Positions 1-62,203 of a DNA stretch of 62,203 bases are shown piece by piece. Origin of the DNA: a virus; IMG/VR virus record IMGVR_UViG_3300025233_000001, positions 1-62,203 of that record. The stretch is one strand, 5' to 3'. Under the pieces are notes generated by a model. That model made no database searches, was not told the DNA's origin, and worked only from the letters and a program-made list of their open reading frames with translations. The stretch's first letter is position 1. Each line of letters begins with the position of its first letter. A program made the translations under genes and the position numbers.

Positions 1-17
1 AGGTACTTAATCGTGAT
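1..17. repeat. Terminal direct repeat (contig closure overlap)
   Basis: Bases 1-17 are identical to bases 62187-62203. The giant gene that runs off the right end continues in the correct frame after this repeat and ends at 203. This shows that the contig is circular, or that the virion DNA is circularly permuted. The short length suggests an assembly overlap rather than a biological terminal repeat. Confidence 0.93.
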
Positions 18-203
18 AGCGCCATGCGTAACGAGGTGTCGGCGTACGGTACACTTCAACAGGCGGTCAAGCAGTACAACCAAGGCTTGAATGATCTACG
101 CCAGAATAAGCTTGCTAGTGACCAACGTAAGCAGCTTGTACGTAAACAGCTTGATAGCCAGCTACGTCAAGCTCTGACACGCGCCCAAGCCGTAGAACAG
201 TAA
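3..203 (+). CDS. C-terminal end of the giant polyvalent virion protein (continues from 55046..62203)
   Basis: This is the last part of the 2,447-residue protein that starts at 55046. Codons 3-17 repeat the last five codons of the window, then 61 further residues follow before TAA at 201-203. The tail is rich in Gln, Lys, Arg and Leu with a helical, coiled-coil-like pattern. No separate start codon is needed. It ends 8 bases before the hairpin at 212-240 and faces the leftward gene ending at 276. Confidence 0.9.
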   Translation, partial: VLNRDSAMRNEVSAYGTLQQAVKQYNQGLNDLRQNKLASDQRKQLVRKQLDSQLRQALTRAQAVEQ

Positions 204-211
204 ACAAAAAG

Positions 212-240
212 AGGCCCGGTAGTGGTTAGCTACCGGGCCT
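212..240 (-). terminator. Terminator hairpin between convergent transcription units
   Basis: A perfect 11-bp stem (AGGCCCGGTAG / CTACCGGGCCT) closes a 7-base loop. Read leftward, it is followed by a T-rich run (the complement of the A run at 204-210), as in a rho-independent terminator for the long minus-strand operon. Read rightward there is only a short AAAC and no T run, so its efficiency for the late operon is less certain. It sits exactly where the two arms converge. Confidence 0.75.
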
Positions 241-275
241 AAACGCAGGCGCTACACCTGCCGCAAGTGATTCTG

Positions 276-674
276 TTACAGCCGTACGGCGCGCATCAGT
301 GCGTCAGCTTGACGATACATCGACCGTGCCCGCTCAATAGCTTCTATCAAGTCTGCTTGCAGGCCAGTCTGGGGCGCGGGCACCTTGTCCATGCTCGCCT
401 TTTCGGGCGTAGGCTCCGGCTCTTTCGTCAGAATGGGACTCAGGACGCCATGCAACTTCGATAGTACATCTTGCGTATTATGCGTAATGTTAGCCAGTTC
501 TTTGAGCAAGTATTGGTAATTGTAGGCATCGCGCAATGTCTGCGCGCCTACAGCTTGATTCTCATTGCCGTAGCCTGCGGCTAGCTCTGGCATACTCCGT
601 GTAGGTCGCGAAGCACGATCCAGTCCGGCGATATCTTGGTCAAAGTCTGGTTCACGGCGATAGTCATTGCTCAT
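276..674 (-). CDS. Hypothetical protein, last gene of the leftward operon
   Basis: This 132-residue protein has no family I recognise. The start at 674 (MSNDYRREPDFD) is chosen because GGAGA lies 7 bases upstream. The frame is open further upstream but would overlap the primase gene. The N-terminal third is polar and charged, and the C-terminal half is helical with a Pro/Glu-rich linker (near residue 85) and a final Arg-rich helix. It is the terminal gene of the leftward unit and is followed by the hairpin at 212-240. Confidence 0.7.
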   Translation of the reverse strand: MSNDYRREPDFDQDIAGLDRASRPTRSMPELAAGYGNENQAVGAQTLRDAYNYQYLLKELANITHNTQDVLSKLHGVLSPILTKEPEPTPEKASMDKVPAPQTGLQADLIEAIERARSMYRQADALMRAVRL

Positions 675-702
675 TTGCATTCTCCAATATATGTTTAGAA
701 AT

Positions 703-3606
703 TCAAGATACGGCGATTGCCGTGGGGTCGATCGGAAGTTCTTCAATAGACTTAACGAGAGCTTCATGGGTTAGGTCTATCTCCCATACCTTGAGATTAA
801 GTCCGGGCAAATTAGTGCCAGTGGTCAGACGTTTCTGCAAGTTGGAATTAATGATGACACCGATGTCTTGCAGTTCCTTGCGAAGCCAACTCGGGTCGAT
901 CTTGCGCAGGTTGCAGTATTCGCGAATACTCTGGATCGAAATGTATCCACGATACGGCTGCTTGCTGACATACTCCAAGCGGGCTTTAATTGCGTGCTGC
1001 TGGCCGTTCATCGCTACCAGATCAAGCTGACCATCATTGATTCGCACGATGGCAGACAGGTTGGTATTAATAAATTCAGACAGCGTACTGATGGGATCGG
1101 ACACCGAAGTCTTCACGACCGTACGTACTTCATCGCTCTGACCTAATGTACGGTTTACCAAGTTCTCTACATCGTAGCTATGCAGCTTGAGCGCATCGCG
1201 GCTGATCTTGCCGCCTACCAGTACACACGCCAGCAATGCACCCCAGAACCGTTCTTCGTTACGCAGCTTGCCTTTAGCTACGATGCCATCGATAGCCTTC
1301 TCTAAGATAGCCTTGATTTGAGTGGCACGAGGCAGAACGTATTTAATATATTCCCGTCCAGCAATTCCATAGTTCTCCTTGATGACTTGTAACGCTCTGT
1401 CAAGGCGGACCTTATATTCTGGGTGGGACGGTTGTATATTAAGTTCAAAGATACGCATTGCCTCGGCATTGTAGCCTCGACGTGCGTTTGCCAACTTATC
1501 GTATAGGGAGGTGTTTGACGTAGAGCAGACAATAGTATCCCAGAACGTTTCATTGACTTTATTATTTCCTTCGCGAGTTGCGCGCATCTTGCCGCGACCG
1601 CCAGTGAAGCTAAGTACGAAATTGCTAAGGCGATCCCCTTCCATCTTGGTCACTTCATCAAACGCCACCGGCACGGATGCAAGGTAGCCAATCTGATTAT
1701 AGATGGAATTATCGGTGTCGTTCACCAGTACATGGTTAGAAGTCGGCTCACCCCACACGGACGTCATAAACTTCATCGCCGTAGACTTACCTGCACCCGA
1801 CTGGCCCACGATATTGTACAGCACGCCACTGTATTCTGTGAGCGCCATTAGCGGGGCCGCGAAGCCGAGCATACTGGCAAGAATGTAGGGGTCGCTATCA
1901 GGGATATCGGCGTAGACGCTAAATGCTTGCTTCCACTTACCAATCTCTCCCTTAGCTTCCGTAGCCTTCCCAGCTTCCTTCAAGAACGGAGCTACACCGG
2001 CAGGAACGAGTTTACCTTCCTTGTTGATGTAGCCACCGCCCACGACAAACTTGGGATCGGTACTAAACGTGTCTCGCCATCCGAAACGACTGAACTCGAT
2101 TTCTGCTGCGTGGTTCATCTGTAGATGCCGAATGTAGTCAACGAGATACTTGCAAAGGTGAGCGGCTTTATTAAATTCCGCAATGACGCCTTTATCGCTA
2201 AGGTACTGATTAAGTTTCTTAGCTTCGGCTAGCAGACCCGATGGCAGGCGAAACTTCTTAAGGCCGTCATGTGGTAGCCAAAGATGAATCTCCATCGCCT
2301 CGTTCTCGGTCGCTTCGGTACGTAGGCGTTTAGTGGGATAGAAGTCGTAATCGTAGATACGGTTAATAACTTCGTCCCATGTCCCGTTCTCTTGCTTAAC
2401 CTTAGTTCGGACGTAGATACCACCTGACTCTCCACGGAAATACGGAGACGGGGGCAGCGGAATGGTGACTTCCTCTGTGGACTTATTACCTGCTTCGTCC
2501 TGTACAACGGCTGTAACGACTTCTGCTTCTGTGGCCGGTACATCGAGTCGGGCTACCTGTAGCGGAGTCTTGACGGTATCTGCGAAGGGGCATCCCTTGC
2601 AGCGTTCGGGATTAATTGAACGGAACTTATTGCATGTGGTCGGGCCAGTCTGGGCCGCAGAAACCTGGGCGTACTTTAAGTATGTTGCTTCGGGATCATA
2701 ATCATTATGTCCCTGCGATAAAAGGTGTGCGACCTTCTCTTTAGAGATTGTAGCGCCTTGCTTAGTACGGAACTCTAGATATGGTGCCAAGCCAAGCATG
2801 GCATACCATTCCGGTTCGCTGGCCGTAGCCTTATTTTTGAGATATTCTTTTGACCAATTGCACTTCTTAACCATAGCCGCAAGATCGGTCGGCCCACTGT
2901 CAACGACTGTGGTGCCAATGTCTACGGTCTTCGGACCATCATCCTTAATGATACGGTTAAGCGTATTGCTGAACGTGCCGAAGTCTAGGTACTCATCGAA
3001 CGTCTGGATAAACTCTACAGGCGTAGCGGGGTCAGACTTCAAATTGAAGGACAGGGGTACACGCAGTACACCGGCACTGTCAGATACGCGCGATCCATCC
3101 GCCACCACTTCGGGAGCGATGGTTTCAATAGCTCGCTTGAATTTATGTGCGATCTTCATCCATAGCTTAGACTCTACACCCTCGGCCATGGGCCAGTAGA
3201 CATGGAGTCCAAAACCAGAATTAATGATCGTAGGCTGCGGCATATTAAAGGCCGCTCGCACTACTTCAACACCGGCCAGCGCATCATCGAAGTTAGTATA
3301 GAATCCCGGCTTATCGTCGCGGATATCTACGTCTAACACAAATACGCGGGTGAGTTGTGCGTTCTGCTGGATACGTACGCGATCCTTGCCACCGACTTTA
3401 ATTGTCTTCTCCCGCAGAGTCGAAATGCAGAAGTAGTAATTATATCGCTGGAAATTAATGCGCTGTAATGCAGCCGCAAACTGTTCGATATTATCGAACG
3501 TAAGGTGCTTAAAGTAGGGCTTAGGTTCGGCGGGTACTAACCATGCGAGGCATGGCCTACCCTGCTCCGATAGCACGGAGCTAAAAAACTCCACCTGTGA
3601 TTGCAC
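703..3606 (-). CDS. Primase-helicase: AEP-type primase fused to DUF927-like ATPase
   Basis: This 967-residue replicative protein has two parts. The N-terminal part resembles an archaeo-eukaryotic primase: an acidic DxD pair (D92, D94 in FVLDVDIRDD) and an SGFGLH motif (residues 130-135). A cysteine cluster (C325, C336, C339) follows. The C-terminal part is an ATPase of the DUF927/phage helicase type, with Walker A GQSGAGKST (601-609) and Walker B VPVAFDE (645-651). Expected role: primer synthesis and unwinding at the phage fork. The GTG start at 3606 has AGGGG 5 bases upstream. The upstream neighbour is a small HTH protein 14 bases away, and the candidate ssDNA-binding protein lies just beyond it, consistent with a replication operon. 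Confidence 0.88.
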   Translation of the reverse strand: MQSQVEFFSSVLSEQGRPCLAWLVPAEPKPYFKHLTFDNIEQFAAALQRINFQRYNYYFCISTLREKTIKVGGKDRVRIQQNAQLTRVFVLDVDIRDDKPGFYTNFDDALAGVEVVRAAFNMPQPTIINSGFGLHVYWPMAEGVESKLWMKIAHKFKRAIETIAPEVVADGSRVSDSAGVLRVPLSFNLKSDPATPVEFIQTFDEYLDFGTFSNTLNRIIKDDGPKTVDIGTTVVDSGPTDLAAMVKKCNWSKEYLKNKATASEPEWYAMLGLAPYLEFRTKQGATISKEKVAHLLSQGHNDYDPEATYLKYAQVSAAQTGPTTCNKFRSINPERCKGCPFADTVKTPLQVARLDVPATEAEVVTAVVQDEAGNKSTEEVTIPLPPSPYFRGESGGIYVRTKVKQENGTWDEVINRIYDYDFYPTKRLRTEATENEAMEIHLWLPHDGLKKFRLPSGLLAEAKKLNQYLSDKGVIAEFNKAAHLCKYLVDYIRHLQMNHAAEIEFSRFGWRDTFSTDPKFVVGGGYINKEGKLVPAGVAPFLKEAGKATEAKGEIGKWKQAFSVYADIPDSDPYILASMLGFAAPLMALTEYSGVLYNIVGQSGAGKSTAMKFMTSVWGEPTSNHVLVNDTDNSIYNQIGYLASVPVAFDEVTKMEGDRLSNFVLSFTGGRGKMRATREGNNKVNETFWDTIVCSTSNTSLYDKLANARRGYNAEAMRIFELNIQPSHPEYKVRLDRALQVIKENYGIAGREYIKYVLPRATQIKAILEKAIDGIVAKGKLRNEERFWGALLACVLVGGKISRDALKLHSYDVENLVNRTLGQSDEVRTVVKTSVSDPISTLSEFINTNLSAIVRINDGQLDLVAMNGQQHAIKARLEYVSKQPYRGYISIQSIREYCNLRKIDPSWLRKELQDIGVIINSNLQKRLTTGTNLPGLNLKVWEIDLTHEALVKSIEELPIDPTAIAVS

Positions 3607-3620
3607 GTCTGCCCCTGCGG

Positions 3621-3902
3621 TTATGCTGCGATGGTACTAATAAGTTGTTCCAGAATAGTCTGCTTCGCATCCTGTGAGAGCGCAGCATCTAGAGGCAGCT
3701 TACCATCCTTTGTCAGTGCTTCGATCTTATCTAACGCGCTGTCTATCGACTCGCGAACGGTGGCCAGCGGTTTAGCCCGCTGGCCCTTCCGTAAGATCAA
3801 GTAGATGGTTGTGTAATGAACTTTAGACAGCGCCGCTAGATTCCGGGCATTAAGTCCGGAAGTATCTAATACAGAATTAATTCGAGCGGCGATGTCTGTC
3901 AT
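3621..3902 (-). CDS. Small helix-turn-helix protein, possible regulator
   Basis: This 93-residue protein has an N-terminal region with the spacing of a Cro/C1-type helix-turn-helix (residues about 18-40: LNARNLAALSKVHYTTIYLI), followed by a helical C-terminal half. Such proteins usually bind DNA as dimers and control transcription. The start at 3902 overlaps the stop of the preceding gene by one base (TAATG), so it is translationally coupled to the candidate ssDNA-binding protein. A repressor role is an inference, and it could instead be a replication accessory factor. Confidence 0.65.
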   Translation of the reverse strand: MTDIAARINSVLDTSGLNARNLAALSKVHYTTIYLILRKGQRAKPLATVRESIDSALDKIEALTKDGKLPLDAALSQDAKQTILEQLISTIAA

Positions 3903-5035
3903 TACTCAAGTCCAGCTAAGATGTCAGCAAGTTCGTCGTCACTACCTACTTCTTCGACCGGAGCAGGGGCGGGCGCTGCGGCTTGACGCTGTTGCGGGGG
4001 CGGTACATTAGACTGCACTACCGGACGCTGTGCCGTGGTTTTCTGGGGTTGCTGCGCAGCGGGGCGTTGTGCTGCGGCCTGCCGTACCGGCTGCTGCGCT
4101 TGGGCCTGTGCGGGGCGCTGCGGTTGTTGCGTGGCCGGACGCTGGGCCTGCTGGGCTGCGGGCTTGGTCGCCGTCTGTGCCGGACGCTGGGCCTGCGGTG
4201 CGGCTTGGCGCTGGGGAGCCGGGGCCGGTGCGGGCGCTGCTGCCGGTTCGTCTTCGTACACCTGTTCCTGCGGGACATCGCCGGAAGTCGGTTCTTCGCT
4301 AGACACGTCCAAGGTGGACATCGAAACGGTCTTGAGCGAGATAACTTCCTCACTATGCACCAGCGAGTCTACGGCGTCGGCTTCGTCTTCCGTGATGTAG
4401 CGGTTCGCACCAAACAGAAGCTTGGGTACACTGGAATTAACGTCGAACTTAATACGCGTCACGATAGCACCCAGATCGGCACCGCGCGTATTGACCATCT
4501 TAATGTAGTCATTAAGATTCTTTTCGTTCTGCGTACCTTCACCGAACAAGCCCTGCGACTTCACGTCCAGCTTGTAGACCATGCGCTTGTCGGTATCACC
4601 AGCCAGCATCACGACCACACGGCGGAAGTAGGAGCATGCCTTGAACTGCTGGCCGTCAACGATCTTGGAACCCTTGGCGTTCTGCTTGCACAGCATGCAC
4701 TTGTCGGCCTGCTTGTTCTTCACGTCTTCTGCGGGCACAAGGCCATCGGCAGAGTAGCAGGACGGCGGCTGATTCTCGCCAGACTTATAGGCACCATCGT
4801 AGTAGACACGGCTAACAGCCGGTGCAGCGCCGAGGATGATGACGTCGAGATAGTTTTCCTCAAATACGCCTTCCTCAATACCCGCAACCACCAAGCGGAA
4901 GCGCGAACCTTTCAGGCCGATACGGTTACCGCCCGTATACATACCTTGCATCAGGTCTTGCGTCACGCCGAAGCTACGGCCCTGTAGGTGGGCTGGCAAA
5001 CCACTGCCACCTAATACCATCATGTCATTTGCCAT
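3902..5035 (-). CDS. Putative single-stranded DNA-binding protein with long Ala/Pro/Gln linker and acidic tail
   Basis: This 377-residue protein starts at 5035 (MANDMMVLGG; GGAG 9 bases upstream). The N-terminal about 240 residues form a compact domain with a Cys set (including CMLC and ACSYF near residues 120-145) that may bind zinc. A low-complexity Ala/Pro/Gln/Arg linker of about 90 residues follows, and the protein ends in an acidic tail (GSDDELADILAGLE). A nucleic-acid-binding core, a disordered linker and an acidic tip is the architecture of bacterial SSB and T7 gp2.5-like proteins. The place in the operon beside the primase-helicase supports this. I did not recognise an OB fold directly, so the function is inferred. 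Confidence 0.6.
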   Translation of the reverse strand: MANDMMVLGGSGLPAHLQGRSFGVTQDLMQGMYTGGNRIGLKGSRFRLVVAGIEEGVFEENYLDVIILGAAPAVSRVYYDGAYKSGENQPPSCYSADGLVPAEDVKNKQADKCMLCKQNAKGSKIVDGQQFKACSYFRRVVVMLAGDTDKRMVYKLDVKSQGLFGEGTQNEKNLNDYIKMVNTRGADLGAIVTRIKFDVNSSVPKLLFGANRYITEDEADAVDSLVHSEEVISLKTVSMSTLDVSSEEPTSGDVPQEQVYEDEPAAAPAPAPAPQRQAAPQAQRPAQTATKPAAQQAQRPATQQPQRPAQAQAQQPVRQAAAQRPAAQQPQKTTAQRPVVQSNVPPPQQRQAAAPAPAPVEEVGSDDELADILAGLE

Positions 5036-5039
5036 TGTC

Positions 5040-5321
5040 TCAGACTCCGGTGTTATCGAGCAGGCCATACAGGCCCGGGTTATTACGAGGGTTATTACGA
5101 TACTGAAGCTTAAACAGGTTCAGTAGTTCTTTCGGATCGTGCTTGGCAATCGTTTCGCGGATCGTGCCGTCTGTCTCAAGAACTTGGAAGTTGTATTGAA
5201 AGTCTTGCGCCAGTTCCAGGATACGGCTATCGATGATGCGCGTCGTGGGATCGGTCAAGTATTCTTCCATGTTGGCATAGGACACTTGAACCACGGCAGG
5301 CTTTATTAGGTTGTGCTCCAT
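5040..5321 (-). CDS. Hypothetical protein in the replication operon
   Basis: This 93-residue, mostly helical, mildly acidic protein belongs to no family I recognise. The start at 5321 overlaps the stop of the next upstream gene by one base (TAATG), and the stop lies 4 bases before the start chosen for the candidate ssDNA-binding protein. The tight spacing argues that it is real and co-translated with replication proteins. Confidence 0.7.
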   Translation of the reverse strand: MEHNLIKPAVVQVSYANMEEYLTDPTTRIIDSRILELAQDFQYNFQVLETDGTIRETIAKHDPKELLNLFKLQYRNNPRNNPGLYGLLDNTGV

Positions 5322-5710
5322 TAGCTTCTCCGAATGATGATTCCGCGTTCCTGTTGAATGTTTACACCGGCAGGAAGCTCACCGGATTCTTCGTAGTATT
5401 CCTGAATCGACTTTACGGAGATACGCTTTTCCACAAAGTCGAATCGACCCATGGCTACGATAGATTCCCAGAAGGAAGGCCAGTCAGAGCAACTACCCTT
5501 CCACTTCATCTGTTCGTAGGCCGTACCGTGCGCCGAACCCAACTTAGTAGCTCCGGTCGCATCAAGCTGGCCCATAAGCCAACCCTCTAACTTCTCCATC
5601 TGATCCTTGTAGACTTGATCTTCTGCATCGTAGGCTTTCTTCAAGTCGCTACGCTTATCGCGAAGTTTCAAGTATGCGGAGATAACTGTATCTGCGTTAA
5701 CCTGTGTCAT
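5321..5710 (-). CDS. Conserved phage protein of unknown function, N-terminal coiled coil
   Basis: The protein has 129 residues. The first about 50 form a charged helix (YLKLRDKRSDLKKAY...) likely to be a coiled coil. The C-terminal half has a compact pattern with W/F positions and ends in basic residues. From memory, proteins of this shape (an RDKR-type helix, then a TSDW-like motif, then an LPPGVN-like end) are common next to phage replication genes, but I know no proven function. It is the first gene downstream of a promoter-like sequence at 5740-5768, with an AAAGGA-type ribosome site. Confidence 0.7.
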   Translation of the reverse strand: MTQVNADTVISAYLKLRDKRSDLKKAYDAEDQVYKDQMEKLEGWLMGQLDATGATKLGSAHGTAYEQMKWKGSCSDWPSFWESIVAMGRFDFVEKRISVKSIQEYYEESGELPAGVNIQQERGIIIRRS

Positions 5711-5739
5711 GGTGGCTAGTCCTTTGGCTGGGGTTGAAA

Positions 5740-5768
5740 ATTCTACTAGACCTTCCCGGGCTATGCAA
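5740..5768 (-). promoter_or_regulatory. Putative leftward sigma70-like promoter
   Basis: On the minus strand, TTGCAT and TAGAAT are separated by 17 bases, in front of the 5321-5710 gene. The -35 box is weak. The same TTGCnn-17/18-TAnnnT arrangement occurs at 19461-19489 and 24449-24478, which strengthens all three. Confidence 0.4.
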
Positions 5769-7278
5769 GCGCCGCGTTGTATAGGTCTAGCACTTTGGAT
5801 TGAAGGTTCTCGCGGGATTGAAGTACAGAGTAGATAGCAGCTTCCATCGGATGACAGAAAATATTGTACACCGACATAGCTAGCGTCTGACCCGGACGAT
5901 CAATGCGCGCATTGGCTTGTAGATACTGGTCAATAGAGAAGATCGGCGCATACCAAATAATCACATTGGCCGATGTAAGGGTCAGGCCATGTGCGGCGAC
6001 TTTCGGGTGAGCGACCAAGACTTTAGTGTCTGCGTCGTTCTGGAACCGATCAAATATCTCTTGCCGCTTGGTACCGCTTACTTCCCCGTTAACTAACTCT
6101 ACCTTCCATTTCCGAGCTAGATGGTTGACGACTAAGTGCATCGAATGAATAAACGGGACGAAGATAATTACCTTCGCTTCCGCCGATGCTACTAATTCGT
6201 CAACTAGGTCTAGCCGAGGTTTGGGATTTAGTTCGACCGGGTTGCCATCGTTGTCCTTAACTACGCCGCACATAATCTGCTGTAACTTAATCAGCTTGAC
6301 GGCGGCATTAACTGCCTTAATCTCTACGCCCGATTCTTCATCCTCGTGGCGCATGGTTGCCTTGACTGAGGCGAATACGTCTGCTTGTTCATCGGACATA
6401 AGGCATGCCCGCGAATTGTACGTAATCGGCGGCAGGTCAAGACAGTCCTTCTTAGTGAAACGTATTGCAGGCTGCATAAGCTCAAACACACGTTCGTGTG
6501 AGCCTTGCTTGGGGAACCATTTGTACGGACCCCGCTTATACATAAGCGTTTCCTGAAACAGCTTGAAGCTGGCCGGGATCGCGCTGGGGTTCACTAACTT
6601 AATCAGTCCGTAGGCATCCGTAGGCGCGTTAGATACTGGCGTACCAGTGAGCAGCCATAGACGTGTGTTGACTTTCAGAATCTCTTTGAGTGCTTTGTAT
6701 CGCTTGGTATTCGGGTTACAGTAGGCACTGGCTTCGTCGGCAATGATTAAGTCAGGTTGCCATTTCTTTACTTCGTCCTGAATAGATACCAGTCCATCAA
6801 AATTAATGACACAGATATCAGCGCCCGAATTAAGTAGCTCGATACGCTTGTCCCGCTTGCCACTGAGTTGAGCAACGTTCCATTGTGGAACCACACTAAA
6901 CGTTTCATTGACCCAGACACCCATGACAGAGAGTGGTGCGATGATAAGTACCTTCTTGATGAACCCGCGCTGCTTGAGATAGTCCATCGTCCACAAAGCT
7001 GCGGCGGTCTTGCCGGTGCCCATGGTATTAAATACAAAGGCACGGTTGTTTAGGGTTAGAAATTCCGCGGTCTTTGTCTGGTGCTCCATAGGAGCAAACC
7101 GACCACCAAAGACAAAACCATCGTACAGAATGGGACTCGGTGCATTAAGTCCAAGATTACGTAGTACCTTCGCGCTGTCGAGTGTATGCTTAACAGCAAC
7201 AATGCGCTTGCCACGGTAATTAATCTCCTTCGCAGTCGGGATCGCAACCGTGATCGATTGCGGGTTGTTCACCGACAT
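5761..7278 (-). CDS. SNF2/DEAD-like superfamily 2 helicase
   Basis: This protein of about 505 residues uses the start at 7278 (MSVNNPQSIT); other Met codons upstream lack a clear ribosome site. Helicase motifs are visible in order: motif I NTMGTGKTAA, motif II DLIIADEAS, motif III LLTGTPVSN and motif VI QANARIDRPGQ, typical of SNF2-type DNA translocases and helicases. Expected role: ATP-driven DNA remodelling or branch processing in phage replication or recombination. It overlaps the VRR-NUC nuclease gene, a pairing common in phages, which suggests that the two act together. The start is uncertain by a few tens of bases. Confidence 0.87.
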   Translation of the reverse strand: MSVNNPQSITVAIPTAKEINYRGKRIVAVKHTLDSAKVLRNLGLNAPSPILYDGFVFGGRFAPMEHQTKTAEFLTLNNRAFVFNTMGTGKTAAALWTMDYLKQRGFIKKVLIIAPLSVMGVWVNETFSVVPQWNVAQLSGKRDKRIELLNSGADICVINFDGLVSIQDEVKKWQPDLIIADEASAYCNPNTKRYKALKEILKVNTRLWLLTGTPVSNAPTDAYGLIKLVNPSAIPASFKLFQETLMYKRGPYKWFPKQGSHERVFELMQPAIRFTKKDCLDLPPITYNSRACLMSDEQADVFASVKATMRHEDEESGVEIKAVNAAVKLIKLQQIMCGVVKDNDGNPVELNPKPRLDLVDELVASAEAKVIIFVPFIHSMHLVVNHLARKWKVELVNGEVSGTKRQEIFDRFQNDADTKVLVAHPKVAAHGLTLTSANVIIWYAPIFSIDQYLQANARIDRPGQTLAMSVYNIFCHPMEAAIYSVLQSRENLQSKVLDLYNAALA

Positions 7279-7678
7279 TACTAGCGCGCCGTCTCTTACG
7301 AGCATGTTTTCTGTACTTCGTGAAGTCGTGGGCCAAGTCGTAAGGCAGCATGCCATGCGTGGAGATATACTCTACCACGGCTTCTGCCTCGCTCAAATTA
7401 AGTTCGTTGATACACAGACTCATTCCGCCAGCATTCCATATGTCGATGGCGTAGTTAATCTGTAGATCAGTGGGCTTATTCTTACCCGCCTTCGTCTCGA
7501 TTGTCCAGAACAATCCGCGCTGGCAGATAATGAAGTCGTGCCGTCCTGCTGTACCCATTTCCGATGCAGGGGGCATATCCCACTTAATATTCTTGTACTT
7601 ATCTAGGATAGCTTTAACTCTATCCTTTACCCAGGATTCTGGTATTTTATCTACACCGGGTATGAACCCTCTACCCAT
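7220..7678 (-). CDS. VRR-NUC domain nuclease
   Basis: This 152-residue protein carries the PD-(D/E)xK core of the VRR-NUC family: an N-terminal helix with Glu, then GRHDFIIC (Asp) and FWTIETKAGKNKPTDLQ (ExK followed by the family's Gln). VRR-NUC enzymes cut branched or flapped DNA, often as Holliday-junction resolvases. The C-terminal tail is basic and then Cys/Asp-rich. The gene overlaps the SNF2-like helicase downstream and is overlapped by 8 bases by the 48-residue membrane-protein gene, indicating a coupled recombination unit. Confidence 0.85.
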   Translation of the reverse strand: MGRGFIPGVDKIPESWVKDRVKAILDKYKNIKWDMPPASEMGTAGRHDFIICQRGLFWTIETKAGKNKPTDLQINYAIDIWNAGGMSLCINELNLSEAEAVVEYISTHGMLPYDLAHDFTKYRKHARKRRRASNVGEQPAIDHGCDPDCEGD

Positions 7679-7817
7679 GACGTAGCACCGTTATTGCTGT
7701 GTAGATAATGTATCCTAAGCAGTAGACTATGACGGCTACTGCTGTAATAAATAGTCCTACGCTATCCCACTCTATCGCCGGTTTCTTCCATTGTGGGGGC
7801 ATGTCGTGACTGGACAT
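7671..7817 (-). CDS. 48-residue single-pass membrane microprotein
   Basis: This small gene starts at 7817 (MSSHDMPPQW) with AGGA 8 bases upstream. It encodes a short polar N-terminus, a hydrophobic segment of about 23 residues (about 20-43, VGLFITAVAVIVYCLGYIIY), and a short basic end. The stop overlaps the start of the VRR-NUC gene by 8 bases, and its start lies inside the end of the nuclease gene upstream. No family is recognised. Several similar microproteins occur in this arm (9208-9291, 10737-10913). A role at the membrane is inferred only from the hydrophobic helix. Confidence 0.6.
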   Translation of the reverse strand: MSSHDMPPQWKKPAIEWDSVGLFITAVAVIVYCLGYIIYTAITVLRHG

Positions 7818-8464
7818 CCTGCGAATCCTGTGCGGGGATTAGGTTTGCATAGCCCAGATGGCTTCGCGGGCCATACGTCATTAGCTTCACTCCACAACAT
7901 ATCTTCCACACCTTGCAGGAATTGTTCAAGCAGTTTCGGTGCCCGGTCGCGATGATATCTCGCGGACGTAGGTTTACTCGGCTGCTGGAACCACACAAAC
8001 AAGGTAGTAACTTCCTCCACCTCGGGGAACTTAGCAAACGTCATAATAGCCATCATATCTAATTGCAGGCTATTAGGTTTAATCTTACCGGTCTTATAGT
8101 CAGCGTTTAATGCCTTGGTACCATTGACTTTAATTAAGTCGCCCTTACCACGCATCCAAGCTTCTGAATCCCAGAACCCGACCGGCTTTAAGTTCTCGTC
8201 GCAGGCTAGTTCTAGTTCTGCATAGTTGTCACCGGGAGCCGCTAAGATGCGATCCACCACCGGTTGCATATGCACCATGTTCTTTGGGACTTCTTTATTA
8301 ACCTTGGCATAGTCCTCGAACGCCTTATGAACTTCCTCACCCCAGATAATCTCTTTCGACTTTTCTTCGCGGATAGACTTTACAATGCGAAGCTCGTAGA
8401 ACTGGCGCGGGCAGGTCTGGTATGCAGACCACGAACTATACGACCATGGAATGATGCGCGCCAT
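7772..8464 (-). CDS. PD-(D/E)xK nuclease, RecB/Cas4-like with Fe-S cysteines
   Basis: This 230-residue protein has the Cas4/RecB-type order of motifs: YSSWSAYQTCPRQFY with C18, GEEVHKAFEDY (H46), GKGD (D109), then ADYKTGK (D122, K124) and a QLDMMA helix. The C-terminus carries C206, C217 and C222. With C18 these make the four-cysteine set that holds a 4Fe-4S cluster in Cas4/AddB-type nucleases. Expected role: exonuclease processing of DNA ends during phage recombination. No CRISPR array is present, so an adaptation role is not indicated. The stop of the SLOG gene upstream overlaps its start (TAATG). Confidence 0.85.
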   Translation of the reverse strand: MARIIPWSYSSWSAYQTCPRQFYELRIVKSIREEKSKEIIWGEEVHKAFEDYAKVNKEVPKNMVHMQPVVDRILAAPGDNYAELELACDENLKPVGFWDSEAWMRGKGDLIKVNGTKALNADYKTGKIKPNSLQLDMMAIMTFAKFPEVEEVTTLFVWFQQPSKPTSARYHRDRAPKLLEQFLQGVEDMLWSEANDVWPAKPSGLCKPNPRTGFAGCPVTTCPHNGRNRR

Positions 8465-8811
8465 TAGTTATCCCTGATTATTAGTAGCTTAATGTTAGCG
8501 CGGTGCGCTGTGTTCATCATGTCGCGAGTGCCGCCGTTGCCGGGGAAGGCGACCACCAGAGAAGGCCGTAGCAGCGCCATGGCGCTATTCCTTGGTGGCC
8601 CCGCAGCATCCCCCATCTTATGCCACAACGCGGGCACGGTGGCGCAGTGTACGCCCGCTTCGTACGCCCATTCCCGGGCCAGAGTGTCGGCTCCCTTCGC
8701 ACCGCCTTCGATCAACACATCGATAGGCTTAGTGGTATGAATCTTAGTCAGGATGGACCAGACACGCGGTTTGTTAGTGTACTTACGGCCACCGCAGACT
8801 AAGATAATCAT
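8464..8811 (-). CDS. SLOG-fold (DUF2493/YspA-like) protein
   Basis: This 115-residue protein has the hallmark motifs of the DUF2493/YspA-like SLOG family: an N-terminal beta strand IILVCGGRKY, EGGAKGADTLA, AGPPRNSAM and VVAFPGNGGTRDMM. The SLOG fold is Rossmann-like and binds nucleotides or nucleotide-derived ligands. The phage function is unknown, and a nucleotide-sensing or nucleotide-processing role is inferred. It overlaps the next upstream gene by 4 bases (ATGA) and sits among DNA-processing enzymes. Confidence 0.8.
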   Translation of the reverse strand: MIILVCGGRKYTNKPRVWSILTKIHTTKPIDVLIEGGAKGADTLAREWAYEAGVHCATVPALWHKMGDAAGPPRNSAMALLRPSLVVAFPGNGGTRDMMNTAHRANIKLLIIRDN

Positions 8812-9044
8812 TCCATGTATCCTACTTTGAACCTGTCCGGAATATTAGCGGCAAAGATACGCTTACCGTACAGGTGGGTTAAATTGCCTTCGTGATCCGT
8901 CGAACCGTACTGCAAAACTTTTGTAGACGCCCTTAGCTCTGCGAAGCCTTGGTTATTCACCAAGATGGTATTAGATACCTTACCATAGCCGTTATTAATG
9001 GCGTAGCTCTTTAGAGCCTCGGCTATCTCTTGCAGAATCTCCAT
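8808..9044 (-). CDS. Hypothetical 78-residue protein
   Basis: The start is placed at 9044 (MEILQEIAEALKSY) because it makes a TAATG overlap with the stop of the 54-residue gene upstream. The frame stays open further but without a good start. A helical N-terminus is followed by a mixed domain. No family is recognised. It overlaps the SLOG gene start by 4 bases. Confidence 0.65.
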   Translation of the reverse strand: MEILQEIAEALKSYAINNGYGKVSNTILVNNQGFAELRASTKVLQYGSTDHEGNLTHLYGKRIFAANIPDRFKVGYME

Positions 9045-9208
9045 TACGCTTTCCCCGGGATATGCCATGCCAATATGAAATACTTGCACCCTTTCCGCTT
9101 CCATAGCCGGTAAGCTTTGAAGCATTCCCAAAAGCTGTGGCCGGTGTAGACATTATGTCTGGTAGACCACTCAGGGTTATAGCAGCCAAGTTCGTAAGTG
9201 AATCCCAT
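9044..9208 (-). CDS. 54-residue microprotein
   Basis: A short gene starts at 9208 (MGFTYELGCYNPEW) and is overlapped at both ends by its neighbours through TAATG junctions. It is rich in aromatic residues (Tyr, Trp, Phe), with a basic helix WKRKGCKYF near the end. The double start/stop coupling and composition support it as a real gene. No family is recognised with confidence. Confidence 0.6.
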   Translation of the reverse strand: MGFTYELGCYNPEWSTRHNVYTGHSFWECFKAYRLWKRKGCKYFILAWHIPGKA

Positions 9209-9291
9209 TACTTGCCCCACTTATGTGTATAGAGGAAAGCGATGAAACAGAATACAGCGCCCACGATAACCCACACGATCCAGTCTGGCAT
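9208..9291 (-). CDS. 27-residue membrane micropeptide
   Basis: This tiny frame starts at 9291 with ATG overlapping the ligase stop (TGATG) and ends with TAA overlapping the next ATG (TAATG). The product is almost entirely one hydrophobic helix (MPDWIVWVIVGAVFCFIAFL) with a short basic tail (HKWGK). The exact coupling on both sides favours translation. A role at the inner membrane is inference. Confidence 0.5.
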   Translation of the reverse strand: MPDWIVWVIVGAVFCFIAFLYTHKWGK

Positions 9292-10205
9292 CACATATCC
9301 TTTTTATCTCTGAACCCTAGAAAGATAGGGTGGCGAGGCTTATCCACGACACCGATAGGGAAATGCTTGTATTTGACGTAGCGACCTAAAAGGTACTTCG
9401 GGTTCCGTGTCCACGCTTCCCAGAGATTCTTTCTCTGTTCAAGCGTAAAGCCAGCACCCACGTCAAACTCCACTCCACTATAAACATCGCGTACATTAAA
9501 GCCACCAAGTACATCGGAGGCGACTTTATTCTCAGCGTGGGTAGATCGTTTGGTATGTCCTCGTGCATCGATAGTCGCCTCATTGTTGTTGTGCATCAGT
9601 TCAAACGCACCAATAATTTCGGCTTCACTATCCTCAAACCGTTTCAGCTTGAGCATGTAGCCTTCACGTACGGTCGAGCGGTTCTGCTTGTACGGACCAT
9701 CCGGGCTACGTAGGATAACACCTTCATAGCCTTCATTCAAGCGGGCTTCCTCGTACGCATTAAGTTCGTCTGGCGACTTAATCAGGGTTTGAGGTAACCA
9801 GATAATAGGGTAGTCATCACCGTCTATGTCGTAGATGACTTGAATGCGTTCCTTCGCTTCGCGTGCTCGTGCCCAATAGGGCTTCTCTACGTCCCACTTG
9901 TCGAAGATATACCACTTAACGTCCGGCTGACCATCCCTACTCATAACACCTGACATGGTGTTCTGCATGCAGTTAGGGTGGTTAGGTGTACCTACGACAA
10001 GTTCACCATCGAAGCCATGCCAGCTAGGTGCGTTGAACTTCCACTGGCAATGGGCATTAGGTATAGCCGTCATGGTACGCGACAGTAGCGCGCCATTCTT
10101 ATTAGTAGCACGTACGCCATCGATCTTGGGGCTAGCGAGAAGGGGGTAGCGCAATGCGCCGATGTCACCCGCCTTTACTGCCAGCATGACCTTTTTTAGT
10201 TCCAT
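9291..10205 (-). CDS. ATP-dependent DNA ligase
   Basis: This 304-residue nucleotidyltransferase has ligase motifs in order: motif I SPKIDGVR with the adenylated lysine K27, motif III HGFDGELVV, motif IV EGVILR and motif V MLKLKR, followed by an OB-like C-terminal domain. It would seal nicks in phage DNA, using ATP. Its length is typical of small phage ligases. It overlaps the preceding gene by 41 bases. The start at 10205 (MELKKVML) is preceded by an AGGGGA-like site. Confidence 0.9.
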   Translation of the reverse strand: MELKKVMLAVKAGDIGALRYPLLASPKIDGVRATNKNGALLSRTMTAIPNAHCQWKFNAPSWHGFDGELVVGTPNHPNCMQNTMSGVMSRDGQPDVKWYIFDKWDVEKPYWARAREAKERIQVIYDIDGDDYPIIWLPQTLIKSPDELNAYEEARLNEGYEGVILRSPDGPYKQNRSTVREGYMLKLKRFEDSEAEIIGAFELMHNNNEATIDARGHTKRSTHAENKVASDVLGGFNVRDVYSGVEFDVGAGFTLEQRKNLWEAWTRNPKYLLGRYVKYKHFPIGVVDKPRHPIFLGFRDKKDM

Positions 10206-10443
10206 CTACCATCCCCTTAAATTCTGTATAAATGCGAGTGGCTATGTAGCTAAGGTTTTCGTCGAAGAATGATCCACCGTAGACACCTACTTCGCGCCCA
10301 CCAATAGTAAACGCGAAGCAGATGCCATTCTTAACTAACGGTAGACGACTCACACATACCTCGGCATTACACTTCTTAGATAGTGCGTATCCGACTTTAT
10401 GTGCTAGGTTATTTAAGTCCGAAGTGGACTTTGAAGTCGTCAT
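10165..10443 (-). CDS. Hypothetical protein, paralogous to its upstream neighbour
   Basis: This 92-residue protein shares an order of features with the product of 10409-10747: an AxKxGxA helix near the start, a central R-L-N strand region, a SFF/SFY motif and a final helix ending RIYTEFKG (versus RIYDDFKV). The two are probably a diverged tandem duplication. The function is unknown. It overlaps the ligase gene by 41 bases and its neighbour by 35. Confidence 0.65.
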   Translation of the reverse strand: MTTSKSTSDLNNLAHKVGYALSKKCNAEVCVSRLPLVKNGICFAFTIGGREVGVYGGSFFDENLSYIATRIYTEFKGMVDGTKKGHAGSKGG

Positions 10444-10747
10444 AGATGCGCTTAGCCTTTTCCTTGAGGGTCATGTCAGTACGGGTATAGAACGAGTCGC
10501 TATACGCGCATGTGATTTCCTGATTGTAGCCGCCGTTGTCAGGGCGCAGCGCAATCTCCACGAACCCATTCACACCGTTTAAGTCAGTACGCCTTACGAA
10601 CAACTGGTGTTTGGGGAACTTATCGACAATGGCTTTGCCGATCTTTTCTGCAACTTCGATGGCCTGCTGTCCGCGTTGCTTACCCATTTCTTCGGTTGGC
10701 GCATCATGGGAGATAAACTCTCCTGCTTGAACCTGTTCACTGCTCAT
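10409..10747 (-). CDS. Hypothetical protein, paralogous to its downstream neighbour
   Basis: This 112-residue protein has a polar N-terminus (about 30 residues), then a domain that resembles the 10165-10443 product (AEKIGKA helix, RRTDLNGVN, SDSFYTR, RIYDDFKV). The function is unknown. The start at 10747 lies within the end of the small membrane-protein gene upstream (11-base overlap). Confidence 0.65.
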   Translation of the reverse strand: MSSEQVQAGEFISHDAPTEEMGKQRGQQAIEVAEKIGKAIVDKFPKHQLFVRRTDLNGVNGFVEIALRPDNGGYNQEITCAYSDSFYTRTDMTLKEKAKRIYDDFKVHFGLK

Positions 10748-10913
10748 AGACTTTCTCCATCAGTACCTTGTTCCAGTGATCTGCGACGTCCCAGCCCCAG
10801 CGCACTGCGTAGCTAACTTCGTAGAGCATCCAGCCTACGGCCATGAAAGGGAATGTTGCGATGGCGAGTGCGACCAAGTAAATGATCGAACCACCCTTCT
10901 TAAGTTTCTTCAC
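10737..10913 (-). CDS. 58-residue membrane microprotein
   Basis: The GTG start at 10913 overlaps the DNA polymerase stop (GTGA), and the stop overlaps the following gene by 11 bases. The sequence is a basic N-terminus (MKKLKKGG), a hydrophobic stretch (residues about 9-31, SIIYLVALAIATFPFMAVGW), then an amphipathic Trp-rich tail. The coupling to polymerase supports its reality. It is one of three short membrane proteins in this replication region. Confidence 0.6.
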   Translation of the reverse strand: MKKLKKGGSIIYLVALAIATFPFMAVGWMLYEVSYAVRWGWDVADHWNKVLMEKVYEQ

Positions 10914-12892
10914 TTCGCGTCTCCATACCTGTAGCCTGTGGATACTTCAATACCGAGAGGCAGACCCTTTAAGTACGATACGGCTCGGGTCATAATCTCT
11001 GTGACCTTTATGGTGTACGGACCTAATTGAGTAACAACTTCCTTTTGTTTTTCTTCATTCCATTCCTTGGTGTCTACTTCGTCTTCCGGCACCAGTGAAA
11101 CTAATTCGTCGTGGGTAGTCATCACCACGGGGTAGAACTTATGTAGTTCGATCTTCTGTTCGCGCATCACCAGAGCGGCTACGGCCTGCACAATGTTCTC
11201 TGTGATCTTACCGCCGAACAGCTTAACATACTTGCTACCGTCAAGATAGGTAACTTCACCGTCTGCGTTCTTGGTCAGGCCCGGGTACTTAATGCACAAA
11301 CCATTGGGCAACTTAATCGCAGGCTGATGGAAGATCGGATCAAGACAGGTAGACACCAGCGCGTCGCCTTGCATCGGTAGGTTCACACCCACCTGACCCT
11401 GCATCATGCCATTAATGGCCTTGGTGCATTGACGCCAGAACGCTGCTACACCCTTAAATGTATCGCGGTACAGCCTGACAATGCTTTCTGCAAACTCAGC
11501 CGTGATACCTTGGATACCACTGGCCTTACAGTATTCAATGAATCGACCCGGACCCATGCCGAAGCCCAGACCTAATACGGCGGACTTAGCAATCTGGCGT
11601 TCGAACGGCGTATCCTTTTTATTGATCGGCTTACCGTAGATACGGGTACCGAACCAACCATAAATGTCGCCGCCTTCGGCCATCACCTTTAGGGCTTTGG
11701 CTTCCTCGCTATCGGGTCCGGCAATCTGCATTCCAAGCCATAGAGTGATACGCGCTTCAATCTGGCTAAGATCGCTGACACCGAGTACATAGGGTTCGGG
11801 AGCGTAGATAGCTTTACGAAGCGTACCCCCTCGCTTGAGATTCTGAGGATTACCCCCGCCGCCCTTGTTGCCCGAATAGCGCTGGGTGACTTGCGCGCCC
11901 GCGTAGTTATATCCGACCGGCCAGTACCCGCGCTGCGACGCTGCATGATACAGGACAGAACGCGTTTCCTCGATAGTAGACTTGTGCTCAAGTCGCGCGG
12001 CGACCAGTGCTTGTACGTCTGGGTTCTCGTGGTCGAGCAGTTCCTTAAGACCCTCATCTGTCTTTGCGAAGGCGTATGCAACCTTACCAGCCTTAGTGAT
12101 CTTTGTTGGAGGCGTAACACCTAGGTTCTCCAAGGCTGTAGCAAACTTGGGATTCGACATCAGGACGGCACGGTCTTCTAAACCTGCGTTCACCAATGCC
12201 TGCGCCTTCTGGACCTTTAGTTCTTCCATGTAATCTACTAGCAGGTCTGTGTCTAGTAGCAACTGTGGATTGGTGAACGCGCGGATCGTCCAATCCATCG
12301 CCTTAATCTCACTCTTGGGGAAGTGAGGTAAAAGCTTCTGTAGTAAAGCGTAGGTTAGTTCTGTATCACCGGCTTCCCAATGTCCGCTACTATTAGGTGA
12401 GCCGTCGAATGACGTTCCTTCCACCCAGCGAGGCGCACCTACGCAATAGTCTGCAATGCGCGCTTCAAGCTGTGGACTTAGATCACGTACATTATATGAC
12501 TTAGACAGTTCATCCATCTTCGTCATATTGCATAATAGCTGCGCCACGTACTTAAGACCATGGCGCGTACTATGTGGACCCACCAATGCCCGACTTAATG
12601 CTAAGGTATCGATGTACAACTTCGGGTAGACGTTATAGTGCCAGCCTAAGATACTACCGTCGAAGGGCAGGTTATGCCCTACCATTGCATTGTTCTCTAA
12701 GTCTAACTTAGAAAGCACCGCTGGGATATGCCTAGCAGTCACCCAGCGGCTAGGGCCATTATTGATCTTGACCCCCATGCCATGGACCTTGAAACGCTCA
12801 TCGCGGATATAGGATTCCGTAGTCACGTCTTTTAGACTAAGGGAGTATCCGTCTCCGTAATAAGTTTCAAAATCGACGGTAATTAGTTTCAT
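10910..12892 (-). CDS. DNA polymerase, family A, with 3'-5' exonuclease domain
   Basis: This 660-residue replicative polymerase has an N-terminal exonuclease domain with DFE (D7, E9), a GHNLPFD motif and GDTELTY. The polymerase motifs are A, VSDLSQIEAR; B, RQIAKSAVLGLGFG; and C, TTHDELV. In motif B, the residues aligned with E. coli Pol I Phe762 and Tyr766 are Leu and Phe, so this is a Leu762-type enzyme. No 5'-3' nuclease domain is present. The start at 12892 overlaps the CsrA-like gene stop by 4 bases (ATGA), so polymerase translation may be coupled to it. Confidence 0.93.
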   Translation of the reverse strand: MKLITVDFETYYGDGYSLSLKDVTTESYIRDERFKVHGMGVKINNGPSRWVTARHIPAVLSKLDLENNAMVGHNLPFDGSILGWHYNVYPKLYIDTLALSRALVGPHSTRHGLKYVAQLLCNMTKMDELSKSYNVRDLSPQLEARIADYCVGAPRWVEGTSFDGSPNSSGHWEAGDTELTYALLQKLLPHFPKSEIKAMDWTIRAFTNPQLLLDTDLLVDYMEELKVQKAQALVNAGLEDRAVLMSNPKFATALENLGVTPPTKITKAGKVAYAFAKTDEGLKELLDHENPDVQALVAARLEHKSTIEETRSVLYHAASQRGYWPVGYNYAGAQVTQRYSGNKGGGGNPQNLKRGGTLRKAIYAPEPYVLGVSDLSQIEARITLWLGMQIAGPDSEEAKALKVMAEGGDIYGWFGTRIYGKPINKKDTPFERQIAKSAVLGLGFGMGPGRFIEYCKASGIQGITAEFAESIVRLYRDTFKGVAAFWRQCTKAINGMMQGQVGVNLPMQGDALVSTCLDPIFHQPAIKLPNGLCIKYPGLTKNADGEVTYLDGSKYVKLFGGKITENIVQAVAALVMREQKIELHKFYPVVMTTHDELVSLVPEDEVDTKEWNEEKQKEVVTQLGPYTIKVTEIMTRAVSYLKGLPLGIEVSTGYRYGDAK

Positions 12893-13068
12893 TGCTTAGG
12901 CTTCGGCTCTTTGTCGATGGCATTGTCTCGGAGAATCTTGACGGCAGGCGGTGCCTTGTAGCCCAGCTTTAGCTGCCGCCCGTGGATATCCAAGACGACC
13001 AACGTAATCTTGATACCCTCCACTTCCATGTCAATCACATCGCCCTTGCGGTGTGTCATCACTAACAT
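12889..13068 (-). CDS. csrA: CsrA-family RNA-binding translational regulator
   Basis: This 59-residue protein aligns along its length with bacterial CsrA/RsmA: MLVMTHRKGD at the N-terminus, a central VVLDIHGRQLKLGYKAP core and an Arg (R47) near the position of the RNA-contacting R44, followed by a short polar tail. CsrA dimers bind GGA motifs in 5' leader RNAs and change translation. The start at 13068 has a strong AAAGGAG site 5 bases upstream, which I used to reject the longer open frame. The gene overlaps the HNH gene end and the polymerase start. Host or phage mRNA control is inferred. Confidence 0.85.
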   Translation of the reverse strand: MLVMTHRKGDVIDMEVEGIKITLVVLDIHGRQLKLGYKAPPAVKILRDNAIDKEPKPKQ

Positions 13069-13483
13069 ACATGCTCCTTTGCGTTCGATACAAACATTCT
13101 TTGGAGCAGAAGCAGCGTTTCTTTCTGCTCCTACTACTTCGTTGTGCTGTGGAAAGAACAAACTCTTTCCCACATCCTGCGCACGTCCCTTTCTCGTACA
13201 CGCAAGGGTTAGACTTAGCGGTGTTTTCTCCACTACTGAGCAGCTTTAGGTTATCGTACTCGTCATTAGTGACGTCCCCATCTTTATGATCGACGGTTTC
13301 GTCACCCACTAGCCTACGGCCTAACTTAATTTCGAGCCGGACTTTAGCTAACTGCCTTGCTGAACGTCGAAAGCCATCGTACATAATGACTATCGAACGC
13401 CTATCTTTTCGCACATAAGGGCCATACACCGTACGAAACTCTGGGTATAGTAACTTTATGGCAGCTAGCTCACTGTCCGATAT
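13031..13483 (-). CDS. HNH homing-type endonuclease with C-terminal zinc ribbon
   Basis: About 150 residues. The core has the HNH pattern seen in phage HNH_3-type enzymes: a YGPYVRKDRR beta region, the RLEIKLGRRLV helix, VDHKDGDVTND and NLKLL. The C-terminal region has CAGCGKEF and CFCSKEC, a likely zinc-binding finger. These are mobile or packaging-associated nicking enzymes. The start is unresolved: the conserved frame begins directly at the 3' end of tRNA-Leu with ATA; the first GTG is at 13429, and a GTG inside the tRNA T-arm would overlap the tRNA. It overlaps the csrA start. Confidence 0.75.
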   Translation of the reverse strand: MSDSELAAIKLLYPEFRTVYGPYVRKDRRSIVIMYDGFRRSARQLAKVRLEIKLGRRLVGDETVDHKDGDVTNDEYDNLKLLSSGENTAKSNPCVYEKGTCAGCGKEFVLSTAQRSSRSRKKRCFCSKECLYRTQRSMYVSDDTPQGRCD

Positions 13484-13567
13484 GGTGCGACAAGTGGGAC
13501 TCGAACCCACAAAGCTCTCGCTGGCGACTCTTAAGGACGCTGTGTTTACCAATTTCACCATTGTCGC
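13483..13567 (-). tRNA. tRNA-Leu(UAA)
   Basis: This 85-base class II tRNA has an encoded CCA. The acceptor stem is GCGACAA/TTGTCGC, the loop CTTAAGA gives anticodon TAA, there is a short extra arm (AGC GAGA GCT), and the T arm is GTGGG TTCGAGT CCCAC. The anticodon stem has one T-T mismatch. It would read UUA codons, which are common in this phage's genes. Confidence 0.9.
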
Positions 13568-13592
13568 GTACTCCACCATCGCGGCTATTCTA

Positions 13593-14186
13593 TTAACCGC
13601 CCTGTGTATCGTTACCTACGCGTGTTGCGTACCACTTATCACGCAGTGCACGGCTGGCCTCACGCATAAGATTCGCTTGGTGCACGGCATCGTTCAGGGC
13701 GTTGTGTGCGTCTGCCTTGTGGATGGCAGGGTACGCCGTGGGGATCACCGACATAACCGTACGCACGTCGCGGTGGTTCCAGAACGGCCATCGGTAATCA
13801 ATAGCCGGTACGGTACGCTTGAGCAGGGAGTTCAGGATAACACAGTCGAAGTCCGGTCCCTTAGCCCAGATACCCTTAGCCCGATTAATTTCTTCCATTA
13901 AGTTCGGGATTACGTCGAGGAATCGCTCGGGCTTCTGTGCGCTGTATTCACTCGGGAAAGCAGCCAAGCGGGCTTCGTCGCCCTGACCCATCCACCACGC
14001 AATGGTTTTGTAGTCGGCTTCCGCGCCATCCTTCATCTGACTTTCTACATCGAGGATATGGTACTGCATGCCGTGCGGCTGGACCGTGGGATCATCCCAG
14101 CTAAACCAACACCAGCCGACGCTAAGTACCGGCGCGTTAGGGCCTTGGCCCAAAGTTTCGATATCGATACTGATATCTGTAGACAT
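13593..14186 (-). CDS. DEDDh 3'-5' exonuclease (Rv2179c-like)
   Basis: This 197-residue protein starts at 14186 (MSTDISIDIETLGQG), overlapping the upstream stop (TAATG). Motifs are Exo I DIETLG (D8, E10), a central GPDFDCVIL and Exo III HNALNDAVHQA, the HxxxxD pattern of DEDDh enzymes. The WFSWDDP and QMKDGAEADYKTIAWW regions match the Rv2179c-like exoribonuclease group often found in phages. It may degrade RNA or DNA 3' ends. tRNA-Leu follows directly downstream. Confidence 0.85.
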   Translation of the reverse strand: MSTDISIDIETLGQGPNAPVLSVGWCWFSWDDPTVQPHGMQYHILDVESQMKDGAEADYKTIAWWMGQGDEARLAAFPSEYSAQKPERFLDVIPNLMEEINRAKGIWAKGPDFDCVILNSLLKRTVPAIDYRWPFWNHRDVRTVMSVIPTAYPAIHKADAHNALNDAVHQANLMREASRALRDKWYATRVGNDTQGG

Positions 14187-14560
14187 TACACTTTCTCCTT
14201 CGCGCCATACTGCGACCATACGAATTCGCAGATACGGTGCTGCAAGAGTGTGAGCATGGCAATCTGTTCCTGCGGGGTCAGTCCCGGATGCTGAGCGGCC
14301 CAGCGCTGCAAGTCGCCCCACGCGTCGTTTGCCGCCTTCGCGTGTTCGTCCCCGGCCTCACCCTGCGCCTGCCCGTCCGCGCCCTCGTGAACCTCTTTCG
14401 GGACGTTAGCGGCGTATTCTTCGGGCGTGACGCGGGTTGCGTCCGGGTCTTCCTCTGCGGCCTTGTGGGCTTCCGCACCTTGCGTTGCGAAGTAGATAGT
14501 TTCCTTCGGTTCCAAGGTAAGGTTATCCAGCACGACACGCTTCCAGTATTTGTGGCTCAT
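14186..14560 (-). CDS. Hypothetical acidic protein
   Basis: This 124-residue protein has a short folded start (SHKYWKRVVLDNLTLEP), a Glu/Ala-rich disordered middle (residues about 35-75) and a C-terminal helix with Trp residues. No family is recognised. It overlaps both neighbours (ATGA upstream, TAATG downstream), so it belongs to the same operon as the DEDDh exonuclease. Confidence 0.65.
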   Translation of the reverse strand: MSHKYWKRVVLDNLTLEPKETIYFATQGAEAHKAAEEDPDATRVTPEEYAANVPKEVHEGADGQAQGEAGDEHAKAANDAWGDLQRWAAQHPGLTPQEQIAMLTLLQHRICEFVWSQYGAKEKV

Positions 14561-15120
14561 AGCTTTTCAAGCTCCGTTCGTAGGTAATTAGTTAGAGCCA
14601 ACTTAATTGACTCGGCTTCCTCGGGTCCAACAAGGATACGGGCTGCTGCCAGCAATTCCTTGCCCGCATGAATGGCTTTCAAATGCCACGCATGGTTCCC
14701 ATACAGTAGACGCATCGCCTCGCACAGATGGATATTGCCGGGATGCGTCGCAGAAAACTTTACATCAGTCCACAACTTTAAGTGACCTTGACACGCTGCC
14801 TTGCGATCATCACGCGTGATCCAGTGGCTCACGTCCTCCACCGTGTATCCTGCATGAGTACACACAGCTAGCGCTTGGCGGTACAGGAATATTAGGTAGG
14901 ACTCTAACACTCTCTTGGCTGCAAGCGCTGAGCGTGGCGATGGCGATCCCAACCCCAAAATAGTATTCGCCAAGCCTAGATGCTCTAAACCCCATTGAAC
15001 CGGAATCTCTGTGTCCCATGTCAGTCCGCATGCGTCTAGCGCCTTTTGGGTGATTTCGTCCGCGTCTTCGCACCAGAAGCCACCTTTCTTGACACGGTTC
15101 GCGGTTGTGGTGATTGGCAT
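14557..15120 (-). CDS. Hypothetical helical protein
   Basis: This 187-residue, predominantly alpha-helical protein has many His, Cys and Trp positions (for example FWCEDADE, WGLEHLGL and HAWHLKAIHAGKELL). No motif of known function was identified. It overlaps the following gene by 4 bases. The start at 15120 (MPITTTANRV) is the first Met of the frame. Confidence 0.65.
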   Translation of the reverse strand: MPITTTANRVKKGGFWCEDADEITQKALDACGLTWDTEIPVQWGLEHLGLANTILGLGSPSPRSALAAKRVLESYLIFLYRQALAVCTHAGYTVEDVSHWITRDDRKAACQGHLKLWTDVKFSATHPGNIHLCEAMRLLYGNHAWHLKAIHAGKELLAAARILVGPEEAESIKLALTNYLRTELEKL

Positions 15121-15145
15121 TTAGTCTGTTCTCTGTAGCAGTCCA

Positions 15146-15373
15146 TTAAGTTCTGCGCAATGCGTTGGATACCGTACGCTTGAAATTCTGTTCCAGCGTC
15201 CTGCCTTTACTTGAATTGATGGTAACGATAGCTAAATCATCGCCGTCCTTGTCGGTACGGAAATAAGTTGTAGCCCCGTAACCACCAATCATGAAATTCG
15301 GTATATCAGTAATGCCTAGCTTCACTAGCGCCTTTCGGAATTCCTTTTCCGAAGTATACAGCGCGTAGTGCAT
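15146..15373 (-). CDS. Hypothetical small protein
   Basis: This 75-residue basic protein has an N-terminal helix, a central GGYGATTYFRTDKDGDDLAIV strand region and a C-terminal basic helix. No family is recognised. It lies in a run of small leftward genes, 35 bases after the 58-residue gene at 15409-15585. Confidence 0.6.
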   Translation of the reverse strand: MHYALYTSEKEFRKALVKLGITDIPNFMIGGYGATTYFRTDKDGDDLAIVTINSSKGRTLEQNFKRTVSNALRRT

Positions 15374-15408
15374 AGGGCATTGAATTAACTCCCTATTGCA
15401 CCAATATA

Positions 15409-15585
15409 TTATTTCTTCCCTTTACCCAGACCGCCGACTTTATTCAAGTTGGGGTTAGCCTTCTTGGCTGCGGCACTGGCCTTCTTAGCACCAGCGTACA
15501 GGATGGCACCTGCCGATTTCTTAGACACACCTTCCTTGGACATGATGGACTTCTGAGCAGCTTTGAAACCCATACCTTTAGCCAT
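15409..15585 (-). CDS. 58-residue basic conserved phage protein
   Basis: This Lys/Ala-rich microprotein (MAKGMGFKAAQKSIMSKEG start, ending GLGKGKK) starts at 15585 with GGAG 8 bases upstream. Short proteins of this pattern (KGFKxxQKSIxxKEGxSxxxAxAI.., then NPNLxKV) are, as I recall, widespread in podophages, but their role is not known to me. Its strong positive charge suggests nucleic-acid contact. It overlaps the preceding gene by 8 bases. Confidence 0.7.
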   Translation of the reverse strand: MAKGMGFKAAQKSIMSKEGVSKKSAGAILYAGAKKASAAAKKANPNLNKVGGLGKGKK

Positions 15586-15787
15586 TTCGTGGACTCCTAC
15601 CGGGGAGGTTATGTTGACGCTTGAACTTTAGGCCAGCCTTAATAGCCGCCTTACATTCAGCCTTCTTCTCTGCTTTCGGCTCCGTCCGTTCCTCGTACTT
15701 GGAGCCTTCGACCGGGCCTTTGCCACCGTCGATCTTGCTCCACTTCTTCCTGACCTTTGTGAGACTGCTATTCTTTTTAGTAGCCAT
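15578..15787 (-). CDS. Hypothetical basic protein
   Basis: This 69-residue, strongly charged protein (many Lys and Glu) has no hydrophobic core segment and is probably disordered or nucleic-acid-associated. It overlaps both neighbours by about 10 bases. No family is recognised. Confidence 0.6.
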   Translation of the reverse strand: MATKKNSSLTKVRKKWSKIDGGKGPVEGSKYEERTEPKAEKKAECKAAIKAGLKFKRQHNLPGRSPRNG

Positions 15788-15986
15788 GACGCCTCCGAGG
15801 ACGACCTTTAATAACCCACTTAGCTGAGTTGACGTATTTATTGTACGCGGCCCGCATCGAACGACCTTTACCTGCTACACGTTCCGAGCCAGATAGCAGG
15901 CCGGGGTGTATTACATAGCCCTGCGCCCAATACCATCCGAATCGCATCTTAATCTTCGGTTTGGTGTAATGAGCTTTATTGTACAT
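15777..15986 (-). CDS. Hypothetical basic protein
   Basis: This 69-residue Arg/Lys/Tyr-rich protein (MYNKAHYTKPKIKMRFGWYW start, GRPRRRHGY end) overlaps the next gene by 11 bases. The composition suggests a nucleic-acid-binding or structural microprotein. No family is recognised. Confidence 0.6.
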   Translation of the reverse strand: MYNKAHYTKPKIKMRFGWYWAQGYVIHPGLLSGSERVAGKGRSMRAAYNKYVNSAKWVIKGRPRRRHGY

Positions 15987-16007
15987 GGTATCCCTCCACG
16001 AGCTTTA

Positions 16008-16277
16008 TTACTTCGCGGCTTTCGCCTGCCCGACTTGGAAGGGCATCCACTCAGCGTAGAAACCATGTGCGGGCTTCTCATCGCCTTCCTGCAACAACTT
16101 AACCGAAGTGCACCCCGTCATCAAATTACCGTGCTGATCGTGCGCAGCGAGGTTAACGCACCTATCGCTATGCACGTAGGTAATCATCGCCGCAAGCGGC
16201 TGGGTCTTGTCGTAGCGGATATCATTGAAGCTAGACGGCGTGAACCAAACAATGCGACCGATGGTGGGCTTAATCAT
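16008..16277 (-). CDS. Conserved hypothetical phage protein
   Basis: This 89-residue protein of beta-rich pattern (IKPTIGRIVWFTP, then ITYVHSDRCVNLAAHDQHGN, then EWMPFQVGQAKAAK) resembles a small protein seen in many phages of Proteobacteria, whose function is unknown to me. It lies directly downstream of tRNA-Thr. Confidence 0.65.
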   Translation of the reverse strand: MIKPTIGRIVWFTPSSFNDIRYDKTQPLAAMITYVHSDRCVNLAAHDQHGNLMTGCTSVKLLQEGDEKPAHGFYAEWMPFQVGQAKAAK

Positions 16278-16293
16278 ATTAGTTCCTGTGGTG

Positions 16294-16369
16294 TGGTGCC
16301 GGTAGCAGGAATCGAACCCACGACCGCCTACTTACAAGGTAGATGCTCTACCAACTGAGCTATACCGGC
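16294..16369 (-). tRNA. tRNA-Thr(UGU)
   Basis: This 76-base tRNA has an encoded CCA. The acceptor is GCCGGTA/TACCGGC, the D arm is GCTC..GAGC, the anticodon loop CTTGTAA gives TGT, and the T arm is GTGGG TTCGATT CCTGC. It would read ACA and related Thr codons. Its acceptor-stem sequence recurs exactly in the folded element at 18607-18718. Confidence 0.95.
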
Positions 16370-16557
16370 GAAACTTTGTAGCCCGTGACGTGGGCCAGTC
16401 GATCTAGTCATCAGTACGAAGGCGCCCGATCTGAGCGGCGAGCTAACTACGTTGTATGCTACCAGCAACACACTACGCATGGACGGTAACCCGGAACCCT
16501 TAGAGCCTATGTTTCTCTAAGGCCAGCGTCAGCTTAGGCGGAGCAACGCTCATTATA

Positions 16558-16626
16558 CTAACCTAGATTGGTCCCGTTGTTGACGTGTACGGTGACCTTC
16601 CACGGCACGGCCTTCCAGCCCAGCAT
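16558..16626 (-). CDS. Possible 22-residue micropeptide
   Basis: This short frame (MLGWKAVPWKVTVHVNNGTN...) has a start that overlaps the stop of the 47-residue gene (TAATG). Only the coupling supports it, and it could be chance. The stretch 16370-16557 beyond it holds no gene. It does contain a CCTTAGAG/CTCTAAGG stem (16498-16505 with 16515-16522) of unknown meaning. Confidence 0.3.
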   Translation of the reverse strand: MLGWKAVPWKVTVHVNNGTNLG

Positions 16627-16769
16627 TACAAATGCTTGATACCGCCCATCCACACTTTCTTCACCGCGTCATTAGGGAGAATCTTTCGTTCCTGATAACC
16701 TTTAGGCGGAAACACCAACTGAGAACGCCATGGATGTTTCTTCTTAGCTTTCGGTTTAGCGGCGGTCAT
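16626..16769 (-). CDS. 47-residue basic microprotein
   Basis: Start at 16769 overlaps the upstream stop by 4 bases (ATGA). The product has a Lys-rich N-terminus (MTAAKPKAKKKHPWRSQLVF) followed by a short folded-looking segment (YQERKILPNDAVKKVWMGG). Size, coupling and sense composition support a real gene. No function is recognised. Confidence 0.55.
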   Translation of the reverse strand: MTAAKPKAKKKHPWRSQLVFPPKGYQERKILPNDAVKKVWMGGIKHL

Positions 16770-17029
16770 GTCGTCTCACCAAGATTCATTTCCATCTGTA
16801 CTTGGTTTGCGCGGTCAACGTCCTCGCGCAAGTAGATCGTATTGACCGTAGTGATATCGCACGGACCCTTAACGTCGAAATGCGTAATAAGAATCCTTGA
16901 AGTATGTACGTACGGCTGATCCCCTAGCCGTGGATGCCCTTTAATTCCGCCAAGGTTCGCGAACCAACTACCGTCCTCAAACCTCTCGAAACCCTGAAAC
17001 TCCTTGAAGGTTACAATAGGGCGGTTCAT
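16766..17029 (-). CDS. Hypothetical protein
   Basis: This 87-residue, beta-rich protein contains RFEDGSWFANLGG, HTSRILITHF and VNTIYLREDVDRA. It overlaps both neighbours by 4 bases (ATGA), in a run of translationally coupled small genes. No family is recognised. Confidence 0.65.
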   Translation of the reverse strand: MNRPIVTFKEFQGFERFEDGSWFANLGGIKGHPRLGDQPYVHTSRILITHFDVKGPCDITTVNTIYLREDVDRANQVQMEMNLGETT

Positions 17030-17358
17030 GCTACCACCCTATCAAAGCCGTAGCCCTTGAAGTAATCGACGTATTCCCGGACAAGTGCATCGACCCCTTT
17101 ATCTCCGCTCTTATGTTCTTCGACCAGCCCATCAGTCTCTTGGTATTCCACGAAACCTGATTCGACGTAGCTGTATGTCGGTGGACCTAGTGTTACTTCG
17201 TATTCTTCGGTATTGCTGTCGTCGTTGTGCGGAATGCGCAACGTCAGACCTTCGGTCGGTTGAAACGGTAAAGTCCGTATGGACTTAAATATTAGGTCTT
17301 CCCCCTTCGGCGTCTTCACTGTGATATGTATAAGTAGCCGGAAGTAATTTGGACTCAT
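17026..17358 (-). CDS. Hypothetical protein
   Basis: This 110-residue protein uses the start at 17358 (MSPNYFRLLIH) because it overlaps the upstream stop by 4 bases; the frame stays open upstream. It alternates polar and hydrophobic residues as in a beta domain, with an acidic middle (DDSNTEEYEV). No family is recognised. Confidence 0.6.
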   Translation of the reverse strand: MSPNYFRLLIHITVKTPKGEDLIFKSIRTLPFQPTEGLTLRIPHNDDSNTEEYEVTLGPPTYSYVESGFVEYQETDGLVEEHKSGDKGVDALVREYVDYFKGYGFDRVVA

Positions 17359-17567
17359 ACGCGCACCCCTATATCGGCCCATGCGAGAATGTCGCGGGCC
17401 TCCCTGAGCGTTGGTAGGTAGCTGCCTTGAACAAGGCTGACTAGGACGGATTGCGCCATGTACCTAATGCGGTTCTCCATGGCCTGACCCGAGTTAACAA
17501 GGCGGCAATGGTTAGGTACGGCGATTGGGCGGACTTGCGGATCGAAATTCACTGAACTAACCTCCAT
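17355..17567 (-). CDS. Hypothetical protein
   Basis: This 70-residue protein has an N-terminal extended part and a C-terminal pair of helices (RIRYMAQSVLVSLVQG, LREARDILAWADIG). No family is recognised. It overlaps its downstream neighbour by 4 bases. Confidence 0.6.
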   Translation of the reverse strand: MEVSSVNFDPQVRPIAVPNHCRLVNSGQAMENRIRYMAQSVLVSLVQGSYLPTLREARDILAWADIGVRV

Positions 17568-17579
17568 GCTAGTACACAG

Positions 17580-17753
17580 TTACGGGCCGGTATAAGGTAC
17601 CTGAACCCCGTTGATTGTCACCGTCCTAGGCTTTTGAATCTCCTGCAACTGCATCACGCGGTTGTTGGGCCGCTTGTCCAGTTGGTACATCTGCTTGCGC
17701 AACTTTTTCGGAACGTCACGAAAAAGGTTTACTGTGGTTTTCTTCACGCGCAC
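17580..17753 (-). CDS. 57-residue basic microprotein
   Basis: GTG start at 17753 with GGAG 6 bases upstream. The product is Lys/Arg-rich at the start (MRVKKTTVNLFRDVPKKLRK) and ends in a short beta-like segment (RTVTINGVQVPYTGP). The good ribosome site and the tight packing support it. The function is unknown. Confidence 0.55.
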   Translation of the reverse strand: MRVKKTTVNLFRDVPKKLRKQMYQLDKRPNNRVMQLQEIQKPRTVTINGVQVPYTGP

Positions 17754-17772
17754 AACTTACTCCCTATTGTGG

Positions 17773-18009
17773 TTAAGCACCATCTTCCCCTTCCGGGAAA
17801 GGTATAAACGAAGGCGGTACGCCCGCCCCCGGTAAACTGATCGGCGTGATAACGATGGACCCGCCGTGCGTGATATCGATCATAACATCAACCGCATCAC
17901 CTTGCCAACCCAGGGTTTGAATCAGGTTGCTATTGCCAGCGTTGTCTAGCTGCGCTACCTGTGCCCCAGAGTTTAGGTCGAGAATTTGCATCTGGACCCG
18001 GAGTTTCAT
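17773..18009 (-). CDS. Hypothetical protein, similar in outline to the 21446-21622 product
   Basis: This 78-residue protein starts at 18009 with ATG overlapping the upstream TGA (TGATG). A strand pattern ILDLNSGAQVAQLDNAGNSN near the N-terminus resembles INLITGVQVAKYDSAHVTEA in the 21446-21622 product, suggesting distant paralogy. The C-terminus is acidic. No function is known. Confidence 0.6.
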   Translation of the reverse strand: MKLRVQMQILDLNSGAQVAQLDNAGNSNLIQTLGWQGDAVDVMIDITHGGSIVITPISLPGAGVPPSFIPFPEGEDGA

Positions 18010-18188
18010 CACGCACCGCCAAGAGTCATTTCTTTAATAACTAACTCGCGGTTCTGGTGAATGTAGTCTTCGTGGTTGTCGCCCTTCTCGGTGAGGGTAG
18101 CGAGCAGGGAAGTCCCATTGCGGGTTTCCTCCCATACTTCCACGTAGACATTAGGTTCGACCAGTTCAATACGGACTTTGGTGGTCAT
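18009..18188 (-). CDS. 59-residue microprotein
   Basis: The ATG at 18188 overlaps the stop of the upstream gene (TGATG), and its TGA overlaps the next ATG in the same way. The product begins MTTKVRIELVEPNVYVEVWE and looks like a small beta sheet followed by a charged helix. No family is recognised. The double coupling supports expression. Confidence 0.6.
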   Translation of the reverse strand: MTTKVRIELVEPNVYVEVWEETRNGTSLLATLTEKGDNHEDYIHQNRELVIKEMTLGGA

Positions 18189-18430
18189 CAGCCTTTGCGC
18201 CTGTTCGTTGTTTTCTTCACGACTCGCAGGTTGCTACGAGCGTTGCTCAGCTTACTTCCACCAGTGGACCCGCTCTTGTGATCCACTTCCTTGCCGTCCA
18301 CCTTGGCTTTACCTTCCCGACCTAATGCCCGCACAGCCTTATTGCGCTGATTACGGTTATCGATCTGGGACTGCTTGCCATGGTACTCGGCGTATTCTTT
18401 CGCGTAGTTACGCGGCTCTTTGCGTGGCAT
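18188..18430 (-). CDS. Small HNH-like basic protein
   Basis: This 80-residue protein has an N-terminal basic helix (KEYAEYHGKQSQIDNRNQRN) and a C-terminal EVDHKSGSTGGSKLSNARSNLRVV motif that looks like the core of an HNH nuclease (DH.., N.., NL). Similar short proteins occur in many phages. The normal second catalytic His is not obvious, so it may be a nicking nuclease or a degenerate relative. It is coupled to the LysM gene upstream by TAATG. Confidence 0.6.
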   Translation of the reverse strand: MPRKEPRNYAKEYAEYHGKQSQIDNRNQRNKAVRALGREGKAKVDGKEVDHKSGSTGGSKLSNARSNLRVVKKTTNRRKG

Positions 18431-18588
18431 TAGCCGATCATCACCGGGATATAGATAAAGTCCCCAACGTTAATAACGCTAGAGTCCGTGATCTGGGGAT
18501 TGGCGAACATCAACGCTTCAACAGTCAAGCCGAAACGTACAGCAATGTCCGCGTAGGTGTCCAACGGTTTAGCGCGATAAATCGGCAT
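18430..18588 (-). CDS. 52-residue single LysM-domain microprotein
   Basis: The whole product is one LysM motif: YRAKPLDTYADIAVRFGLTV, then an LMFANPQI helix and INVGDFIYIPV. LysM domains bind N-acetylglucosamine polymers such as peptidoglycan. No signal peptide or catalytic domain is present, so it may act as a lone cell-wall-binding module or a protein-interaction unit in the virion or cytoplasm. The start at 18588 directly follows the shared CGGGGCTATCACG motif and the folded element at 18607-18718; its stop makes TAATG with the next gene. Confidence 0.75.
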   Translation of the reverse strand: MPIYRAKPLDTYADIAVRFGLTVEALMFANPQITDSSVINVGDFIYIPVMIG

Positions 18589-18606
18589 CGTGATAGCCCC
18601 GTGTTA

Positions 18607-18718
18607 GAATTAATTGCCGGTAGCCCATCCATACGGATCGTTACCCGGCTACAGGTAGACTCGGTTCAAAGCTCCGAACTGGCGGTGTCCGTACTAATAG
18701 ACTACCGGCAATTAATTC
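18607..18718 (-). ncRNA. Candidate structured RNA with tRNA-like closing stem
   Basis: A perfect 17-bp inverted repeat (18607-18623 with 18702-18718; GAATTAATTGCCGGTAG and its complement) closes a 78-base region that contains four short hairpins (stems ATCC/GGAT, TACC/GGTA, TCGG/CCGA and GTCT/GGAC on one strand or the other). The segment is gene-free. On the minus strand the closing stem reads GCCGGTA...TACCGGCA, identical to the acceptor stem of the phage tRNA-Thr, but no standard T arm is seen. The function is unknown, and it could be a decayed or unusual tRNA. Confidence 0.45.
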
Positions 18719-18800
18719 AGTGGAACACTAAGCATCGTTGCCCGGTGTGTGGAGGGGAGCCACAGTATGCGGTCTGATACTTAGTGCTCCACTGAATTAA
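18712..18800 (-). ncRNA. Candidate structured RNA stem-loop, 21-bp stem
   Basis: Arms 18712-18732 and 18780-18800 pair over 21 positions. The single non-Watson-Crick pair is A-C on the plus strand but G-U if transcribed from the minus strand, which favours a leftward RNA. Inside is a 5-bp stem (TGTGG/CCACA, 18748-18752 with 18760-18764) with a 7-base loop. The left arm shares bases 18712-18718 with the element before, so the two stems are mutually exclusive there. Confidence 0.45.
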
Positions 18801-18805
18801 CTACG

Positions 18806-18854
18806 CTGCATGGCGGTTTCACGCGGGGGAGGGGACATTACTCCCGCCATGCAG
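18806..18854 (-). repeat. Third stem-loop in the folded intergenic block
   Basis: An 11-bp perfect inverted repeat (CTGCATGGCGG, 18806-18816, with 18844-18854) encloses 27 GC-rich bases. It lies 12 bases downstream of the stop of the 18867-19412 gene. No T run follows on the minus strand, so it is not a standard terminator. It may be the first of three linked RNA structures. Confidence 0.5.
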
Positions 18855-18866
18855 TGCAGAAACTTA

Positions 18867-19412
18867 TTACTTCAAGTGCTGCTTGATTTCCCAGAGCTTG
18901 GCCTTGAGCCAGCCCTTAGCAGCAGCGGTGGCGTTACCCAGCATGGTTTCAATCTGGGTTTCGATTTCGGTCGCCACATTATGTGCTGCGGCCTTCGACT
19001 GCAAGTGCTTCTGTACTTCGTTCTCTGCGGCTACCGGGTCTTTCAGATACGGCTTACCGGGAGGGTGGTCAAGCTCCTGCTCGTCCTGCAACTCCGCTCC
19101 ATCCAGCGCCGCTTTCAGTTCCGCGTCCTGCGCCTTCTGCTCTGCGTTCTCGCCGTCGAGGATGGCCGCACGCTCTGCGAGCGCTGCATTGGTGGCCTTC
19201 TGTTCGTCGGTCAAGCCGTCTTCCTGCGGCGGCTTCTGGTCTTCGGTCTGGCTTCCCGCCGCAACGTCTGCGCTTTCAGAACCAGTCGTGGACCCTTCCT
19301 GATTCGTGGGCGGGGTCTGGTCAGACGTTGCGGCGGTACTCTGGTCGGCAGGCTGTCCAGTCGGAAGCTGTTGGCCTGTCTGTTGTTCGTTGGTATTAGT
19401 TTCGTCGGTCAT
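18867..19412 (-). CDS. Hypothetical protein with long disordered N-terminus
   Basis: This 181-residue protein has a first half of Thr/Gln/Ser/Pro/Glu-rich low-complexity sequence (MTDETNTNEQQTGQQ start) and a second half with Ala/Glu/Lys helices (residues about 65-181) ending AKLWEIKQHLK. No family is recognised. It follows a promoter-like sequence at 19461-19489 and is the last coding gene before the folded block. Confidence 0.6.
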   Translation of the reverse strand: MTDETNTNEQQTGQQLPTGQPADQSTAATSDQTPPTNQEGSTTGSESADVAAGSQTEDQKPPQEDGLTDEQKATNAALAERAAILDGENAEQKAQDAELKAALDGAELQDEQELDHPPGKPYLKDPVAAENEVQKHLQSKAAAHNVATEIETQIETMLGNATAAAKGWLKAKLWEIKQHLK

Positions 19413-19460
19413 CGGGTCACCTTAATGGGTCGCGGCCTGCCGCGCAAGAGGTTGTATAAA

Positions 19461-19489
19461 ACTCTACAACGCCCGGGGGCCGAACGCAA
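19461..19489 (-). promoter_or_regulatory. Putative leftward promoter
   Basis: On the minus strand, TTGCGT and TAGAGT are separated by 17 bases. It is located between the terminator hairpin at 19507-19532 and the gene starting at 19412, the expected place for a new transcript start. Similar boxes occur at 5740-5768 and 24449-24478. Confidence 0.4.
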
Positions 19490-19506
19490 GCCCCCTCTAA
19501 TAAAGG

Positions 19507-19532
19507 AGCCGGGTGAACTTAATCACCCGGCT
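19507..19532 (-). terminator. Hairpin terminator after the 19580-19993 gene
   Basis: A perfect 10-bp stem (AGCCGGGTGA/TCACCCGGCT) has a 6-base loop. Read leftward it is followed by CCTTTATT, a modest T-rich run. It separates the 19580-19993 gene from the next transcription unit. Confidence 0.6.
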
Positions 19533-19579
19533 ACCTAGACCTACTTCCTGTAGCTACCGCTTCCGAAACTTATTGGCGA

Positions 19580-19993
19580 TTACTCGTCGCCAAGCAGGTC
19601 TTCGCCGTCTTCCGCAAGGTTCTGCTCGTCTTCCTGCGTCACGGGTTCCTGCTCGTCGGCGGCACGCTCGCCGTTGTGCCACACGCGGAGGGTCGGGGTA
19701 CCATCGCCGCCTTCCTCGCCGTCCGGGAAGTAGCGCGTCACGACATGAATACCGAGCTTCTTGCCGAGCGAGCTAAAGTAGCTCTGCTTCTGGCTGGCCT
19801 TACGCTTGGCGTCTTCTGCCTGCGTCAGCACCACGCCTTCCTTGGTCTGCGCGCCTTCCGTGCCGGTGACCGGGATCGCGAAGGACTGGCCCTGCGACAT
19901 CTTGTCGAGCGGGTACTGCGAACCACGCGGGGCGAATTCGATTTCACGCTTGGGGATCGAGACGCCATCTTCGATAACGATATTGAACGACAT
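19580..19993 (-). CDS. Conserved phage protein with acidic tail
   Basis: This 137-residue protein begins MSFNIVIEDGVSIPKREIEF and has the pattern of a small conserved phage family (SQYPLDKMSQGQSFAIP, then KASQKQSYFSSLGKKLG, then TLRVWHN). It ends in a strongly acidic tail (EDGEDLLGDE). The tail resembles those of ssDNA-binding proteins, so partner recruitment is possible, but the function is unknown. It stands between the terminator at 19507 and the promoter-like site at 20053. Confidence 0.7.
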   Translation of the reverse strand: MSFNIVIEDGVSIPKREIEFAPRGSQYPLDKMSQGQSFAIPVTGTEGAQTKEGVVLTQAEDAKRKASQKQSYFSSLGKKLGIHVVTRYFPDGEEGGDGTPTLRVWHNGERAADEQEPVTQEDEQNLAEDGEDLLGDE

Positions 19994-20052
19994 GACTGTA
20001 ACTCCTTAGAGGTTTGGTTGGTTGTGCGGCCCTGCACTGCGACCGTGGACAT

Positions 20053-20082
20053 AGTAGAACAGACGCGATTTCAACTTGTCAA
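20053..20082 (-). promoter_or_regulatory. Putative strong leftward sigma70 promoter
   Basis: On the minus strand, a perfect TTGACA -35 box (20077-20082) is followed 18 bases later by TCTACT (20053-20058). An alternative -10, TACTAT, lies 2 bases further. It is directly upstream of the 19580-19993 gene in a 98-base gap. The -10 flank TACTATGTC is repeated at the 24449 promoter. Confidence 0.5.
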
Positions 20083-20091
20083 CTACTTTCT

Positions 20092-20385
20092 TCAACTTTC
20101 TTTGTCGGGGTCAATCAAGTCTGCTGCCATCGCTTCCAGACGGTCGGCCAACTTAATCACTTCGGCCTCACGCAACTGCCGTCCCTTGTCTCCCTGACTC
20201 ATAAACCGATACCACCCAGCGGTGTAGCGTACCGATATCTCTTTGCCATGGGCGCGCTGCCATGCGGTTTCAAGGCGGCGGCACACGGCGTCAATGTGTT
20301 CTGCTTGCGCATACTGGCGATCCATCTGCCTACCCTTGGCCTTGTCTGTCCGTACGTTCCGGCGAACCTCATAGCGCGTCGTCAT
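20092..20385 (-). CDS. Hypothetical helical protein
   Basis: This 97-residue, charged, mostly helical protein contains RQMDRQYAQAEHIDAVCRR and LREAEVIKLADRLEAMA. No family is recognised. Its start overlaps the SprT-like gene stop by 4 bases (ATGA). Confidence 0.65.
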   Translation of the reverse strand: MTTRYEVRRNVRTDKAKGRQMDRQYAQAEHIDAVCRRLETAWQRAHGKEISVRYTAGWYRFMSQGDKGRQLREAEVIKLADRLEAMAADLIDPDKES

Positions 20386-20834
20386 AGGTTGAACGTCCCC
20401 ACCGGGTAGCGGGCCTGTCCCGAGCCGCCCAGACGCTTACACACGCCCACCCAGCCGTTATCGTGGTTGTGTCCATGGCCGTGCTGCGGACGGAGCATGC
20501 AGACCAAGTGCGCCAGTTCGTGCGGCACTACGTCTTCAAGTACGGCATTCAGGTTTTGTTCCACGGCGGCTTTACTGATCCGCACCAGCAACAGCACCTT
20601 GGCATTAGGTCGGCGGATCACGCCCGCCGCACCGGCTGCGCCGCAATGCTTGAGCTTCAACATGGACTCTTGGTTATGGAACGCCAGAACAAAATCGTGA
20701 GGCTCGTGAATCTGGTACGTGTTCTTAGCCTCAGTCCACAGAGCCTTAGCCCGCTTGATGACTTTATCAATGTCATCGGTACGGTTGTCGGCGTTGTAGT
20801 ATTTAAAGGGTGACCCCTGCAACCCGTCAGGCAT
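20382..20834 (-). CDS. SprT-like zinc metallopeptidase
   Basis: This 150-residue protein contains the zinc-binding motif VPHELAHL (HExxH) followed about 16 residues later by HDNGWVGVCKRLGG, which supplies the third ligand and the conserved packing seen in SprT/Spartan-like proteases. The N-terminal part is helical and leads into a strand/Ala-Gly region. Spartan-type enzymes degrade proteins bound or crosslinked to DNA. In a phage it could clear host or replication proteins from DNA. The exact substrate cannot be inferred. Confidence 0.75.
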   Translation of the reverse strand: MPDGLQGSPFKYYNADNRTDDIDKVIKRAKALWTEAKNTYQIHEPHDFVLAFHNQESMLKLKHCGAAGAAGVIRRPNAKVLLLVRISKAAVEQNLNAVLEDVVPHELAHLVCMLRPQHGHGHNHDNGWVGVCKRLGGSGQARYPVGTFNL

Positions 20835-21024
20835 GACGCTTAAACTCCGCTACTGGTTCGTGTGAGAAGTGGACAATCACGTTGTCCGTTCCGTCTTCCA
20901 ACTTTGTCTTGCACCAGCACTCCCGACTTAATTCGTGGCCCTTGCCGAACAAAGGTATGACGTGGAAGTCTGTACCTTTGTCGAACACACCCCACTGACC
21001 GGCTGAGACTTTATGCGGCTTCAC
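20827..21024 (-). CDS. Hypothetical small protein
   Basis: This 65-residue protein is mixed beta, with GQWGVFDKGTDFHVIPLFGK and ECWCKTKLEDG. No family is recognised. It overlaps both neighbours (4 and 8 bases). Confidence 0.6.
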   Translation of the reverse strand: MKPHKVSAGQWGVFDKGTDFHVIPLFGKGHELSRECWCKTKLEDGTDNVIVHFSHEPVAEFKRHA

Positions 21025-21206
21025 CAGTTACCTCCTATCGTCTCAGCTTCCCCGAACGTACACGGCCCGCACAGCCCTGTGGCTGGATGGACTGGCGATT
21101 GCCCGCATACTTCACACTCGTAATCCCATCGCGGTTCATTGCTATTAGGGTCGAGCGGTGGCCGTGGGTCTACGTGACCTTGCCCGTCTACGCGCTTATT
21201 ATTCAT
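21021..21206 (-). CDS. Small zinc-ribbon protein
   Basis: This 61-residue protein contains two CxxC knuckles (CEVCGQSPVHPATGLCGPC), giving a likely four-cysteine zinc ribbon after a polar Pro/Asp-rich start. Proteins of this type are common in phage genomes. They may bind nucleic acid or stabilise other proteins, and the role here is unknown. Its stop overlaps the next start by 4 bases. Confidence 0.7.
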   Translation of the reverse strand: MNNKRVDGQGHVDPRPPLDPNSNEPRWDYECEVCGQSPVHPATGLCGPCTFGEAETIGGNW

Positions 21207-21208
21207 GG

Positions 21209-21442
21209 CTAGCCCAGCCTGTATTCAAGTTGGCGAGTCATTTCCATCAGGCGTTGCCGCGTGATGCGGTTCGACAAACCTTCGATCTTGATCCAAGGGT
21301 TATCGTAGCTAATCGCCGGATGGCACCCGTAGACTTTATAGTACGCGTCCGTGTACCGTTCCACCAGTCCTTTCAGACTGCGATCCATCTTGTGCTTGCT
21401 CTGTTCCTTGGGCATCAGCACGTTAGACTGAATGGTGACCAT
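21209..21442 (-). CDS. Hypothetical small protein
   Basis: This 77-residue basic protein contains HKMDRSLKGLVERYTDAYY and an SNRITRQRLMEMTRQL helix. No family is recognised. It lies 3 bases after the 58-residue gene at 21446-21622. Confidence 0.6.
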   Translation of the reverse strand: MVTIQSNVLMPKEQSKHKMDRSLKGLVERYTDAYYKVYGCHPAISYDNPWIKIEGLSNRITRQRLMEMTRQLEYRLG

Positions 21443-21445
21443 GGG

Positions 21446-21622
21446 CTACACCCCTACGTCATACGTGCCGGTTTCGATAGCCACATAAAGTTCATCAGAC
21501 GGAGCGTCCTTTGGAACTTTACTGTTCAGAGTAGCTACCAGAGCGTTAGCTTCCGTTACATGCGCTGAGTCGTACTTAGCCACTTGAACGCCGGTAATCA
21601 GATTAATTACTTTGATGGTCAT
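21446..21622 (-). CDS. 58-residue microprotein
   Basis: Start at 21622 overlaps the upstream stop by 4 bases (ATGA). The product begins MTIKVINLITGVQVAKYDSA and ends YVAIETGTYDVGV. Its outline resembles the N-terminal part of the 17773-18009 product. No function is known. The gene coupling supports it. Confidence 0.6.
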   Translation of the reverse strand: MTIKVINLITGVQVAKYDSAHVTEANALVATLNSKVPKDAPSDELYVAIETGTYDVGV

Positions 21623-21993
21623 ATGTGTACGCCTCCTTCCATAAATGGGACTGCGACTCTAACGGTTGAGGAAGACTGCATCTTACGACATTCTTCCGGG
21701 TCAGCATACAACATTCCCCACCTGCCGTCATCATACTGGTTGGCGTACAGGTAGCCCGTGGCATGTGCTGGCGGGGGTCCGAAGCACGGGATATTAAGTT
21801 CTTCCTTGGTGGTATGGTTAACGCCTTCACCTTTCCCGTTGACCCATCCAAGCTCACCACTCTTGTCACCTTCACCCATCAGAATAACGTCCATGTCTTT
21901 CGCGGTGACGTTACTCACCTGAACTACTTTCCACCAATGTCCTTTGGCGTCTCGTACGGTCAATCTTTCGTGGGGTGTGACATTGTACGTCAT
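21619..21993 (-). CDS. Hypothetical protein
   Basis: This 124-residue protein uses the start at 21993 (MTYNVTPHERLTVRD) because GGAG lies 8 bases upstream; the frame is open further into the preceding gene. It is beta-rich with a KGHWWKVVQV strand, MDVILMGEG and a proline-rich loop (IPCFGPPP). No family is recognised. Confidence 0.6.
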   Translation of the reverse strand: MTYNVTPHERLTVRDAKGHWWKVVQVSNVTAKDMDVILMGEGDKSGELGWVNGKGEGVNHTTKEELNIPCFGPPPAHATGYLYANQYDDGRWGMLYADPEECRKMQSSSTVRVAVPFMEGGVHI

Positions 21994-21998
21994 GTGCG

Positions 21999-22919
21999 TC
22001 ACTCCAAGTTGTCGTAGATATCTCGGGGTAGATCGTCGGAGTTGCCGTAGATACTGCCAGCATCCCACGGTCTATTAAATACGTAGTCCTTGTGGTACAT
22101 GTCCCGGATGGCCCAGCCATCGCCGCTCTGTGAGCCGGGGCCGTACTCCCAGATAAGGTACTCATGCAAATACTTCTGGTTGAACTGGCAGACCATGTGA
22201 CCGAGTGAGTATACCTCACGGCAGTCTGTTTCGGGGTTATCGTAAACACCTACTTCGGCGGTGCGTTCCTGCTCGGGCAAGCTCTGCTGATGCCGTCCTG
22301 TCTGCTGCGCATGCTTCTGCACAGCTTCCTTCATATACTGCACCAGTGTACTGAGCGGCGTATGTCCGGCAAACTCACAGTAAAGCGTGTCGCCGTTATG
22401 CTGGCTCAAGCTACACCGCATTTCGATCATGTCATCATAGGCACGACGACCGAACGTTACTTTGATGAACTTAAACTCTTGCTTGAGCCCGTCTATAAAG
22501 TTCTTATACGCCTCGCCAGTTAGCAGGCACATCGCCGTATCGACAAAGCTCCAATCGCCTAACCGCACGATGGTACGTGAGTCTTCGCCACGGTTGCGGG
22601 CGGTACGCTTAAAGTCATCACGCGCCATCATACGCTGTTCCAACTGAGAGTAATCAAAGCCGTACATGCCCCGGTATCTGTCTACCTTTGACATAGCCTC
22701 AAACATTTCCCTAAGCTTCTCCCAATTAGTAGGCGGGATAGTCTTAGCCTCGTCAATCATTTCTATGTCAAACGTCTGACGAGTCTTAGGTACATTAAAC
22801 TTCGGTTCAATCTCCACCTGCGATTCGATGAACCGCTTGTCGCCGCGTATCTGCGCTTCCTTGGACTTAAACTGTGTGAGTTGCTTCGCGGCAACTTTAT
22901 TGCCGTACTTACGCGACAT
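21999..22919 (-). CDS. Hypothetical protein
   Basis: This 306-residue protein starts at 22919 (MSRKYGNKVAAKQL) with AGGT 7 bases upstream. A basic N-terminus (residues 1-30) is followed by a mixed domain with several Trp and Tyr residues and a C-terminal WEYGPGSQSGDGW region. No catalytic motif is recognised. It overlaps the preceding gene by 11 bases. Confidence 0.6.
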   Translation of the reverse strand: MSRKYGNKVAAKQLTQFKSKEAQIRGDKRFIESQVEIEPKFNVPKTRQTFDIEMIDEAKTIPPTNWEKLREMFEAMSKVDRYRGMYGFDYSQLEQRMMARDDFKRTARNRGEDSRTIVRLGDWSFVDTAMCLLTGEAYKNFIDGLKQEFKFIKVTFGRRAYDDMIEMRCSLSQHNGDTLYCEFAGHTPLSTLVQYMKEAVQKHAQQTGRHQQSLPEQERTAEVGVYDNPETDCREVYSLGHMVCQFNQKYLHEYLIWEYGPGSQSGDGWAIRDMYHKDYVFNRPWDAGSIYGNSDDLPRDIYDNLE

Positions 22920-23337
22920 GGTGAATACCTGTCGGCTGGGTGTTGCTGTTAGCGAACTGGATAAGCTTAAAGAAGCTCGGGGGAGTGCTACCAACTTGGC
23001 GCTCGTACCCCTGCCTCAGTAGGAAACCTGCGAAGCGGTCATTAATGACCGACTCGAAAAAGATAGCACGCGACCATTCAGACATCGCCACGGCACGCTC
23101 AATCTGGGGCAGCAGCACTTTGAACTTACCGCGCCCGGGATCGTCGTTGGAAATATTAGCTATGTCGAGCGTGCGCGTAGGCGTGCTGTCTTCGTACGTA
23201 GCCGAACGCAGATAACGATGGTGTGCCAAGCGCACGTAGATATCGAACGGTCCTACTTCAACCCACTTACGTTGAGCGTAGCCCATAGCGAGCGGGTGAG
23301 CTTGGATAAATTCGTATAGGTCTTGGAAACCTTTCAT
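22909..23337 (-). CDS. Hypothetical protein, possibly GNAT-like
   Basis: This 142-residue protein starts at 23337 (MKGFQDLYEFIQAHPL), where GGAGGG lies about 9 bases upstream and the ATG overlaps the previous stop (ATGA). The C-terminal part (AIFFESVINDRFAGFLLRQG, then SFFKL) resembles a phage family sometimes labelled acetyltransferase-like because of the late helix-strand pattern. I see no clear acetyl-CoA loop, so activity is doubtful. Confidence 0.6.
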   Translation of the reverse strand: MKGFQDLYEFIQAHPLAMGYAQRKWVEVGPFDIYVRLAHHRYLRSATYEDSTPTRTLDIANISNDDPGRGKFKVLLPQIERAVAMSEWSRAIFFESVINDRFAGFLLRQGYERQVGSTPPSFFKLIQFANSNTQPTGIHHVA

Positions 23338-23498
23338 GGGGTAATCCCTCCCGGCCAAGTGACCCAGATCGTCACGCATGGTATTAAGTTCAAACACAGC
23401 CGCTTGTTATGCGGTGCCCAATGCCCACCGATCCAGAGACTACCCTTCCGAAACAGTACGCCGTACTTAAATCCCTTCCGGGTAGTCCCTAAGATCAT
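23334..23498 (-). CDS. 54-residue conserved phage protein
   Basis: Start at 23498 with GGAGG 8 bases upstream; its TGA overlaps the next ATG. The product has the pattern FRKGSLWIGGHWAPHNKR, then CLNLIPCVTIWVTWPGG, which I recall as a very common small protein in phages of Proteobacteria with no assigned function. It is Trp-rich and may be membrane- or surface-associated. Confidence 0.7.
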   Translation of the reverse strand: MILGTTRKGFKYGVLFRKGSLWIGGHWAPHNKRLCLNLIPCVTIWVTWPGGITP

Positions 23499-23501
23499 GG
23501 C

Positions 23502-23936
23502 TTAAGCCTCCATCGTGGCGACGCTGGCCTTGTTGGATTCGTGCTGGTCAATAAACTTCTGGAAGTAGTCGATACGCTCGGACAGCAAGCGGTCGCCGGT
23601 CTTGAAGTTCGGACGCAGACCGTACACTTCCGGGTCAATCTGGCTATCGTCCAACTGCTTGTAACACCACGTCATGGCATCGCGGACGTACTGCGCCGTC
23701 ACCAGACCTAGCTTGGCAGACGGCATATGCGCCAGCTTATCGGTCAGGCTGTAGCACATGCTGATGGTGCTGAGCATTTCGTGCAGGTTGTCGTTGAGCA
23801 CATGGAACTGAGCGTGCAAGTCGCTGCCGATCTTGGCGCGCATCTTATCGCACGCCTGCTTTTCAAGGCGCTGCTTTTCCTGCCGCTTTTCCAGTTCTTC
23901 GCGCAGCGATTCTGCGAGGGTTTCACCGAAAGACAT
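23502..23936 (-). CDS. Hypothetical coiled-coil protein
   Basis: This 144-residue protein has a first 35 residues that are a charged helix (ESLREELEKRQEKQRLEKQ), likely a coiled coil. A helical middle rich in Met and His follows, and a shorter C-terminal helical part. No family is recognised. It is preceded by a GGAGAT ribosome site. Confidence 0.65.
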   Translation of the reverse strand: MSFGETLAESLREELEKRQEKQRLEKQACDKMRAKIGSDLHAQFHVLNDNLHEMLSTISMCYSLTDKLAHMPSAKLGLVTAQYVRDAMTWCYKQLDDSQIDPEVYGLRPNFKTGDRLLSERIDYFQKFIDQHESNKASVATMEA

Positions 23937-23965
23937 TGGTATCTCCTTATCTGTTGAGGTTGATA

Positions 23966-24430
23966 TTACTTCGTGAAACCGGACAACTTCGCAGCGACAC
24001 CTAGCGGCATCGCAAGGTATACACGGAACCGTTGGTCTGATGCTCCGGTAAAGGCTTCCAGTTCCGGTAGATTGAACGCGAACCCAGCCGCCTCAAACAA
24101 CCCATTATCCACCACGACCACAATGTCATGGCTCTGGAAGCGCTGAAATGCTTCGGTCTTGCTGACTTCGACGGCCCCAAAGTTGTCTTTGAGGTATTGG
24201 GCTTTACCCTTTCGGCTTCCCGTTTCAATGTAGTACCCCATGATTAACTCCCATGTACCCATCACCATATTAGCTCGCCGGATAATGCTTTCCTCCATGG
24301 CGAACCCCGCATCATTCAACTGCACTTGCTTGTAACCGGTGGCTCGGTCGGCCTGTCGGCGCAGTACCATTAAGTCTTTGGCGTACTTAAATGCGCCTTC
24401 GGCCAGTACATTATTGACTGTCTTGTCCAT
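23966..24430 (-). CDS. Hypothetical protein
   Basis: This 154-residue protein is helical in its first half (KYAKDLMVLRRQADRATGYK) and contains a strand-rich segment HDIVVVVDNGLFEAAGFAF. No family is recognised. It is the first gene after the promoter-like sequence at 24449-24478, with a GGAGGG ribosome site. Confidence 0.6.
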   Translation of the reverse strand: MDKTVNNVLAEGAFKYAKDLMVLRRQADRATGYKQVQLNDAGFAMEESIIRRANMVMGTWELIMGYYIETGSRKGKAQYLKDNFGAVEVSKTEAFQRFQSHDIVVVVDNGLFEAAGFAFNLPELEAFTGASDQRFRVYLAMPLGVAAKLSGFTK

Positions 24431-24448
24431 ACACCCTCCCGGCTAGAC

Positions 24449-24478
24449 ATAGTAGCACGTTCAACTTTGGGCGCGCAA
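24449..24478 (-). promoter_or_regulatory. Putative leftward promoter overlapping a hairpin
   Basis: On the minus strand, TTGCGC and TACTAT are separated by 18 bases. The -35 box overlaps a 7-bp stem (GGCGCGC/GCGCGCC, 24470-24493) that lies about 30 bases after the amidoligase-like gene stop. The hairpin has no T run. Termination and re-initiation may share this spot. Confidence 0.4.
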
Positions 24479-24524
24479 GCCTCGCTGCGCGCCTCTGAGC
24501 CATACCTTATAGGAGGGTGGCGCG

Positions 24525-25754
24525 TTACGCGGCCATCCCCGCCAGATCGTCAACCGGCGTGCCCTGCTGCGCATCGCGTGCCCTGGCCTCGGCCTCACGT
24601 CGCGCCTGCCGTGCAGCTATCAGTTGTGCACGTTCCTCGGATGCGCGCTGCTGCTCTGCGATGTATGCGGCCTGTTCCCGTGCCGTCTGTCGGCGTTCCT
24701 CGGCCTTGTGACGCATGCGAAGCGCCATCTGTACGGTTTCGCTGCGGTAGTCTGCCGGGTCAATCCCCAGCGTTCGCAGCATGCGATGGAATCCGGCCTT
24801 GCGGACGCTGTAGGGCATAGAATCTAATTGGGCTTTGGTAAACAGGTCGGACTTATTCACATGGGTCATGTCACTGTCGCGGACATATTCGACAATGGCA
24901 TTAGTCAGCATGATATGCTTGAGCAATGCGCTAGCGTCTTCGCGCATTTCAAAGAACCGAAACTCAATCGTCCCATAGCTGCCGTAGCCGGTGAACCGGA
25001 TGGCATTACCTTTCCCGATGTTCTGCGCGAGCACGTCAATAGCGACTTTACCACCGTGGGAGCGCATGCGGTGCAGCTTGAGCCGCCACCTAGCCATGTC
25101 GCTCCGGCATGCCTCCGCGTCACGCAGATACATACGGCGATAGCGTTCGTTTTGAGTGACCGCATGCGCGTGGTTCGTGTATTGGATAACGTTGTCGCGA
25201 CTGCCTTGAATCATCCGTTCAAGGTCTTCCTCGTTCCAGCCATTAGCACGCGAAAATAGCGTCTGCGTACTCATCGGCTCGGCGTTAATGTCGTCCACCA
25301 CGTTGAGGTGCGCCCACGCCAGCCACGGATTCATCGCTGCAAACGCATTCATGCGCGCCTTGTACGCCTCGCGCTTGTTACGGTCCCTGCCGAACAGGAC
25401 GCCCGTATGGATATGTGCGCCGCCACCTGCCATCCAATCGACCACGGGGTTGAGGTCCATCATGGACGCCTCGCGCATAATGCGGCGCATGGCGCTGTGC
25501 AGCTTAGCGCTATTAATGTAGGGCTTCGTCGGGACTTCCACCACGCTCGGGTCCATCGAGCAGCCATAGTGCGGGATTTTCTTATGTTCCAGCACGCGGC
25601 GCAGCATGGTCGCGAACGCGCTGCAAAGGTCGCTATCGTTCACATGGCACGCGGCTTTGCCGAACACTTTTTCACCCTTAAACCGCTTGATCTGGCGATC
25701 CAGAATGGCCGGCGAAAAGGTCAGTTCTACGCCCATCGTTGTTGCAAGTTTCAT
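24525..25754 (-). CDS. Putative amidoligase (glutamine-synthetase-like fold)
   Basis: This 409-residue protein starts at 25754 (MKLATTMGVELTF) with GGAG 7 bases upstream. Visible motifs match the order in the amidoligase (COOH-NH2 ligase) family: GVELTF (E10), SMDPSVVEVPT (D68, E73), GGAHIHTG (H114, H116), a conserved R253 and IEFRFFEM (E264, R266, E269). Such enzymes join a carboxyl and an amine using ATP, for example to tag proteins or make peptides. The last about 85 residues are a charged Ala/Arg/Glu coiled coil. Its position near an AAA+ ATPase suggests a module. The substrate is unknown, and the assignment is by motif reading only. Confidence 0.65.
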   Translation of the reverse strand: MKLATTMGVELTFSPAILDRQIKRFKGEKVFGKAACHVNDSDLCSAFATMLRRVLEHKKIPHYGCSMDPSVVEVPTKPYINSAKLHSAMRRIMREASMMDLNPVVDWMAGGGAHIHTGVLFGRDRNKREAYKARMNAFAAMNPWLAWAHLNVVDDINAEPMSTQTLFSRANGWNEEDLERMIQGSRDNVIQYTNHAHAVTQNERYRRMYLRDAEACRSDMARWRLKLHRMRSHGGKVAIDVLAQNIGKGNAIRFTGYGSYGTIEFRFFEMREDASALLKHIMLTNAIVEYVRDSDMTHVNKSDLFTKAQLDSMPYSVRKAGFHRMLRTLGIDPADYRSETVQMALRMRHKAEERRQTAREQAAYIAEQQRASEERAQLIAARQARREAEARARDAQQGTPVDDLAGMAA

Positions 25755-25828
25755 AGACATACTCCCTGCGTGATTAGTGTTGGTTTTGGGACTGGTTTTT
25801 GTCGCGGGTTTTGCTGTGCGTGATAGCC

Positions 25829-25875
25829 CCGCTTGCACTGACTTTGTATCATAGCCTATACACCAGTGCAAGCGG
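25829..25875 (-). promoter_or_regulatory. 12-bp inverted repeat enclosing a promoter-like -10 box
   Basis: CCGCTTGCACTG (25829-25840) and its exact complement (25864-25875) flank 23 bases that contain TATGATAC on the minus strand. It lies between the stop of the 25886-26242 gene and the amidoligase-like gene. It could be an operator around a promoter or a folded RNA leader. The motif CGGGGCTATCACG follows it, as after the element at 18607-18718. Confidence 0.5.
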
Positions 25876-25885
25876 TTTGCAATCC

Positions 25886-26242
25886 TTAGTTCGGTTTGAA
25901 CTGTACGTGCTTGGCTACATGCTCAATCGTAAGTGTGCTGGCCTGACTGTTGCCGGTGTCAGGATCACAGTCGAGTAGCAGCGCCGAACCGGCTAGCACC
26001 TGCCATGTGTCCCGGTCGTTCAAGTCGTGCCGCCACTGAAAGTAATGCTGCAATTCGGGCGGCACAAACAAACCTTCATCATCCACATACAGGTCATGGG
26101 TCACGCCGTCCGTCTCACCCACACAGACAATATCGAATAGCCCTGAGTCTGCATGGATTAACTTACTGATGGTTCGGAAGTCGCCGTTATAATCCACTTC
26201 GGTAATGGTCTTATCGGCTGGGTTAATCAGAATAGCGCGCAT
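25886..26242 (-). CDS. DUF3846-like protein
   Basis: This 118-residue protein begins MRAILINPADKTITEVDYNG and continues with a KLIHADSGLFDIV...YVDDEGLF pattern typical, as I recall, of the DUF3846 group found in phages and plasmids. The later LAGSALLLDCDPDTG fits that fold. The function is unknown. It lies within the amidoligase/AAA+ module. Confidence 0.7.
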   Translation of the reverse strand: MRAILINPADKTITEVDYNGDFRTISKLIHADSGLFDIVCVGETDGVTHDLYVDDEGLFVPPELQHYFQWRHDLNDRDTWQVLAGSALLLDCDPDTGNSQASTLTIEHVAKHVQFKPN

Positions 26243-26288
26243 AACATTATCTCCGGTGATTAGGCGTGAATGCCTAAGTTAATAAACT

Positions 26289-26474
26289 TTAACCCATGAC
26301 GCATACGCAGATAGTTAACTTCCTCGCGCATGGCTTGGCTGCGGCGGCGCTACAGAATGCAACACCGGCTTGACTAAAGTGTGAGCCGCTTGAACGTACA
26401 TACTCAATGCTATACGTCCAGCGCTCGGCCCCATCGTTGCTCACAGTGCCAGGGCGAATGTCTAATACTTTCAT
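26289..26474 (-). CDS. Hypothetical small protein
   Basis: This 61-residue frame starts at 26474 (MKVLDIRPGTVSNDGAERW), just after the stop of the upstream gene. The N-terminal half looks like a real beta domain (RWTYSIEYVRSSG); the Ala/Cys-rich end (ICVCVMG) is less protein-like, so the true C-terminus could be affected by a frameshift or the gene may be marginal. Confidence 0.45.
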   Translation of the reverse strand: MKVLDIRPGTVSNDGAERWTYSIEYVRSSGSHFSQAGVAFCSAAAAKPCARKLTICVCVMG

Positions 26475-26476
26475 CG

Positions 26477-26758
26477 TTAGTATCCCTCGCATGACAAGTC
26501 AAACATCGCCCGATCGTTTGCCTCACGCTGCACCCATGCGGCTTCGTTAGCCGCTGCCAGCGCCGCCACGCGCAACGCTTCAATCAACCCGTGGACTGCT
26601 ATGGCTTGCATGTCGCGCGCCTCTCGTGCCGTGGCGTAGCCGCTGGCGCTGTGGCTTAGGTCGCCATCGATACGGATCGTATAGCGCCATACTTGCGGCC
26701 TGCTCGGATGGTACGGGGCGCGGTAGATGCGCCCCGGTTCAACGGTATGTTTACTCAT
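26477..26758 (-). CDS. Hypothetical protein
   Basis: This 93-residue protein has a strand-rich start (PGRIYRAPYHPSRPQVWRYTI) and a long Ala-rich helix (residues about 45-80). It overlaps the DUF7192-like gene by 4 bases (ATGA). No family is recognised. Confidence 0.6.
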   Translation of the reverse strand: MSKHTVEPGRIYRAPYHPSRPQVWRYTIRIDGDLSHSASGYATAREARDMQAIAVHGLIEALRVAALAAANEAAWVQREANDRAMFDLSCEGY

Positions 26759-27651
26759 ACGTCCTCCATGCTGCGCTGCTTTTCAATCTGCTTATGGACC
26801 CATGACACCGGGTCGCTACCAAACTCGTAAGCGTCCGTAAGGTAGCCGCCCTGCATCACAACGTCCTGCGGGTCGAGGTTGAGATACTTACGGAACTCTC
26901 GTTCACGGTGGCTGTTGCCGTGCTGTGTCGGATGGCCGAACAGCCAATCACACCCGGCCATCATATCGACGTCTGTGGCCACACTCGCCAGCTTGAACGC
27001 TACGGCTCGGCAATACTGGCGCGTTGCAAAGACGGCTATGGTATTCATCAAGTCTACCGGGTGAGTCTCGATAGGCACCGTCCCGATATAGCCTGCCCCG
27101 CTGCGTTGCAGTGCCACCAGTGCGTGTAACTCTACCGGGCGTTCTTCTGCCGTGCGCATAATGAGTGCCGCAATGCCAGCCGCACGGCGTTCTAGTTCGG
27201 CCTGTCCCGTGCCACCGGACACGACGCACTCAATGTAATACTTGATCGGCGCTACGTTGTTTTCTTCGCGTGCACGTATCCGCATGCTATCGGGTGCGCC
27301 TGCTAGGTAGTCGCCTACCATGGGGTAGGCACCCATGAGACTAGGGTGCCACTGGTCGATAGCACGATCACGGAATGACGCGTCAATCTGATTAACCAAG
27401 TCGCGCGCCGGTTTCATGTGGGACTCAGTGATGCCGCGCTCGCAGTGGTGGACGGCATTACGTTCCGAAGTCTCCCCATAGAACGCCTGCGCGCCACGGT
27501 AGTTACCGCCATAAGCTAGCTCAATAAGTGAGCGTCCGCTCTCTGCCGTGCGGTACGTCTCGCTAACACTGGTGAACTTCTCCACCACAAGCGAACCGTA
27601 ATAACGTCCATCGATCTTAACGCGCTCGCTTATTTTCTCTTGGCTAGACAT
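26755..27651 (-). CDS. DUF7192-like partner of the AAA+ ATPase
   Basis: This 298-residue protein has a central pattern DYLAGAPDSMRI, then a strand IKYYIECVVSGGTGQ, then ERRAAGIAALIMRTAEERPVEL, which matches my recollection of the DUF7192 family. The C-terminal part ends with DPVSWVHKQIEKQ. Such proteins are typically encoded beside CobS/MoxR-like ATPases in phages, as here (38 bases away), and may act as the effector or adaptor of the ATPase. No metal-binding VWA triad is evident. Confidence 0.65.
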   Translation of the reverse strand: MSSQEKISERVKIDGRYYGSLVVEKFTSVSETYRTAESGRSLIELAYGGNYRGAQAFYGETSERNAVHHCERGITESHMKPARDLVNQIDASFRDRAIDQWHPSLMGAYPMVGDYLAGAPDSMRIRAREENNVAPIKYYIECVVSGGTGQAELERRAAGIAALIMRTAEERPVELHALVALQRSGAGYIGTVPIETHPVDLMNTIAVFATRQYCRAVAFKLASVATDVDMMAGCDWLFGHPTQHGNSHREREFRKYLNLDPQDVVMQGGYLTDAYEFGSDPVSWVHKQIEKQRSMEDV

Positions 27652-27688
27652 AATCGTTTCCCGTTAGTTAGTGTTGTGTGGGTTTCAA

Positions 27689-29101
27689 TTACATACGGTT
27701 CGTAACGGTGCGCCATTGATCGTCGCTCATACCCTTGCGGATAGTCGCAGCAATAGCGAAGTCTTGCGTAAACCCAGCGCGGATAAGCGCGGCACCACGG
27801 ATGCTAGCGCGAGGCGACACCACATGCTTGATACCTGCACCCTGCACCGCTTTGCGCACCTTGTGCACATAGTTCACCCACGCATCATTGCTCGCGAGCG
27901 CACGCTCTAACGCTTCGTCGTAGCCCCACTCCAACATGATGAACCGATCCACGGTAGCCGCATCCAACTTGTTACGGCCCACATACTCATGGGTTGCACC
28001 ACTGCCGAACGTATTAGCTGCCGCGATCACGATACAGTTTTCATGCCGCACAACGTCACCGTCCGGGAACACACAGTGACCATTCTCAAGCGCGGCATTG
28101 AGTGCCACCATGGCTTGCGGATTGCTTGCGTCCACTTCGTCAAACAGAAACACCCCGCCATGCTCATACGCTTCCCGGAACGGCGTGCGGTGCACCGTGC
28201 CGCCCGCATCACGAAAGCCAGTCAGCTTGTAGTCTGTATCTACTGCGCCGGTATGGTGGAAGTCCAAACCCATAACCTTTGCCGCGTTCATTGCTGCGGT
28301 CGTCTTGCCGCTGCCAGCCGGACCGGGAAGCCATACCGGGAACGCGTAGCCGTTATGGTCACGCACCTGTAAGAGCGACAACAACACCGGGAATTGCTTG
28401 TGCTGAATCCCCGCATTTTCCGTGCTGGTATTGCCTTCGCTATCCGTGCGCGCAATGTGAACCACGGTAGGCACCGCGCCAATCTTTGCTAGCTCCTGCC
28501 CGCACACTGCCCGCGCAATCGCTTCCACCTGCGCCGGATCAATCGCAGGCTTATTGCTCGCTGCCAATGCCGCCATGAGATTAGCCAAAGCATCCTTTAC
28601 TTCTGGCTGTGCATTCGCTTCGCCGTTGTCCGTAGGCGTCACTTGAGCCGCACTATGCGTAGCGGCTGGCTGCGCACGCTGCACTCGGCGCGGATTAGGT
28701 AGCGGCACGCTATCTGTCACCATAGAGCTAACAATCTCCTGTATGTCATCACGCGCTGCGCTGGCTTGTTCCATGGTCTGGTGATTCCCGGTGTTGTTGA
28801 AGTCGCCGTCTTGAATGTATGCGGTATGCGGCTTGCCCGCCTTACCTTTGCCCGCCTCAATAATGGCATGGCTTGATGCTTCCAACGCCGGTAGATGCGC
28901 TTCCATTTCGTTCATGCGGTCGCCGTACGTCTGCACCATGTGTTGCGCGTAGTTCGCCTTGAACGGTTTGGCGAATGCCTTGATATCCGTAGGCTTTGCA
29001 CGGCCAGACATCGCCATTTCCAGTTTGTTTATGTCGCTGGTAACAAGGTTTGCAATACGCAGCGCCATAGGGTGAGAGAACTTAAACGATAGAGTTGCCA
29101 T
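27689..29101 (-). CDS. AAA+ ATPase of the CobS/MoxR type
   Basis: This 470-residue protein has an N-terminal region (1-230), helical with a basic/polar linker, that may recruit substrate. The AAA+ core follows: Walker A GPAGSGKTTAA, Walker B GVFLFDEVDAS, sensor 1 IVIAAANTFGSG, and arginine-finger/sensor 2 features (VDRF, SPRASIRG). CobS/MoxR-type ATPases remodel protein complexes, usually with a partner protein. Here the DUF7192-like gene follows at once and an amidoligase-like gene lies downstream. It is the first gene of the leftward unit after the control region. Confidence 0.87.
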   Translation of the reverse strand: MATLSFKFSHPMALRIANLVTSDINKLEMAMSGRAKPTDIKAFAKPFKANYAQHMVQTYGDRMNEMEAHLPALEASSHAIIEAGKGKAGKPHTAYIQDGDFNNTGNHQTMEQASAARDDIQEIVSSMVTDSVPLPNPRRVQRAQPAATHSAAQVTPTDNGEANAQPEVKDALANLMAALAASNKPAIDPAQVEAIARAVCGQELAKIGAVPTVVHIARTDSEGNTSTENAGIQHKQFPVLLSLLQVRDHNGYAFPVWLPGPAGSGKTTAAMNAAKVMGLDFHHTGAVDTDYKLTGFRDAGGTVHRTPFREAYEHGGVFLFDEVDASNPQAMVALNAALENGHCVFPDGDVVRHENCIVIAAANTFGSGATHEYVGRNKLDAATVDRFIMLEWGYDEALERALASNDAWVNYVHKVRKAVQGAGIKHVVSPRASIRGAALIRAGFTQDFAIAATIRKGMSDDQWRTVTNRM

Positions 29102-29178
29102 GATTTAGGTGTCCTATTGTTAGTGTTGCTGGTGTCACTTCGGGGTTTAACTTCGGCTCGCTTTCAAGGCGAGGCATG

Positions 29179-29187
29179 AGTATAGCA
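29179..29187 (-). promoter_or_regulatory. Extended -10 promoter element for the AAA+ module
   Basis: On the minus strand the sequence TGCTATACT fits an extended -10 box (TGnTATAAT-like), about 80 bases before the AAA+ gene start. The -35 region (TAGAAC) is weak, as often with extended -10 promoters. Confidence 0.45.
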
Positions 29188-29229
29188 GGGTCTAGAATAA
29201 AGTTCTACTAGGTCTGCCACGGGCAATAG

Positions 29230-29900
29230 ATCGATGGATAAGCGAACCTCGCCCGGTTTGTTTCCTGTGTTTCCTAGTGGTGTCGGTGAATGAGTGTCAC
29301 GCACTGGCAGGAAACAAACCGCGATAGGTTACAAGCGCACTAAAAGGTTACAGCGAGTTAATAGGATACAAGCGGGGTCTAGCTAGCAGGTGTTGCCGGT
29401 AAGCGTATCGAGTTAGATAGACGGGCAGGGTTTAACGAAAAATGTACAGACAGACTAAGGTTACAAAAGAAACGCATGGAATCAATCACTTACGTGCGGC
29501 GTTTCCTCTGTTTCCTCTCTAGACAGTAGCTAGCGAAAATCGAGGCGTTTACAGCACACGCACTAAGTAACCTTGTTTCTAAATGGTGTAGTTACGCACT
29601 AATCGGAAACGGCAGGTCTAAATGGTTACTAGTGGTGGTGCGGTTTTCGCCTCGCGTGTGAACCTCTATTAAAAACTGGATACAGGTTACAGTTAAATAC
29701 TACAAATGAGCAGTACCAATGGTTCCCGCTGTTTCCTACTTGTAACCTTTTATGGAAATTAAACGGAATTCTAATAATCCGTCTGTGTTGAACCTACGGC
29801 TAGGATACATAGCAATTTACGCACACAGTAACCTTGTAACTTTCCTGTGTACCTAATACGGCCACCGTCCATGGCAGCCTATTAAGTCGGGGTGAACCCT
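29230..29900. other. Non-coding control region with iterated GGTTACA and GTTTCCT motifs (candidate origin)
   Basis: No gene is seen from 29102 to 29913. GGTTACA occurs at 29327, 29346, 29459, 29685 and, inverted, at 29741; the variant GGATACA occurs at 29364, 29678 and 29803; GGTTACT variants occur at 29566, 29624 and 29827. GTTTCCT occurs at 29260, 29269, 29501, 29510 and 29731, and inverted at 29309. The region is AT-richer than its surroundings and lies near the junction of the two arms. Iterated short motifs are typical of initiator-binding origins or regulator arrays. Confidence 0.55.
29254..29321. repeat. Perfect 14-bp inverted repeat in the control region
   Basis: CGGTTTGTTTCCTG (29254-29267) and its exact complement (29308-29321) are separated by 40 bases. 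The arms contain the GTTTCCT motif. It may be a protein-binding site or a cruciform/stem-loop used in replication or transcription control. Confidence 0.65.
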
Positions 29901-29913
29901 ATTTAGAACTTAA

Positions 29914-30132
29914 TTAATAGGTAAACCCAGCTTGCACCATCGCATTACCTTTTCTGTACACAACGTGATTGACATCATCACAGTCGATTAATTCATACTT
30001 GCCAGTTGCGCGGTCGTAATCTCCACGCTGATAAACCTTATTACTGTCCGGCTTGAGCTTAATAAACTCGCCTTTCGGTAGAGACTTAATCATATACATA
30101 CCCAGTTCCACGGTATTAGCTTGCGTAGTCAT
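29914..30132 (-). CDS. Conserved small phage protein
   Basis: This 72-residue protein starts at 30132 (MTTQANTVELGMYM) with GGGAG 8 bases upstream. The pattern KGEFIKLKPDSNKVYQRGDY, then YELIDCDDVN, is that of a small protein I recall from many phages, with no assigned function. It is the only gene inside the control region between the two arms, so its product may be an early protein. Confidence 0.7.
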   Translation of the reverse strand: MTTQANTVELGMYMIKSLPKGEFIKLKPDSNKVYQRGDYDRATGKYELIDCDDVNHVVYRKGNAMVQAGFTY

Positions 30133-30244
30133 ATGCGAGACTCCCATTAAGTGACGGCGTAAACGTTGAAAGAGTAATTAACTAGATATTAGTTAATCGG
30201 AACTACGGATTAAGCGGCCCGGAGCCTTTCTTACCGTAGACTCT

Positions 30245-30253
30245 ATTATACCA
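30245..30253 (-). promoter_or_regulatory. Leftward promoter with consensus extended -10
   Basis: On the minus strand TGGTATAAT gives a perfect TATAAT -10 box (30245-30250) with the TG extension. It lies about 110 bases before the 29914-30132 gene. The -35 region has no good match. Confidence 0.55.
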
Positions 30254-30579
30254 TCCTTTTTGATTAAGTCGGATTAAGTTTAATTATCCCGGCCAGTATT
30301 ATCTCTGATTAATTCCATCCGGCAGGCCACGGCGGGGGTAGGGGGCACCGGACCAAGCGATTTCGCACCCCCCTGTCGATCCGGCAAGCCCACTCCGACA
30401 TACATACTAGAATACCCTTGTAACTCAGATAATCCGCGCATACTTCGATCTACTTGAGATAGACACCACCCCGTCAATCTGTTCCCAGAAAATATCTCGC
30501 ACCCTTTGAAAATTCGCCCTTGCGTCGGCAGTGCGGCCCCGCGTACTCTGTAACCCTATCGACCCGGACGTTGTAGAAT
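30254..30579. other. Non-coding region before terminase; candidate packaging site and late promoter region
   Basis: No convincing gene is seen. It contains a GC-rich stretch with runs of G and C (about 30328-30375; GGGGGTAGGGGGCACC, then GCACCCCCC). Packaging sites often lie just upstream of the small terminase gene, so a cos or pac site here is plausible. TTGAAA and TTGCGT boxes at 30506-30530 might serve the late operon, but no strong -10 is seen. Confidence 0.35.
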
Positions 30580-31215
30580 ATGCAACAGCACCCAGCCCCC
30601 GCAGCCTTTAATGACTCTGTAGCCCTACGTGCGCAGAACCTACGCTTCCGTGGGATAGGCAACCCCTACGCTTTCTTGAATGGCATTGGCATTGTACCCA
30701 TTAAGGAATTCCTGTTCCGTGGGGCTACGATCATCGAGCTAGCGGAAACCATCAACCTTCCCGTCAGCACTATACGAAACTGGATCGAGCAAGAAGGCCA
30801 CCAGAACGATATTGACGAGGCTAGCACACTCTCCGCAGAAGGCTATCTGGTACAAGGCGAGAGGATGTTGCGTACTGCGGCTAATAAGTTCGAGTTGGAT
30901 CGGGCAAAGTCAATGCTGGAACATGGACGTTGGCTGGCGTCGAAACGCGATAAGAAAACCTATGGTAACCTTCCCGGTGAACAGGGTGGTGCCGCAGCCG
31001 TCAGTTATACATTCAATATCGGTGCAGATAATGCGCAGATCAACATTGCACAGCAGACCAACCTGCGACATAAGGGCGAGGAAGATGCACCTCCACCGGT
31101 CACATTTGACTTAAATACATTCCAGATCGACGGACATAAACCTGATCACTTGCAGAAAGTTCACTCGGACTTTCCGGCCATTGCTGCCCTAGAAGTCCCG
31201 GAGGACTACGAGTGA
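30580..31215 (+). CDS. terS: Terminase small subunit
   Basis: This 211-residue protein has a helix-turn-helix at residues about 45-70 (ATIIELAETINLPVSTIRNWI), as in small terminase DNA-recognition domains, followed by a helical oligomerisation region and a C-terminal polar tail. It recognises phage DNA for packaging and hands it to the large subunit. The stop overlaps the large terminase GTG start by 4 bases (GTGA). No strong ribosome site is seen before the ATG at 30580. Confidence 0.8.
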   Translation: MQQHPAPAAFNDSVALRAQNLRFRGIGNPYAFLNGIGIVPIKEFLFRGATIIELAETINLPVSTIRNWIEQEGHQNDIDEASTLSAEGYLVQGERMLRTAANKFELDRAKSMLEHGRWLASKRDKKTYGNLPGEQGGAAAVSYTFNIGADNAQINIAQQTNLRHKGEEDAPPPVTFDLNTFQIDGHKPDHLQKVHSDFPAIAALEVPEDYE

Positions 31216-32666
31216 CTGTAGTTAATAAGACCTACACAGCAGAGCCCACGCCGCAGCGGTTACATAATGATCGTGGGATGGACGTGCAGTACATCGAAGG
31301 ACCGATGGGTTCAGGTAAGTCTACTGCGTGCATGATGGAGATACTCATGCGTGCGTTCAGGCAGCAGCCGGACGAGAATAAGATACGTAAGTCGCGCTGG
31401 GCGATTGTGCGTAATACGTACCCTGAGCTTAAGACTACCACTATTAAGACTTGGCAGGAGTGGGTACCGGATGAAGTAGCTCCGGTGGTTTACTCTATGC
31501 CGATCCTATGTAAGTTTAAGCAGCGCATGGCGGACGGTACGAAAGTTGAGCTAGAAGTTTATTTCATGGCGCTGGATACCCCAGATGACGTGAGTAAACT
31601 TCTGTCACTGGAACTGACTGGTGCGTACATCAACGAAGCTCGCGAAGTACCGTGGGAGATTTTGGAAGGTTTGATTTCGCGTATCGACCGATACCCGAAA
31701 ACCATTAAGGATGACCAAGGAAACAAGTTATATGGTGCGACTGAACCCGGCGTTATTGCCGACAGTAATCCGCCTAGAACTACACATTGGGCGTACACAA
31801 AGTTTGAACCGGGAGCATCCGAAGAACCTGCACCGCAATCGTGGCGTCGATATAAACAGCCGCCTGCGGTGTATTGGGATGGAGAACGGTGGGTTCTTAA
31901 CCCTGATGCAGAGAACTTACGGAATCTATCCAGCGATTACTACGACCGACAGCTAGCGCTGGGTGAAGAACACATTCGCGTGAACTTGGCCGGTGAGTAT
32001 GGCATGACTAAGCGCGGTAAGGCCGTGTTTAGTAAGTTCAGCGAAATGAAGCACGTCGCTAAAGAGATATTGCTACCGCGACGCGGTACGACAATCTTGC
32101 TAGGCGTAGACTTTGGCCTGACTCCGGCAGTGGTAGTTGGACAACTTAATATGAAGGGACTGGTGTTACTGGATGAGTTACCAGCAACCGATGAGTCTCT
32201 TGAAGACTTCCTAGATCAGTATGTGCTGCCACTACTTCGCACAAAGTATAATGGCTACACAGTAGTAGCATCAGGTGACCCTTCCGGTTCGGGACGGTCT
32301 AGCTTAACTAAGATGACGTCAATACAAATGATGATGCAGCGAGGCATCAAGACGTATCCTGCGGTAACGAATAACTTCGGTAAACGTAAGGAAGCGGTCG
32401 ATTGGTTCCTAGGTCGCGATGAAGGTTTCGTGGTAAGTCCTAACCTTTCACACATTCGTGAAGTAATGGGAGCGGGTTATGTATGGAAGCAGACCCGGAA
32501 TAATGCAGGCAAAGTGCTAGACATCGCAGATAAGAATGAATTCTCACATATGGCAGATGCGATCCAGTACCTTGCGCTCTATGCCCGCTATGGTGCAGGC
32601 GTGGCCTCTAAGCCCGAAGACAACGGCAAGCCAGCGCAGAGTGGCCCGGGGTTCCGGTACGCTTGA
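31212..32666 (+). CDS. terL: Terminase large subunit
   Basis: This 484-residue packaging motor has an N-terminal ATPase with Walker A GPMGSGKST (30-38), a coupling Walker B-like AYINEAREV with catalytic E142, and a C-terminal RNase H-like nuclease with acidic motifs LLGVDFG, ASGDPSG and MADAIQYL. It pumps DNA into the prohead and cuts it. The GTG start is at 31212. The length is typical for podophage TerL. It is followed directly by the lysis cassette. Confidence 0.93.
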   Translation: MTVVNKTYTAEPTPQRLHNDRGMDVQYIEGPMGSGKSTACMMEILMRAFRQQPDENKIRKSRWAIVRNTYPELKTTTIKTWQEWVPDEVAPVVYSMPILCKFKQRMADGTKVELEVYFMALDTPDDVSKLLSLELTGAYINEAREVPWEILEGLISRIDRYPKTIKDDQGNKLYGATEPGVIADSNPPRTTHWAYTKFEPGASEEPAPQSWRRYKQPPAVYWDGERWVLNPDAENLRNLSSDYYDRQLALGEEHIRVNLAGEYGMTKRGKAVFSKFSEMKHVAKEILLPRRGTTILLGVDFGLTPAVVVGQLNMKGLVLLDELPATDESLEDFLDQYVLPLLRTKYNGYTVVASGDPSGSGRSSLTKMTSIQMMMQRGIKTYPAVTNNFGKRKEAVDWFLGRDEGFVVSPNLSHIREVMGAGYVWKQTRNNAGKVLDIADKNEFSHMADAIQYLALYARYGAGVASKPEDNGKPAQSGPGFRYA

Positions 32667-32722
32667 CGGGCGGCGCTGCGCGCCCTACGGTCAAGGCTCG
32701 GGGCAAGTTGCAAGGGTGGCGC

Positions 32723-33208
32723 ATGAACGGTATCGACCAAGGTGTGTGGATCATCAACCGCACCTTTCAGGACTACTTAGACCCGAAATACAACTCACTG
32801 TCTGCTAAGTTGCAATTAGGTACGACTGGACTACAAGAGTCTAAATTCATCGACCGTATCCAACAGCCGAATGGGCCTGCCCATAGTTTCTGGCAGATGG
32901 AGAAAGGCGGTGCAATTCACGGTGTACTCAAGCCGGGTTCAATTGTATTGGCTGATGTACAAGCACTGTGCGCCAAGTTAGGCGTGGCTCCCACGGAAGA
33001 AGCTATTTACGCAGCAGTAATCAACAACGACATTCTCGCTTGTGGTATCGCCCGACTGGCGTACTACTGCGACCCCAACCCGCTTCCAGAGGTAGGTGAC
33101 GTCGATGGTGCTTGGCGCTGCTATATACGAAACTGGGGTCCGGGGAAACCTAAGCCCCTTACATGGCCGGGGAACTATACTGCGGCCAGGAGGGCGTTTA
33201 ATGTCTGA
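32723..33208 (+). CDS. Endolysin, lysozyme-like
   Basis: This 161-residue protein starts at 32723 (MNGIDQGVWIINRTFQDYL) with AAGG about 7 bases upstream; a longer TTG-started frame from 32663 is possible. The segment GLQESKFIDRIQQPNGPAHSFWQME, with candidate catalytic E39, resembles the lysozyme-like fold of a group of phage lysins (ExGxxxRxxxxGPAxxxWQFE pattern). No signal peptide is evident, so export needs a holin. It lies beside holin and spanin genes. The stop overlaps the holin start by 8 bases. Confidence 0.7.
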   Translation: MNGIDQGVWIINRTFQDYLDPKYNSLSAKLQLGTTGLQESKFIDRIQQPNGPAHSFWQMEKGGAIHGVLKPGSIVLADVQALCAKLGVAPTEEAIYAAVINNDILACGIARLAYYCDPNPLPEVGDVDGAWRCYIRNWGPGKPKPLTWPGNYTAARRAFNV

Positions 33209-33578
33209 CATGCCACCGACCGGCGGTAGCTTTAGCTGGGGTCAGTTAGTAGCAGGTGGTTTAGTAGCTCTAGGTTCACTCGGCGCAGCAGCAGTAGCTT
33301 TCCGTAATTGGATCGTCTCAAGCGCTACGGGCGTAGCAGGCGACCAAGCACAGATTGAAATTATCCGCATGCTACGTGAACAGGTAGAGCGGGAGAGTGC
33401 CCGAGCCGATGCCGCTTCCGCTGCACGTGACGCCGCACTAGATCAGATGCGCGGCATGAAAGAACAGATGACAGCAATGTCAAATGAACTTACTGCCGTT
33501 AAGCTGCAACTAGTTCAAGTACAGAGTAGACTCGGTGAGGTAGCTCATAATACGAGCTTGACTACTGGAACCCCATGA
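33201..33578 (+). CDS. Candidate holin
   Basis: This 125-residue protein starts at 33201 with AGGAGG 8 bases upstream. The first 12 residues are polar, residues about 13-34 are one hydrophobic segment (LVAGGLVALGSLGAAAVAF), and the remainder is a long charged helix likely to form a coiled coil. A small membrane protein between endolysin and spanins fits a holin. Its single membrane segment and coiled coil are also compatible with an unrelated membrane-anchored protein. Confidence 0.55.
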   Translation: MSDMPPTGGSFSWGQLVAGGLVALGSLGAAAVAFRNWIVSSATGVAGDQAQIEIIRMLREQVERESARADAASAARDAALDQMRGMKEQMTAMSNELTAVKLQLVQVQSRLGEVAHNTSLTTGTP

Positions 33579-33973
33579 TACTCCCAACTAAGCGAGACTT
33601 AATCTATGCCGCTATTGCAGTATTCTGCGTAGCGGCTTTCGCATTTGCGCTGTTCTTCCTCGGCTACAACTACGCACATAAGAGTGACGCGCTAACCATT
33701 AATGGATTGCAGACTAAGCTAGATGCAGCGATGGCAGCGAACAAAGCCAACGACAGCGTACTAACTGATTGCAATAAAGCGACGAATGATGCGATGGTAG
33801 CGCAGGCGGCAGCAGAGCAGCGTGAGAAGAAAGCGAGTGATGCGCTAGCAGCCTTCCAACAGAACGCTGCTTTGAGTCAGCAGAACTACCAAAAGAAAGT
33901 TACACTTAATAAGACGAAGCCGGAATGCGCCGTCTTACAGGAGCGCTTATGCCCCGCCGCTTTGGGTTACTGA
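33575..33973 (+). CDS. i-spanin (Rz-like inner membrane subunit)
   Basis: This 132-residue protein has an N-terminal membrane segment (residues 10-31, IYAAIAVFCVAAFAFALFF) and a periplasmic helical coiled coil (residues 45-115) with Cys residues. The last about 25 residues are overlapped by the o-spanin gene in another frame, the classical nested spanin layout. Inner and outer subunits join across the periplasm and fuse the membranes at lysis. The start overlaps the holin stop by 4 bases. Confidence 0.8.
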   Translation: MILPTKRDLIYAAIAVFCVAAFAFALFFLGYNYAHKSDALTINGLQTKLDAAMAANKANDSVLTDCNKATNDAMVAQAAAEQREKKASDALAAFQQNAALSQQNYQKKVTLNKTKPECAVLQERLCPAALGY

Positions 33974-34239
33974 TAGTCGGTGTGTGTCTGTTCTTGGCTA
34001 GCTGCGCCTCGCAGCAACCGATTATCCAGTATAAGGAAGTCAAAGTACCTGTTTACAAGTACGTGGCTGTTCCTGCAAAATACACTACACACGATAAGAC
34101 GATCCCGGAACCGAAGGACGATTACGTCAATACGGCTCTGATTATCGCCAATCAAAGAAAAGCTAAGCTGCAAGTGTGCTATAAGCAGCTAGATGACATC
34201 AGCTTTATACAGGGATCAGACTCTAATGGCGGCCCCTAA
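33949..34239 (+). CDS. o-spanin (Rz1-like outer membrane lipoprotein)
   Basis: This 96-residue lipoprotein starts at 33949 with AGGAG upstream. The signal peptide MPRRFGLLIVGVCLFLASC ends in a lipobox LASC with C19 as the lipidated residue. The mature part has a short Pro/Lys/Tyr-rich segment and a helical C-terminus. It is encoded in a different frame starting inside the i-spanin gene and overlaps the portal start by 14 bases. It would anchor in the outer membrane, indicating a Gram-negative host. Confidence 0.85.
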   Translation: MPRRFGLLIVGVCLFLASCASQQPIIQYKEVKVPVYKYVAVPAKYTTHDKTIPEPKDDYVNTALIIANQRKAKLQVCYKQLDDISFIQGSDSNGGP

Positions 34240-36235
34240 TACCGATCCGACACTTGAAGGGACTGATATCCCGGACCCGAGTAACTTCGGATTAGGTGAA
34301 ATCAGCAATACAACCTTGGAAGATAATCTCGCCGCATACGTGCAGCGCCAGTATATTATCGCCAAGCAGAATAAGTGGAATGCCGGTATCACAGACTTGC
34401 TTGTACGTAATATGTACGCCAAGCGCTGTAAGTATTTGCCGGATGAAGAAACTGCTTTCGGGCCGTACAATAATATCTATATCGGACTGTGCGCGCTTAA
34501 AGCGCGTGCGGCTGCATCGTGGCTTATTGATATTATCGTCAACAATATCGATAAGCCGTGGACAATCGACCCCACTCCTGAACCAGAGTTACCTGAACGT
34601 CTCATGGCACAGGCCATCGAAACGTTGCTTCAAGAATTGCCTAGCTTTCAGAGCTTTGATGCTTTGAAGGATCGTGCCACACAGATTAAGTCGGTACTAC
34701 AGGACATTAATCAGAAGCAAGCCACGGACGCAACAAAGCGTATGGAAACGCGCATTAATGACCAGATGACCGAAGGTGGCTGGGTCAATACTTATGCGAA
34801 CTTTATTGATGACTTAACAGTCTTCCCGACTGCGTTCCTGCGTGGGCCTATCGAAATGAATGTACCGTCCCCGGAATGGGATGGCAATAAGTTCGAGGTT
34901 AAGCAGAAAGCTGTACCGCAAGTACGGCAGATGAATCCATTCGATGTATACCCTGCACCGAATGCGACGAATGTAAATAATGGCGACTACATGATTGAGG
35001 CGCCGGAGTTTACACATGCAGCAGTACACGAATTAATTGGCGTACCCACATTCTTAGAACCTAATATCCGTCAGGTGCTCGATGAGTACAAGCATGGATA
35101 TAAGCCTAATAAGATGGAGGATAGTACACGCGCCTATCTGGAAGATCGTCGCCAGACATTAGTTATGAAGCGCGGTCTTGAGACTGTGATTTATAACGGT
35201 AAGATTGAAGGTAAATATCTTATCGAAAATAATGTCATCGTAGATGATCCTCAGAAGTTTTACGAGGCAGAAGTATGGGTGATCGGTAACTATACGATCC
35301 GTGCCGTACTTAATCCGAACCCGCTCGGTAATCGCCCGATCTACGCGACTAGCTTCGTTAAAGTTAATAATTCTATCTGGGGTCAGAGTGTTGTAGATTT
35401 AGTTTACGATACTCAGCGTGTATGCAATGCAGCGTCACGGGCAACCGTACGTAACATGGCATATAGTTCCGGCCCCATTGGTGAGGTAGTTTCTGACCGC
35501 CTGTCCAGTAGTGACGATGAGACAGAGGCCCAGCCATACAAGATTTTCCGGGTCGGTCCAGACATCACGGGCACAGGTGCGCCAGCCTTCAAGTTCCATA
35601 ATGTGCAATCGGTTGCGCCGGACTTGATGAATGTGTTTGACAAGTACAACAAGATGGCGGACGATCTATCGGGCGTACCTGCCTACGTGCTTGGTAACCC
35701 GCAGGTAGCAGGTGCAGGTCGCACACTTGGCGGCTTGTCGATGCTGATGGGTAATGCAGCTAAGGGTATCAAGAACGTACAACTTAATATCGACCGGGAT
35801 ATCATTTCGCCAGTAGTGGAAGGTTTCTACTACTACAATATGATCGTCTCGACTGATATGGGTATTAAGGCAGATGCAAAGGTAGTGGCACGCGGAGCAA
35901 CAGGTCTACTGCAACGCGAGTTGGCACAGAGTCGCACGACAGAGATTCTGCAATTGCTTACTCCGTACGTACAAATGGGCCTACTGGATAAGACGGCACT
36001 GGATTACATTCTGCGTTCACTGCTACAGAATACAGGATTGCCGATTGACAAGATCATCCCTGACCCGGACGCAGCAAGTAACATCGCAGACTTGCAGAGT
36101 CTATTAGGGAGCCAAAGTGCAGCATTGAACCGGGGAACAAGTACACCGGTACCACTGCCGCCACAGAGCCAACCACAACCTAATCCACAAATGGCTCCGT
36201 TTCCACAACCTGTAAACCTTGCGCAAGGTGCATGA
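34226..36235 (+). CDS. Portal protein
   Basis: This 669-residue protein starts at 34226 (MAAPNTDPTLEG). It has the size and character of podophage portal (head-tail connector) proteins: a helical N-terminal half, a middle beta-rich wing (NPFDVYPAPNATN region), a C-terminal helical crown with ARGATGLLQREL, and a Pro/Gln-rich end. Twelve copies would form the ring through which DNA enters and leaves. Its place between terminase/lysis and scaffold/capsid supports the call. Confidence 0.85.
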   Translation: MAAPNTDPTLEGTDIPDPSNFGLGEISNTTLEDNLAAYVQRQYIIAKQNKWNAGITDLLVRNMYAKRCKYLPDEETAFGPYNNIYIGLCALKARAAASWLIDIIVNNIDKPWTIDPTPEPELPERLMAQAIETLLQELPSFQSFDALKDRATQIKSVLQDINQKQATDATKRMETRINDQMTEGGWVNTYANFIDDLTVFPTAFLRGPIEMNVPSPEWDGNKFEVKQKAVPQVRQMNPFDVYPAPNATNVNNGDYMIEAPEFTHAAVHELIGVPTFLEPNIRQVLDEYKHGYKPNKMEDSTRAYLEDRRQTLVMKRGLETVIYNGKIEGKYLIENNVIVDDPQKFYEAEVWVIGNYTIRAVLNPNPLGNRPIYATSFVKVNNSIWGQSVVDLVYDTQRVCNAASRATVRNMAYSSGPIGEVVSDRLSSSDDETEAQPYKIFRVGPDITGTGAPAFKFHNVQSVAPDLMNVFDKYNKMADDLSGVPAYVLGNPQVAGAGRTLGGLSMLMGNAAKGIKNVQLNIDRDIISPVVEGFYYYNMIVSTDMGIKADAKVVARGATGLLQRELAQSRTTEILQLLTPYVQMGLLDKTALDYILRSLLQNTGLPIDKIIPDPDAASNIADLQSLLGSQSAALNRGTSTPVPLPPQSQPQPNPQMAPFPQPVNLAQGA

Positions 36236-36528
36236 CAATGGCTAATAAGAAAACAAGTTTTGGTAGTGGTCCCGGCTCGGCTAAGTCTACGAGCCTGACG
36301 TACAACCCGGGGGCTCAGGGAACTGTGAGCTTTGGTAAGAGCTTCCCGAACGATACTAAGAACGTGGTGTCAAGCAAGCTGCCCCTTCGGCAGTCGGTTG
36401 CGAACCCGCGCAATGCGCCCGTCAACAATAAGGGCAACTCGGGCGCAGGCCCGAAGCGTGTGCAGTTTGGTAATACTCCGCTGCCGAAGCCCGCGAAGAA
36501 CCGCGTGGGCTTCAAGACATCGAGTTAA
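36232..36528 (+). CDS. Hypothetical virion-region protein, disordered
   Basis: This 98-residue Gly/Ser/Asn/Lys-rich protein (MTMANKKTSFGSGPG start, KPAKNRVGFKTSS end) is positively charged and lacks hydrophobic segments. The start overlaps the portal stop by 4 bases. No family is recognised. It may be a small structural or assembly protein. Confidence 0.65.
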   Translation: MTMANKKTSFGSGPGSAKSTSLTYNPGAQGTVSFGKSFPNDTKNVVSSKLPLRQSVANPRNAPVNNKGNSGAGPKRVQFGNTPLPKPAKNRVGFKTSS

Positions 36529-36731
36529 TGGACGATAAAATCCAAGCTGAGTTTAGGCGAGCAGTGGCGTCAGGTGTAAACCGGCCACTGCTTTCTTACA
36601 TTCAGGCAAGACTAAATGATGTAAAGGATCAACTCACAATCTCTGGCGATGCTGGGTTCAAGCAACTACAGGGACGTGCACAAGAGTTGAGTGACCTAAT
36701 CAAAGAACTAGAGAGAGCTAGAGAACCATGA
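36528..36731 (+). CDS. Hypothetical helical protein
   Basis: This 67-residue protein is almost wholly helical (NDVKDQLTISGDAGFKQLQG, then KELERAREP). It resembles small phage proteins found between portal and scaffold in podophages, possibly assembly factors. The start makes TAATG with the preceding stop, and its stop overlaps the scaffold start. Confidence 0.65.
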   Translation: MDDKIQAEFRRAVASGVNRPLLSYIQARLNDVKDQLTISGDAGFKQLQGRAQELSDLIKELERAREP

Positions 36732-37684
36732 GCTTACCGACATCTATGGCAGCAAAGCGGGCATCACTGGAAGCCCAAGAACAGACTCCGACTGCACCTA
36801 CTCCGACACCGGAGCCGGTAGCCGAAGTAGCACCTACCTCGACAACGGAAGTGCAGCCAACTCCCGGTGAAGGTGAGCGAATCACAATTACCCGCACAGA
36901 GTTTAATGACCTACAGGCAGCGGCAGGCAAGACCCGCGCCGCCGAGGGTCGGCTCGAAATGCTCAACATGGACATGGAGGCGATGCGGAAGCGCTTGACA
37001 GAGCTTGAGGACGCCTCTAAGGGTAATCCCAAGCCCAGCGCCCCGGCTGCAACGGCGGACGTTTGGGAGGCTCCCACCGTCGAAGGCGTGACCGAACAGG
37101 AGCAAGCAGATTACGGCGAGTCGATCCCGCTAATTGAGAAAGTAGCTAAGCGTATCTGTGCGCAGATGATTAAGGAAATGCTGCCCACAGTCACTAGCAA
37201 AATCGATCAGGTGAAGTCGGTCGCAGAAAGTACAGCCGGTGCAGTCGTGAAGTCTACGGTAGATGCGTATACCGCAGCCGTAGCAGAAGAAGTCGGCAAC
37301 ATGGAAGAATGCGTCGAACACGAACACTGGCAAGCATTCTTAGAATCGTTTGATGACGACACAAGTTTGCAAGTTGGACAGCTTGTACGTAACCACATTG
37401 ATAAGAAGAATATCAAGGGTATGGTTAAGCTGTTCGATAAGTTCAAGGCTAAGTACGGTGTGGGTACTCCCAAGCCGACTCAGACAGGCTACGAAGGAGC
37501 GAAGCCGGGTGGTGGTACAGCGGAAGCCGCGCCGCGACAGGAAGAACAAAAGCTCCCGTTTAGTAAGCGAAAGGAAGCCCACGATAAATACATCAAGGGC
37601 CAGATGGACGCTTCTGAATACGAGAAGATTAAAGACCAATACAACAAGGCCGACGCAGAAGGCCGAGTGGATTACAATAAGTAA
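36728..37684 (+). CDS. Capsid scaffold protein
   Basis: This 318-residue, highly charged protein has a Pro/Thr/Glu low-complexity start (residues 10-55), long helices (55-100 and 130-230), and a basic C-terminal region (KLPFSKRKEAHDKYIKGQ) that probably contacts the capsid protein. Composition, size and location directly before the major capsid gene indicate the internal scaffold that guides prohead assembly. No protease motif is seen. Confidence 0.8.
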   Translation: MSLPTSMAAKRASLEAQEQTPTAPTPTPEPVAEVAPTSTTEVQPTPGEGERITITRTEFNDLQAAAGKTRAAEGRLEMLNMDMEAMRKRLTELEDASKGNPKPSAPAATADVWEAPTVEGVTEQEQADYGESIPLIEKVAKRICAQMIKEMLPTVTSKIDQVKSVAESTAGAVVKSTVDAYTAAVAEEVGNMEECVEHEHWQAFLESFDDDTSLQVGQLVRNHIDKKNIKGMVKLFDKFKAKYGVGTPKPTQTGYEGAKPGGGTAEAAPRQEEQKLPFSKRKEAHDKYIKGQMDASEYEKIKDQYNKADAEGRVDYNK

Positions 37685-37701
37685 ATAACGGAGAGAATTA
37701 A

Positions 37702-38637
37702 ATGTCTATCCCTGCCGCAAGTGGTTACCCGCAATACAGCAATAGTCTCATCACCCCGCTTTTCCGCATGGACTTGCTGGAACGCTTCTACACGACTACG
37801 GTCTACAGCGATATCTCCACCACGGAGTATACTGGCGACTTGCAGAAGGGTGGTGACCAGATTACCTTCATGCGTGAACCGAAGGTGATTGTTCGCGACT
37901 ACGACAAGAACGGCAAGATTCAGCACGACACGATCGATGGCGAGCCGGTCACCATGACCATCGACTACGCCAAGACGTTCTCGATCAAGATGAACCATAT
38001 CGACGAACGCCAGATTCAGAACTTCGATAAGTGGAAGGCTGGTTTCCTGAAGTCGGCGGGTTACGAACTGACCCGTGCTATCGACCCGCAGTTGCTTACC
38101 GCAATGTGGACAGGTGTAGCTACCTACAATCAGGGCGCTACCGCAGGTCTGGTGTCTAAGAACATCAACTTGGGCGTAACAGGTACACCTGTTTCGGTGT
38201 CGTCTACTAACGTAGTGCTTGTGTTATCGCAGATTCATCAGGTGCTTGATGAAGCATTAGCTCCGCGCGATGGCCGCTTTATCGTACTCCCCTCAGTCGC
38301 ACTTACGAGCATGAAGAACTCGGAACTGCGTCTGGCGTACGCTACCGGCCTCAGTGGTTCACCGATGGTGAATGGCAAGTTGCCTGATACCGTGGCGGGT
38401 TTCACGGTGCTGGAATCGCAGAACGTCCCGAGCGTGATGGACGGTGCAAACCGTTGCTACCACATCGTGGCTGGTGTCAAGATGGCTACTGCCTTCGCAG
38501 CCCAGATCGAAGATAGCCGTGTCGTTACCGATAAGGATGATTGGGCGAACTACTATCAGGGCCTCTCGGTCTACGGCTTTAAGGTGCTGTATGCCGACGC
38601 GCTGGTCCACCTGTACGCCACCTTCACTGGTACCTAA
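37702..38637 (+). CDS. Major capsid protein
   Basis: This 311-residue protein begins MSIPAASGYPQYSNSLITPL and has the pattern of podophage coat proteins of the HK97 fold: an N-terminal arm, the GDQITFMREPKVIVRDY E-loop-like part, TFSIKMNHIDERQI spine helix, and a C-terminal domain with RFIVLPSVALTSM and VVAGVKMATAFA. It would form the icosahedral shell. It has a good ribosome site (GGAGAG) and follows the scaffold gene. Confidence 0.9.
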   Translation: MSIPAASGYPQYSNSLITPLFRMDLLERFYTTTVYSDISTTEYTGDLQKGGDQITFMREPKVIVRDYDKNGKIQHDTIDGEPVTMTIDYAKTFSIKMNHIDERQIQNFDKWKAGFLKSAGYELTRAIDPQLLTAMWTGVATYNQGATAGLVSKNINLGVTGTPVSVSSTNVVLVLSQIHQVLDEALAPRDGRFIVLPSVALTSMKNSELRLAYATGLSGSPMVNGKLPDTVAGFTVLESQNVPSVMDGANRCYHIVAGVKMATAFAAQIEDSRVVTDKDDWANYYQGLSVYGFKVLYADALVHLYATFTGT

Positions 38638-38650
38638 TAGGAGCTAAGTA

Positions 38651-39262
38651 ATGACGACTCATCAACTTTGGGATGGTGGTCCCGCGAACTCGCAGATGTC
38701 GCGCCGTCAGTGGCCCGCATATACGTTTGCCGCAGCAGACCCGGCGCTCGCTAAGATCGATTCGGCAGTCCACCAAGCTCCCGCGCTGTACAAGCTCAAG
38801 CGTGTGCTCGACTTCAAGAATGATAAGGCGCTTCGCGACTACTTCAATAATAACGCAGTTGCCGCAAGTGATGTCCTGAACATTCTGCTTCTGCCGGCTA
38901 AGGGCTTGCTGTTCGGTGCCTACGTTGAAGTGGAAGTGCCCGCAGATAATGGTACCGCCGTTGCAGTAAAGCTCGGTAGTGCTGCTGGTCTGTTCTTCGG
39001 CGGTGCGGCGGCTTCGACTGCAATTGACTGTACCGTAGCTTCGGCACAGTGGACCGCACCGGGTGCAGCGGCTTACGCAACAGGTACGGGCGTCACAGCC
39101 AACTCGCTGGCAACTGCAACGTACGTGGGTACCCAGCCTGACATGTTGCAGCTTACGCTGTCTACGCTGGCTCAGGCGAACCTTGCAGGTTTCGGTAACC
39201 TCCGCCTCAACGTGGAAGCTGTCTACTGCGACCTCGGTGAAATGTTCCCGATTAACTTCTAA
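38651..39262 (+). CDS. Probable capsid-associated (decoration) protein
   Basis: This 203-residue protein starts with a polar region and is followed by a beta-rich, Ala/Gly/Thr-rich domain (LLLPAKGLLFGAYVEVEV through RLNVEAVYCDLGEMFP). It directly follows the major capsid gene with an AGGAG site, the usual location of decoration or head-stabilising proteins. The function is inferred from position. Confidence 0.6.
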   Translation: MTTHQLWDGGPANSQMSRRQWPAYTFAAADPALAKIDSAVHQAPALYKLKRVLDFKNDKALRDYFNNNAVAASDVLNILLLPAKGLLFGAYVEVEVPADNGTAVAVKLGSAAGLFFGGAAASTAIDCTVASAQWTAPGAAAYATGTGVTANSLATATYVGTQPDMLQLTLSTLAQANLAGFGNLRLNVEAVYCDLGEMFPINF

Positions 39263-39274
39263 GGATAGTACAAC

Positions 39275-39433
39275 ATGAGTGAGAGTCAGTACATCGAGGA
39301 TAAGGTGTACCTTCGCGATAAGCGGAATGGAAACATCTATATCTACGAACGGAATCTTGCGAAGCTAAATGACTTCGAGCCGTATGTACCTAATCCGAGC
39401 GAGAAGCAGGAACAGGAAGTCACAACCAGTTGA
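39275..39433 (+). CDS. 52-residue microprotein in the head region
   Basis: This short gene (MSESQYIEDKVYLRDKRNGN start) starts at 39275 with AAGGA upstream. It is acidic at both ends and polar throughout, with a beta hairpin-like RNGNIYIYERN. It lies between the decoration-like and adaptor genes. No family is recognised. Confidence 0.6.
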   Translation: MSESQYIEDKVYLRDKRNGNIYIYERNLAKLNDFEPYVPNPSEKQEQEVTTS

Positions 39434-39448
39434 TTAAGAGGAACAAGC

Positions 39449-40150
39449 ATGAATACTGTGGGTGAATACATTACTCATGCTTCCTCCCAACTCAACGATC
39501 AGCGATATGGGCGCGCTTTCACTCGGTGGGGGCGCGCCCTTCTTTTGGACTACTTAAACCTCGCACTGGCCGAGATTGGTACTTACCGTCCTGAAGCTTT
39601 CGCAAACAGTGTCGTTGTAACGTTGGTTGAGGGGGCACTGCAAACGATTGATGGTAAGACCGCAGTTCAAACAGTCTACTCCAATGAGGACGGTAGCAAG
39701 ATCGTTCCGATGGATGAAGACTTGTCTAACGCATTCAGTGCGTATGACATCAATCCCCCAGATATTGCTTTCCGCAACGGCATGCCTCAATATAAGGTAC
39801 GGTCGGCAGCGGTAACGCAGAACAATGCGAATATGTTTATCGTTGACCCACCTGTGCCGCCGGGGTTATCCCCGAAGGTCAATGTGTGGGTCGATGGTAT
39901 TACACCTAAGTACGACTTGACCGATTGGGACAATACCCTTGAAGTTAATAGCAAGTACATCAATACTTGCCTAGACTTTATTATGGGTAAGGCGTTAGCA
40001 CTTAATGCTGACTCCGTATCTTCCCAGCAGGAAAGCGAGAAATACTTTACTCGGTTCTACACCGTCATGGGCGTGAACTACCGCCAAGACGCTAAGTTCA
40101 AGAGTGGGTATTACTTAGGCCAGACGGGCCAAGGTAATAGGACTAGCTGA
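39449..40150 (+). CDS. Head-tail adaptor protein
   Basis: This 233-residue protein has an N-terminal helix pair (GEYITHASSQLNDQRYGRAF and RALLLDYLNLALAEI), a central beta domain with PPGLSPKVNVWVDG, and a C-terminal helix YINTCLDFIMGKAL. This is the arrangement of podophage adaptor (head-tail connector) proteins related to the DUF6682 group. It likely docks under the portal ring. The next gene follows with a stop/start overlap. Confidence 0.7.
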   Translation: MNTVGEYITHASSQLNDQRYGRAFTRWGRALLLDYLNLALAEIGTYRPEAFANSVVVTLVEGALQTIDGKTAVQTVYSNEDGSKIVPMDEDLSNAFSAYDINPPDIAFRNGMPQYKVRSAAVTQNNANMFIVDPPVPPGLSPKVNVWVDGITPKYDLTDWDNTLEVNSKYINTCLDFIMGKALALNADSVSSQQESEKYFTRFYTVMGVNYRQDAKFKSGYYLGQTGQGNRTS

Positions 40151-40788
40151 TGAATGGGTACAGTGTCGATACGCAGGACTTCGAGGAATTAATTAATCTC
40201 TCGACCCTGTTACGCCATGTGGTCGGTGTAGTGCCTAGCGTCCCGCATGCTATGGCGCTCGATCTTCTGCGCCAGAAGTTTATTGACTTCTGCGTACGTA
40301 CGAAGATTATGACCGCAGAACTGGTGATGGATTACCAGTCAGGCGTGGTCGATTATCAGCTATGCGCGCCGGAAGGCTACCAAGTCTTTAGCATCGTAGG
40401 TATCGAAGGTGGGCACTACGGCTACTACTGGTACGGCATGCAGCGCGTCGAATTCAAGCACAACTTCGATGTTATCGACAACAATGTTATCCGACTGCGC
40501 AGCGTGCCTAGCGTAGACCGTAAGTGTGGGCTAAAGGTCTTCGTGAACTTAATCCCCACCGACTTCGTGAACCAAATCCCTTTAAGTCTGGCTACACCGT
40601 ATGGCCGCAGGATCGCGCTAGGTGTAGTGGCCGACTGCTTACGTATCCCGGGCAAAGACTGGACCAACCCACAGTTGGCGCAGTATTACGAACGCGAGTA
40701 CGAAAAGGGCGTCTTAGATGCGCGCTCACTAGCAGGCACGAACCGACAGGTACGCAGTAATGACTTTAAGCCTGTGAGGATCGTATGA
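40150..40788 (+). CDS. Head-tail adaptor or tail tubular-like protein
   Basis: This 212-residue protein has the same general plan as other podophage connector proteins: an N-terminal helical part (INLSTLLRHVVGVV, LDLLRQKFIDFC), a middle beta domain (FKHNFDVIDNNVIRLRSVP) and a C-terminal helical part with conserved Tyr/Glu residues. Its place right after the first adaptor suggests the second layer of the connector. Confidence 0.65.
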   Translation: MNGYSVDTQDFEELINLSTLLRHVVGVVPSVPHAMALDLLRQKFIDFCVRTKIMTAELVMDYQSGVVDYQLCAPEGYQVFSIVGIEGGHYGYYWYGMQRVEFKHNFDVIDNNVIRLRSVPSVDRKCGLKVFVNLIPTDFVNQIPLSLATPYGRRIALGVVADCLRIPGKDWTNPQLAQYYEREYEKGVLDARSLAGTNRQVRSNDFKPVRIV

Positions 40789-41129
40789 AGCTACCTTACG
40801 CGCATGTAAGCAAGAAGAACCCATTCTTGTACGTGGAAGCGGACTTTGATCCAACCACGATTCAGACGACCGGCGCAACTAATATCCAAGTGTATCGGGT
40901 GCAGAAGTTAGCGCAGTATTACACTAACTACCCGCCGTCTCCGATAGCACAGTACACGCCGTTAGAGTCCTGCAAAAATAAATTCACCTTCGTACTAGAC
41001 GACCAGGTATTTAACCAAAGCGGGGGTCGCTACGTCGCTAGGTTCTATTATCTGGGCACATTCGTCGGTGAGGTGCAATTCATCTACGATAAAATCCAGC
41101 CATACGTGGTAGGTAGCTCACATGTTTAA
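40785..41129 (+). CDS. Hypothetical tail-region protein
   Basis: This 114-residue, beta-rich, aromatic-rich protein contains TNIQVYRVQKLAQYYTNYPP, KFTFVLDDQVFNQSGGRYVA and VGEVQFIYDKIQ. It looks like a small immunoglobulin-like tail protein. It overlaps both neighbours by 4-8 bases. Confidence 0.65.
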   Translation: MKLPYAHVSKKNPFLYVEADFDPTTIQTTGATNIQVYRVQKLAQYYTNYPPSPIAQYTPLESCKNKFTFVLDDQVFNQSGGRYVARFYYLGTFVGEVQFIYDKIQPYVVGSSHV

Positions 41130-41610
41130 GGCCCTTTACGGACTGTGCGGTGAGTTAACGGTAGCGCTTACATCGTTCGCAGCGACGATTACCGTTAATG
41201 ATGAAATGCTGGCCAAGCTACGCTTGGCACTTCAAGGTAGTAACTACACGTTCCTAATAATCAAAACGTCTACCACATACGAAGTCGTCCGCACAGCCGG
41301 TTTTATTGGTAACACTATCTCGGTAGTACGCGCACAGGATGGAACCACGGCGCAAGCGTTTCCGGTTAATACCGAGGTAGAATTCGTATTAGGTGATACT
41401 GCCATCGCGGATATGATTAGCGAGCGCATGCTCGGACAGATTAATATCCAAGGTGCCGGTATTGTCCAAGTAACCCAGACAGGGACGAATAGCTACAGCA
41501 TCTATGTACCGGAGATTAGTATTACTTCGGACTCAGACAAGGTGCTAGTCGGCGGTGAGTTCCCCTCGTTCGTACTGTCTGCCCCGCTAACAAGTGGATG
41601 CTGTGATTAA
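41122..41610 (+). CDS. Tail protein with shared domain D1 and C-terminal CC
   Basis: This 162-residue protein carries a domain of about 100 residues (strands, then TFLIIKTSTTYEVVRTAGF, VVRAQDGTTAQAFPVNTEVE, AIADMI) that recurs in the products of 41603-42529, 44173-44724 and 47905-49317. It ends TSGCCD. These are probably tail-fibre or adsorption-apparatus subunits assembled through the common domain. The function is inferred from position and repetition. Confidence 0.6.
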   Translation: MFKALYGLCGELTVALTSFAATITVNDEMLAKLRLALQGSNYTFLIIKTSTTYEVVRTAGFIGNTISVVRAQDGTTAQAFPVNTEVEFVLGDTAIADMISERMLGQINIQGAGIVQVTQTGTNSYSIYVPEISITSDSDKVLVGGEFPSFVLSAPLTSGCCD

Positions 41611-42529
41611 GAGACTCTATCTCGCTAATGGAACACTGACAACACCGTTAGCGAGTACGTCCGAAGATATCGCCGTGGACAGTACGCTAGGGGCGTATCT
41701 GGCTGCGCAGCTCGACGTAGGAGACTGGACATATCTAAGCCTTATGTGGCAGGATAAGGTAGAGATTATCCGACTGCATATGGAGTTTAGTGGGCTAGAA
41801 GTAGACCGTGGAATTAATGGTCAGCGGCATTCGTACCCGGCTGGATCGGTAGTCAAATACCAATTGACCCAGCAAGAGATTCAGGATGCTACTAACAGCG
41901 CTCCACTGAACTTATATGCTAGCGGCTATGGCGCAGCGACCGTAGATAACACAGGCAGCACATGGACTGTAGGCTACCCGACACTTACGACCCAGACGGT
42001 AGGCGGTATCGAAACATACTACACCGATTTGGGCGAACTGGTTATTACGGATAAGATTGGCGCGTTCGGGTGTTGCGGCGAAGGGTTAGATGGCGCACCG
42101 GGGATCGATGGGCCGTTTTTCTACTTTACGTCGATGCTGTACCCACTTAATATCACGGACAGCGGCATTGATGGGATGCCACAGGGGCGAGCCAAAGACG
42201 GGCACCCGTTTAACTGGCCCTTTGACTTCCAACTGCTGAACAAGTGGTTTACGCAAGTAGACATGCGTATAGCCGCAACGCTGACCGCAAAAGACTTTAA
42301 TCTGTATGGTGGTGCCCATTCTTACGCGTTCTTGGATAAAGCGTACGCAACGATAGTAGTGGAAGACTCATTACTGTACGGCGCTAATCATACCTACGCA
42401 GCTACAGAAAACTTGTACTCGGACGCATACCCACTGTCTGCATTACTCTACGGCGGCGCAGTGACTTACTCCACTGATATAGACCAATTGTATGGTACTA
42501 TATCTGTATCTAATATGACGGTAGCATAA
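41603..42529 (+). CDS. Tail protein with shared domain D1
   Basis: This 308-residue protein has the GTG start at 41603 (MIKRLYLANGTLTTP), which matches the start of the 44173 product; a GTG at 41594 is also possible. Residues 1-105 repeat domain D1 (GDWTYLSL, VDRGINGQRH, YQLTQQEIQDATN). A CC motif follows at IGAFGCCGEG. The C-terminal 110 residues contain near-repeat units (YGGAHSYAF, YGANHTYAA, YGGAVTYST), suggesting a repetitive beta fold. Confidence 0.65.
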   Translation: MIKRLYLANGTLTTPLASTSEDIAVDSTLGAYLAAQLDVGDWTYLSLMWQDKVEIIRLHMEFSGLEVDRGINGQRHSYPAGSVVKYQLTQQEIQDATNSAPLNLYASGYGAATVDNTGSTWTVGYPTLTTQTVGGIETYYTDLGELVITDKIGAFGCCGEGLDGAPGIDGPFFYFTSMLYPLNITDSGIDGMPQGRAKDGHPFNWPFDFQLLNKWFTQVDMRIAATLTAKDFNLYGGAHSYAFLDKAYATIVVEDSLLYGANHTYAATENLYSDAYPLSALLYGGAVTYSTDIDQLYGTISVSNMTVA

Positions 42530-43590
42530 TGGGCAGAATAATTACCCCGGATCAAGCTCTCATTCTCCCGAAAGGTCCGCGCGGGTTTAATGCCGATGGC
42601 CTAGAGATACCCACCGCCTATGCAGGTTTAGGTGGGCGCTACCGTATGCAGGTGCATAAAGCCAAGTCTGGTACGCTCAGCCATGACACAGGGTGGTTCA
42701 GCAATCTCATCACTAATACTGGCCTCGTCAATATGGCGACGGCTGGCATTATCAATGAGTGGGCAGCGGGTTGTGCGGTAGGTACAGGTAACACTACCCC
42801 CCAAAACACTGACACACAGTTAGCTAACTACCTAACTAAAGTCGGTGCGCAGGGGTCGTACAACCCCGCAGGTATTATGAGTTATGTACCCCAGAACGGC
42901 TCAACGCCGCCTATGTGGGTGCTGACGTACACCTTCGTTTTCCCGACAGGAGCAGCCGCAGGTAATCTGACTGAAATCGGTACATTCTCCCCGAATAACC
43001 CCACGGGGCAGTTAGCACTTACCAGTCGCGCACTCATCGTAGACTCTAATGGTAACCCGACGTCGATCACCGTACTGTCTAATGAAATTCTGACAGTCAC
43101 GTATCAAATTCTGTTCTATCTGGACCCGACTGACCACGCGTTTACTTTCAACGTGAATGGTAGTCCGGTGACAGGTACGTACCGCATAATGAACATGGCG
43201 ACGCCTACGGCGTGTTACTGGACCCTCCAGTCAAGCTCTGGCAGCAACGGCTACGCGTCTACGTATATCTATGTATACTCCGGCAACATGGGCATCAATA
43301 CAGGCGCCCCAACAGGATCGAGTACAAGCTTTACATGCTATACCGGCAATTGCACGATGACGTTCGTAAACGATATCGTCAATTCCGATACCTGCTATGT
43401 GGATGTTCAGAACGTAACGTTTACGGCGACACAGGCCAATTACGCAGGCGGTATTAATTCCTTCTCGGCAGAAAGCCGCTTCCAGCGTATGCAGTTCGGT
43501 AACCTAAGCGCACCGATCAACAAGATCGCGGGACAGCAGCTTACTATGGGCTTCCGCTTCGCATGGGGCCGCTACCCAGCAGGTTCGTAA
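42529..43590 (+). CDS. Tail protein, putative fibre or receptor-binding
   Basis: This 353-residue beta-rich protein has a WFSNLITNTGLVNMATAGII region, CAVGTGNTTPQNTDTQL and an LTYTFVFPTGAAAGNLTEIG domain seen in many phage tail-fibre proteins, then a Gly/Ser/Thr-rich C-terminal part with several Cys residues. It is encoded inside the adsorption gene cluster. The start makes TAATG with the preceding gene. Confidence 0.6.
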   Translation: MGRIITPDQALILPKGPRGFNADGLEIPTAYAGLGGRYRMQVHKAKSGTLSHDTGWFSNLITNTGLVNMATAGIINEWAAGCAVGTGNTTPQNTDTQLANYLTKVGAQGSYNPAGIMSYVPQNGSTPPMWVLTYTFVFPTGAAAGNLTEIGTFSPNNPTGQLALTSRALIVDSNGNPTSITVLSNEILTVTYQILFYLDPTDHAFTFNVNGSPVTGTYRIMNMATPTACYWTLQSSSGSNGYASTYIYVYSGNMGINTGAPTGSSTSFTCYTGNCTMTFVNDIVNSDTCYVDVQNVTFTATQANYAGGINSFSAESRFQRMQFGNLSAPINKIAGQQLTMGFRFAWGRYPAGS

Positions 43591-43591
43591 T

Positions 43592-44176
43592 ATGGCGATG
43601 CCTAATAATTCGTTGTCCCAGATCGCCATTAAGTACACATGGCGCGGGCGCGACACACAAGACCCTACGGACCTACAGGACACCGAAGAAGGCGGCGTCG
43701 CACTCAATAACACGTCGATGGGGCTTGAGTACCAGCTATGGACGTTTACGTATGATGCCCATTACGCCTACGTCAATGCACCTAATCAACCGAAGATCGC
43801 TCTGTTCGCTAAGGATGGCATAGAGAACATCAGAGGATGCTTCGACCAGAACATGAACCCCTTCGTGGCGTTCTTTCAGGGCGGTCAATGGCAATACTGG
43901 TGGTATGATACCGTGTCGTCGGGGATGGTGTTTAGTTCCCTGCCCGTAGGAGTTACTTCGGTAGCATGCACCTTAGACGACAAACGGCAGATAAACTCCA
44001 ATACATCGGACATTCTACTGTTCTATACCAACAACGGAAATCTATATCACCGTAGACAGCGCGACCGATACACCGCCGAACTACTCGTTCGGGCCGGAGT
44101 GGGCGGCACGCTAGTCAAGGTCGGTATGAACGGTATTCAACGACTACAGATTAAGATGCAGACGCCCCCACTATGA
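43592..44176 (+). CDS. Hypothetical tail-associated protein
   Basis: This 194-residue, beta-rich protein has many Trp, Tyr and Gln (LEYQLWTFTYDAHYAYVN, FFQGGQWQYWWYDT), a composition typical of beta-propeller or carbohydrate-binding tail proteins. No family is recognised. Confidence 0.6.
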   Translation: MAMPNNSLSQIAIKYTWRGRDTQDPTDLQDTEEGGVALNNTSMGLEYQLWTFTYDAHYAYVNAPNQPKIALFAKDGIENIRGCFDQNMNPFVAFFQGGQWQYWWYDTVSSGMVFSSLPVGVTSVACTLDDKRQINSNTSDILLFYTNNGNLYHRRQRDRYTAELLVRAGVGGTLVKVGMNGIQRLQIKMQTPPL

Positions 44177-44724
44177 AGCGCGCTTATCTCGCTAATGGAT
44201 ACCTTGTTCAGCCGCTTAGCGAGAAAGGTTACGTCGCTACAGTGGACGCGGCAACGTGGCTGTACTTAAATACGTTGCTGGGCACGGACTACTGCTACCT
44301 AGTCATCGCTGGCAGGGAAGTTGTCAAAGTCCTTGGGCTACAGGCGACCAATCAGGTTCTATTGCAGCGCGGACTAGAAGGCACGCATCGGAAGACATGG
44401 ATTGCAGGCCGGTCTATTAAGTACGGACTCACATGGTCAGAAGTACAGGACGCTACAACGTACATAGGGTATACCCTTAATGTAAGCGGCGGCGTGTCAT
44501 GGGATGGAGTTAATATCTTCTACCCCGAACTGAACTTACTAGGTATAGGCGGCATCACATGCGATGGCACGTATATTGATGATATCCCCGATAATGTAGG
44601 GTGCTGCATTAGTACCGAGCCGCCATCGATCCCGCTGCAATACTTACCACTACGTCAAGTGTATTTGACAGGCGCATTTGACTACAGAATTACAGATTCA
44701 GGCGATTATAGGGTGTATCAATAA
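44173..44724 (+). CDS. Tail protein with shared domain D1
   Basis: This 183-residue protein begins MKRAYLANGYLVQPL and repeats domain D1 (LVIAGREVVKVLG, LQRGLEGTHRK, YGLTWSEVQDAT), with a following CC motif (DNVGCCIST) and a short Tyr-rich end. It overlaps both neighbours (4 bases and TAATG). A likely adsorption-apparatus component. Confidence 0.6.
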   Translation: MKRAYLANGYLVQPLSEKGYVATVDAATWLYLNTLLGTDYCYLVIAGREVVKVLGLQATNQVLLQRGLEGTHRKTWIAGRSIKYGLTWSEVQDATTYIGYTLNVSGGVSWDGVNIFYPELNLLGIGGITCDGTYIDDIPDNVGCCISTEPPSIPLQYLPLRQVYLTGAFDYRITDSGDYRVYQ

Positions 44725-45305
44725 TGGGTAAGTACATCAGTGATCTGCCTGCGAAAACTCCACTGGTAGGTTCGGAGTTAATTGAAATACAAGACGGTGC
44801 CGGTAGCGGCTCTAGTAAGCACGCGACCGTGCAAGACGTGGCCAATTTATTTGAGCCGGCCTACCCCGTCTCGTCCGTCAATGGGCAGACCGGAGCGGTT
44901 GCTCTAACCGCAGATAACGTCCCCGAAGCGACACCGACACCGACCAATAAGTATTACACGACTAAGCGCAACGCGCAGAGTCCGGTTAATGCGCTTGCGA
45001 TTGTGGCGGGCGTCGTTACGATTGACTGTTCACTAGGTTCGTATTTCACGTTGCTGCTTAATGCCAACGTGACTAGCATCGTGTTCGCCAATCTGCCAGC
45101 GGCGGGGATCGGCCAGACCATCGCTATCCGCATGCAGCAGGACGCCACCGGAAACCGCACGGTTGCGCTTCCAAGCGCCTTCAAGGCCACCACGGGTAGT
45201 CTGTCCTCCCCGGTCGCCACGGCGGCGCTCTACACCCTTCTGATGGCGACGACGTTCGATCAGGGCACCCGCTGGGAATACACCATGCAGGGAGTAGCTT
45301 CGTGA
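44724..45305 (+). CDS. Tail-fibre-like protein
   Basis: This 193-residue protein has a short N-terminal region MGKYISDLPAKTPLVGSELI, often seen at phage fibre starts, then SVNGQTGAVALTADNVPE, a motif typical of trimeric fibre proteins, and a beta-rich C-terminal domain. Its stop overlaps the GTG start of the LamG-type adhesin. Confidence 0.65.
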   Translation: MGKYISDLPAKTPLVGSELIEIQDGAGSGSSKHATVQDVANLFEPAYPVSSVNGQTGAVALTADNVPEATPTPTNKYYTTKRNAQSPVNALAIVAGVVTIDCSLGSYFTLLLNANVTSIVFANLPAAGIGQTIAIRMQQDATGNRTVALPSAFKATTGSLSSPVATAALYTLLMATTFDQGTRWEYTMQGVAS

Positions 45306-47905
45306 TCGGATTGCTCGCGCACACAGCCTTATACCTGGCAATTACCGGAACCGTACCCGTCGATTTAGGCGACGCGCAGTGGTCGAATACCGCTGCGCTT
45401 TTGCATTGCGAGACGAATACCTATACGCATAAAGCGCTTATACGCGCAGATCAGCCGAACAATACGACGACGTTTACCGACGAAACAGGTAATACGTGGA
45501 CGGCAGGTGGTACAGCTAAGATCGTTACCACTAATAAAAAGTATGGCATGAGTTCCATGTACTTCGATGGATCGGTGAACTGCTGCTATACTGGCCCGAC
45601 TAACTTCGTAGGTATCGGTACTCAAGACTTTACATTCGAGGCATGGGTCTACCCGACTAAGGTACAAGATACTACAGCAGTCGATGCTAACGACCGCTGG
45701 ATTTTCGGCGGCTGGAATACAGCGAATGGATGCTTCGTGGTGTTCTTAGGTAGCCAGAACTACCAGCTACAGTTATGGGATGGATATAACGCGAACAAGT
45801 CTATCGTCGCTGTCCGCCCGTTCATGTGGAACCATGTCGCTATCGTACGTAAGTCCAACACACTCTACTTTTTCGTCAATGGAGTGTTAGGCAATACCAT
45901 CGCGAACTATACAACCAGTTTCGTAAACCAGACCGGCACATGGATCGGCGGTGAGAAGGGCGTTAGTAGTCGATGGTTCTCTGGCTATATCGACAGCGTT
46001 CGCTGGATCACAGGCACGGGGCTGTACACCACAGACTTTACACCTCCACTGCGCGAGTTTGATTACACGGTAGCTAAGCCGACGGACGAAGTAGGTAACC
46101 GCTGGAACCTGAGCGGCTCGTCGTCGCATGTCTATCCTAGCCCTACATGGAAAATGTTTGGGTCTACCTCGTACTATTTCGATGGTGCAGGTACTAATTA
46201 CCTGTATACCACAGACGTAGCGGCGCTTAATTCTTCGGATTACACAGTAGAAGGATTCTTCTGCTTAGACCAACTTAGTACGTCATACATCAGAACCCTA
46301 TGGTCTAACTACGATGGCAACCAATCTCACGGCAGAATCTTACTAACGGTTAGTACAAATAATACTCTCAACTTCGGAGAGCAGGATTCCAACGGCAATA
46401 ATAGCTCCGGCGGCAATACTACAGTTACCGTAGCCGCTAACACGACGTACCATTTCGCCTGCGTTAAACAAGGTACGACATGTACACTGTACTTAAATGG
46501 TGTAAATGTATTACAGTTTACATCGGTGGCGCGTACTCAATATACGAATATGCTAACACTAGGTATATTCGACTACACATCGGGAACGTATAATTACCCA
46601 TATAAAGGTTATATTGATGAGGTTCGCGTGTCGCGCTTTGCGCGGTATACCGCGAACTTCGTCGTGCCCGCACAACAGTTCTCCAACAAAGGCAAGACTG
46701 CCGCATTGCTGCATTTCGATGGCGCAAACGGTAGTACCGTATTCAATGACGATATCGGGTCTACGTGGACGGCTAATGGTTCGGCAGCGCTTAGCACTGC
46801 GCAGCAAAACTTTGGGCCATCGTCGGGCTACTTCGATGGGGCGAGTGGGTATATATCTACGCCCGCAGCGAATGACTTTAATCTGACAAGCGGGGACTGG
46901 ACAGTAGAATGTAATTTCTACTGCACTGCGCTAACTTCGGGCAGCCAAAGTCTTATCGACAAAGACGGCACGTTCGGCAGATCGTTCGCGCAATACGACC
47001 TATCCATCAGTTCTACTGGTAAGCTGCTAGCTACCATAGGTACAGGCAATGGCACAGGCTACCAACAGACGATAACAGGAACGACGACTGTAACGCTCAA
47101 TACGTTCCACCATACCGCAGTCGTACGGTTAGGATCAACGTTCTACCTATACCTTGATGGCGGGCTAGAAGGCTCCTTAGCAATCACGGGTACCATGGCC
47201 GAAGGCAGTAAACCATTACTGGTGGGCTACCAGACAGGACAACCTACAGCGGTAAGGTTTAATGGCTACATAGACGAACTACGCATCGTAAAGGGTGAAG
47301 CGAAATATCGCACCCAATTCTTGCCGCCTATCCGCGCGCATCTGGCGGACGCGAGCAATGCGGTGTATGCTTTCTCCGACGACTACACCACCGGGTCGCT
47401 GGGGAATTACCTCGATCTTGCTAGCTCGCCAGTTACCACTTGGACATATGGCGCAGGCCAGTTAATCGCAGTCCACGGTACGGGAAGTAGTGAAGCGGCT
47501 AAGCTCTATAATGGATTACGGGCCACAGATTTCCGTGTCGATTGGACTATGACACAGGCGGACGATTCTGGCGTAGCTGTACGGTATCAGGACATTAATA
47601 ACCGTTATGTAGTTGCCTGCTACGATAACTCGTCCAGTGAAGGTAGTGCGTCGTACAGTCGAGTCACGGTTTATCGTGTTGTTGCTGGTACGGCTACTCA
47701 GATCGGCACGAGCACCATTCCAACATGGACACGCGGAGTCGCTACTAACTTCACGGCTACGATTAGCGGCAACTTAATTACGGTTTACGTCAATGGTACA
47801 CAATACCTGAGTATCACAGATAGTACGCCGTGGTCTGGATTAGGTAGGTGCGGTCCTCGTATCTACACGGGTCAGAGTAACTATACTAAATATAAGGTGC
47901 AGTAA
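45302..47905 (+). CDS. Multi-ConA/LamG-like tail adhesin
   Basis: This 867-residue protein contains three successive concanavalin/laminin-G-like domains, each with a SxYFDG strand, a GYIDxVR motif and a final RxxxxF (for example YFDGSVNCC...GYIDSVRW, YFDGAGTNY...GYIDEVRV, YFDGASGYI...GYIDELRI), at about residues 20-250, 260-460 and 465-680. A fourth ConA-like domain occupies the C-terminal 180 residues. Such domains bind carbohydrate on cell surfaces, so this is a strong candidate receptor-binding protein. GTG start overlapping the previous TGA. Confidence 0.8.
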   Translation: MIGLLAHTALYLAITGTVPVDLGDAQWSNTAALLHCETNTYTHKALIRADQPNNTTTFTDETGNTWTAGGTAKIVTTNKKYGMSSMYFDGSVNCCYTGPTNFVGIGTQDFTFEAWVYPTKVQDTTAVDANDRWIFGGWNTANGCFVVFLGSQNYQLQLWDGYNANKSIVAVRPFMWNHVAIVRKSNTLYFFVNGVLGNTIANYTTSFVNQTGTWIGGEKGVSSRWFSGYIDSVRWITGTGLYTTDFTPPLREFDYTVAKPTDEVGNRWNLSGSSSHVYPSPTWKMFGSTSYYFDGAGTNYLYTTDVAALNSSDYTVEGFFCLDQLSTSYIRTLWSNYDGNQSHGRILLTVSTNNTLNFGEQDSNGNNSSGGNTTVTVAANTTYHFACVKQGTTCTLYLNGVNVLQFTSVARTQYTNMLTLGIFDYTSGTYNYPYKGYIDEVRVSRFARYTANFVVPAQQFSNKGKTAALLHFDGANGSTVFNDDIGSTWTANGSAALSTAQQNFGPSSGYFDGASGYISTPAANDFNLTSGDWTVECNFYCTALTSGSQSLIDKDGTFGRSFAQYDLSISSTGKLLATIGTGNGTGYQQTITGTTTVTLNTFHHTAVVRLGSTFYLYLDGGLEGSLAITGTMAEGSKPLLVGYQTGQPTAVRFNGYIDELRIVKGEAKYRTQFLPPIRAHLADASNAVYAFSDDYTTGSLGNYLDLASSPVTTWTYGAGQLIAVHGTGSSEAAKLYNGLRATDFRVDWTMTQADDSGVAVRYQDINNRYVVACYDNSSSEGSASYSRVTVYRVVAGTATQIGTSTIPTWTRGVATNFTATISGNLITVYVNGTQYLSITDSTPWSGLGRCGPRIYTGQSNYTKYKVQ

Positions 47906-49317
47906 TGGCACTCAAAATTCTCTACACCCGCGTTCAAGGGTCGCTTACAGCAAACATTTCGGCAGCAGCAACTTTACTGCCCGTGGATGCGACAACCCTT
48001 GCGGTACTCACTGCCCAAGTAAACTTTGCGGGCGGCGATTGGACGTACTTAACACTGACTAACGGTATCTATTCCGAAGAAGTCAAAGTCACAGGATTAA
48101 GTACGACTAATCTCGTTGTGACCCGTGCATGCTCCGGGTCTACGGCGCAGATATTCGCCGCCAGTAATACGTCGCTCTACGACCATGTAGGCGCAGATGC
48201 GATCAAGGATATTATTGCAGCTAACCCGTCGCCATCCAGCGTCACCGTAGGCGGTGCGGGTATTGTTGCAGTGACCCAGCCGACGACAGGCAATTATGTC
48301 GTCAATGTGTCTACGCCTACCTTTAACGGCGACAACGGCGTAGCGGTCACAGGCAACTGGCCTAACTACACTATCTCCTATGAAGGCTCGGGGGATGGAT
48401 GCGGTTGCGGCGGTGGGTCCAGCAGCGGTGGCGGGGTCGATACCCTCGTCCTTGAGAGTAGCATCCTCACGGGCAATATCACAGGCGATACACTTACCTT
48501 AAATCTGCCTGCCCCGACGTTCACGGGCACAGGTGGCGTTACCGTGTCCGGTAGCTGGGCCACCGGCTTCACTATCGCAGGCGCAGGCGCAGGCGGTACA
48601 GGCACCGTGCAGTCGGTCAGCGTGGGCGCAGGCTTGACGCTGGCGGGTACGCCAACCGTTAATCCTACCATCAGTCTTAGTAATACAGGTGTTACCCCCG
48701 GCACTTTCGGCGGTATTACCGTCAATGCGCAAGGTCAGATCACCAATATTGCAAGCGGATTCGCGCCGGTATACGGCATCACCATGTCCAATGGTGGTAC
48801 GGTCACCGAAGTGGCTAATGTCGCAAATATTACGCTTAATGTCGCCGCAGTCGGTGTCCAAGGTATCGTAGAATTGGCGGACAGCAGTTCGCCATTCAAT
48901 GCGAACGAAGACACCATGGCGGTCACTTCAAAGGTGGTGTCGCAGGCTATTAGTGCACTGTCTGCCACGCTGTTAGGCGGCACGCAGACGGCCGGTGAAT
49001 CGGCATCTAGCTATACAAATGCCGTAGCATCTACAGCCATGTCGCTGAACCTTAGTAGCAGCCAGAAGTGCTTGCTGATCGGTGAGATTCAGGTGATCGA
49101 TAGTGGCGGCTCAACCGTCCCAAGCTATGGCGTGTGCATCATCGCCACCGATGCGACTGTGTACTTTAGCTCTCGCATCACACAGCAAGGCAAGCAAACG
49201 TTCGTCGCGCTACTGTCCGGTGTCACTGTCTCGTCTAAGACCATCGGCATTTCGACAACCGCGCTCTCTGGAACGCAGTCAGTAGCTACAGCCACCCTTG
49301 CAGCGATCATTGTCTAA
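47905..49317 (+). CDS. Tail fibre protein with shared domain D1 and Gly/Cys-rich hinge
   Basis: This 470-residue protein has domain D1 at residues 1-110 (FAGGDWTYLTLTNGIYSEEV, VVTRACSGSTAQIFAA, GADAIKDI). A hinge GDGCGCGGGSSSGGG (near residue 160) follows, and then repeated beta strands rich in Thr, Gly and Val typical of fibre shafts (TVQSVSVGAGLTLAGTPTVN). The C-terminal domain may be the tip. It is likely a tail fibre or appendage. Confidence 0.7.
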   Translation: MALKILYTRVQGSLTANISAAATLLPVDATTLAVLTAQVNFAGGDWTYLTLTNGIYSEEVKVTGLSTTNLVVTRACSGSTAQIFAASNTSLYDHVGADAIKDIIAANPSPSSVTVGGAGIVAVTQPTTGNYVVNVSTPTFNGDNGVAVTGNWPNYTISYEGSGDGCGCGGGSSSGGGVDTLVLESSILTGNITGDTLTLNLPAPTFTGTGGVTVSGSWATGFTIAGAGAGGTGTVQSVSVGAGLTLAGTPTVNPTISLSNTGVTPGTFGGITVNAQGQITNIASGFAPVYGITMSNGGTVTEVANVANITLNVAAVGVQGIVELADSSSPFNANEDTMAVTSKVVSQAISALSATLLGGTQTAGESASSYTNAVASTAMSLNLSSSQKCLLIGEIQVIDSGGSTVPSYGVCIIATDATVYFSSRITQQGKQTFVALLSGVTVSSKTIGISTTALSGTQSVATATLAAIIV

Positions 49318-51143
49318 TGGCAAGTATACGGATCACGACATTCGGCGGCATTAATACGGAAGTAGCCGCCCGTAATTCTGAACCTAATATTGCTACAGTA
49401 GCGCATAATTGCCTACTGTGGGATGGCACACTGCGGCCCACCGCTAAGTGGCAGAGTAACCAAGGCGGACTTAATCAGCGGTATACGCTTGAGTTCGACG
49501 GGACCAATCTCTACACCATTAACCTAGAACGCGCGCAGTTAATGAAGACTGCGCAGTACGTCAAGGGTACAGTCATTGGACTTAATCCCTTCGTCGTTGA
49601 TAATGACCGGTCGAATATATGCTACCAGAACGCATATACACAGATCGACCAAGTGGTTGAAGTGGGGGTAACCCCGCCGGTAGTTTCAACCTACTCCGGC
49701 ATCGCCTATACCCGACAGTTCGCATCGAACAAGCCCGTGAGCAAGCTTTACGCTTGCTCACTGGTGCGCAACAACAATGGCCGTCTCGAAGAATCTCCTT
49801 TAGCGCTTATACCCCAACAAGACCCCAATGCGCAGCTATATGAAGGCGACACGGCTACACTCACTGTACGTATCAGTGACGCGCCTGTACGTGAGAATTG
49901 TTACCTCCGAATTTATCGGGCCATGTCTAGCCTTGATACAGGCCATGCAGTAGAGAATAAGTTCGATACCGAGTGGTACTTAATCGCGGAAGTGAAAACC
50001 TACGTCGCCTTCTTGGGCGGCGTCTTCCGCGAGTACGTCTACATCGATACCGCGTCAGTAACGAATAACCCGCTGGACTTATATTTGGCGGGGCACTTCT
50101 ACGCACCTAATGCACTGACCTATAACTTCCTGACGCAGACCGAAGGTGGATGGTTAGTCGCAGCGACGACGGATGGTCAGATGACTATCTCCGAGCGCTA
50201 CATGACGCATGCGTGGCCGACTGAGAATATCCAAGGTATTCCCGGCACCATTACCGACATGAAGTCCTCGTACGATAACGTCTATATCGGCACGACCGGC
50301 AAACCCTATATCGCCTCGCTAGCCATGGGTGAAGGTGGGCTACAGGTAGGTATCAAACCCTTCCACGAAGACTACGCCTGCCTACCGGGAACCATGACTA
50401 AGGCCGCTGGTGGCGTACTGTACGCGTCGGCGGCAGGTGTCGTATCCTTAAACCAAGACGGCATGCGCCTCGTGACAGCGGGCGTGGCCAGTGGCATCCG
50501 GCCCCTGTACCATGCGGAGTACACAGACACTTCGGTTACGCCCAACGTAGACGCATGTACTGACGTTAACTTCGCAGACACTACTTACGGCACGTATTTC
50601 CGAGGGACGTATTTCGGATTTATGAATCCGCCGATTAATGGCGGCTTGACTTTATCCATCGGGTATATGTTCGATACCGGGTCCAGTATCGATGGTTCGC
50701 ATCCCATTGCCCGATTAAGTACGTTCGACTATCCGGCGGGCAAGGTACTGTCTAGCGTCATCACAAATGATGGTATGGCGGTACTGGCAAATAATGCGGT
50801 ATGGACTATGCCGCTGCCGAACATGCCTAATAAGAATAGCTACGCCCAAGCAGCAAAGAACTGCTATGTGTGGCGAAGCAAGAAATACGTATTCCCGGGC
50901 CTCACAACCTTTGGTGCGCTCAAGGTAGTGCATAAGTGTGACGGGTTTGTCCGGGTTAAGGTTTACTGTGACGAGGTTTGCGTATACGACACTAACGTAC
51001 CCAGCAACAAGCCGCTGACTTTACCGCCGAGCATCGTGGGTATAGAATGGCAGCTTGAAGTGCATGGCAACGCTACCGTCCACGAAATTCACATGGCGTC
51101 GTCTACGACAGACCTAATCGAACAAAAGGCAATGACACAATGA
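49317..51143 (+). CDS. Tail nozzle/hub-like structural protein
   Basis: This 608-residue, beta-rich protein begins MASIRITTFGGINTEVAARN and has the character of podophage tail tubular B/nozzle-type proteins that close the tail tip (repeated blades with conserved GG and W residues; DGTLRPTAKWQSN, GGWLVAATTDGQMTIS). It follows the fibre genes and precedes the internal virion proteins. Recognition is moderate. Confidence 0.6.
   Translation: MASIRITTFGGINTEVAARNSEPNIATVAHNCLLWDGTLRPTAKWQSNQGGLNQRYTLEFDGTNLYTINLERAQLMKTAQYVKGTVIGLNPFVVDNDRSNICYQNAYTQIDQVVEVGVTPPVVSTYSGIAYTRQFASNKPVSKLYACSLVRNNNGRLEESPLALIPQQDPNAQLYEGDTATLTVRISDAPVRENCYLRIYRAMSSLDTGHAVENKFDTEWYLIAEVKTYVAFLGGVFREYVYIDTASVTNNPLDLYLAGHFYAPNALTYNFLTQTEGGWLVAATTDGQMTISERYMTHAWPTENIQGIPGTITDMKSSYDNVYIGTTGKPYIASLAMGEGGLQVGIKPFHEDYACLPGTMTKAAGGVLYASAAGVVSLNQDGMRLVTAGVASGIRPLYHAEYTDTSVTPNVDACTDVNFADTTYGTYFRGTYFGFMNPPINGGLTLSIGYMFDTGSSIDGSHPIARLSTFDYPAGKVLSSVITNDGMAVLANNAVWTMPLPNMPNKNSYAQAAKNCYVWRSKKYVFPGLTTFGALKVVHKCDGFVRVKVYCDEVCVYDTNVPSNKPLTLPPSIVGIEWQLEVHGNATVHEIHMASSTTDLIEQKAMTQ
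49737..49761 (+). repeat. Perfect intragenic hairpin
   Basis: GTGAGCAAGC and its exact complement GCTTGCTCAC (10 bp) flank a 5-base loop inside the coding sequence of the nozzle-like protein. It could be a translation pause or an RNA-processing signal, or chance. Confidence 0.4.
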
Positions 51144-51655
51144 CGGACATTGGCACAACAGTAAGGGAACGGCTGCAAAAGCATACGGAGCAGGACGACA
51201 ATATCCGTAAAATCCTGATGAAGCACATGGAGCTAGACGACGATAAGAAGGAGAAGAATGCAGGGTACTATGCGTGGGGACTGCATGCCGTTGAGTGCGG
51301 TGTCCAGATCGCTAATATTCTGCTCGCTGCTAAGCACCCGGAATCCGGTCGCGGCCTACGTGCCTTGCAGGACTTGACCTACGGACTTAATGGCAACGAC
51401 TTCTGGAATAAGAATGCTCCGGCGTTGATGCCCATTATTACCGTAGCGTTGAATGCCCAGAAAGATTGGGTGGACCTAACAATCCGCCACAAAGAACTGG
51501 ACGAGTACGCAGGCTACGACAAGCTGCTTTCGGGCGCACAGGCCGTGGCATTAGAAGTCTTCTCGATGCTGCTTTACATGACCGGCGGTCCCTTGCTCCT
51601 TGGTACGGTCAGCGTCAATCTCAAGATCGACCTAGCCCCTTATTTCGTGAAGTGA
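51140..51655 (+). CDS. Hypothetical virion protein, helical
   Basis: This 171-residue helical protein has a charged N-terminal helix (residues 5-45), a hydrophobic segment (VECGVQIANILLAAKHP) and a second in the C-terminal half (LEVFSMLLYMTGGPLLLGT). It overlaps the preceding gene by 4 bases and lies before the paired internal proteins. It may be an ejected or membrane-interacting protein. Confidence 0.6.
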   Translation: MTDIGTTVRERLQKHTEQDDNIRKILMKHMELDDDKKEKNAGYYAWGLHAVECGVQIANILLAAKHPESGRGLRALQDLTYGLNGNDFWNKNAPALMPIITVALNAQKDWVDLTIRHKELDEYAGYDKLLSGAQAVALEVFSMLLYMTGGPLLLGTVSVNLKIDLAPYFVK

Positions 51656-51656
51656 C

Positions 51657-52427
51657 ATGGCAACAGCGAGCTTCGTAACTGACTTGACGGAAGTGCTGAC
51701 ACAGGCCGTAGAAGCTGCGGCAGGTATCGGCTCGCTTATTTCCGGCTTCAAGAATGTGTCGCTAGCTCGCAGTTACTATAACCTGTACAACACGCAGCGC
51801 CAGTATTACTACGCCACCTTCCAGCAAGGTGTGGAGAAGCCGCTGGCCGCAGCCACGTATACCGATCCGTACTACAACCTAAACTACGCAGGCCGTATAG
51901 CTACGCTGTACGATCCGAACAGCGGCCCATTAGGTGGGTCGAGTACGGATATCGCAGGCTGGTGGAGCCGGCATGGGGCGATGTACGCCACCGCGCCTGA
52001 CCCCTTAATCGTTGAATTAAATACGGACACCGCACGCCTTCAAGTGGATTGGGCAAACTACTTATTTCGGTTTGAGGAATTGTGGTTCGATATCCGCAAC
52101 GATACTCGCTGGGCGAAGCGTCTAGCGGTACACAACATCGGTATCAAGCAAGGAAATGCGATATCCCATGCGCTCGATTATAGTCTTAGCAACTACCAAG
52201 ATAACATCGTTGATATGGCGAGCCAGCTTGCGACATATGGGAATGGCATCGCTAAGTACGCAGGATATAAACGCGGACTTAATGATGTATCGACGCAGTT
52301 CCAGACTAACGGAGGCTACCAAGATAAGCCTTCGCCGTTCCGGTTCGATATCGACGCACAGGCTAAGTCATCCGCGAACGCTAATGCGTGGCAGGGAGCG
52401 CCGTTCTTAATCGACGGTGGACAGTAA
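51657..52427 (+). CDS. Probable internal virion protein A (tandem paralogue)
   Basis: This 256-residue helical protein has Tyr/Gln-rich repeats (ARSYYNLYNTQRQYYYATFQ). Its C-terminal region (RWAKRLAVHNIGIKQGNAIS through GNGIAKYAGYKRGLND) resembles the 52427-53191 product segment by segment, so the genes probably arose by duplication. Such proteins are candidates for ejection or inner-tail components. The stop makes TAATG with the next start. Confidence 0.65.
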   Translation: MATASFVTDLTEVLTQAVEAAAGIGSLISGFKNVSLARSYYNLYNTQRQYYYATFQQGVEKPLAAATYTDPYYNLNYAGRIATLYDPNSGPLGGSSTDIAGWWSRHGAMYATAPDPLIVELNTDTARLQVDWANYLFRFEELWFDIRNDTRWAKRLAVHNIGIKQGNAISHALDYSLSNYQDNIVDMASQLATYGNGIAKYAGYKRGLNDVSTQFQTNGGYQDKPSPFRFDIDAQAKSSANANAWQGAPFLIDGGQ

Positions 52428-53191
52428 TGGCCGCTAATCAACTTGGCATAGACACACCTGCACCTTATCGAAGCTTAGGCCAGTTCGGCTATAGCTCGGG
52501 CGCAGGTATGCAGACGTTCGGTGCAGACGGTGCTTTCGTGGCCCAGACGTCTATGTCTATCGATAAAGGCGGTATGCGTGGTCTAGGTCTGCTAGCCATG
52601 GCTATCGCAGAATACGAATTAAAGTCCAAGGCGATTGATTTAGCGCAGGACTACTACAACTTAAATAAGCAGGACTACGCGTTCTTCCAGAGCACGCATC
52701 AAGGGCCAATTTCACAGACCGCCCAAGAAGCAATGTCCTCGACGACGAATCCTACTTATAACTACGACTACTATGCGTCCGCTCCGGGCGGTATCGCGAG
52801 CGTACTAGCCAATACAGAACGCCAGTGGTTTGAGTCACGTCGCCGCACGTCAAAGTATAATATCGGCGTCCAACGCCGACTTGACTACGACATGGCGGTG
52901 GCTCGCGCACATACTGTCATCGCAGGCTGGAACGCAGGTAGTCGCTACGAACTTAATTGGGCCGATGCCCACAATAACCGTGCTAACGACCGCAAGTTGG
53001 CTGTAGCTAATATCGGTCTAGGTATCGGCGCGATTGTCCGCCAAGGTATGGCCGCAAGTGTGACGCGGCTCGCTAGTAGCTACGACGCTATTGGCGATAC
53101 CGTGGCAAGCATCGGTAATGGCTTTGCAGCGCACGCTGGCTATCAAGATGGCCGCGACAATACAAGAACCCGTATAAACGGAGTCGGCTAA
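52427..53191 (+). CDS. Probable internal virion protein B (tandem paralogue)
   Basis: This 254-residue protein starts at 52427 (MAANQLGIDTPAPYR). It has a Gly-rich N-terminus, a YYNL repeat region, and a C-terminal segment (RKLAVANIGLGIGAIVRQGM through GNGFAAHAGYQDGRDN) homologous in layout to the previous gene product. Its role is probably shared with it. Overlaps the next start by TAATG. Confidence 0.65.
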   Translation: MAANQLGIDTPAPYRSLGQFGYSSGAGMQTFGADGAFVAQTSMSIDKGGMRGLGLLAMAIAEYELKSKAIDLAQDYYNLNKQDYAFFQSTHQGPISQTAQEAMSSTTNPTYNYDYYASAPGGIASVLANTERQWFESRRRTSKYNIGVQRRLDYDMAVARAHTVIAGWNAGSRYELNWADAHNNRANDRKLAVANIGLGIGAIVRQGMAASVTRLASSYDAIGDTVASIGNGFAAHAGYQDGRDNTRTRINGVG

Positions 53192-54045
53192 TGGCACGTC
53201 AAGTATACTTCGACCCATTCGGGCGCTACACCGAGGGTTACGATCAAGGCACCGGGCGTGAGCTACAGGTGCAGCGTGAGGGTCGCCAGAACCGGCTGGA
53301 AGACTACCAGTACAATAACTTTCTACCTTTGCAGCTTCGCAATCAGCAGCGCGAAGATACATTAGGTCAGGCAATTTTGCCGTACCGTATTGCCGCTGCA
53401 CCGCTTAGTTATGAAGATCAGCGCCAGCAGCTATTCTCGCGCCAGCTTGGTAACGACTATGGCGTATCGCGGTTATTCGGTTTAGGTACACCGGCTGCGG
53501 CGCATGTCGCAGACTTCTATGGCTTTCACTATGCCCCGGGCGCTAATGGTCAGGTAAACTGGACCGATAATCAAGGTACACCTATTGGTGCTACAGGCGA
53601 CATTAATAGTACCGTCTATAATGACGCAAACTATGAACGTGCGATGCAGCAGCAAGCTGCCGCGTTACAGCGCTTGGGTGTAGTTAGTAATATTGAAGAT
53701 CGGCGTTACTTGCTGCCGTATCAGGCTGGACAGATTAATGCGCAGATCGGCTATTTGGGAAACCATGGTGACTACTTCGCTAATGGTGGCGCAGCCGGTG
53801 CGCGTGCAGCTAATCGACCGCCATTAAGCACGTATGGGGCTAACTCCGCTGTATTCGGCTGGCCCGGTATGGGCGCACAACCCCAAGGCGGTCAGGGTAA
53901 TCAAGGTGGTCAGGGCGCAACTCCGCAGAATACAACCGGCCAGCTACCGGCCTACGGTGGACAGAGCTACTACGCACCTAACCCGGCGTATGATGCTTTC
54001 CGTGTACCACAGGTAAATACTAATGATGGGGACTTAGACCAGTAA
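53191..54045 (+). CDS. Virion-region protein, low-complexity C-terminus
   Basis: This 284-residue protein has an N-terminal helical, Arg/Gln-rich part (residues 15-90), a middle domain rich in Tyr and Asn, and a Gly/Gln/Asn-rich C-terminal tail (PQGGQGNQGGQG). Likely an internal or structural virion protein. No family is recognised. Confidence 0.6.
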   Translation: MARQVYFDPFGRYTEGYDQGTGRELQVQREGRQNRLEDYQYNNFLPLQLRNQQREDTLGQAILPYRIAAAPLSYEDQRQQLFSRQLGNDYGVSRLFGLGTPAAAHVADFYGFHYAPGANGQVNWTDNQGTPIGATGDINSTVYNDANYERAMQQQAAALQRLGVVSNIEDRRYLLPYQAGQINAQIGYLGNHGDYFANGGAAGARAANRPPLSTYGANSAVFGWPGMGAQPQGGQGNQGGQGATPQNTTGQLPAYGGQSYYAPNPAYDAFRVPQVNTNDGDLDQ

Positions 54046-54773
54046 TGGCTGACCCTATCCTAGATGCCACTAATGCCGCGAACTTCGGATTAGGCCCTAA
54101 GCCTGACCCGCAGCAAGACGCGCCCATGGTGGCTAACCCCAACGCAAGTTCGTTGCCGGATGAATATGCGCCGCCAACGATGCCTAATAATGTAATTCAA
54201 CTGCCGCAGTTAATGCGTAATAAGTATTTTGCAACTGAGGTTGAACCAGATGCAGTACAAAACGCACAGCAGTTTGAAGGTACACGCAATCTCCTTACGA
54301 ACATTATCAAGCAGAAAGAATCGACCGGTAATTACCAAGCGGTTAATACTGAGAAGGTTGGCAATACCGCTAGCGGTGCATATCAGTATACCGACAGTAC
54401 ATGGAATAATTACGGCGGTTATCCAAAGGCTGCATTAGCGCCTAAAGAAGTACAAGACCGTAGGTTCCAAGAAGACATTACAAACCGACTCGCTAAATAC
54501 AATGGCGACCCATACAAGGCGATAGCTGAGCACTACTTACCCGCGCTAGCTAGCGATCCGACAAAGTGGAATCAGTCGTTTCGCGTGCGTGGCAGGACTG
54601 TTCAACCCGTCCTCAACTATGTACGATATGTGGTCAAGGGCACACCCTTAGAGGCTGGACTAGATGATTACCTCGTTCAACAACATCAACAGCCCATTGG
54701 TAGCCCCCACGGGTCCGGTGTCGTTGCGCAACAACCAACGAATGGGGTCGGAGTTACAGGTCCAACTAGCTAA
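54045..54773 (+). CDS. Virion-associated muralytic protein (lysozyme/transglycosylase-like)
   Basis: This 242-residue protein has a first 80 residues that are polar and Pro-rich. Then comes a domain with KQKESTGNYQAVN (candidate catalytic E), TASGAYQYTDSTWNNYGGY and RRFQEDITNRLAKYNGDPYK, matching the fold pattern of phage lysozyme/transglycosylase domains carried in virions to open the peptidoglycan at infection. It is distinct from the endolysin at 32723. The C-terminus is Gln/Pro/Gly-rich. Confidence 0.75.
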   Translation: MADPILDATNAANFGLGPKPDPQQDAPMVANPNASSLPDEYAPPTMPNNVIQLPQLMRNKYFATEVEPDAVQNAQQFEGTRNLLTNIIKQKESTGNYQAVNTEKVGNTASGAYQYTDSTWNNYGGYPKAALAPKEVQDRRFQEDITNRLAKYNGDPYKAIAEHYLPALASDPTKWNQSFRVRGRTVQPVLNYVRYVVKGTPLEAGLDDYLVQQHQQPIGSPHGSGVVAQQPTNGVGVTGPTS

Positions 54774-55044
54774 GTTTGGTGTAATGCGTGAGGAAGCTAA
54801 GGAAGGCACTCATAATACGGCTAGCTTCTTTGGGCTTAGTAAACAGGGTAGTGATTTCAAAGAATCATTTCCGAACGATATTAGTTCCCTGACCAATGAA
54901 CCTGATATGCGCTTAGCGCAATTCGTGCCTTCGGGAACACAGACGACTAACTTACTGCAAACAGTTCCATACGGTAAGAAGTTGTCGATGAAAGACCCTA
55001 AGACGATCAAGGCGTACTTAAGAAAATTGTTGGAGTCCATCTAA
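54664..55044 (+). CDS. Hypothetical virion-region protein overlapping the muralytic gene
   Basis: This 126-residue protein is read in a different frame over the last 110 bases of the previous gene, from ATG at 54664; a later Met (54742) is possible. A helical region (ELQVQLAKFGVMREEAKEG), then a polar segment, ends with a basic helix (KTIKAYLRKLLESI). It lies one base before the giant gene. No family is recognised. Confidence 0.6.
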   Translation: MITSFNNINSPLVAPTGPVSLRNNQRMGSELQVQLAKFGVMREEAKEGTHNTASFFGLSKQGSDFKESFPNDISSLTNEPDMRLAQFVPSGTQTTNLLQTVPYGKKLSMKDPKTIKAYLRKLLESI

Positions 55045-55045
55045 T

Positions 55046-58000
55046 ATGGCTGACGGATTATCGGCATTCGGCTTACCGCCGCAGCAGAACGCACCCCCGT
55101 TACCGCCGCCCGCGCCTGTCCAACCGAACTACCCAATAGCAGCCCCCGGCACAGTCGATGCGGGGGCTTCGCCGTTTATGGGTCAACGGTTACCGCCTGC
55201 CGCGAGCGTACCTCCGTTACCCCCGGCTCCGCCCGTCGCTACTGCGCCAACTAATAATGGGCCGCGCGGTTTAGGTACGCCGCCTGCACAGGATGAACCG
55301 CACCCGCTGACACTGCCCGAAGCTTTGCAGCAGTGGGCACAGGTCAATGGTCGCAAGCCTACGGCTGATGAATTCGACCAGATTGCTAATGACTATCGCA
55401 CTAATACTTTCGTGCCTACAATCACGAAGCTAAAGGGTGTAAAGTCAGATGCTATTAAGGCCGAAGAAGCTTCGTTCGATAACCAAGTACAGCAAGTCCG
55501 TAATCAACTTTATCCGGCTCCCCCGCCGAGTGCTGGCGGCACCGCTGGTAATATAGCGCTGTCTGCGGGCCAGCAATTCGGCGGACGCCTACTCAATAAC
55601 GCAGCGCAGGTATTCGGTTTAGCTGGTGGTGGTTTAGCTGGTGGTGCTGCGGAATTAGGTGTTCCGGGCGCAGCGGCTTTACGTGACTATCTGTTCCGTG
55701 GCGTCGATCCTAATGCCAAGGGCAGTGGCATGACGGACGATCAGGCCGTACAAGCAGCTTTACAGCGTACAGGTGCCGATAAGCATTTGAATGATCCGCG
55801 TTTTGCTGGGTTGATTCAGGAAATTACACAGCGCGCGATTGCTAATAACCATCCTGACGATAGCGCCAGCTATACCACAAATCAGTGGATGAACGCAGCC
55901 CACCAACGCAGCCCATCCGGTGCAGTAATTGGTGACGTAGCTGCATTCGTGCCGCAGACTTTATTAGGTCCGGGTGGCGTAGCTATCGCATCTGCGGCTC
56001 CTTCGGGTAATACTGCTGAACAGCAGCTTGGTCAGGGTCAGCAATTAAGTCCGGTCTTAAAGCAGTTCGCTGTAGATAGTGGACTTAATCTGCTACTGAC
56101 TAAGCTTGCACCGGGCTATGGTAAGTCACTACTATCCAAGATTCTCACAGGTGCAGGTATCGGTGTCGGTACAGGTGTAGCACAGCAGACTTTAGACGCT
56201 CAGGTTAATCCCGAAGCGAATAAGTCGCCTACACTTGAAGACTTAATGAATCCGCAGACGGCGACGCAAGCAGGTATCGGCGCACTACTGGCCGCACTGC
56301 ACGGCGGCGCGGCTACACCTATCCTCAATAAGCTCCGCAGCAAGTCCGCAGAGGCCCCGGCTAGCGCGCCTGCCGCCGAGACGGCCCCGAACGCTACCCC
56401 TGCCGAGGGTGCAACGCCTGCCGCCGCGCAGGCCCCGGCACAAGCCCCCAGCACGGCCCCGGCTGACCGCTGGACGGCTGCAATGCAGGACGCACCGGAG
56501 CAGGGTTTAGCAGACGCAGATTTCGCTAAGCAGTCCAAGGCTACGCTTTCTGACTTTAACCAGAAGGCTAAGCTCTATGCGTCTACGGTTAAGAATAGCA
56601 AGACACCAGAAGCGGTTGTGGATAACGCCACGGCGCTCGCTTCGCGTAACCCCGCATGGGCAGATATGTCCGGCGAGCAGCGCGCCACGCTGGTAGGTGA
56701 CTTGGCTACCACGCTGGGCAAGAAGGCTGGCGTGAAACCTGATGCTATCTCGGATCACTTAGCATCGTTACAAGGCGCACCTACGGAAGCTGCACCTACG
56801 GCGGAAGCTCCTACCGCAGAGGCTACACCGCCTGAACAGGCTGCACCTACGGCACAAGCTCCGCTGGCAGAAACGCCGACGCCGCCCGAGTTGCAGGGTC
56901 AACAGCCTACCGTTAATAAAGTCGCAGTCGATCCGCTCAAGGGTGCCGCTGACCAATTAAGTGCATATTTAAGTGGTGACCAGACGGCTGTACCGGATCA
57001 AGTTAAGACCAGTCCGATCTACCAAGCCTTGCAGGGTGCGGGATTAAAGTCTTCGGATGAAGTCATCAATGTACTGCGTAAGTTCAATGATGATGGCTCA
57101 GTTAAGCCGACTGCCGAAGTAACAGGTACCAAGCTCGCTGGTAATCGCTTAAAGAAGGGCGGTGCAGCTAAGACCGCTAACCAACAGATTGACGATCAAC
57201 ACAGTGCCGTCGCAAGCACTGTGGCGGAAGCTTTGTCTGATAAGTCTACGCCGACTGACACCGCTAATAAGCTCAAGGCTACAGCCAAGGGCATTAGCCA
57301 GAAGCGCTATAATCAGGAATATCTGAGTGCGCTGATGAATGATGGTGCGCCGACACAATCGGAAGCGAAGTACCGCAACGATCCTAGCTTTACCGAAGCT
57401 CGTGCCGCACTGCGTAAGGGTGAGATTACCTCGCCTGACCAGTTAGGTGATTGGCTCAAAGCCCACCGCGCCACAAGTGAAGGTACCTCATTCGGGGAGC
57501 AGGCTCAGGCGATTACGCCGGACAACAATAACAAACAGATGGGCGCTCTGTTAGGGGCTAAGTCCGTTAAGGCTGATGCGGTAGTAGCACGTAAACATGC
57601 GCGTGATGTGCATGACGCATTAGTTAAGCTGGGCGAAGACTCTAAGACCATTAAGTCGATGACGCTGGGCGATGCTCAGAAGATGCTGCAACGCCGTCTT
57701 AATGGGGACATTGGTGCCGAGCCGCTTCCCGAACCTACTAAGCCGCTTAAGTCCACAAAAACTAAGGCTGCAAAAGCACCGGCGGCAGAGGCTCCCGCTA
57801 GTGTAGACCCTTTAGAACAAAGCCTCCGCGAAAGGCTGGGCGATAAGCTCAGCCTAAAGGCTACGAGCGAGCTATACGATCATGTAGCCGACGCGCGTGG
57901 AGGCGGTGATGCAGGTAACCTATATGACAATATCACGGGCCTGTTAGAGTCTGGTGATATTACCAAGGATGATGCTAAGTGGTTACGCAAGCTTGGCAAG

Positions 58001-61000
58001 GGCGATAGCGTCAATGATTTAATTGAGAACAATGCAAGTGGCGAATCGTCTGCCTCGCTGGAAGCTCAACGCCGTCTAGCCGATGAAAAGGAAAAGGGCC
58101 AGACCCGCGCCGTGATCGGCAGGGATGGTAAGGTGCGCGCCTTGCATGGCGTCGATGCCGTGGATACTCACGCCCGTCCCGGCGAAGTCATCGTACAGCG
58201 CAATATCGGTAAGGATCGCTGGACCGTACTTAGCCATGGCGACGATCTTGGTAAGGACGTGGTTGAGGGTAAAGTCAACCGGGCTAAGTCTGACTTGGAA
58301 GACTTGCACAATGGCGTAGAAACCGGTTTCGCAGGTGAGGACGACCATACCCCGTTCGGTGAACACACCCTCAACATGGATGATGTCGAGGAAATTAATG
58401 ACTTCCGTGATGCCGCCCGTGGCGGAGAAAAGCTGACCGAAGAACGTACCGCTCCGCTCCAAGTGAAGCGCGAAGTTAATAAGGTTATCGAAGGTATCCA
58501 AAAGGGTGACACCGCGCAGGAAGCCGGTGAGAAGTTATCTGCGCTCAAGGATAAGTTAGAGCAGCGTCGCATGGAACAGCTTCTACGCGAAGCACAGCGT
58601 GAAAAGCAGCGTGGGCCGGACTATATCCGTTCGCGTCTGTATAAGATGATTTCGGATAATCTTACCCCGCTGGGCGAGAATGACCACGTAAAGGCCGGTG
58701 ACTTTGCTAACTGGCTACTGGAAAAGAATCCGAGTCTCGGCAACGATCTTGGTATCAGTATCCATCAGATGAAGGGTGCAGCGGGTAGCTATGATCCATT
58801 AAGTCGTATTCTACATTTAAATTCGCAGGACATTAACCCCGGTACAGCCGTACATGAATTGCTGCATGCGTCCGAACAGTTAATGCCCAAGGAATTGCAG
58901 GATAAGATTCGTGCAGAGTACATCGCACGTCTGGGTAATAAGCTTAAGCAGGCTACAGCAGATGGTAATCGCTGGGCCAAGCTTTACTTACAGTCGGCCA
59001 TGCACAACTATGTTAACCCTAACGCGGAAGCGCGTCGGGTAATGAATACCATCTTGCAAAAGTATCGAAGCGAAGTCCCGGTAAAGGATTACTACAAATA
59101 CTATGATCCGTCCGAGTATTTCGCAAATGAAGGTACAGATATCCTGTCCCGTAAGTTTGAGAATAATGGCTGGGTAGGTAAGGCCAAGGAATGGATGAAC
59201 GAAATGGTTCAGCACTTAAAGAACCTTTTCGGCTGGGATAATAGCTCGGCAGTATATAAGGGTATCAAGAATGCACTTAACACCGAAGGCGGTGAGCGTA
59301 GCAGTGGCATGCTTAGTCGTCGTGGTCCGGCTCGCGATGTCGAAGGAGGTGCGGCAGATGATGCCAACCGATTTCAAGACATTAACGACGAGGGTGAAGG
59401 CTCGGAAGGCGAAGCCGAACCCACTCAAGAAAAGTTAGGCTATGAGCCTACTGAGAAGGTAAGTGACGATGCTTATCTCTCAACCAAGACGCCCAAAGAA
59501 CAAGCCGTAGAAGCGAAGGCTGATGCGAAGGAACGCATTCAGAGCCAAGGTAAAGTAGGTAATGGTCAACGCTTCTGGGAACAGGTAGCGAAGGCTGACT
59601 ACGGCCTCGAAAAAGCCATGCAGGAGTATCGTGGTAAGGGCATTGAAGTAACGCCCGAGAATAACGTAGATGATGCTTCCTACACGAAGAATGGTCTGAC
59701 AAACGAATATACTAACCGTGACTTCGATGAAGTGGTCGCGCCGGTAGACGATTATTTGTCGAAGAACTGGTCTAAGTTCGCCAAGAATAAGGGCGCATTC
59801 TTAGATGACTTAAATACGTTCTTCGGCAATATGAACTTTATCGAGCGCATGAAGTCGGATCACTTGGAGAATGCGCCGCTCAACAACGGTGCAGAGATTG
59901 ACCGCGCCGAAGTCTTAGAGAAGGTAGCAAGCGGCGATCTTGACCCGGCCAAGGGTCGCGCCGAACTGCAACGCCTGATGGCTAATAATGGCTCGATCAC
60001 ATGGGATGATTGGGCACGCCAACAGAAGGTGCCGGTGGATGAGATTCAAGCTACGCTCAAGCAGTTAAAGGCACGCGGCTACGATGAGAAGTCGATGGCC
60101 GACTTAAATGGTATGCTCGATAATGTCCGTGACCGCCAGCGTTCGCGCCTTGAAGGCGCAGGCTTGGTAGCTAAGGATGACCCGTGGACGAAGTTCTATG
60201 GATGGAAGTGGTATGTACCGCTTAAGGGTTCACCGGAAGATGTATTAAGTAATAACTTTGACCTTGCTTCGCGGCAGGGTAGCTTGCGCGTACTTAATGC
60301 CCAGCTACAGGCGATGGAAGGTCGTAAGACAGAAGGCGAGCGCCCATTTAGCCGTCTGTTCGTAGACACGAGCCGCGCCGCCGAGCGCCACGCTCACAGC
60401 TATTTCCTCGACCGTGTGTACAACTTGGCAGCGGAACATGGCAAAGAGATTGGCGCTAAGATTTATCCGTTTGAAGGCCGTCCGCGTGATGGCTATACCA
60501 ACGAGAATGGTGACCACTTTGCCGAACTACGCGCCCCTAAGAATGGCGTTATTGTGCACGATGGTAATCAGCATTACGTCATCACTCTGCCGAAGGATAG
60601 TCAGTTACTTCGCGGACTCGTGCAGATGAATAATGTGGAAGCGCCGAACGCATTAGATCGTATCGCAGGTAAGGGAACGCATATTCTCTCGCGCCTGTAT
60701 ACGACCGTGCATCCGGCGTGGCAGACATTCTCAGGTTTTGCGCGTGACTTAACCTACACTCCGATTACACTGGCAGCAACTAAGTTTAGCAATCCTTTAG
60801 AGGCCATCCCGTTCTGGAATAAGTACAGTAAGAACGTACTGCAAGCCTACGGCGCACTGCCCGATATGATCCCGACTTTATTGGGTAAGCATAATGCGCT
60901 CCGCGCTAAGGGCGAAGCCGATCCGCAAAGCTGGGCTGGCTGGACACAGCGTTATATGGCCGCAGGCGGTAGCAATGCCTTTAGTCATGTATTCGATGTA

Positions 61001-62203
61001 AAGTCGCTGGAAAACACATTCACCAATAAGCTCAAGGATACCCGCCCCGGTGTGGATGGTGTCGTAGACATAGGTAAGTGGGGTTGGGAGCAGGTATTAA
61101 AGTATACAGGTAACTATGCTAACTTTATGGAAGCAATCCCCCGTGTCGCGGCTTTCCGTACACTGGTGGAAGGTGGTGCATCCGAACACGACGCGGCCAC
61201 GCAAGTTCGTAAGCTGCTGGACTACAGCCAGTCCGGCATTAAGGGCCGTCGCATCAATTCGTGGTTAGCGTTCTTCCGAGTCGGTGCTACGGGCGTGGAT
61301 GCCATGCGACGCGCTTTCACTAAGCCGACAGGCGGGTTTGACTACGCTAAGGCGGCTAAGTGGCAGACGTTCATGGCGGCGCTGGGTGCGGTAGGCTACA
61401 TGACCGCTAACATGATGCTGGGTAAGGATGACGATGGCATAGATCGCATTGCTAAGCTCAAGCCTGAAACTATCGGCACTAAGATTTTGATCCCGCTGCC
61501 CGGTGGAAAGATCGGCGGTATCAGTCTGGGTCTAGGCTTACCTCAGATCATGCTGAGTGTCGGTGCGCTGGGTGCGGCGTTCGCTAACGGCCACCAGTCG
61601 GCAGAGGACGCCGGGAAGGCGTATCTATCGATCTTGGCGCGTAACTCGGCCCTGTCCCCCGGGGGTATCAAGGACGCAACGCCGACGAACGTGGTGAGCG
61701 CCCTGCTGGGTTCCTTCGTGCCTACGGTAGCGCGCCCGCTGGTGGACGTGGCGACCAATACCAATAGCTTCGGTACTAGCATCCACAACGACAGCCCCAA
61801 CTCCAAGGCATACCACTCCGACCAAGGCCGGGGTACTACGCCTAAAGAGTACAAGGAAATGGCGAACTTCCTGCGCCAAGTAACGGGCGGGACAGTGGAC
61901 TACTACCCGGAAGACATTAGATACCTGATTCAGAACTACGGCGGTCAGTGGGGCACGGACATTATGAAGATGATCGTGTCTGACCCCAATAAAGCGGCTG
62001 GTGCAGGCGAAGAACCTAATAGGCTCGCTAGCCACTTTATCGTGAATGATGGTCAGTTCTATATGCAAGACCAGTTGTACAAGACGCTCGATAATCTTGG
62101 CGACTCGGTTAAGCGATATAACCACATTGTAACGCAAGCTCAAGCCGATGGTGCTGACAAAGACCAAGCCAAGGCGCAAGCGCAACAGGTACTTAATCGT
62201 GAT
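55046..62203 (+). CDS. Giant polyvalent virion protein with zinc-protease motif and LPD38-like C-terminus (continues at 3..203)
   Basis: The full product is 2,447 residues: 2,386 here plus 61 after the contig junction. In order: a Pro/Ala-rich start (1-90); Gly/Ala-rich helical parts; Ala/Pro/Thr-rich linkers (about 430-650); long charged helices; a zincin-like region with TAVHELLHAS (HExxH, 1270-1274) and SEYFANEG (candidate third ligand E1357); an acidic linker (about 1440-1475); and from about 1873 a domain like LPD38 of large polyvalent phage proteins (DRIAGKGTHILSRLYTTVHP through DSPNSKAYHSDQGRG). Such proteins are packaged and ejected with DNA to act early in the cell. It may combine proteolytic and membrane or scaffold functions. 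Domain edges are approximate. Confidence 0.85.
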   Translation, partial: MADGLSAFGLPPQQNAPPLPPPAPVQPNYPIAAPGTVDAGASPFMGQRLPPAASVPPLPPAPPVATAPTNNGPRGLGTPPAQDEPHPLTLPEALQQWAQVNGRKPTADEFDQIANDYRTNTFVPTITKLKGVKSDAIKAEEASFDNQVQQVRNQLYPAPPPSAGGTAGNIALSAGQQFGGRLLNNAAQVFGLAGGGLAGGAAELGVPGAAALRDYLFRGVDPNAKGSGMTDDQAVQAALQRTGADKHLNDPRFAGLIQEITQRAIANNHPDDSASYTTNQWMNAAHQRSPSGAVIGDVAAFVPQTLLGPGGVAIASAAPSGNTAEQQLGQGQQLSPVLKQFAVDSGLNLLLTKLAPGYGKSLLSKILTGAGIGVGTGVAQQTLDAQVNPEANKSPTLEDLMNPQTATQAGIGALLAALHGGAATPILNKLRSKSAEAPASAPAAETAPNATPAEGATPAAAQAPAQAPSTAPADRWTAAMQDAPEQGLADADFAKQSKATLSDFNQKAKLYASTVKNSKTPEAVVDNATALASRNPAWADMSGEQRATLVGDLATTLGKKAGVKPDAISDHLASLQGAPTEAAPTAEAPTAEATPPEQAAPTAQAPLAETPTPPELQGQQPTVNKVAVDPLKGAADQLSAYLSGDQTAVPDQVKTSPIYQALQGAGLKSSDEVINVLRKFNDDGSVKPTAEVTGTKLAGNRLKKGGAAKTANQQIDDQHSAVASTVAEALSDKSTPTDTANKLKATAKGISQKRYNQEYLSALMNDGAPTQSEAKYRNDPSFTEARAALRKGEITSPDQLGDWLKAHRATSEGTSFGEQAQAITPDNNNKQMGALLGAKSVKADAVVARKHARDVHDALVKLGEDSKTIKSMTLGDAQKMLQRRLNGDIGAEPLPEPTKPLKSTKTKAAKAPAAEAPASVDPLEQSLRERLGDKLSLKATSELYDHVADARGGGDAGNLYDNITGLLESGDITKDDAKWLRKLGKGDSVNDLIENNASGESSASLEAQRRLADEKEKGQTRAVIGRDGKVRALHGVDAVDTHARPGEVIVQRNIGKDRWTVLSHGDDLGKDVVEGKVNRAKSDLEDLHNGVETGFAGEDDHTPFGEHTLNMDDVEEINDFRDAARGGEKLTEERTAPLQVKREVNKVIEGIQKGDTAQEAGEKLSALKDKLEQRRMEQLLREAQREKQRGPDYIRSRLYKMISDNLTPLGENDHVKAGDFANWLLEKNPSLGNDLGISIHQMKGAAGSYDPLSRILHLNSQDINPGTAVHELLHASEQLMPKELQDKIRAEYIARLGNKLKQATADGNRWAKLYLQSAMHNYVNPNAEARRVMNTILQKYRSEVPVKDYYKYYDPSEYFANEGTDILSRKFENNGWVGKAKEWMNEMVQHLKNLFGWDNSSAVYKGIKNALNTEGGERSSGMLSRRGPARDVEGGAADDANRFQDINDEGEGSEGEAEPTQEKLGYEPTEKVSDDAYLSTKTPKEQAVEAKADAKERIQSQGKVGNGQRFWEQVAKADYGLEKAMQEYRGKGIEVTPENNVDDASYTKNGLTNEYTNRDFDEVVAPVDDYLSKNWSKFAKNKGAFLDDLNTFFGNMNFIERMKSDHLENAPLNNGAEIDRAEVLEKVASGDLDPAKGRAELQRLMANNGSITWDDWARQQKVPVDEIQATLKQLKARGYDEKSMADLNGMLDNVRDRQRSRLEGAGLVAKDDPWTKFYGWKWYVPLKGSPEDVLSNNFDLASRQGSLRVLNAQLQAMEGRKTEGERPFSRLFVDTSRAAERHAHSYFLDRVYNLAAEHGKEIGAKIYPFEGRPRDGYTNENGDHFAELRAPKNGVIVHDGNQHYVITLPKDSQLLRGLVQMNNVEAPNALDRIAGKGTHILSRLYTTVHPAWQTFSGFARDLTYTPITLAATKFSNPLEAIPFWNKYSKNVLQAYGALPDMIPTLLGKHNALRAKGEADPQSWAGWTQRYMAAGGSNAFSHVFDVKSLENTFTNKLKDTRPGVDGVVDIGKWGWEQVLKYTGNYANFMEAIPRVAAFRTLVEGGASEHDAATQVRKLLDYSQSGIKGRRINSWLAFFRVGATGVDAMRRAFTKPTGGFDYAKAAKWQTFMAALGAVGYMTANMMLGKDDDGIDRIAKLKPETIGTKILIPLPGGKIGGISLGLGLPQIMLSVGALGAAFANGHQSAEDAGKAYLSILARNSALSPGGIKDATPTNVVSALLGSFVPTVARPLVDVATNTNSFGTSIHNDSPNSKAYHSDQGRGTTPKEYKEMANFLRQVTGGTVDYYPEDIRYLIQNYGGQWGTDIMKMIVSDPNKAAGAGEEPNRLASHFIVNDGQFYMQDQLYKTLDNLGDSVKRYNHIVTQAQADGADKDQAKAQAQQVLNRD

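Follow-up and report, generated by a model that had tools for sequence, protein, structure and literature searches.

What is the 278-nt gap between two leftward genes of a soil phage for, given that three stem-loops fill it? The window, meaning the whole stretch of viral DNA analyzed here (a record of 62,203 bases), has its genes pointing leftward below ~29 kb, down to 0, and rightward beyond 30.6 kb. We find that the block is a genuine element at the RNA level, conserved in position and belonging to no named family, and that selection appears to act on the shape of the RNA itself, because the letters change completely between relatives while pairing and position are kept. The block and its surroundings are as follows, in leftward order.

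19507-19532, minus strand: terminator-like hairpin at the end of the preceding leftward unit (terminator scan).
19461-19489, minus strand: candidate promoter of the leftward unit, TTGCGT-N17-TAGAGT, read from the sequence.
18867-19412, minus strand: upstream gene, a 181-aa protein without family match, in whose stead G001 and G002 carry a 54-aa ORF.
18801-18859, minus strand: hairpin A, whose perfect 11-bp core lengthens to 16 nt at 88%; leftward z −5.5.
18708-18804, minus strand: hairpin B, whose stem is almost unbroken over ~29 bp when read as leftward RNA; z −10.2 leftward, −4.5 rightward.
18607-18718, minus strand: hairpin C; z −7.0 leftward, −5.1 rightward.
18589-18600, minus strand: conserved leader motif of 12 nt, GGGGCTATCACG, which lies just 3' of the hairpins and immediately ahead of the LysM ATG.
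18430-18588, minus strand: downstream gene, a 52-aa LysM-domain protein (Pfam PF01476).
18188-18430, minus strand: 80-aa HNH-like phage protein (phrog_4590).

The block had been picked out by a sequence-only reading as gene-free and lying between two leftward genes, and so it proved: it is bounded by the 181-aa gene (ending at 18867) and the LysM gene (starting at 18588), and the sole ORFs overlapping it are antisense and spurious-looking. The three inverted repeats described in that reading are likewise present in the sequence, and a repeat search lengthens their arms to 31 nt (84%), 25 nt (92%) and 16 nt (88%), respectively.

18607-18623 with 18702-18718: 17/17 arms.
18712-18732 with 18780-18800: 20/21 arms.
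Near 18806-18816 with 18844-18854: 11/11 arms.

Hairpin C has a 17-bp perfect foot (GAAUUAAUUGCCGGUAG), a stem that runs on to 31 nt with G-U pairs and a branched tip; hairpin B has the foot GUAGUUAAUU and carries CUCCCCU in its apical loop. With G-U pairs allowed, the stems of B and C (29 and 31 nt) score 63 each on the leftward strand and are the two best stems of the 62-kb genome, both strands considered; in 100 dinucleotide-preserving shuffles of the genome, the best stem averages 35, with a maximum of 47. Folding of 18590-18870 gave z = −7.2 leftward and −4.0 rightward, and the block from A to C alone gave −11.1 and −4.9, with the neighboring coding DNA at −0.2 and 0.0. An earlier suggestion that B and C share bases and could switch between folds holds in its first half for ~18708-18718, that is, for the 7-11 terminal A/T-rich bases of palindromic feet, and for nothing beyond those. 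Switching itself is not indicated, because the overlap is confined to these feet and the minimum-energy structure retains both stems. No terminator-like site of the intrinsic kind (a G+C-rich stem, then a U run) was found in 18601-18860, no U run follows the stems, and a consensus scan showed no good promoter inside the block. The candidate promoter at 19461-19489 is weak by consensus and unflagged in the same type of scan; a similar block occupies the same place in relatives.

That no known element explains the block, as initially supposed, is supported by our searches of Rfam and of phage and prokaryote genomes. At the gathering score, Rfam 15 matched only two tRNAs in the window, and at relaxed thresholds the best sub-threshold match at the block reached 17.9 bits against a cut-off of 100. 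A blastn search of the block against 50,697 phage genomes returned no match, species-representative prokaryote genomes (GTDB) yielded no known family, and a literature search for similar phage elements found nothing specific. We discarded a single Bacteroidales motif match (13.1 bits, E 0.5) as probably due to chance. Two named candidates were also rejected: an integron attC site, whose simple sites are RYYYAAC / GTTRRRY, the feet here reading by eye GTTAATT / AATTAATT; and the phi29 packaging RNA, the block having no match to the Rfam pRNA model.

The phage is HMO-2011-like, and its portal protein is nearest to those of Rhizobium phages and HMO-2011-like marine podoviruses (24-30% identity). 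A host in the Xanthomonadaceae is plausible, because two features both point to Stenotrophomonas phages: the tRNA-Thr of the window is 86% identical to a Stenotrophomonas phage tRNA-Thr, and a 137-aa protein (19580-19993, minus strand), which hints at the host group, has distant homologs that neighbor the DNA polymerase gene in Beaumontvirinae phages of Stenotrophomonas. Elsewhere in the window, 29150-30580 is a gene-poor divergent control region in which GTAACCTT, GGAAAC and TTAATC motifs are repeated; it also contains an inverted repeat (29245-29330) that has a counterpart at a like place in G001 (28863-28938); this region is a candidate origin or early promoter region.

Four proteins and three DNA motifs served as queries for relatives among the genomes of IMG/VR and GTDB, which left just six usable genomes plus one near-identical fragment. 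The 80-aa HNH-like protein retrieved this fragment and three near-complete relatives, listed with the protein identity found in that search, and a capsid search added G004 (63,987 bases) and G006 (35,863 bases).

G001: 62,870 bases, 83% protein identity.
G002: 63,050 bases, 81% protein identity.
G003: 62,651 bases, 78% protein identity.

G001 and G002 each have one long hairpin at the equivalent position upstream of the HNH gene, and G003 has two. The more distant G004 has two hairpins nearby, with other small genes between them and the HNH gene, and G006 has no such hairpin upstream of its HNH gene. The stem letters are unrelated between most relatives, with an A/T-rich foot (TTAATT or TTTAAT) kept, and the 3' flank (G)GGGCTATCACGATG is kept in the window and in G001-G003. 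Copy number (1 to 3), the length of the tip and the sequence of the stem are free to vary, while paired form, place and 3' flank are constant. Stem lengths range from ~9 bp (G004_2) to 29 bp; a double strand of at least ~20 bp is present in B, C and G001 and absent in A, G003_1 and G004. The HNH-like gene is the first gene past the hairpins in G001 and G002; a link of the hairpins to this gene family was rejected, with 75 HNH loci of other phages lacking such hairpins. A UCCCCU(CC) apical motif is common to the loops of window A and B, G001 and G003_2. Such elements may be common in this phage group, because the early operon of Rhizobium phage RHph_TM27A, which belongs to the same broad group, also contains a long, unrelated hairpin (intergenic, 35-nt arms, z −5.4; locus L154, 9564-9637, plus strand; record 21563-21636).

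GGGGCTATCACG follows the hairpins in G001, G002 and, shortened, in G003, and is retained although the next gene varies (LysM, HNH or a mini-ORF). The same 12-mer or a close variant also lies near predicted starts of other leftward transcripts, and it is possibly a regulatory leader or operator.

GGGGCTATCACG near other predicted leftward starts: window 25819-25830 (minus strand); G001, minus strand, 24141; G002, plus strand, 13732 (variant); G003, plus strand, 19609.

A joint alignment of all eight hairpins was uninformative. The hairpins were also compared in pairs against hairpin-preserving shuffles: G001-G003_2 homology is clear (0/600) and is the sole clear pair among 36 comparisons. Suggestive pairs, uncorrected for these 36 comparisons, are window B-window C (7/600), G003_2-G004_2 (13/600), window A-G003_2 (14/600) and window C-G002 (16/600). 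B and C are tied to the relatives' hairpins by position, architecture and foot, and their similarity to each other and to G002 is suggestive.

In an alignment of G001, G003_2 and G004_2, both sides have changed in 5/23 pairs, and 88.9% of cells are paired compared to 29-42% for slid-partner controls; covariation from three sequences is limited but direct. A covariance model built on these hairpins (R1) picked up a site in G001 that had not been seen before (E 1.6e-6) and lies 2.2 kb downstream, and gave a weak match to a site in G002. Both sites form the last 85-110 nt of a gene-free stretch reaching tRNA genes. Window B scored 22.7 bits against R1 with filters off in a 1.2-kb stretch, and was absent from the genome-wide R1 search. 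Four members of the module are clear (G001_II, G002_II, G003_2 and G004_2), and their shared core may be represented as a three-way junction, [P1]CC-RUCC...GGA-RCC-NNN(N)-GGY-URUAAA-GG[P1']. All 14/14 core pairs are kept in the four members, 6 with double changes, the supporting tool counts covering three members. A second model of the three-way-junction module (R2, from G001_II, G002_II and G004_I2) recovered the held-out fourth member, G003_2, with 30.0 bits (E 7e-6). Against the window hairpins, R2 matched B through its stem only (12.7 bits) and did not match A or C. We, therefore, regard window B and C as the same element as the relatives' hairpins by place and form, and do not claim membership in the module family as proven.

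Together, these data bear on the proposal that selection acts on a leftward RNA, which had been drawn from the single mismatch in the 20/21 stem, indeed A-C on the plus strand and G-U on the minus strand. The proposal gains support from compensatory changes in homologous hairpins, from a module core whose sole non-Watson-Crick pairs are G-U on the leftward strand, and from z values by which the leftward strand is relatively better folded in 8/9 hairpins. Conservation of pairing in related phages, named at the outset as the check to make, was found as compensatory double changes wherever homology is traceable. Given these changes and the covariance-model match upstream of a relative's tRNA genes, pairing is conserved at the RNA level.

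The window has a stretch corresponding to those before the relatives' tRNA genes.

16370-16625, minus strand: another leftward stretch free of genes, immediately before tRNA-Thr (16294-16369).

It aligns with the G001 and G002 stretches whose 3' end is the homologous hairpin module, and is itself unmatched by R2. The conserved tRNA-upstream stretch also occurs at loci L108 (17325-17610, minus strand), L113 (150-464, plus strand) and L117 (6125-6280, plus strand); it carries the motif AAGGAAACCGUGUGUUAACGGGACC, is present in G003 without a tRNA, and matches the non-coding end region of Erwinia phage phiEaP8 at 27/29 bases, including a paired change. A different gene-free stretch of ~300 nt lies directly behind a shared promoter in G006 (L139, 14228-14530, minus strand) and in G004 (across record ends); it is 78-88% conserved between the two, of ordinary stability, and probably another non-coding RNA. 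Neither this nor the tRNA-upstream stretches fold better than shuffles, and we therefore make no claim of stability for them.

Tentatively, we interpret the block as a structure-only RNA processing or insulating element of the leftward polycistronic transcript. It is an array of three tandem structured modules between the 181-aa gene and the LysM/HNH genes, and would act through double-stranded shape and not letters, which fits because the paired form, place and 3' flank stay while the rest varies. The long stems would form while the transcript emerges and would be cut by a double-strand nuclease, or would block the passage of degradation and ribosomes; either way, the upstream and downstream messages would be separated, with the downstream mRNA beginning near the conserved leader GGGGCUAUCACG. 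RNase III is the obvious enzyme, because it is known to process the transcripts of lambda, T7 and T3 (PMC5371410). After cutting, the downstream message would presumably start like other leftward transcripts, because GGGGCTATCACG recurs near those starts, and the related module directly 5' of the relatives' tRNA genes may play the same role for the tRNA transcript. Like RNase III sites, the hairpins of the window and relatives are stem-loops between genes of a polycistronic phage transcript. Free stem sequence and tip length would be expected of a structure-only element, and the block contains neither a U-run terminator nor a good promoter. Against processing, RNase III would act poorly on stems as short as ~9 bp (G004_2) unless these were stacked; T7 has several sites, compared to only one or two such loci per genome here; the predicted accessibility of the start region without hairpins changes inconsistently; and the module model matches window B only through its stem (12.7 bits) and window C not at all. 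The unpaired URUAAA conserved in some module members suggests more than a plain stem.

The rival explanations rank from a discrete trans-acting RNA through a cis-regulatory leader to a DNA element. It is rather unlikely, though worth weighing, that the modules mature into discrete structured non-coding RNAs acting in trans (~60-120 nt each or ~250 nt together). They might, for example, serve as decoys for a host protein that binds RNA or takes part in defence, or work as antisense RNAs via exposed C-rich loops. Very high stability, a copy number of 1 to 3, arms-race-like turnover of letters with the shape kept, and a related module in the gene-free stretch beside tRNAs would all suit such RNAs, as would the UCCCCU loop motif shared by A, B, G001 and G003_2, which complements Shine-Dalgarno-like G runs; however, the tip is not conserved across members, C, G002 and G004 lack a C-rich loop, and the block has no promoter of its own. 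Extending this to a new family of hypervariable tandem phage RNAs, keeping fold and not sequence and acting in trans from the early operon and beside tRNA genes, e.g. as decoys against host RNA-binding or defence proteins, seems to us unlikely.

Also unlikely is a leader or attenuator that regulates the downstream LysM/HNH message in cis without cleavage, whether by switching translation, by put-like antitermination or by stabilizing the transcript. The block does lie directly 5' of the conserved start region, and in G001 and G002 the hairpin is a few hundred bases past the shared promoter; in the window, however, the distance to the candidate promoter is ~600 nt. Removing the hairpin in silico raises the mean unpaired probability of the start region from 0.39 to 0.65 in G001 and from 0.25 to 0.63 in G002, but leaves it at 0.40 (from 0.42) in the window and changes it little in G003. 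Gene order past the hairpins differs, and Rfam gave no riboswitch or leader match. The least probable of these readings, and in our view a quite improbable one, has the inverted repeats act as DNA, with RNA folding a by-product. They would then be a hairpin for replication or recombination, an array of operators, or a mobile element that is palindromic and targets TTAATT. On both strands, the arms form nearly perfect inverted repeats, the palindrome AATTAATT sits at the boundaries, and the passage from conserved flank to unrelated hairpin is abrupt between G001 and G002, giving a modular look. Yet every imperfect pair in the module core is a G-U on the leftward strand, leftward z is better in 8/9 hairpins, traced homologs diverge via paired substitutions and not swaps, and blastn of the 50,697 phages and a further genome search found no copies elsewhere.

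RNA elements that conserve pairing alone escape sequence search in gene-by-gene phage annotation. Here, a position-conserved, sequence-free RNA element could be followed across a handful of uncultured phages and linked to another site next to tRNA genes. As a processing element, it would show how long early transcripts are partitioned in such phages; as a trans-acting RNA, it would be a new kind of phage effector.

Among known systems, the put antiterminator RNAs of HK022 are adjacent stem-loops in a phage transcript, as are the hairpins here, whereas the window block is not directly behind a promoter. GOLLD, ROOL and other large phage RNAs lie near tRNA genes and thus resemble the module as non-coding structured RNA beside phage tRNA genes, whereas the module is far smaller and has no Rfam match. 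The phi29-type packaging RNA (Rfam Bacteriophage_pRNA), whose structural conservation is discussed in PMC12670572, shares a size of ~100-120 nt, a closed foot, a three-way-junction-like fold and variable letters with a constant fold; in contrast, the block lacks an Rfam match, lies within mRNA and is repeated, and the phage carries a large-terminase-type packaging gene (31212-32666, identified by reading alone). The RNase III hairpins of T7, T3 and lambda (PMC5371410) are likewise long intergenic stems at a kept position in a polycistronic phage transcript. Compared to these, cleavage of the present hairpins is predicted and some stems are short, and the locus differs in its tandem of three, its unusually fast letter turnover and the related module that also lies upstream of tRNA genes.
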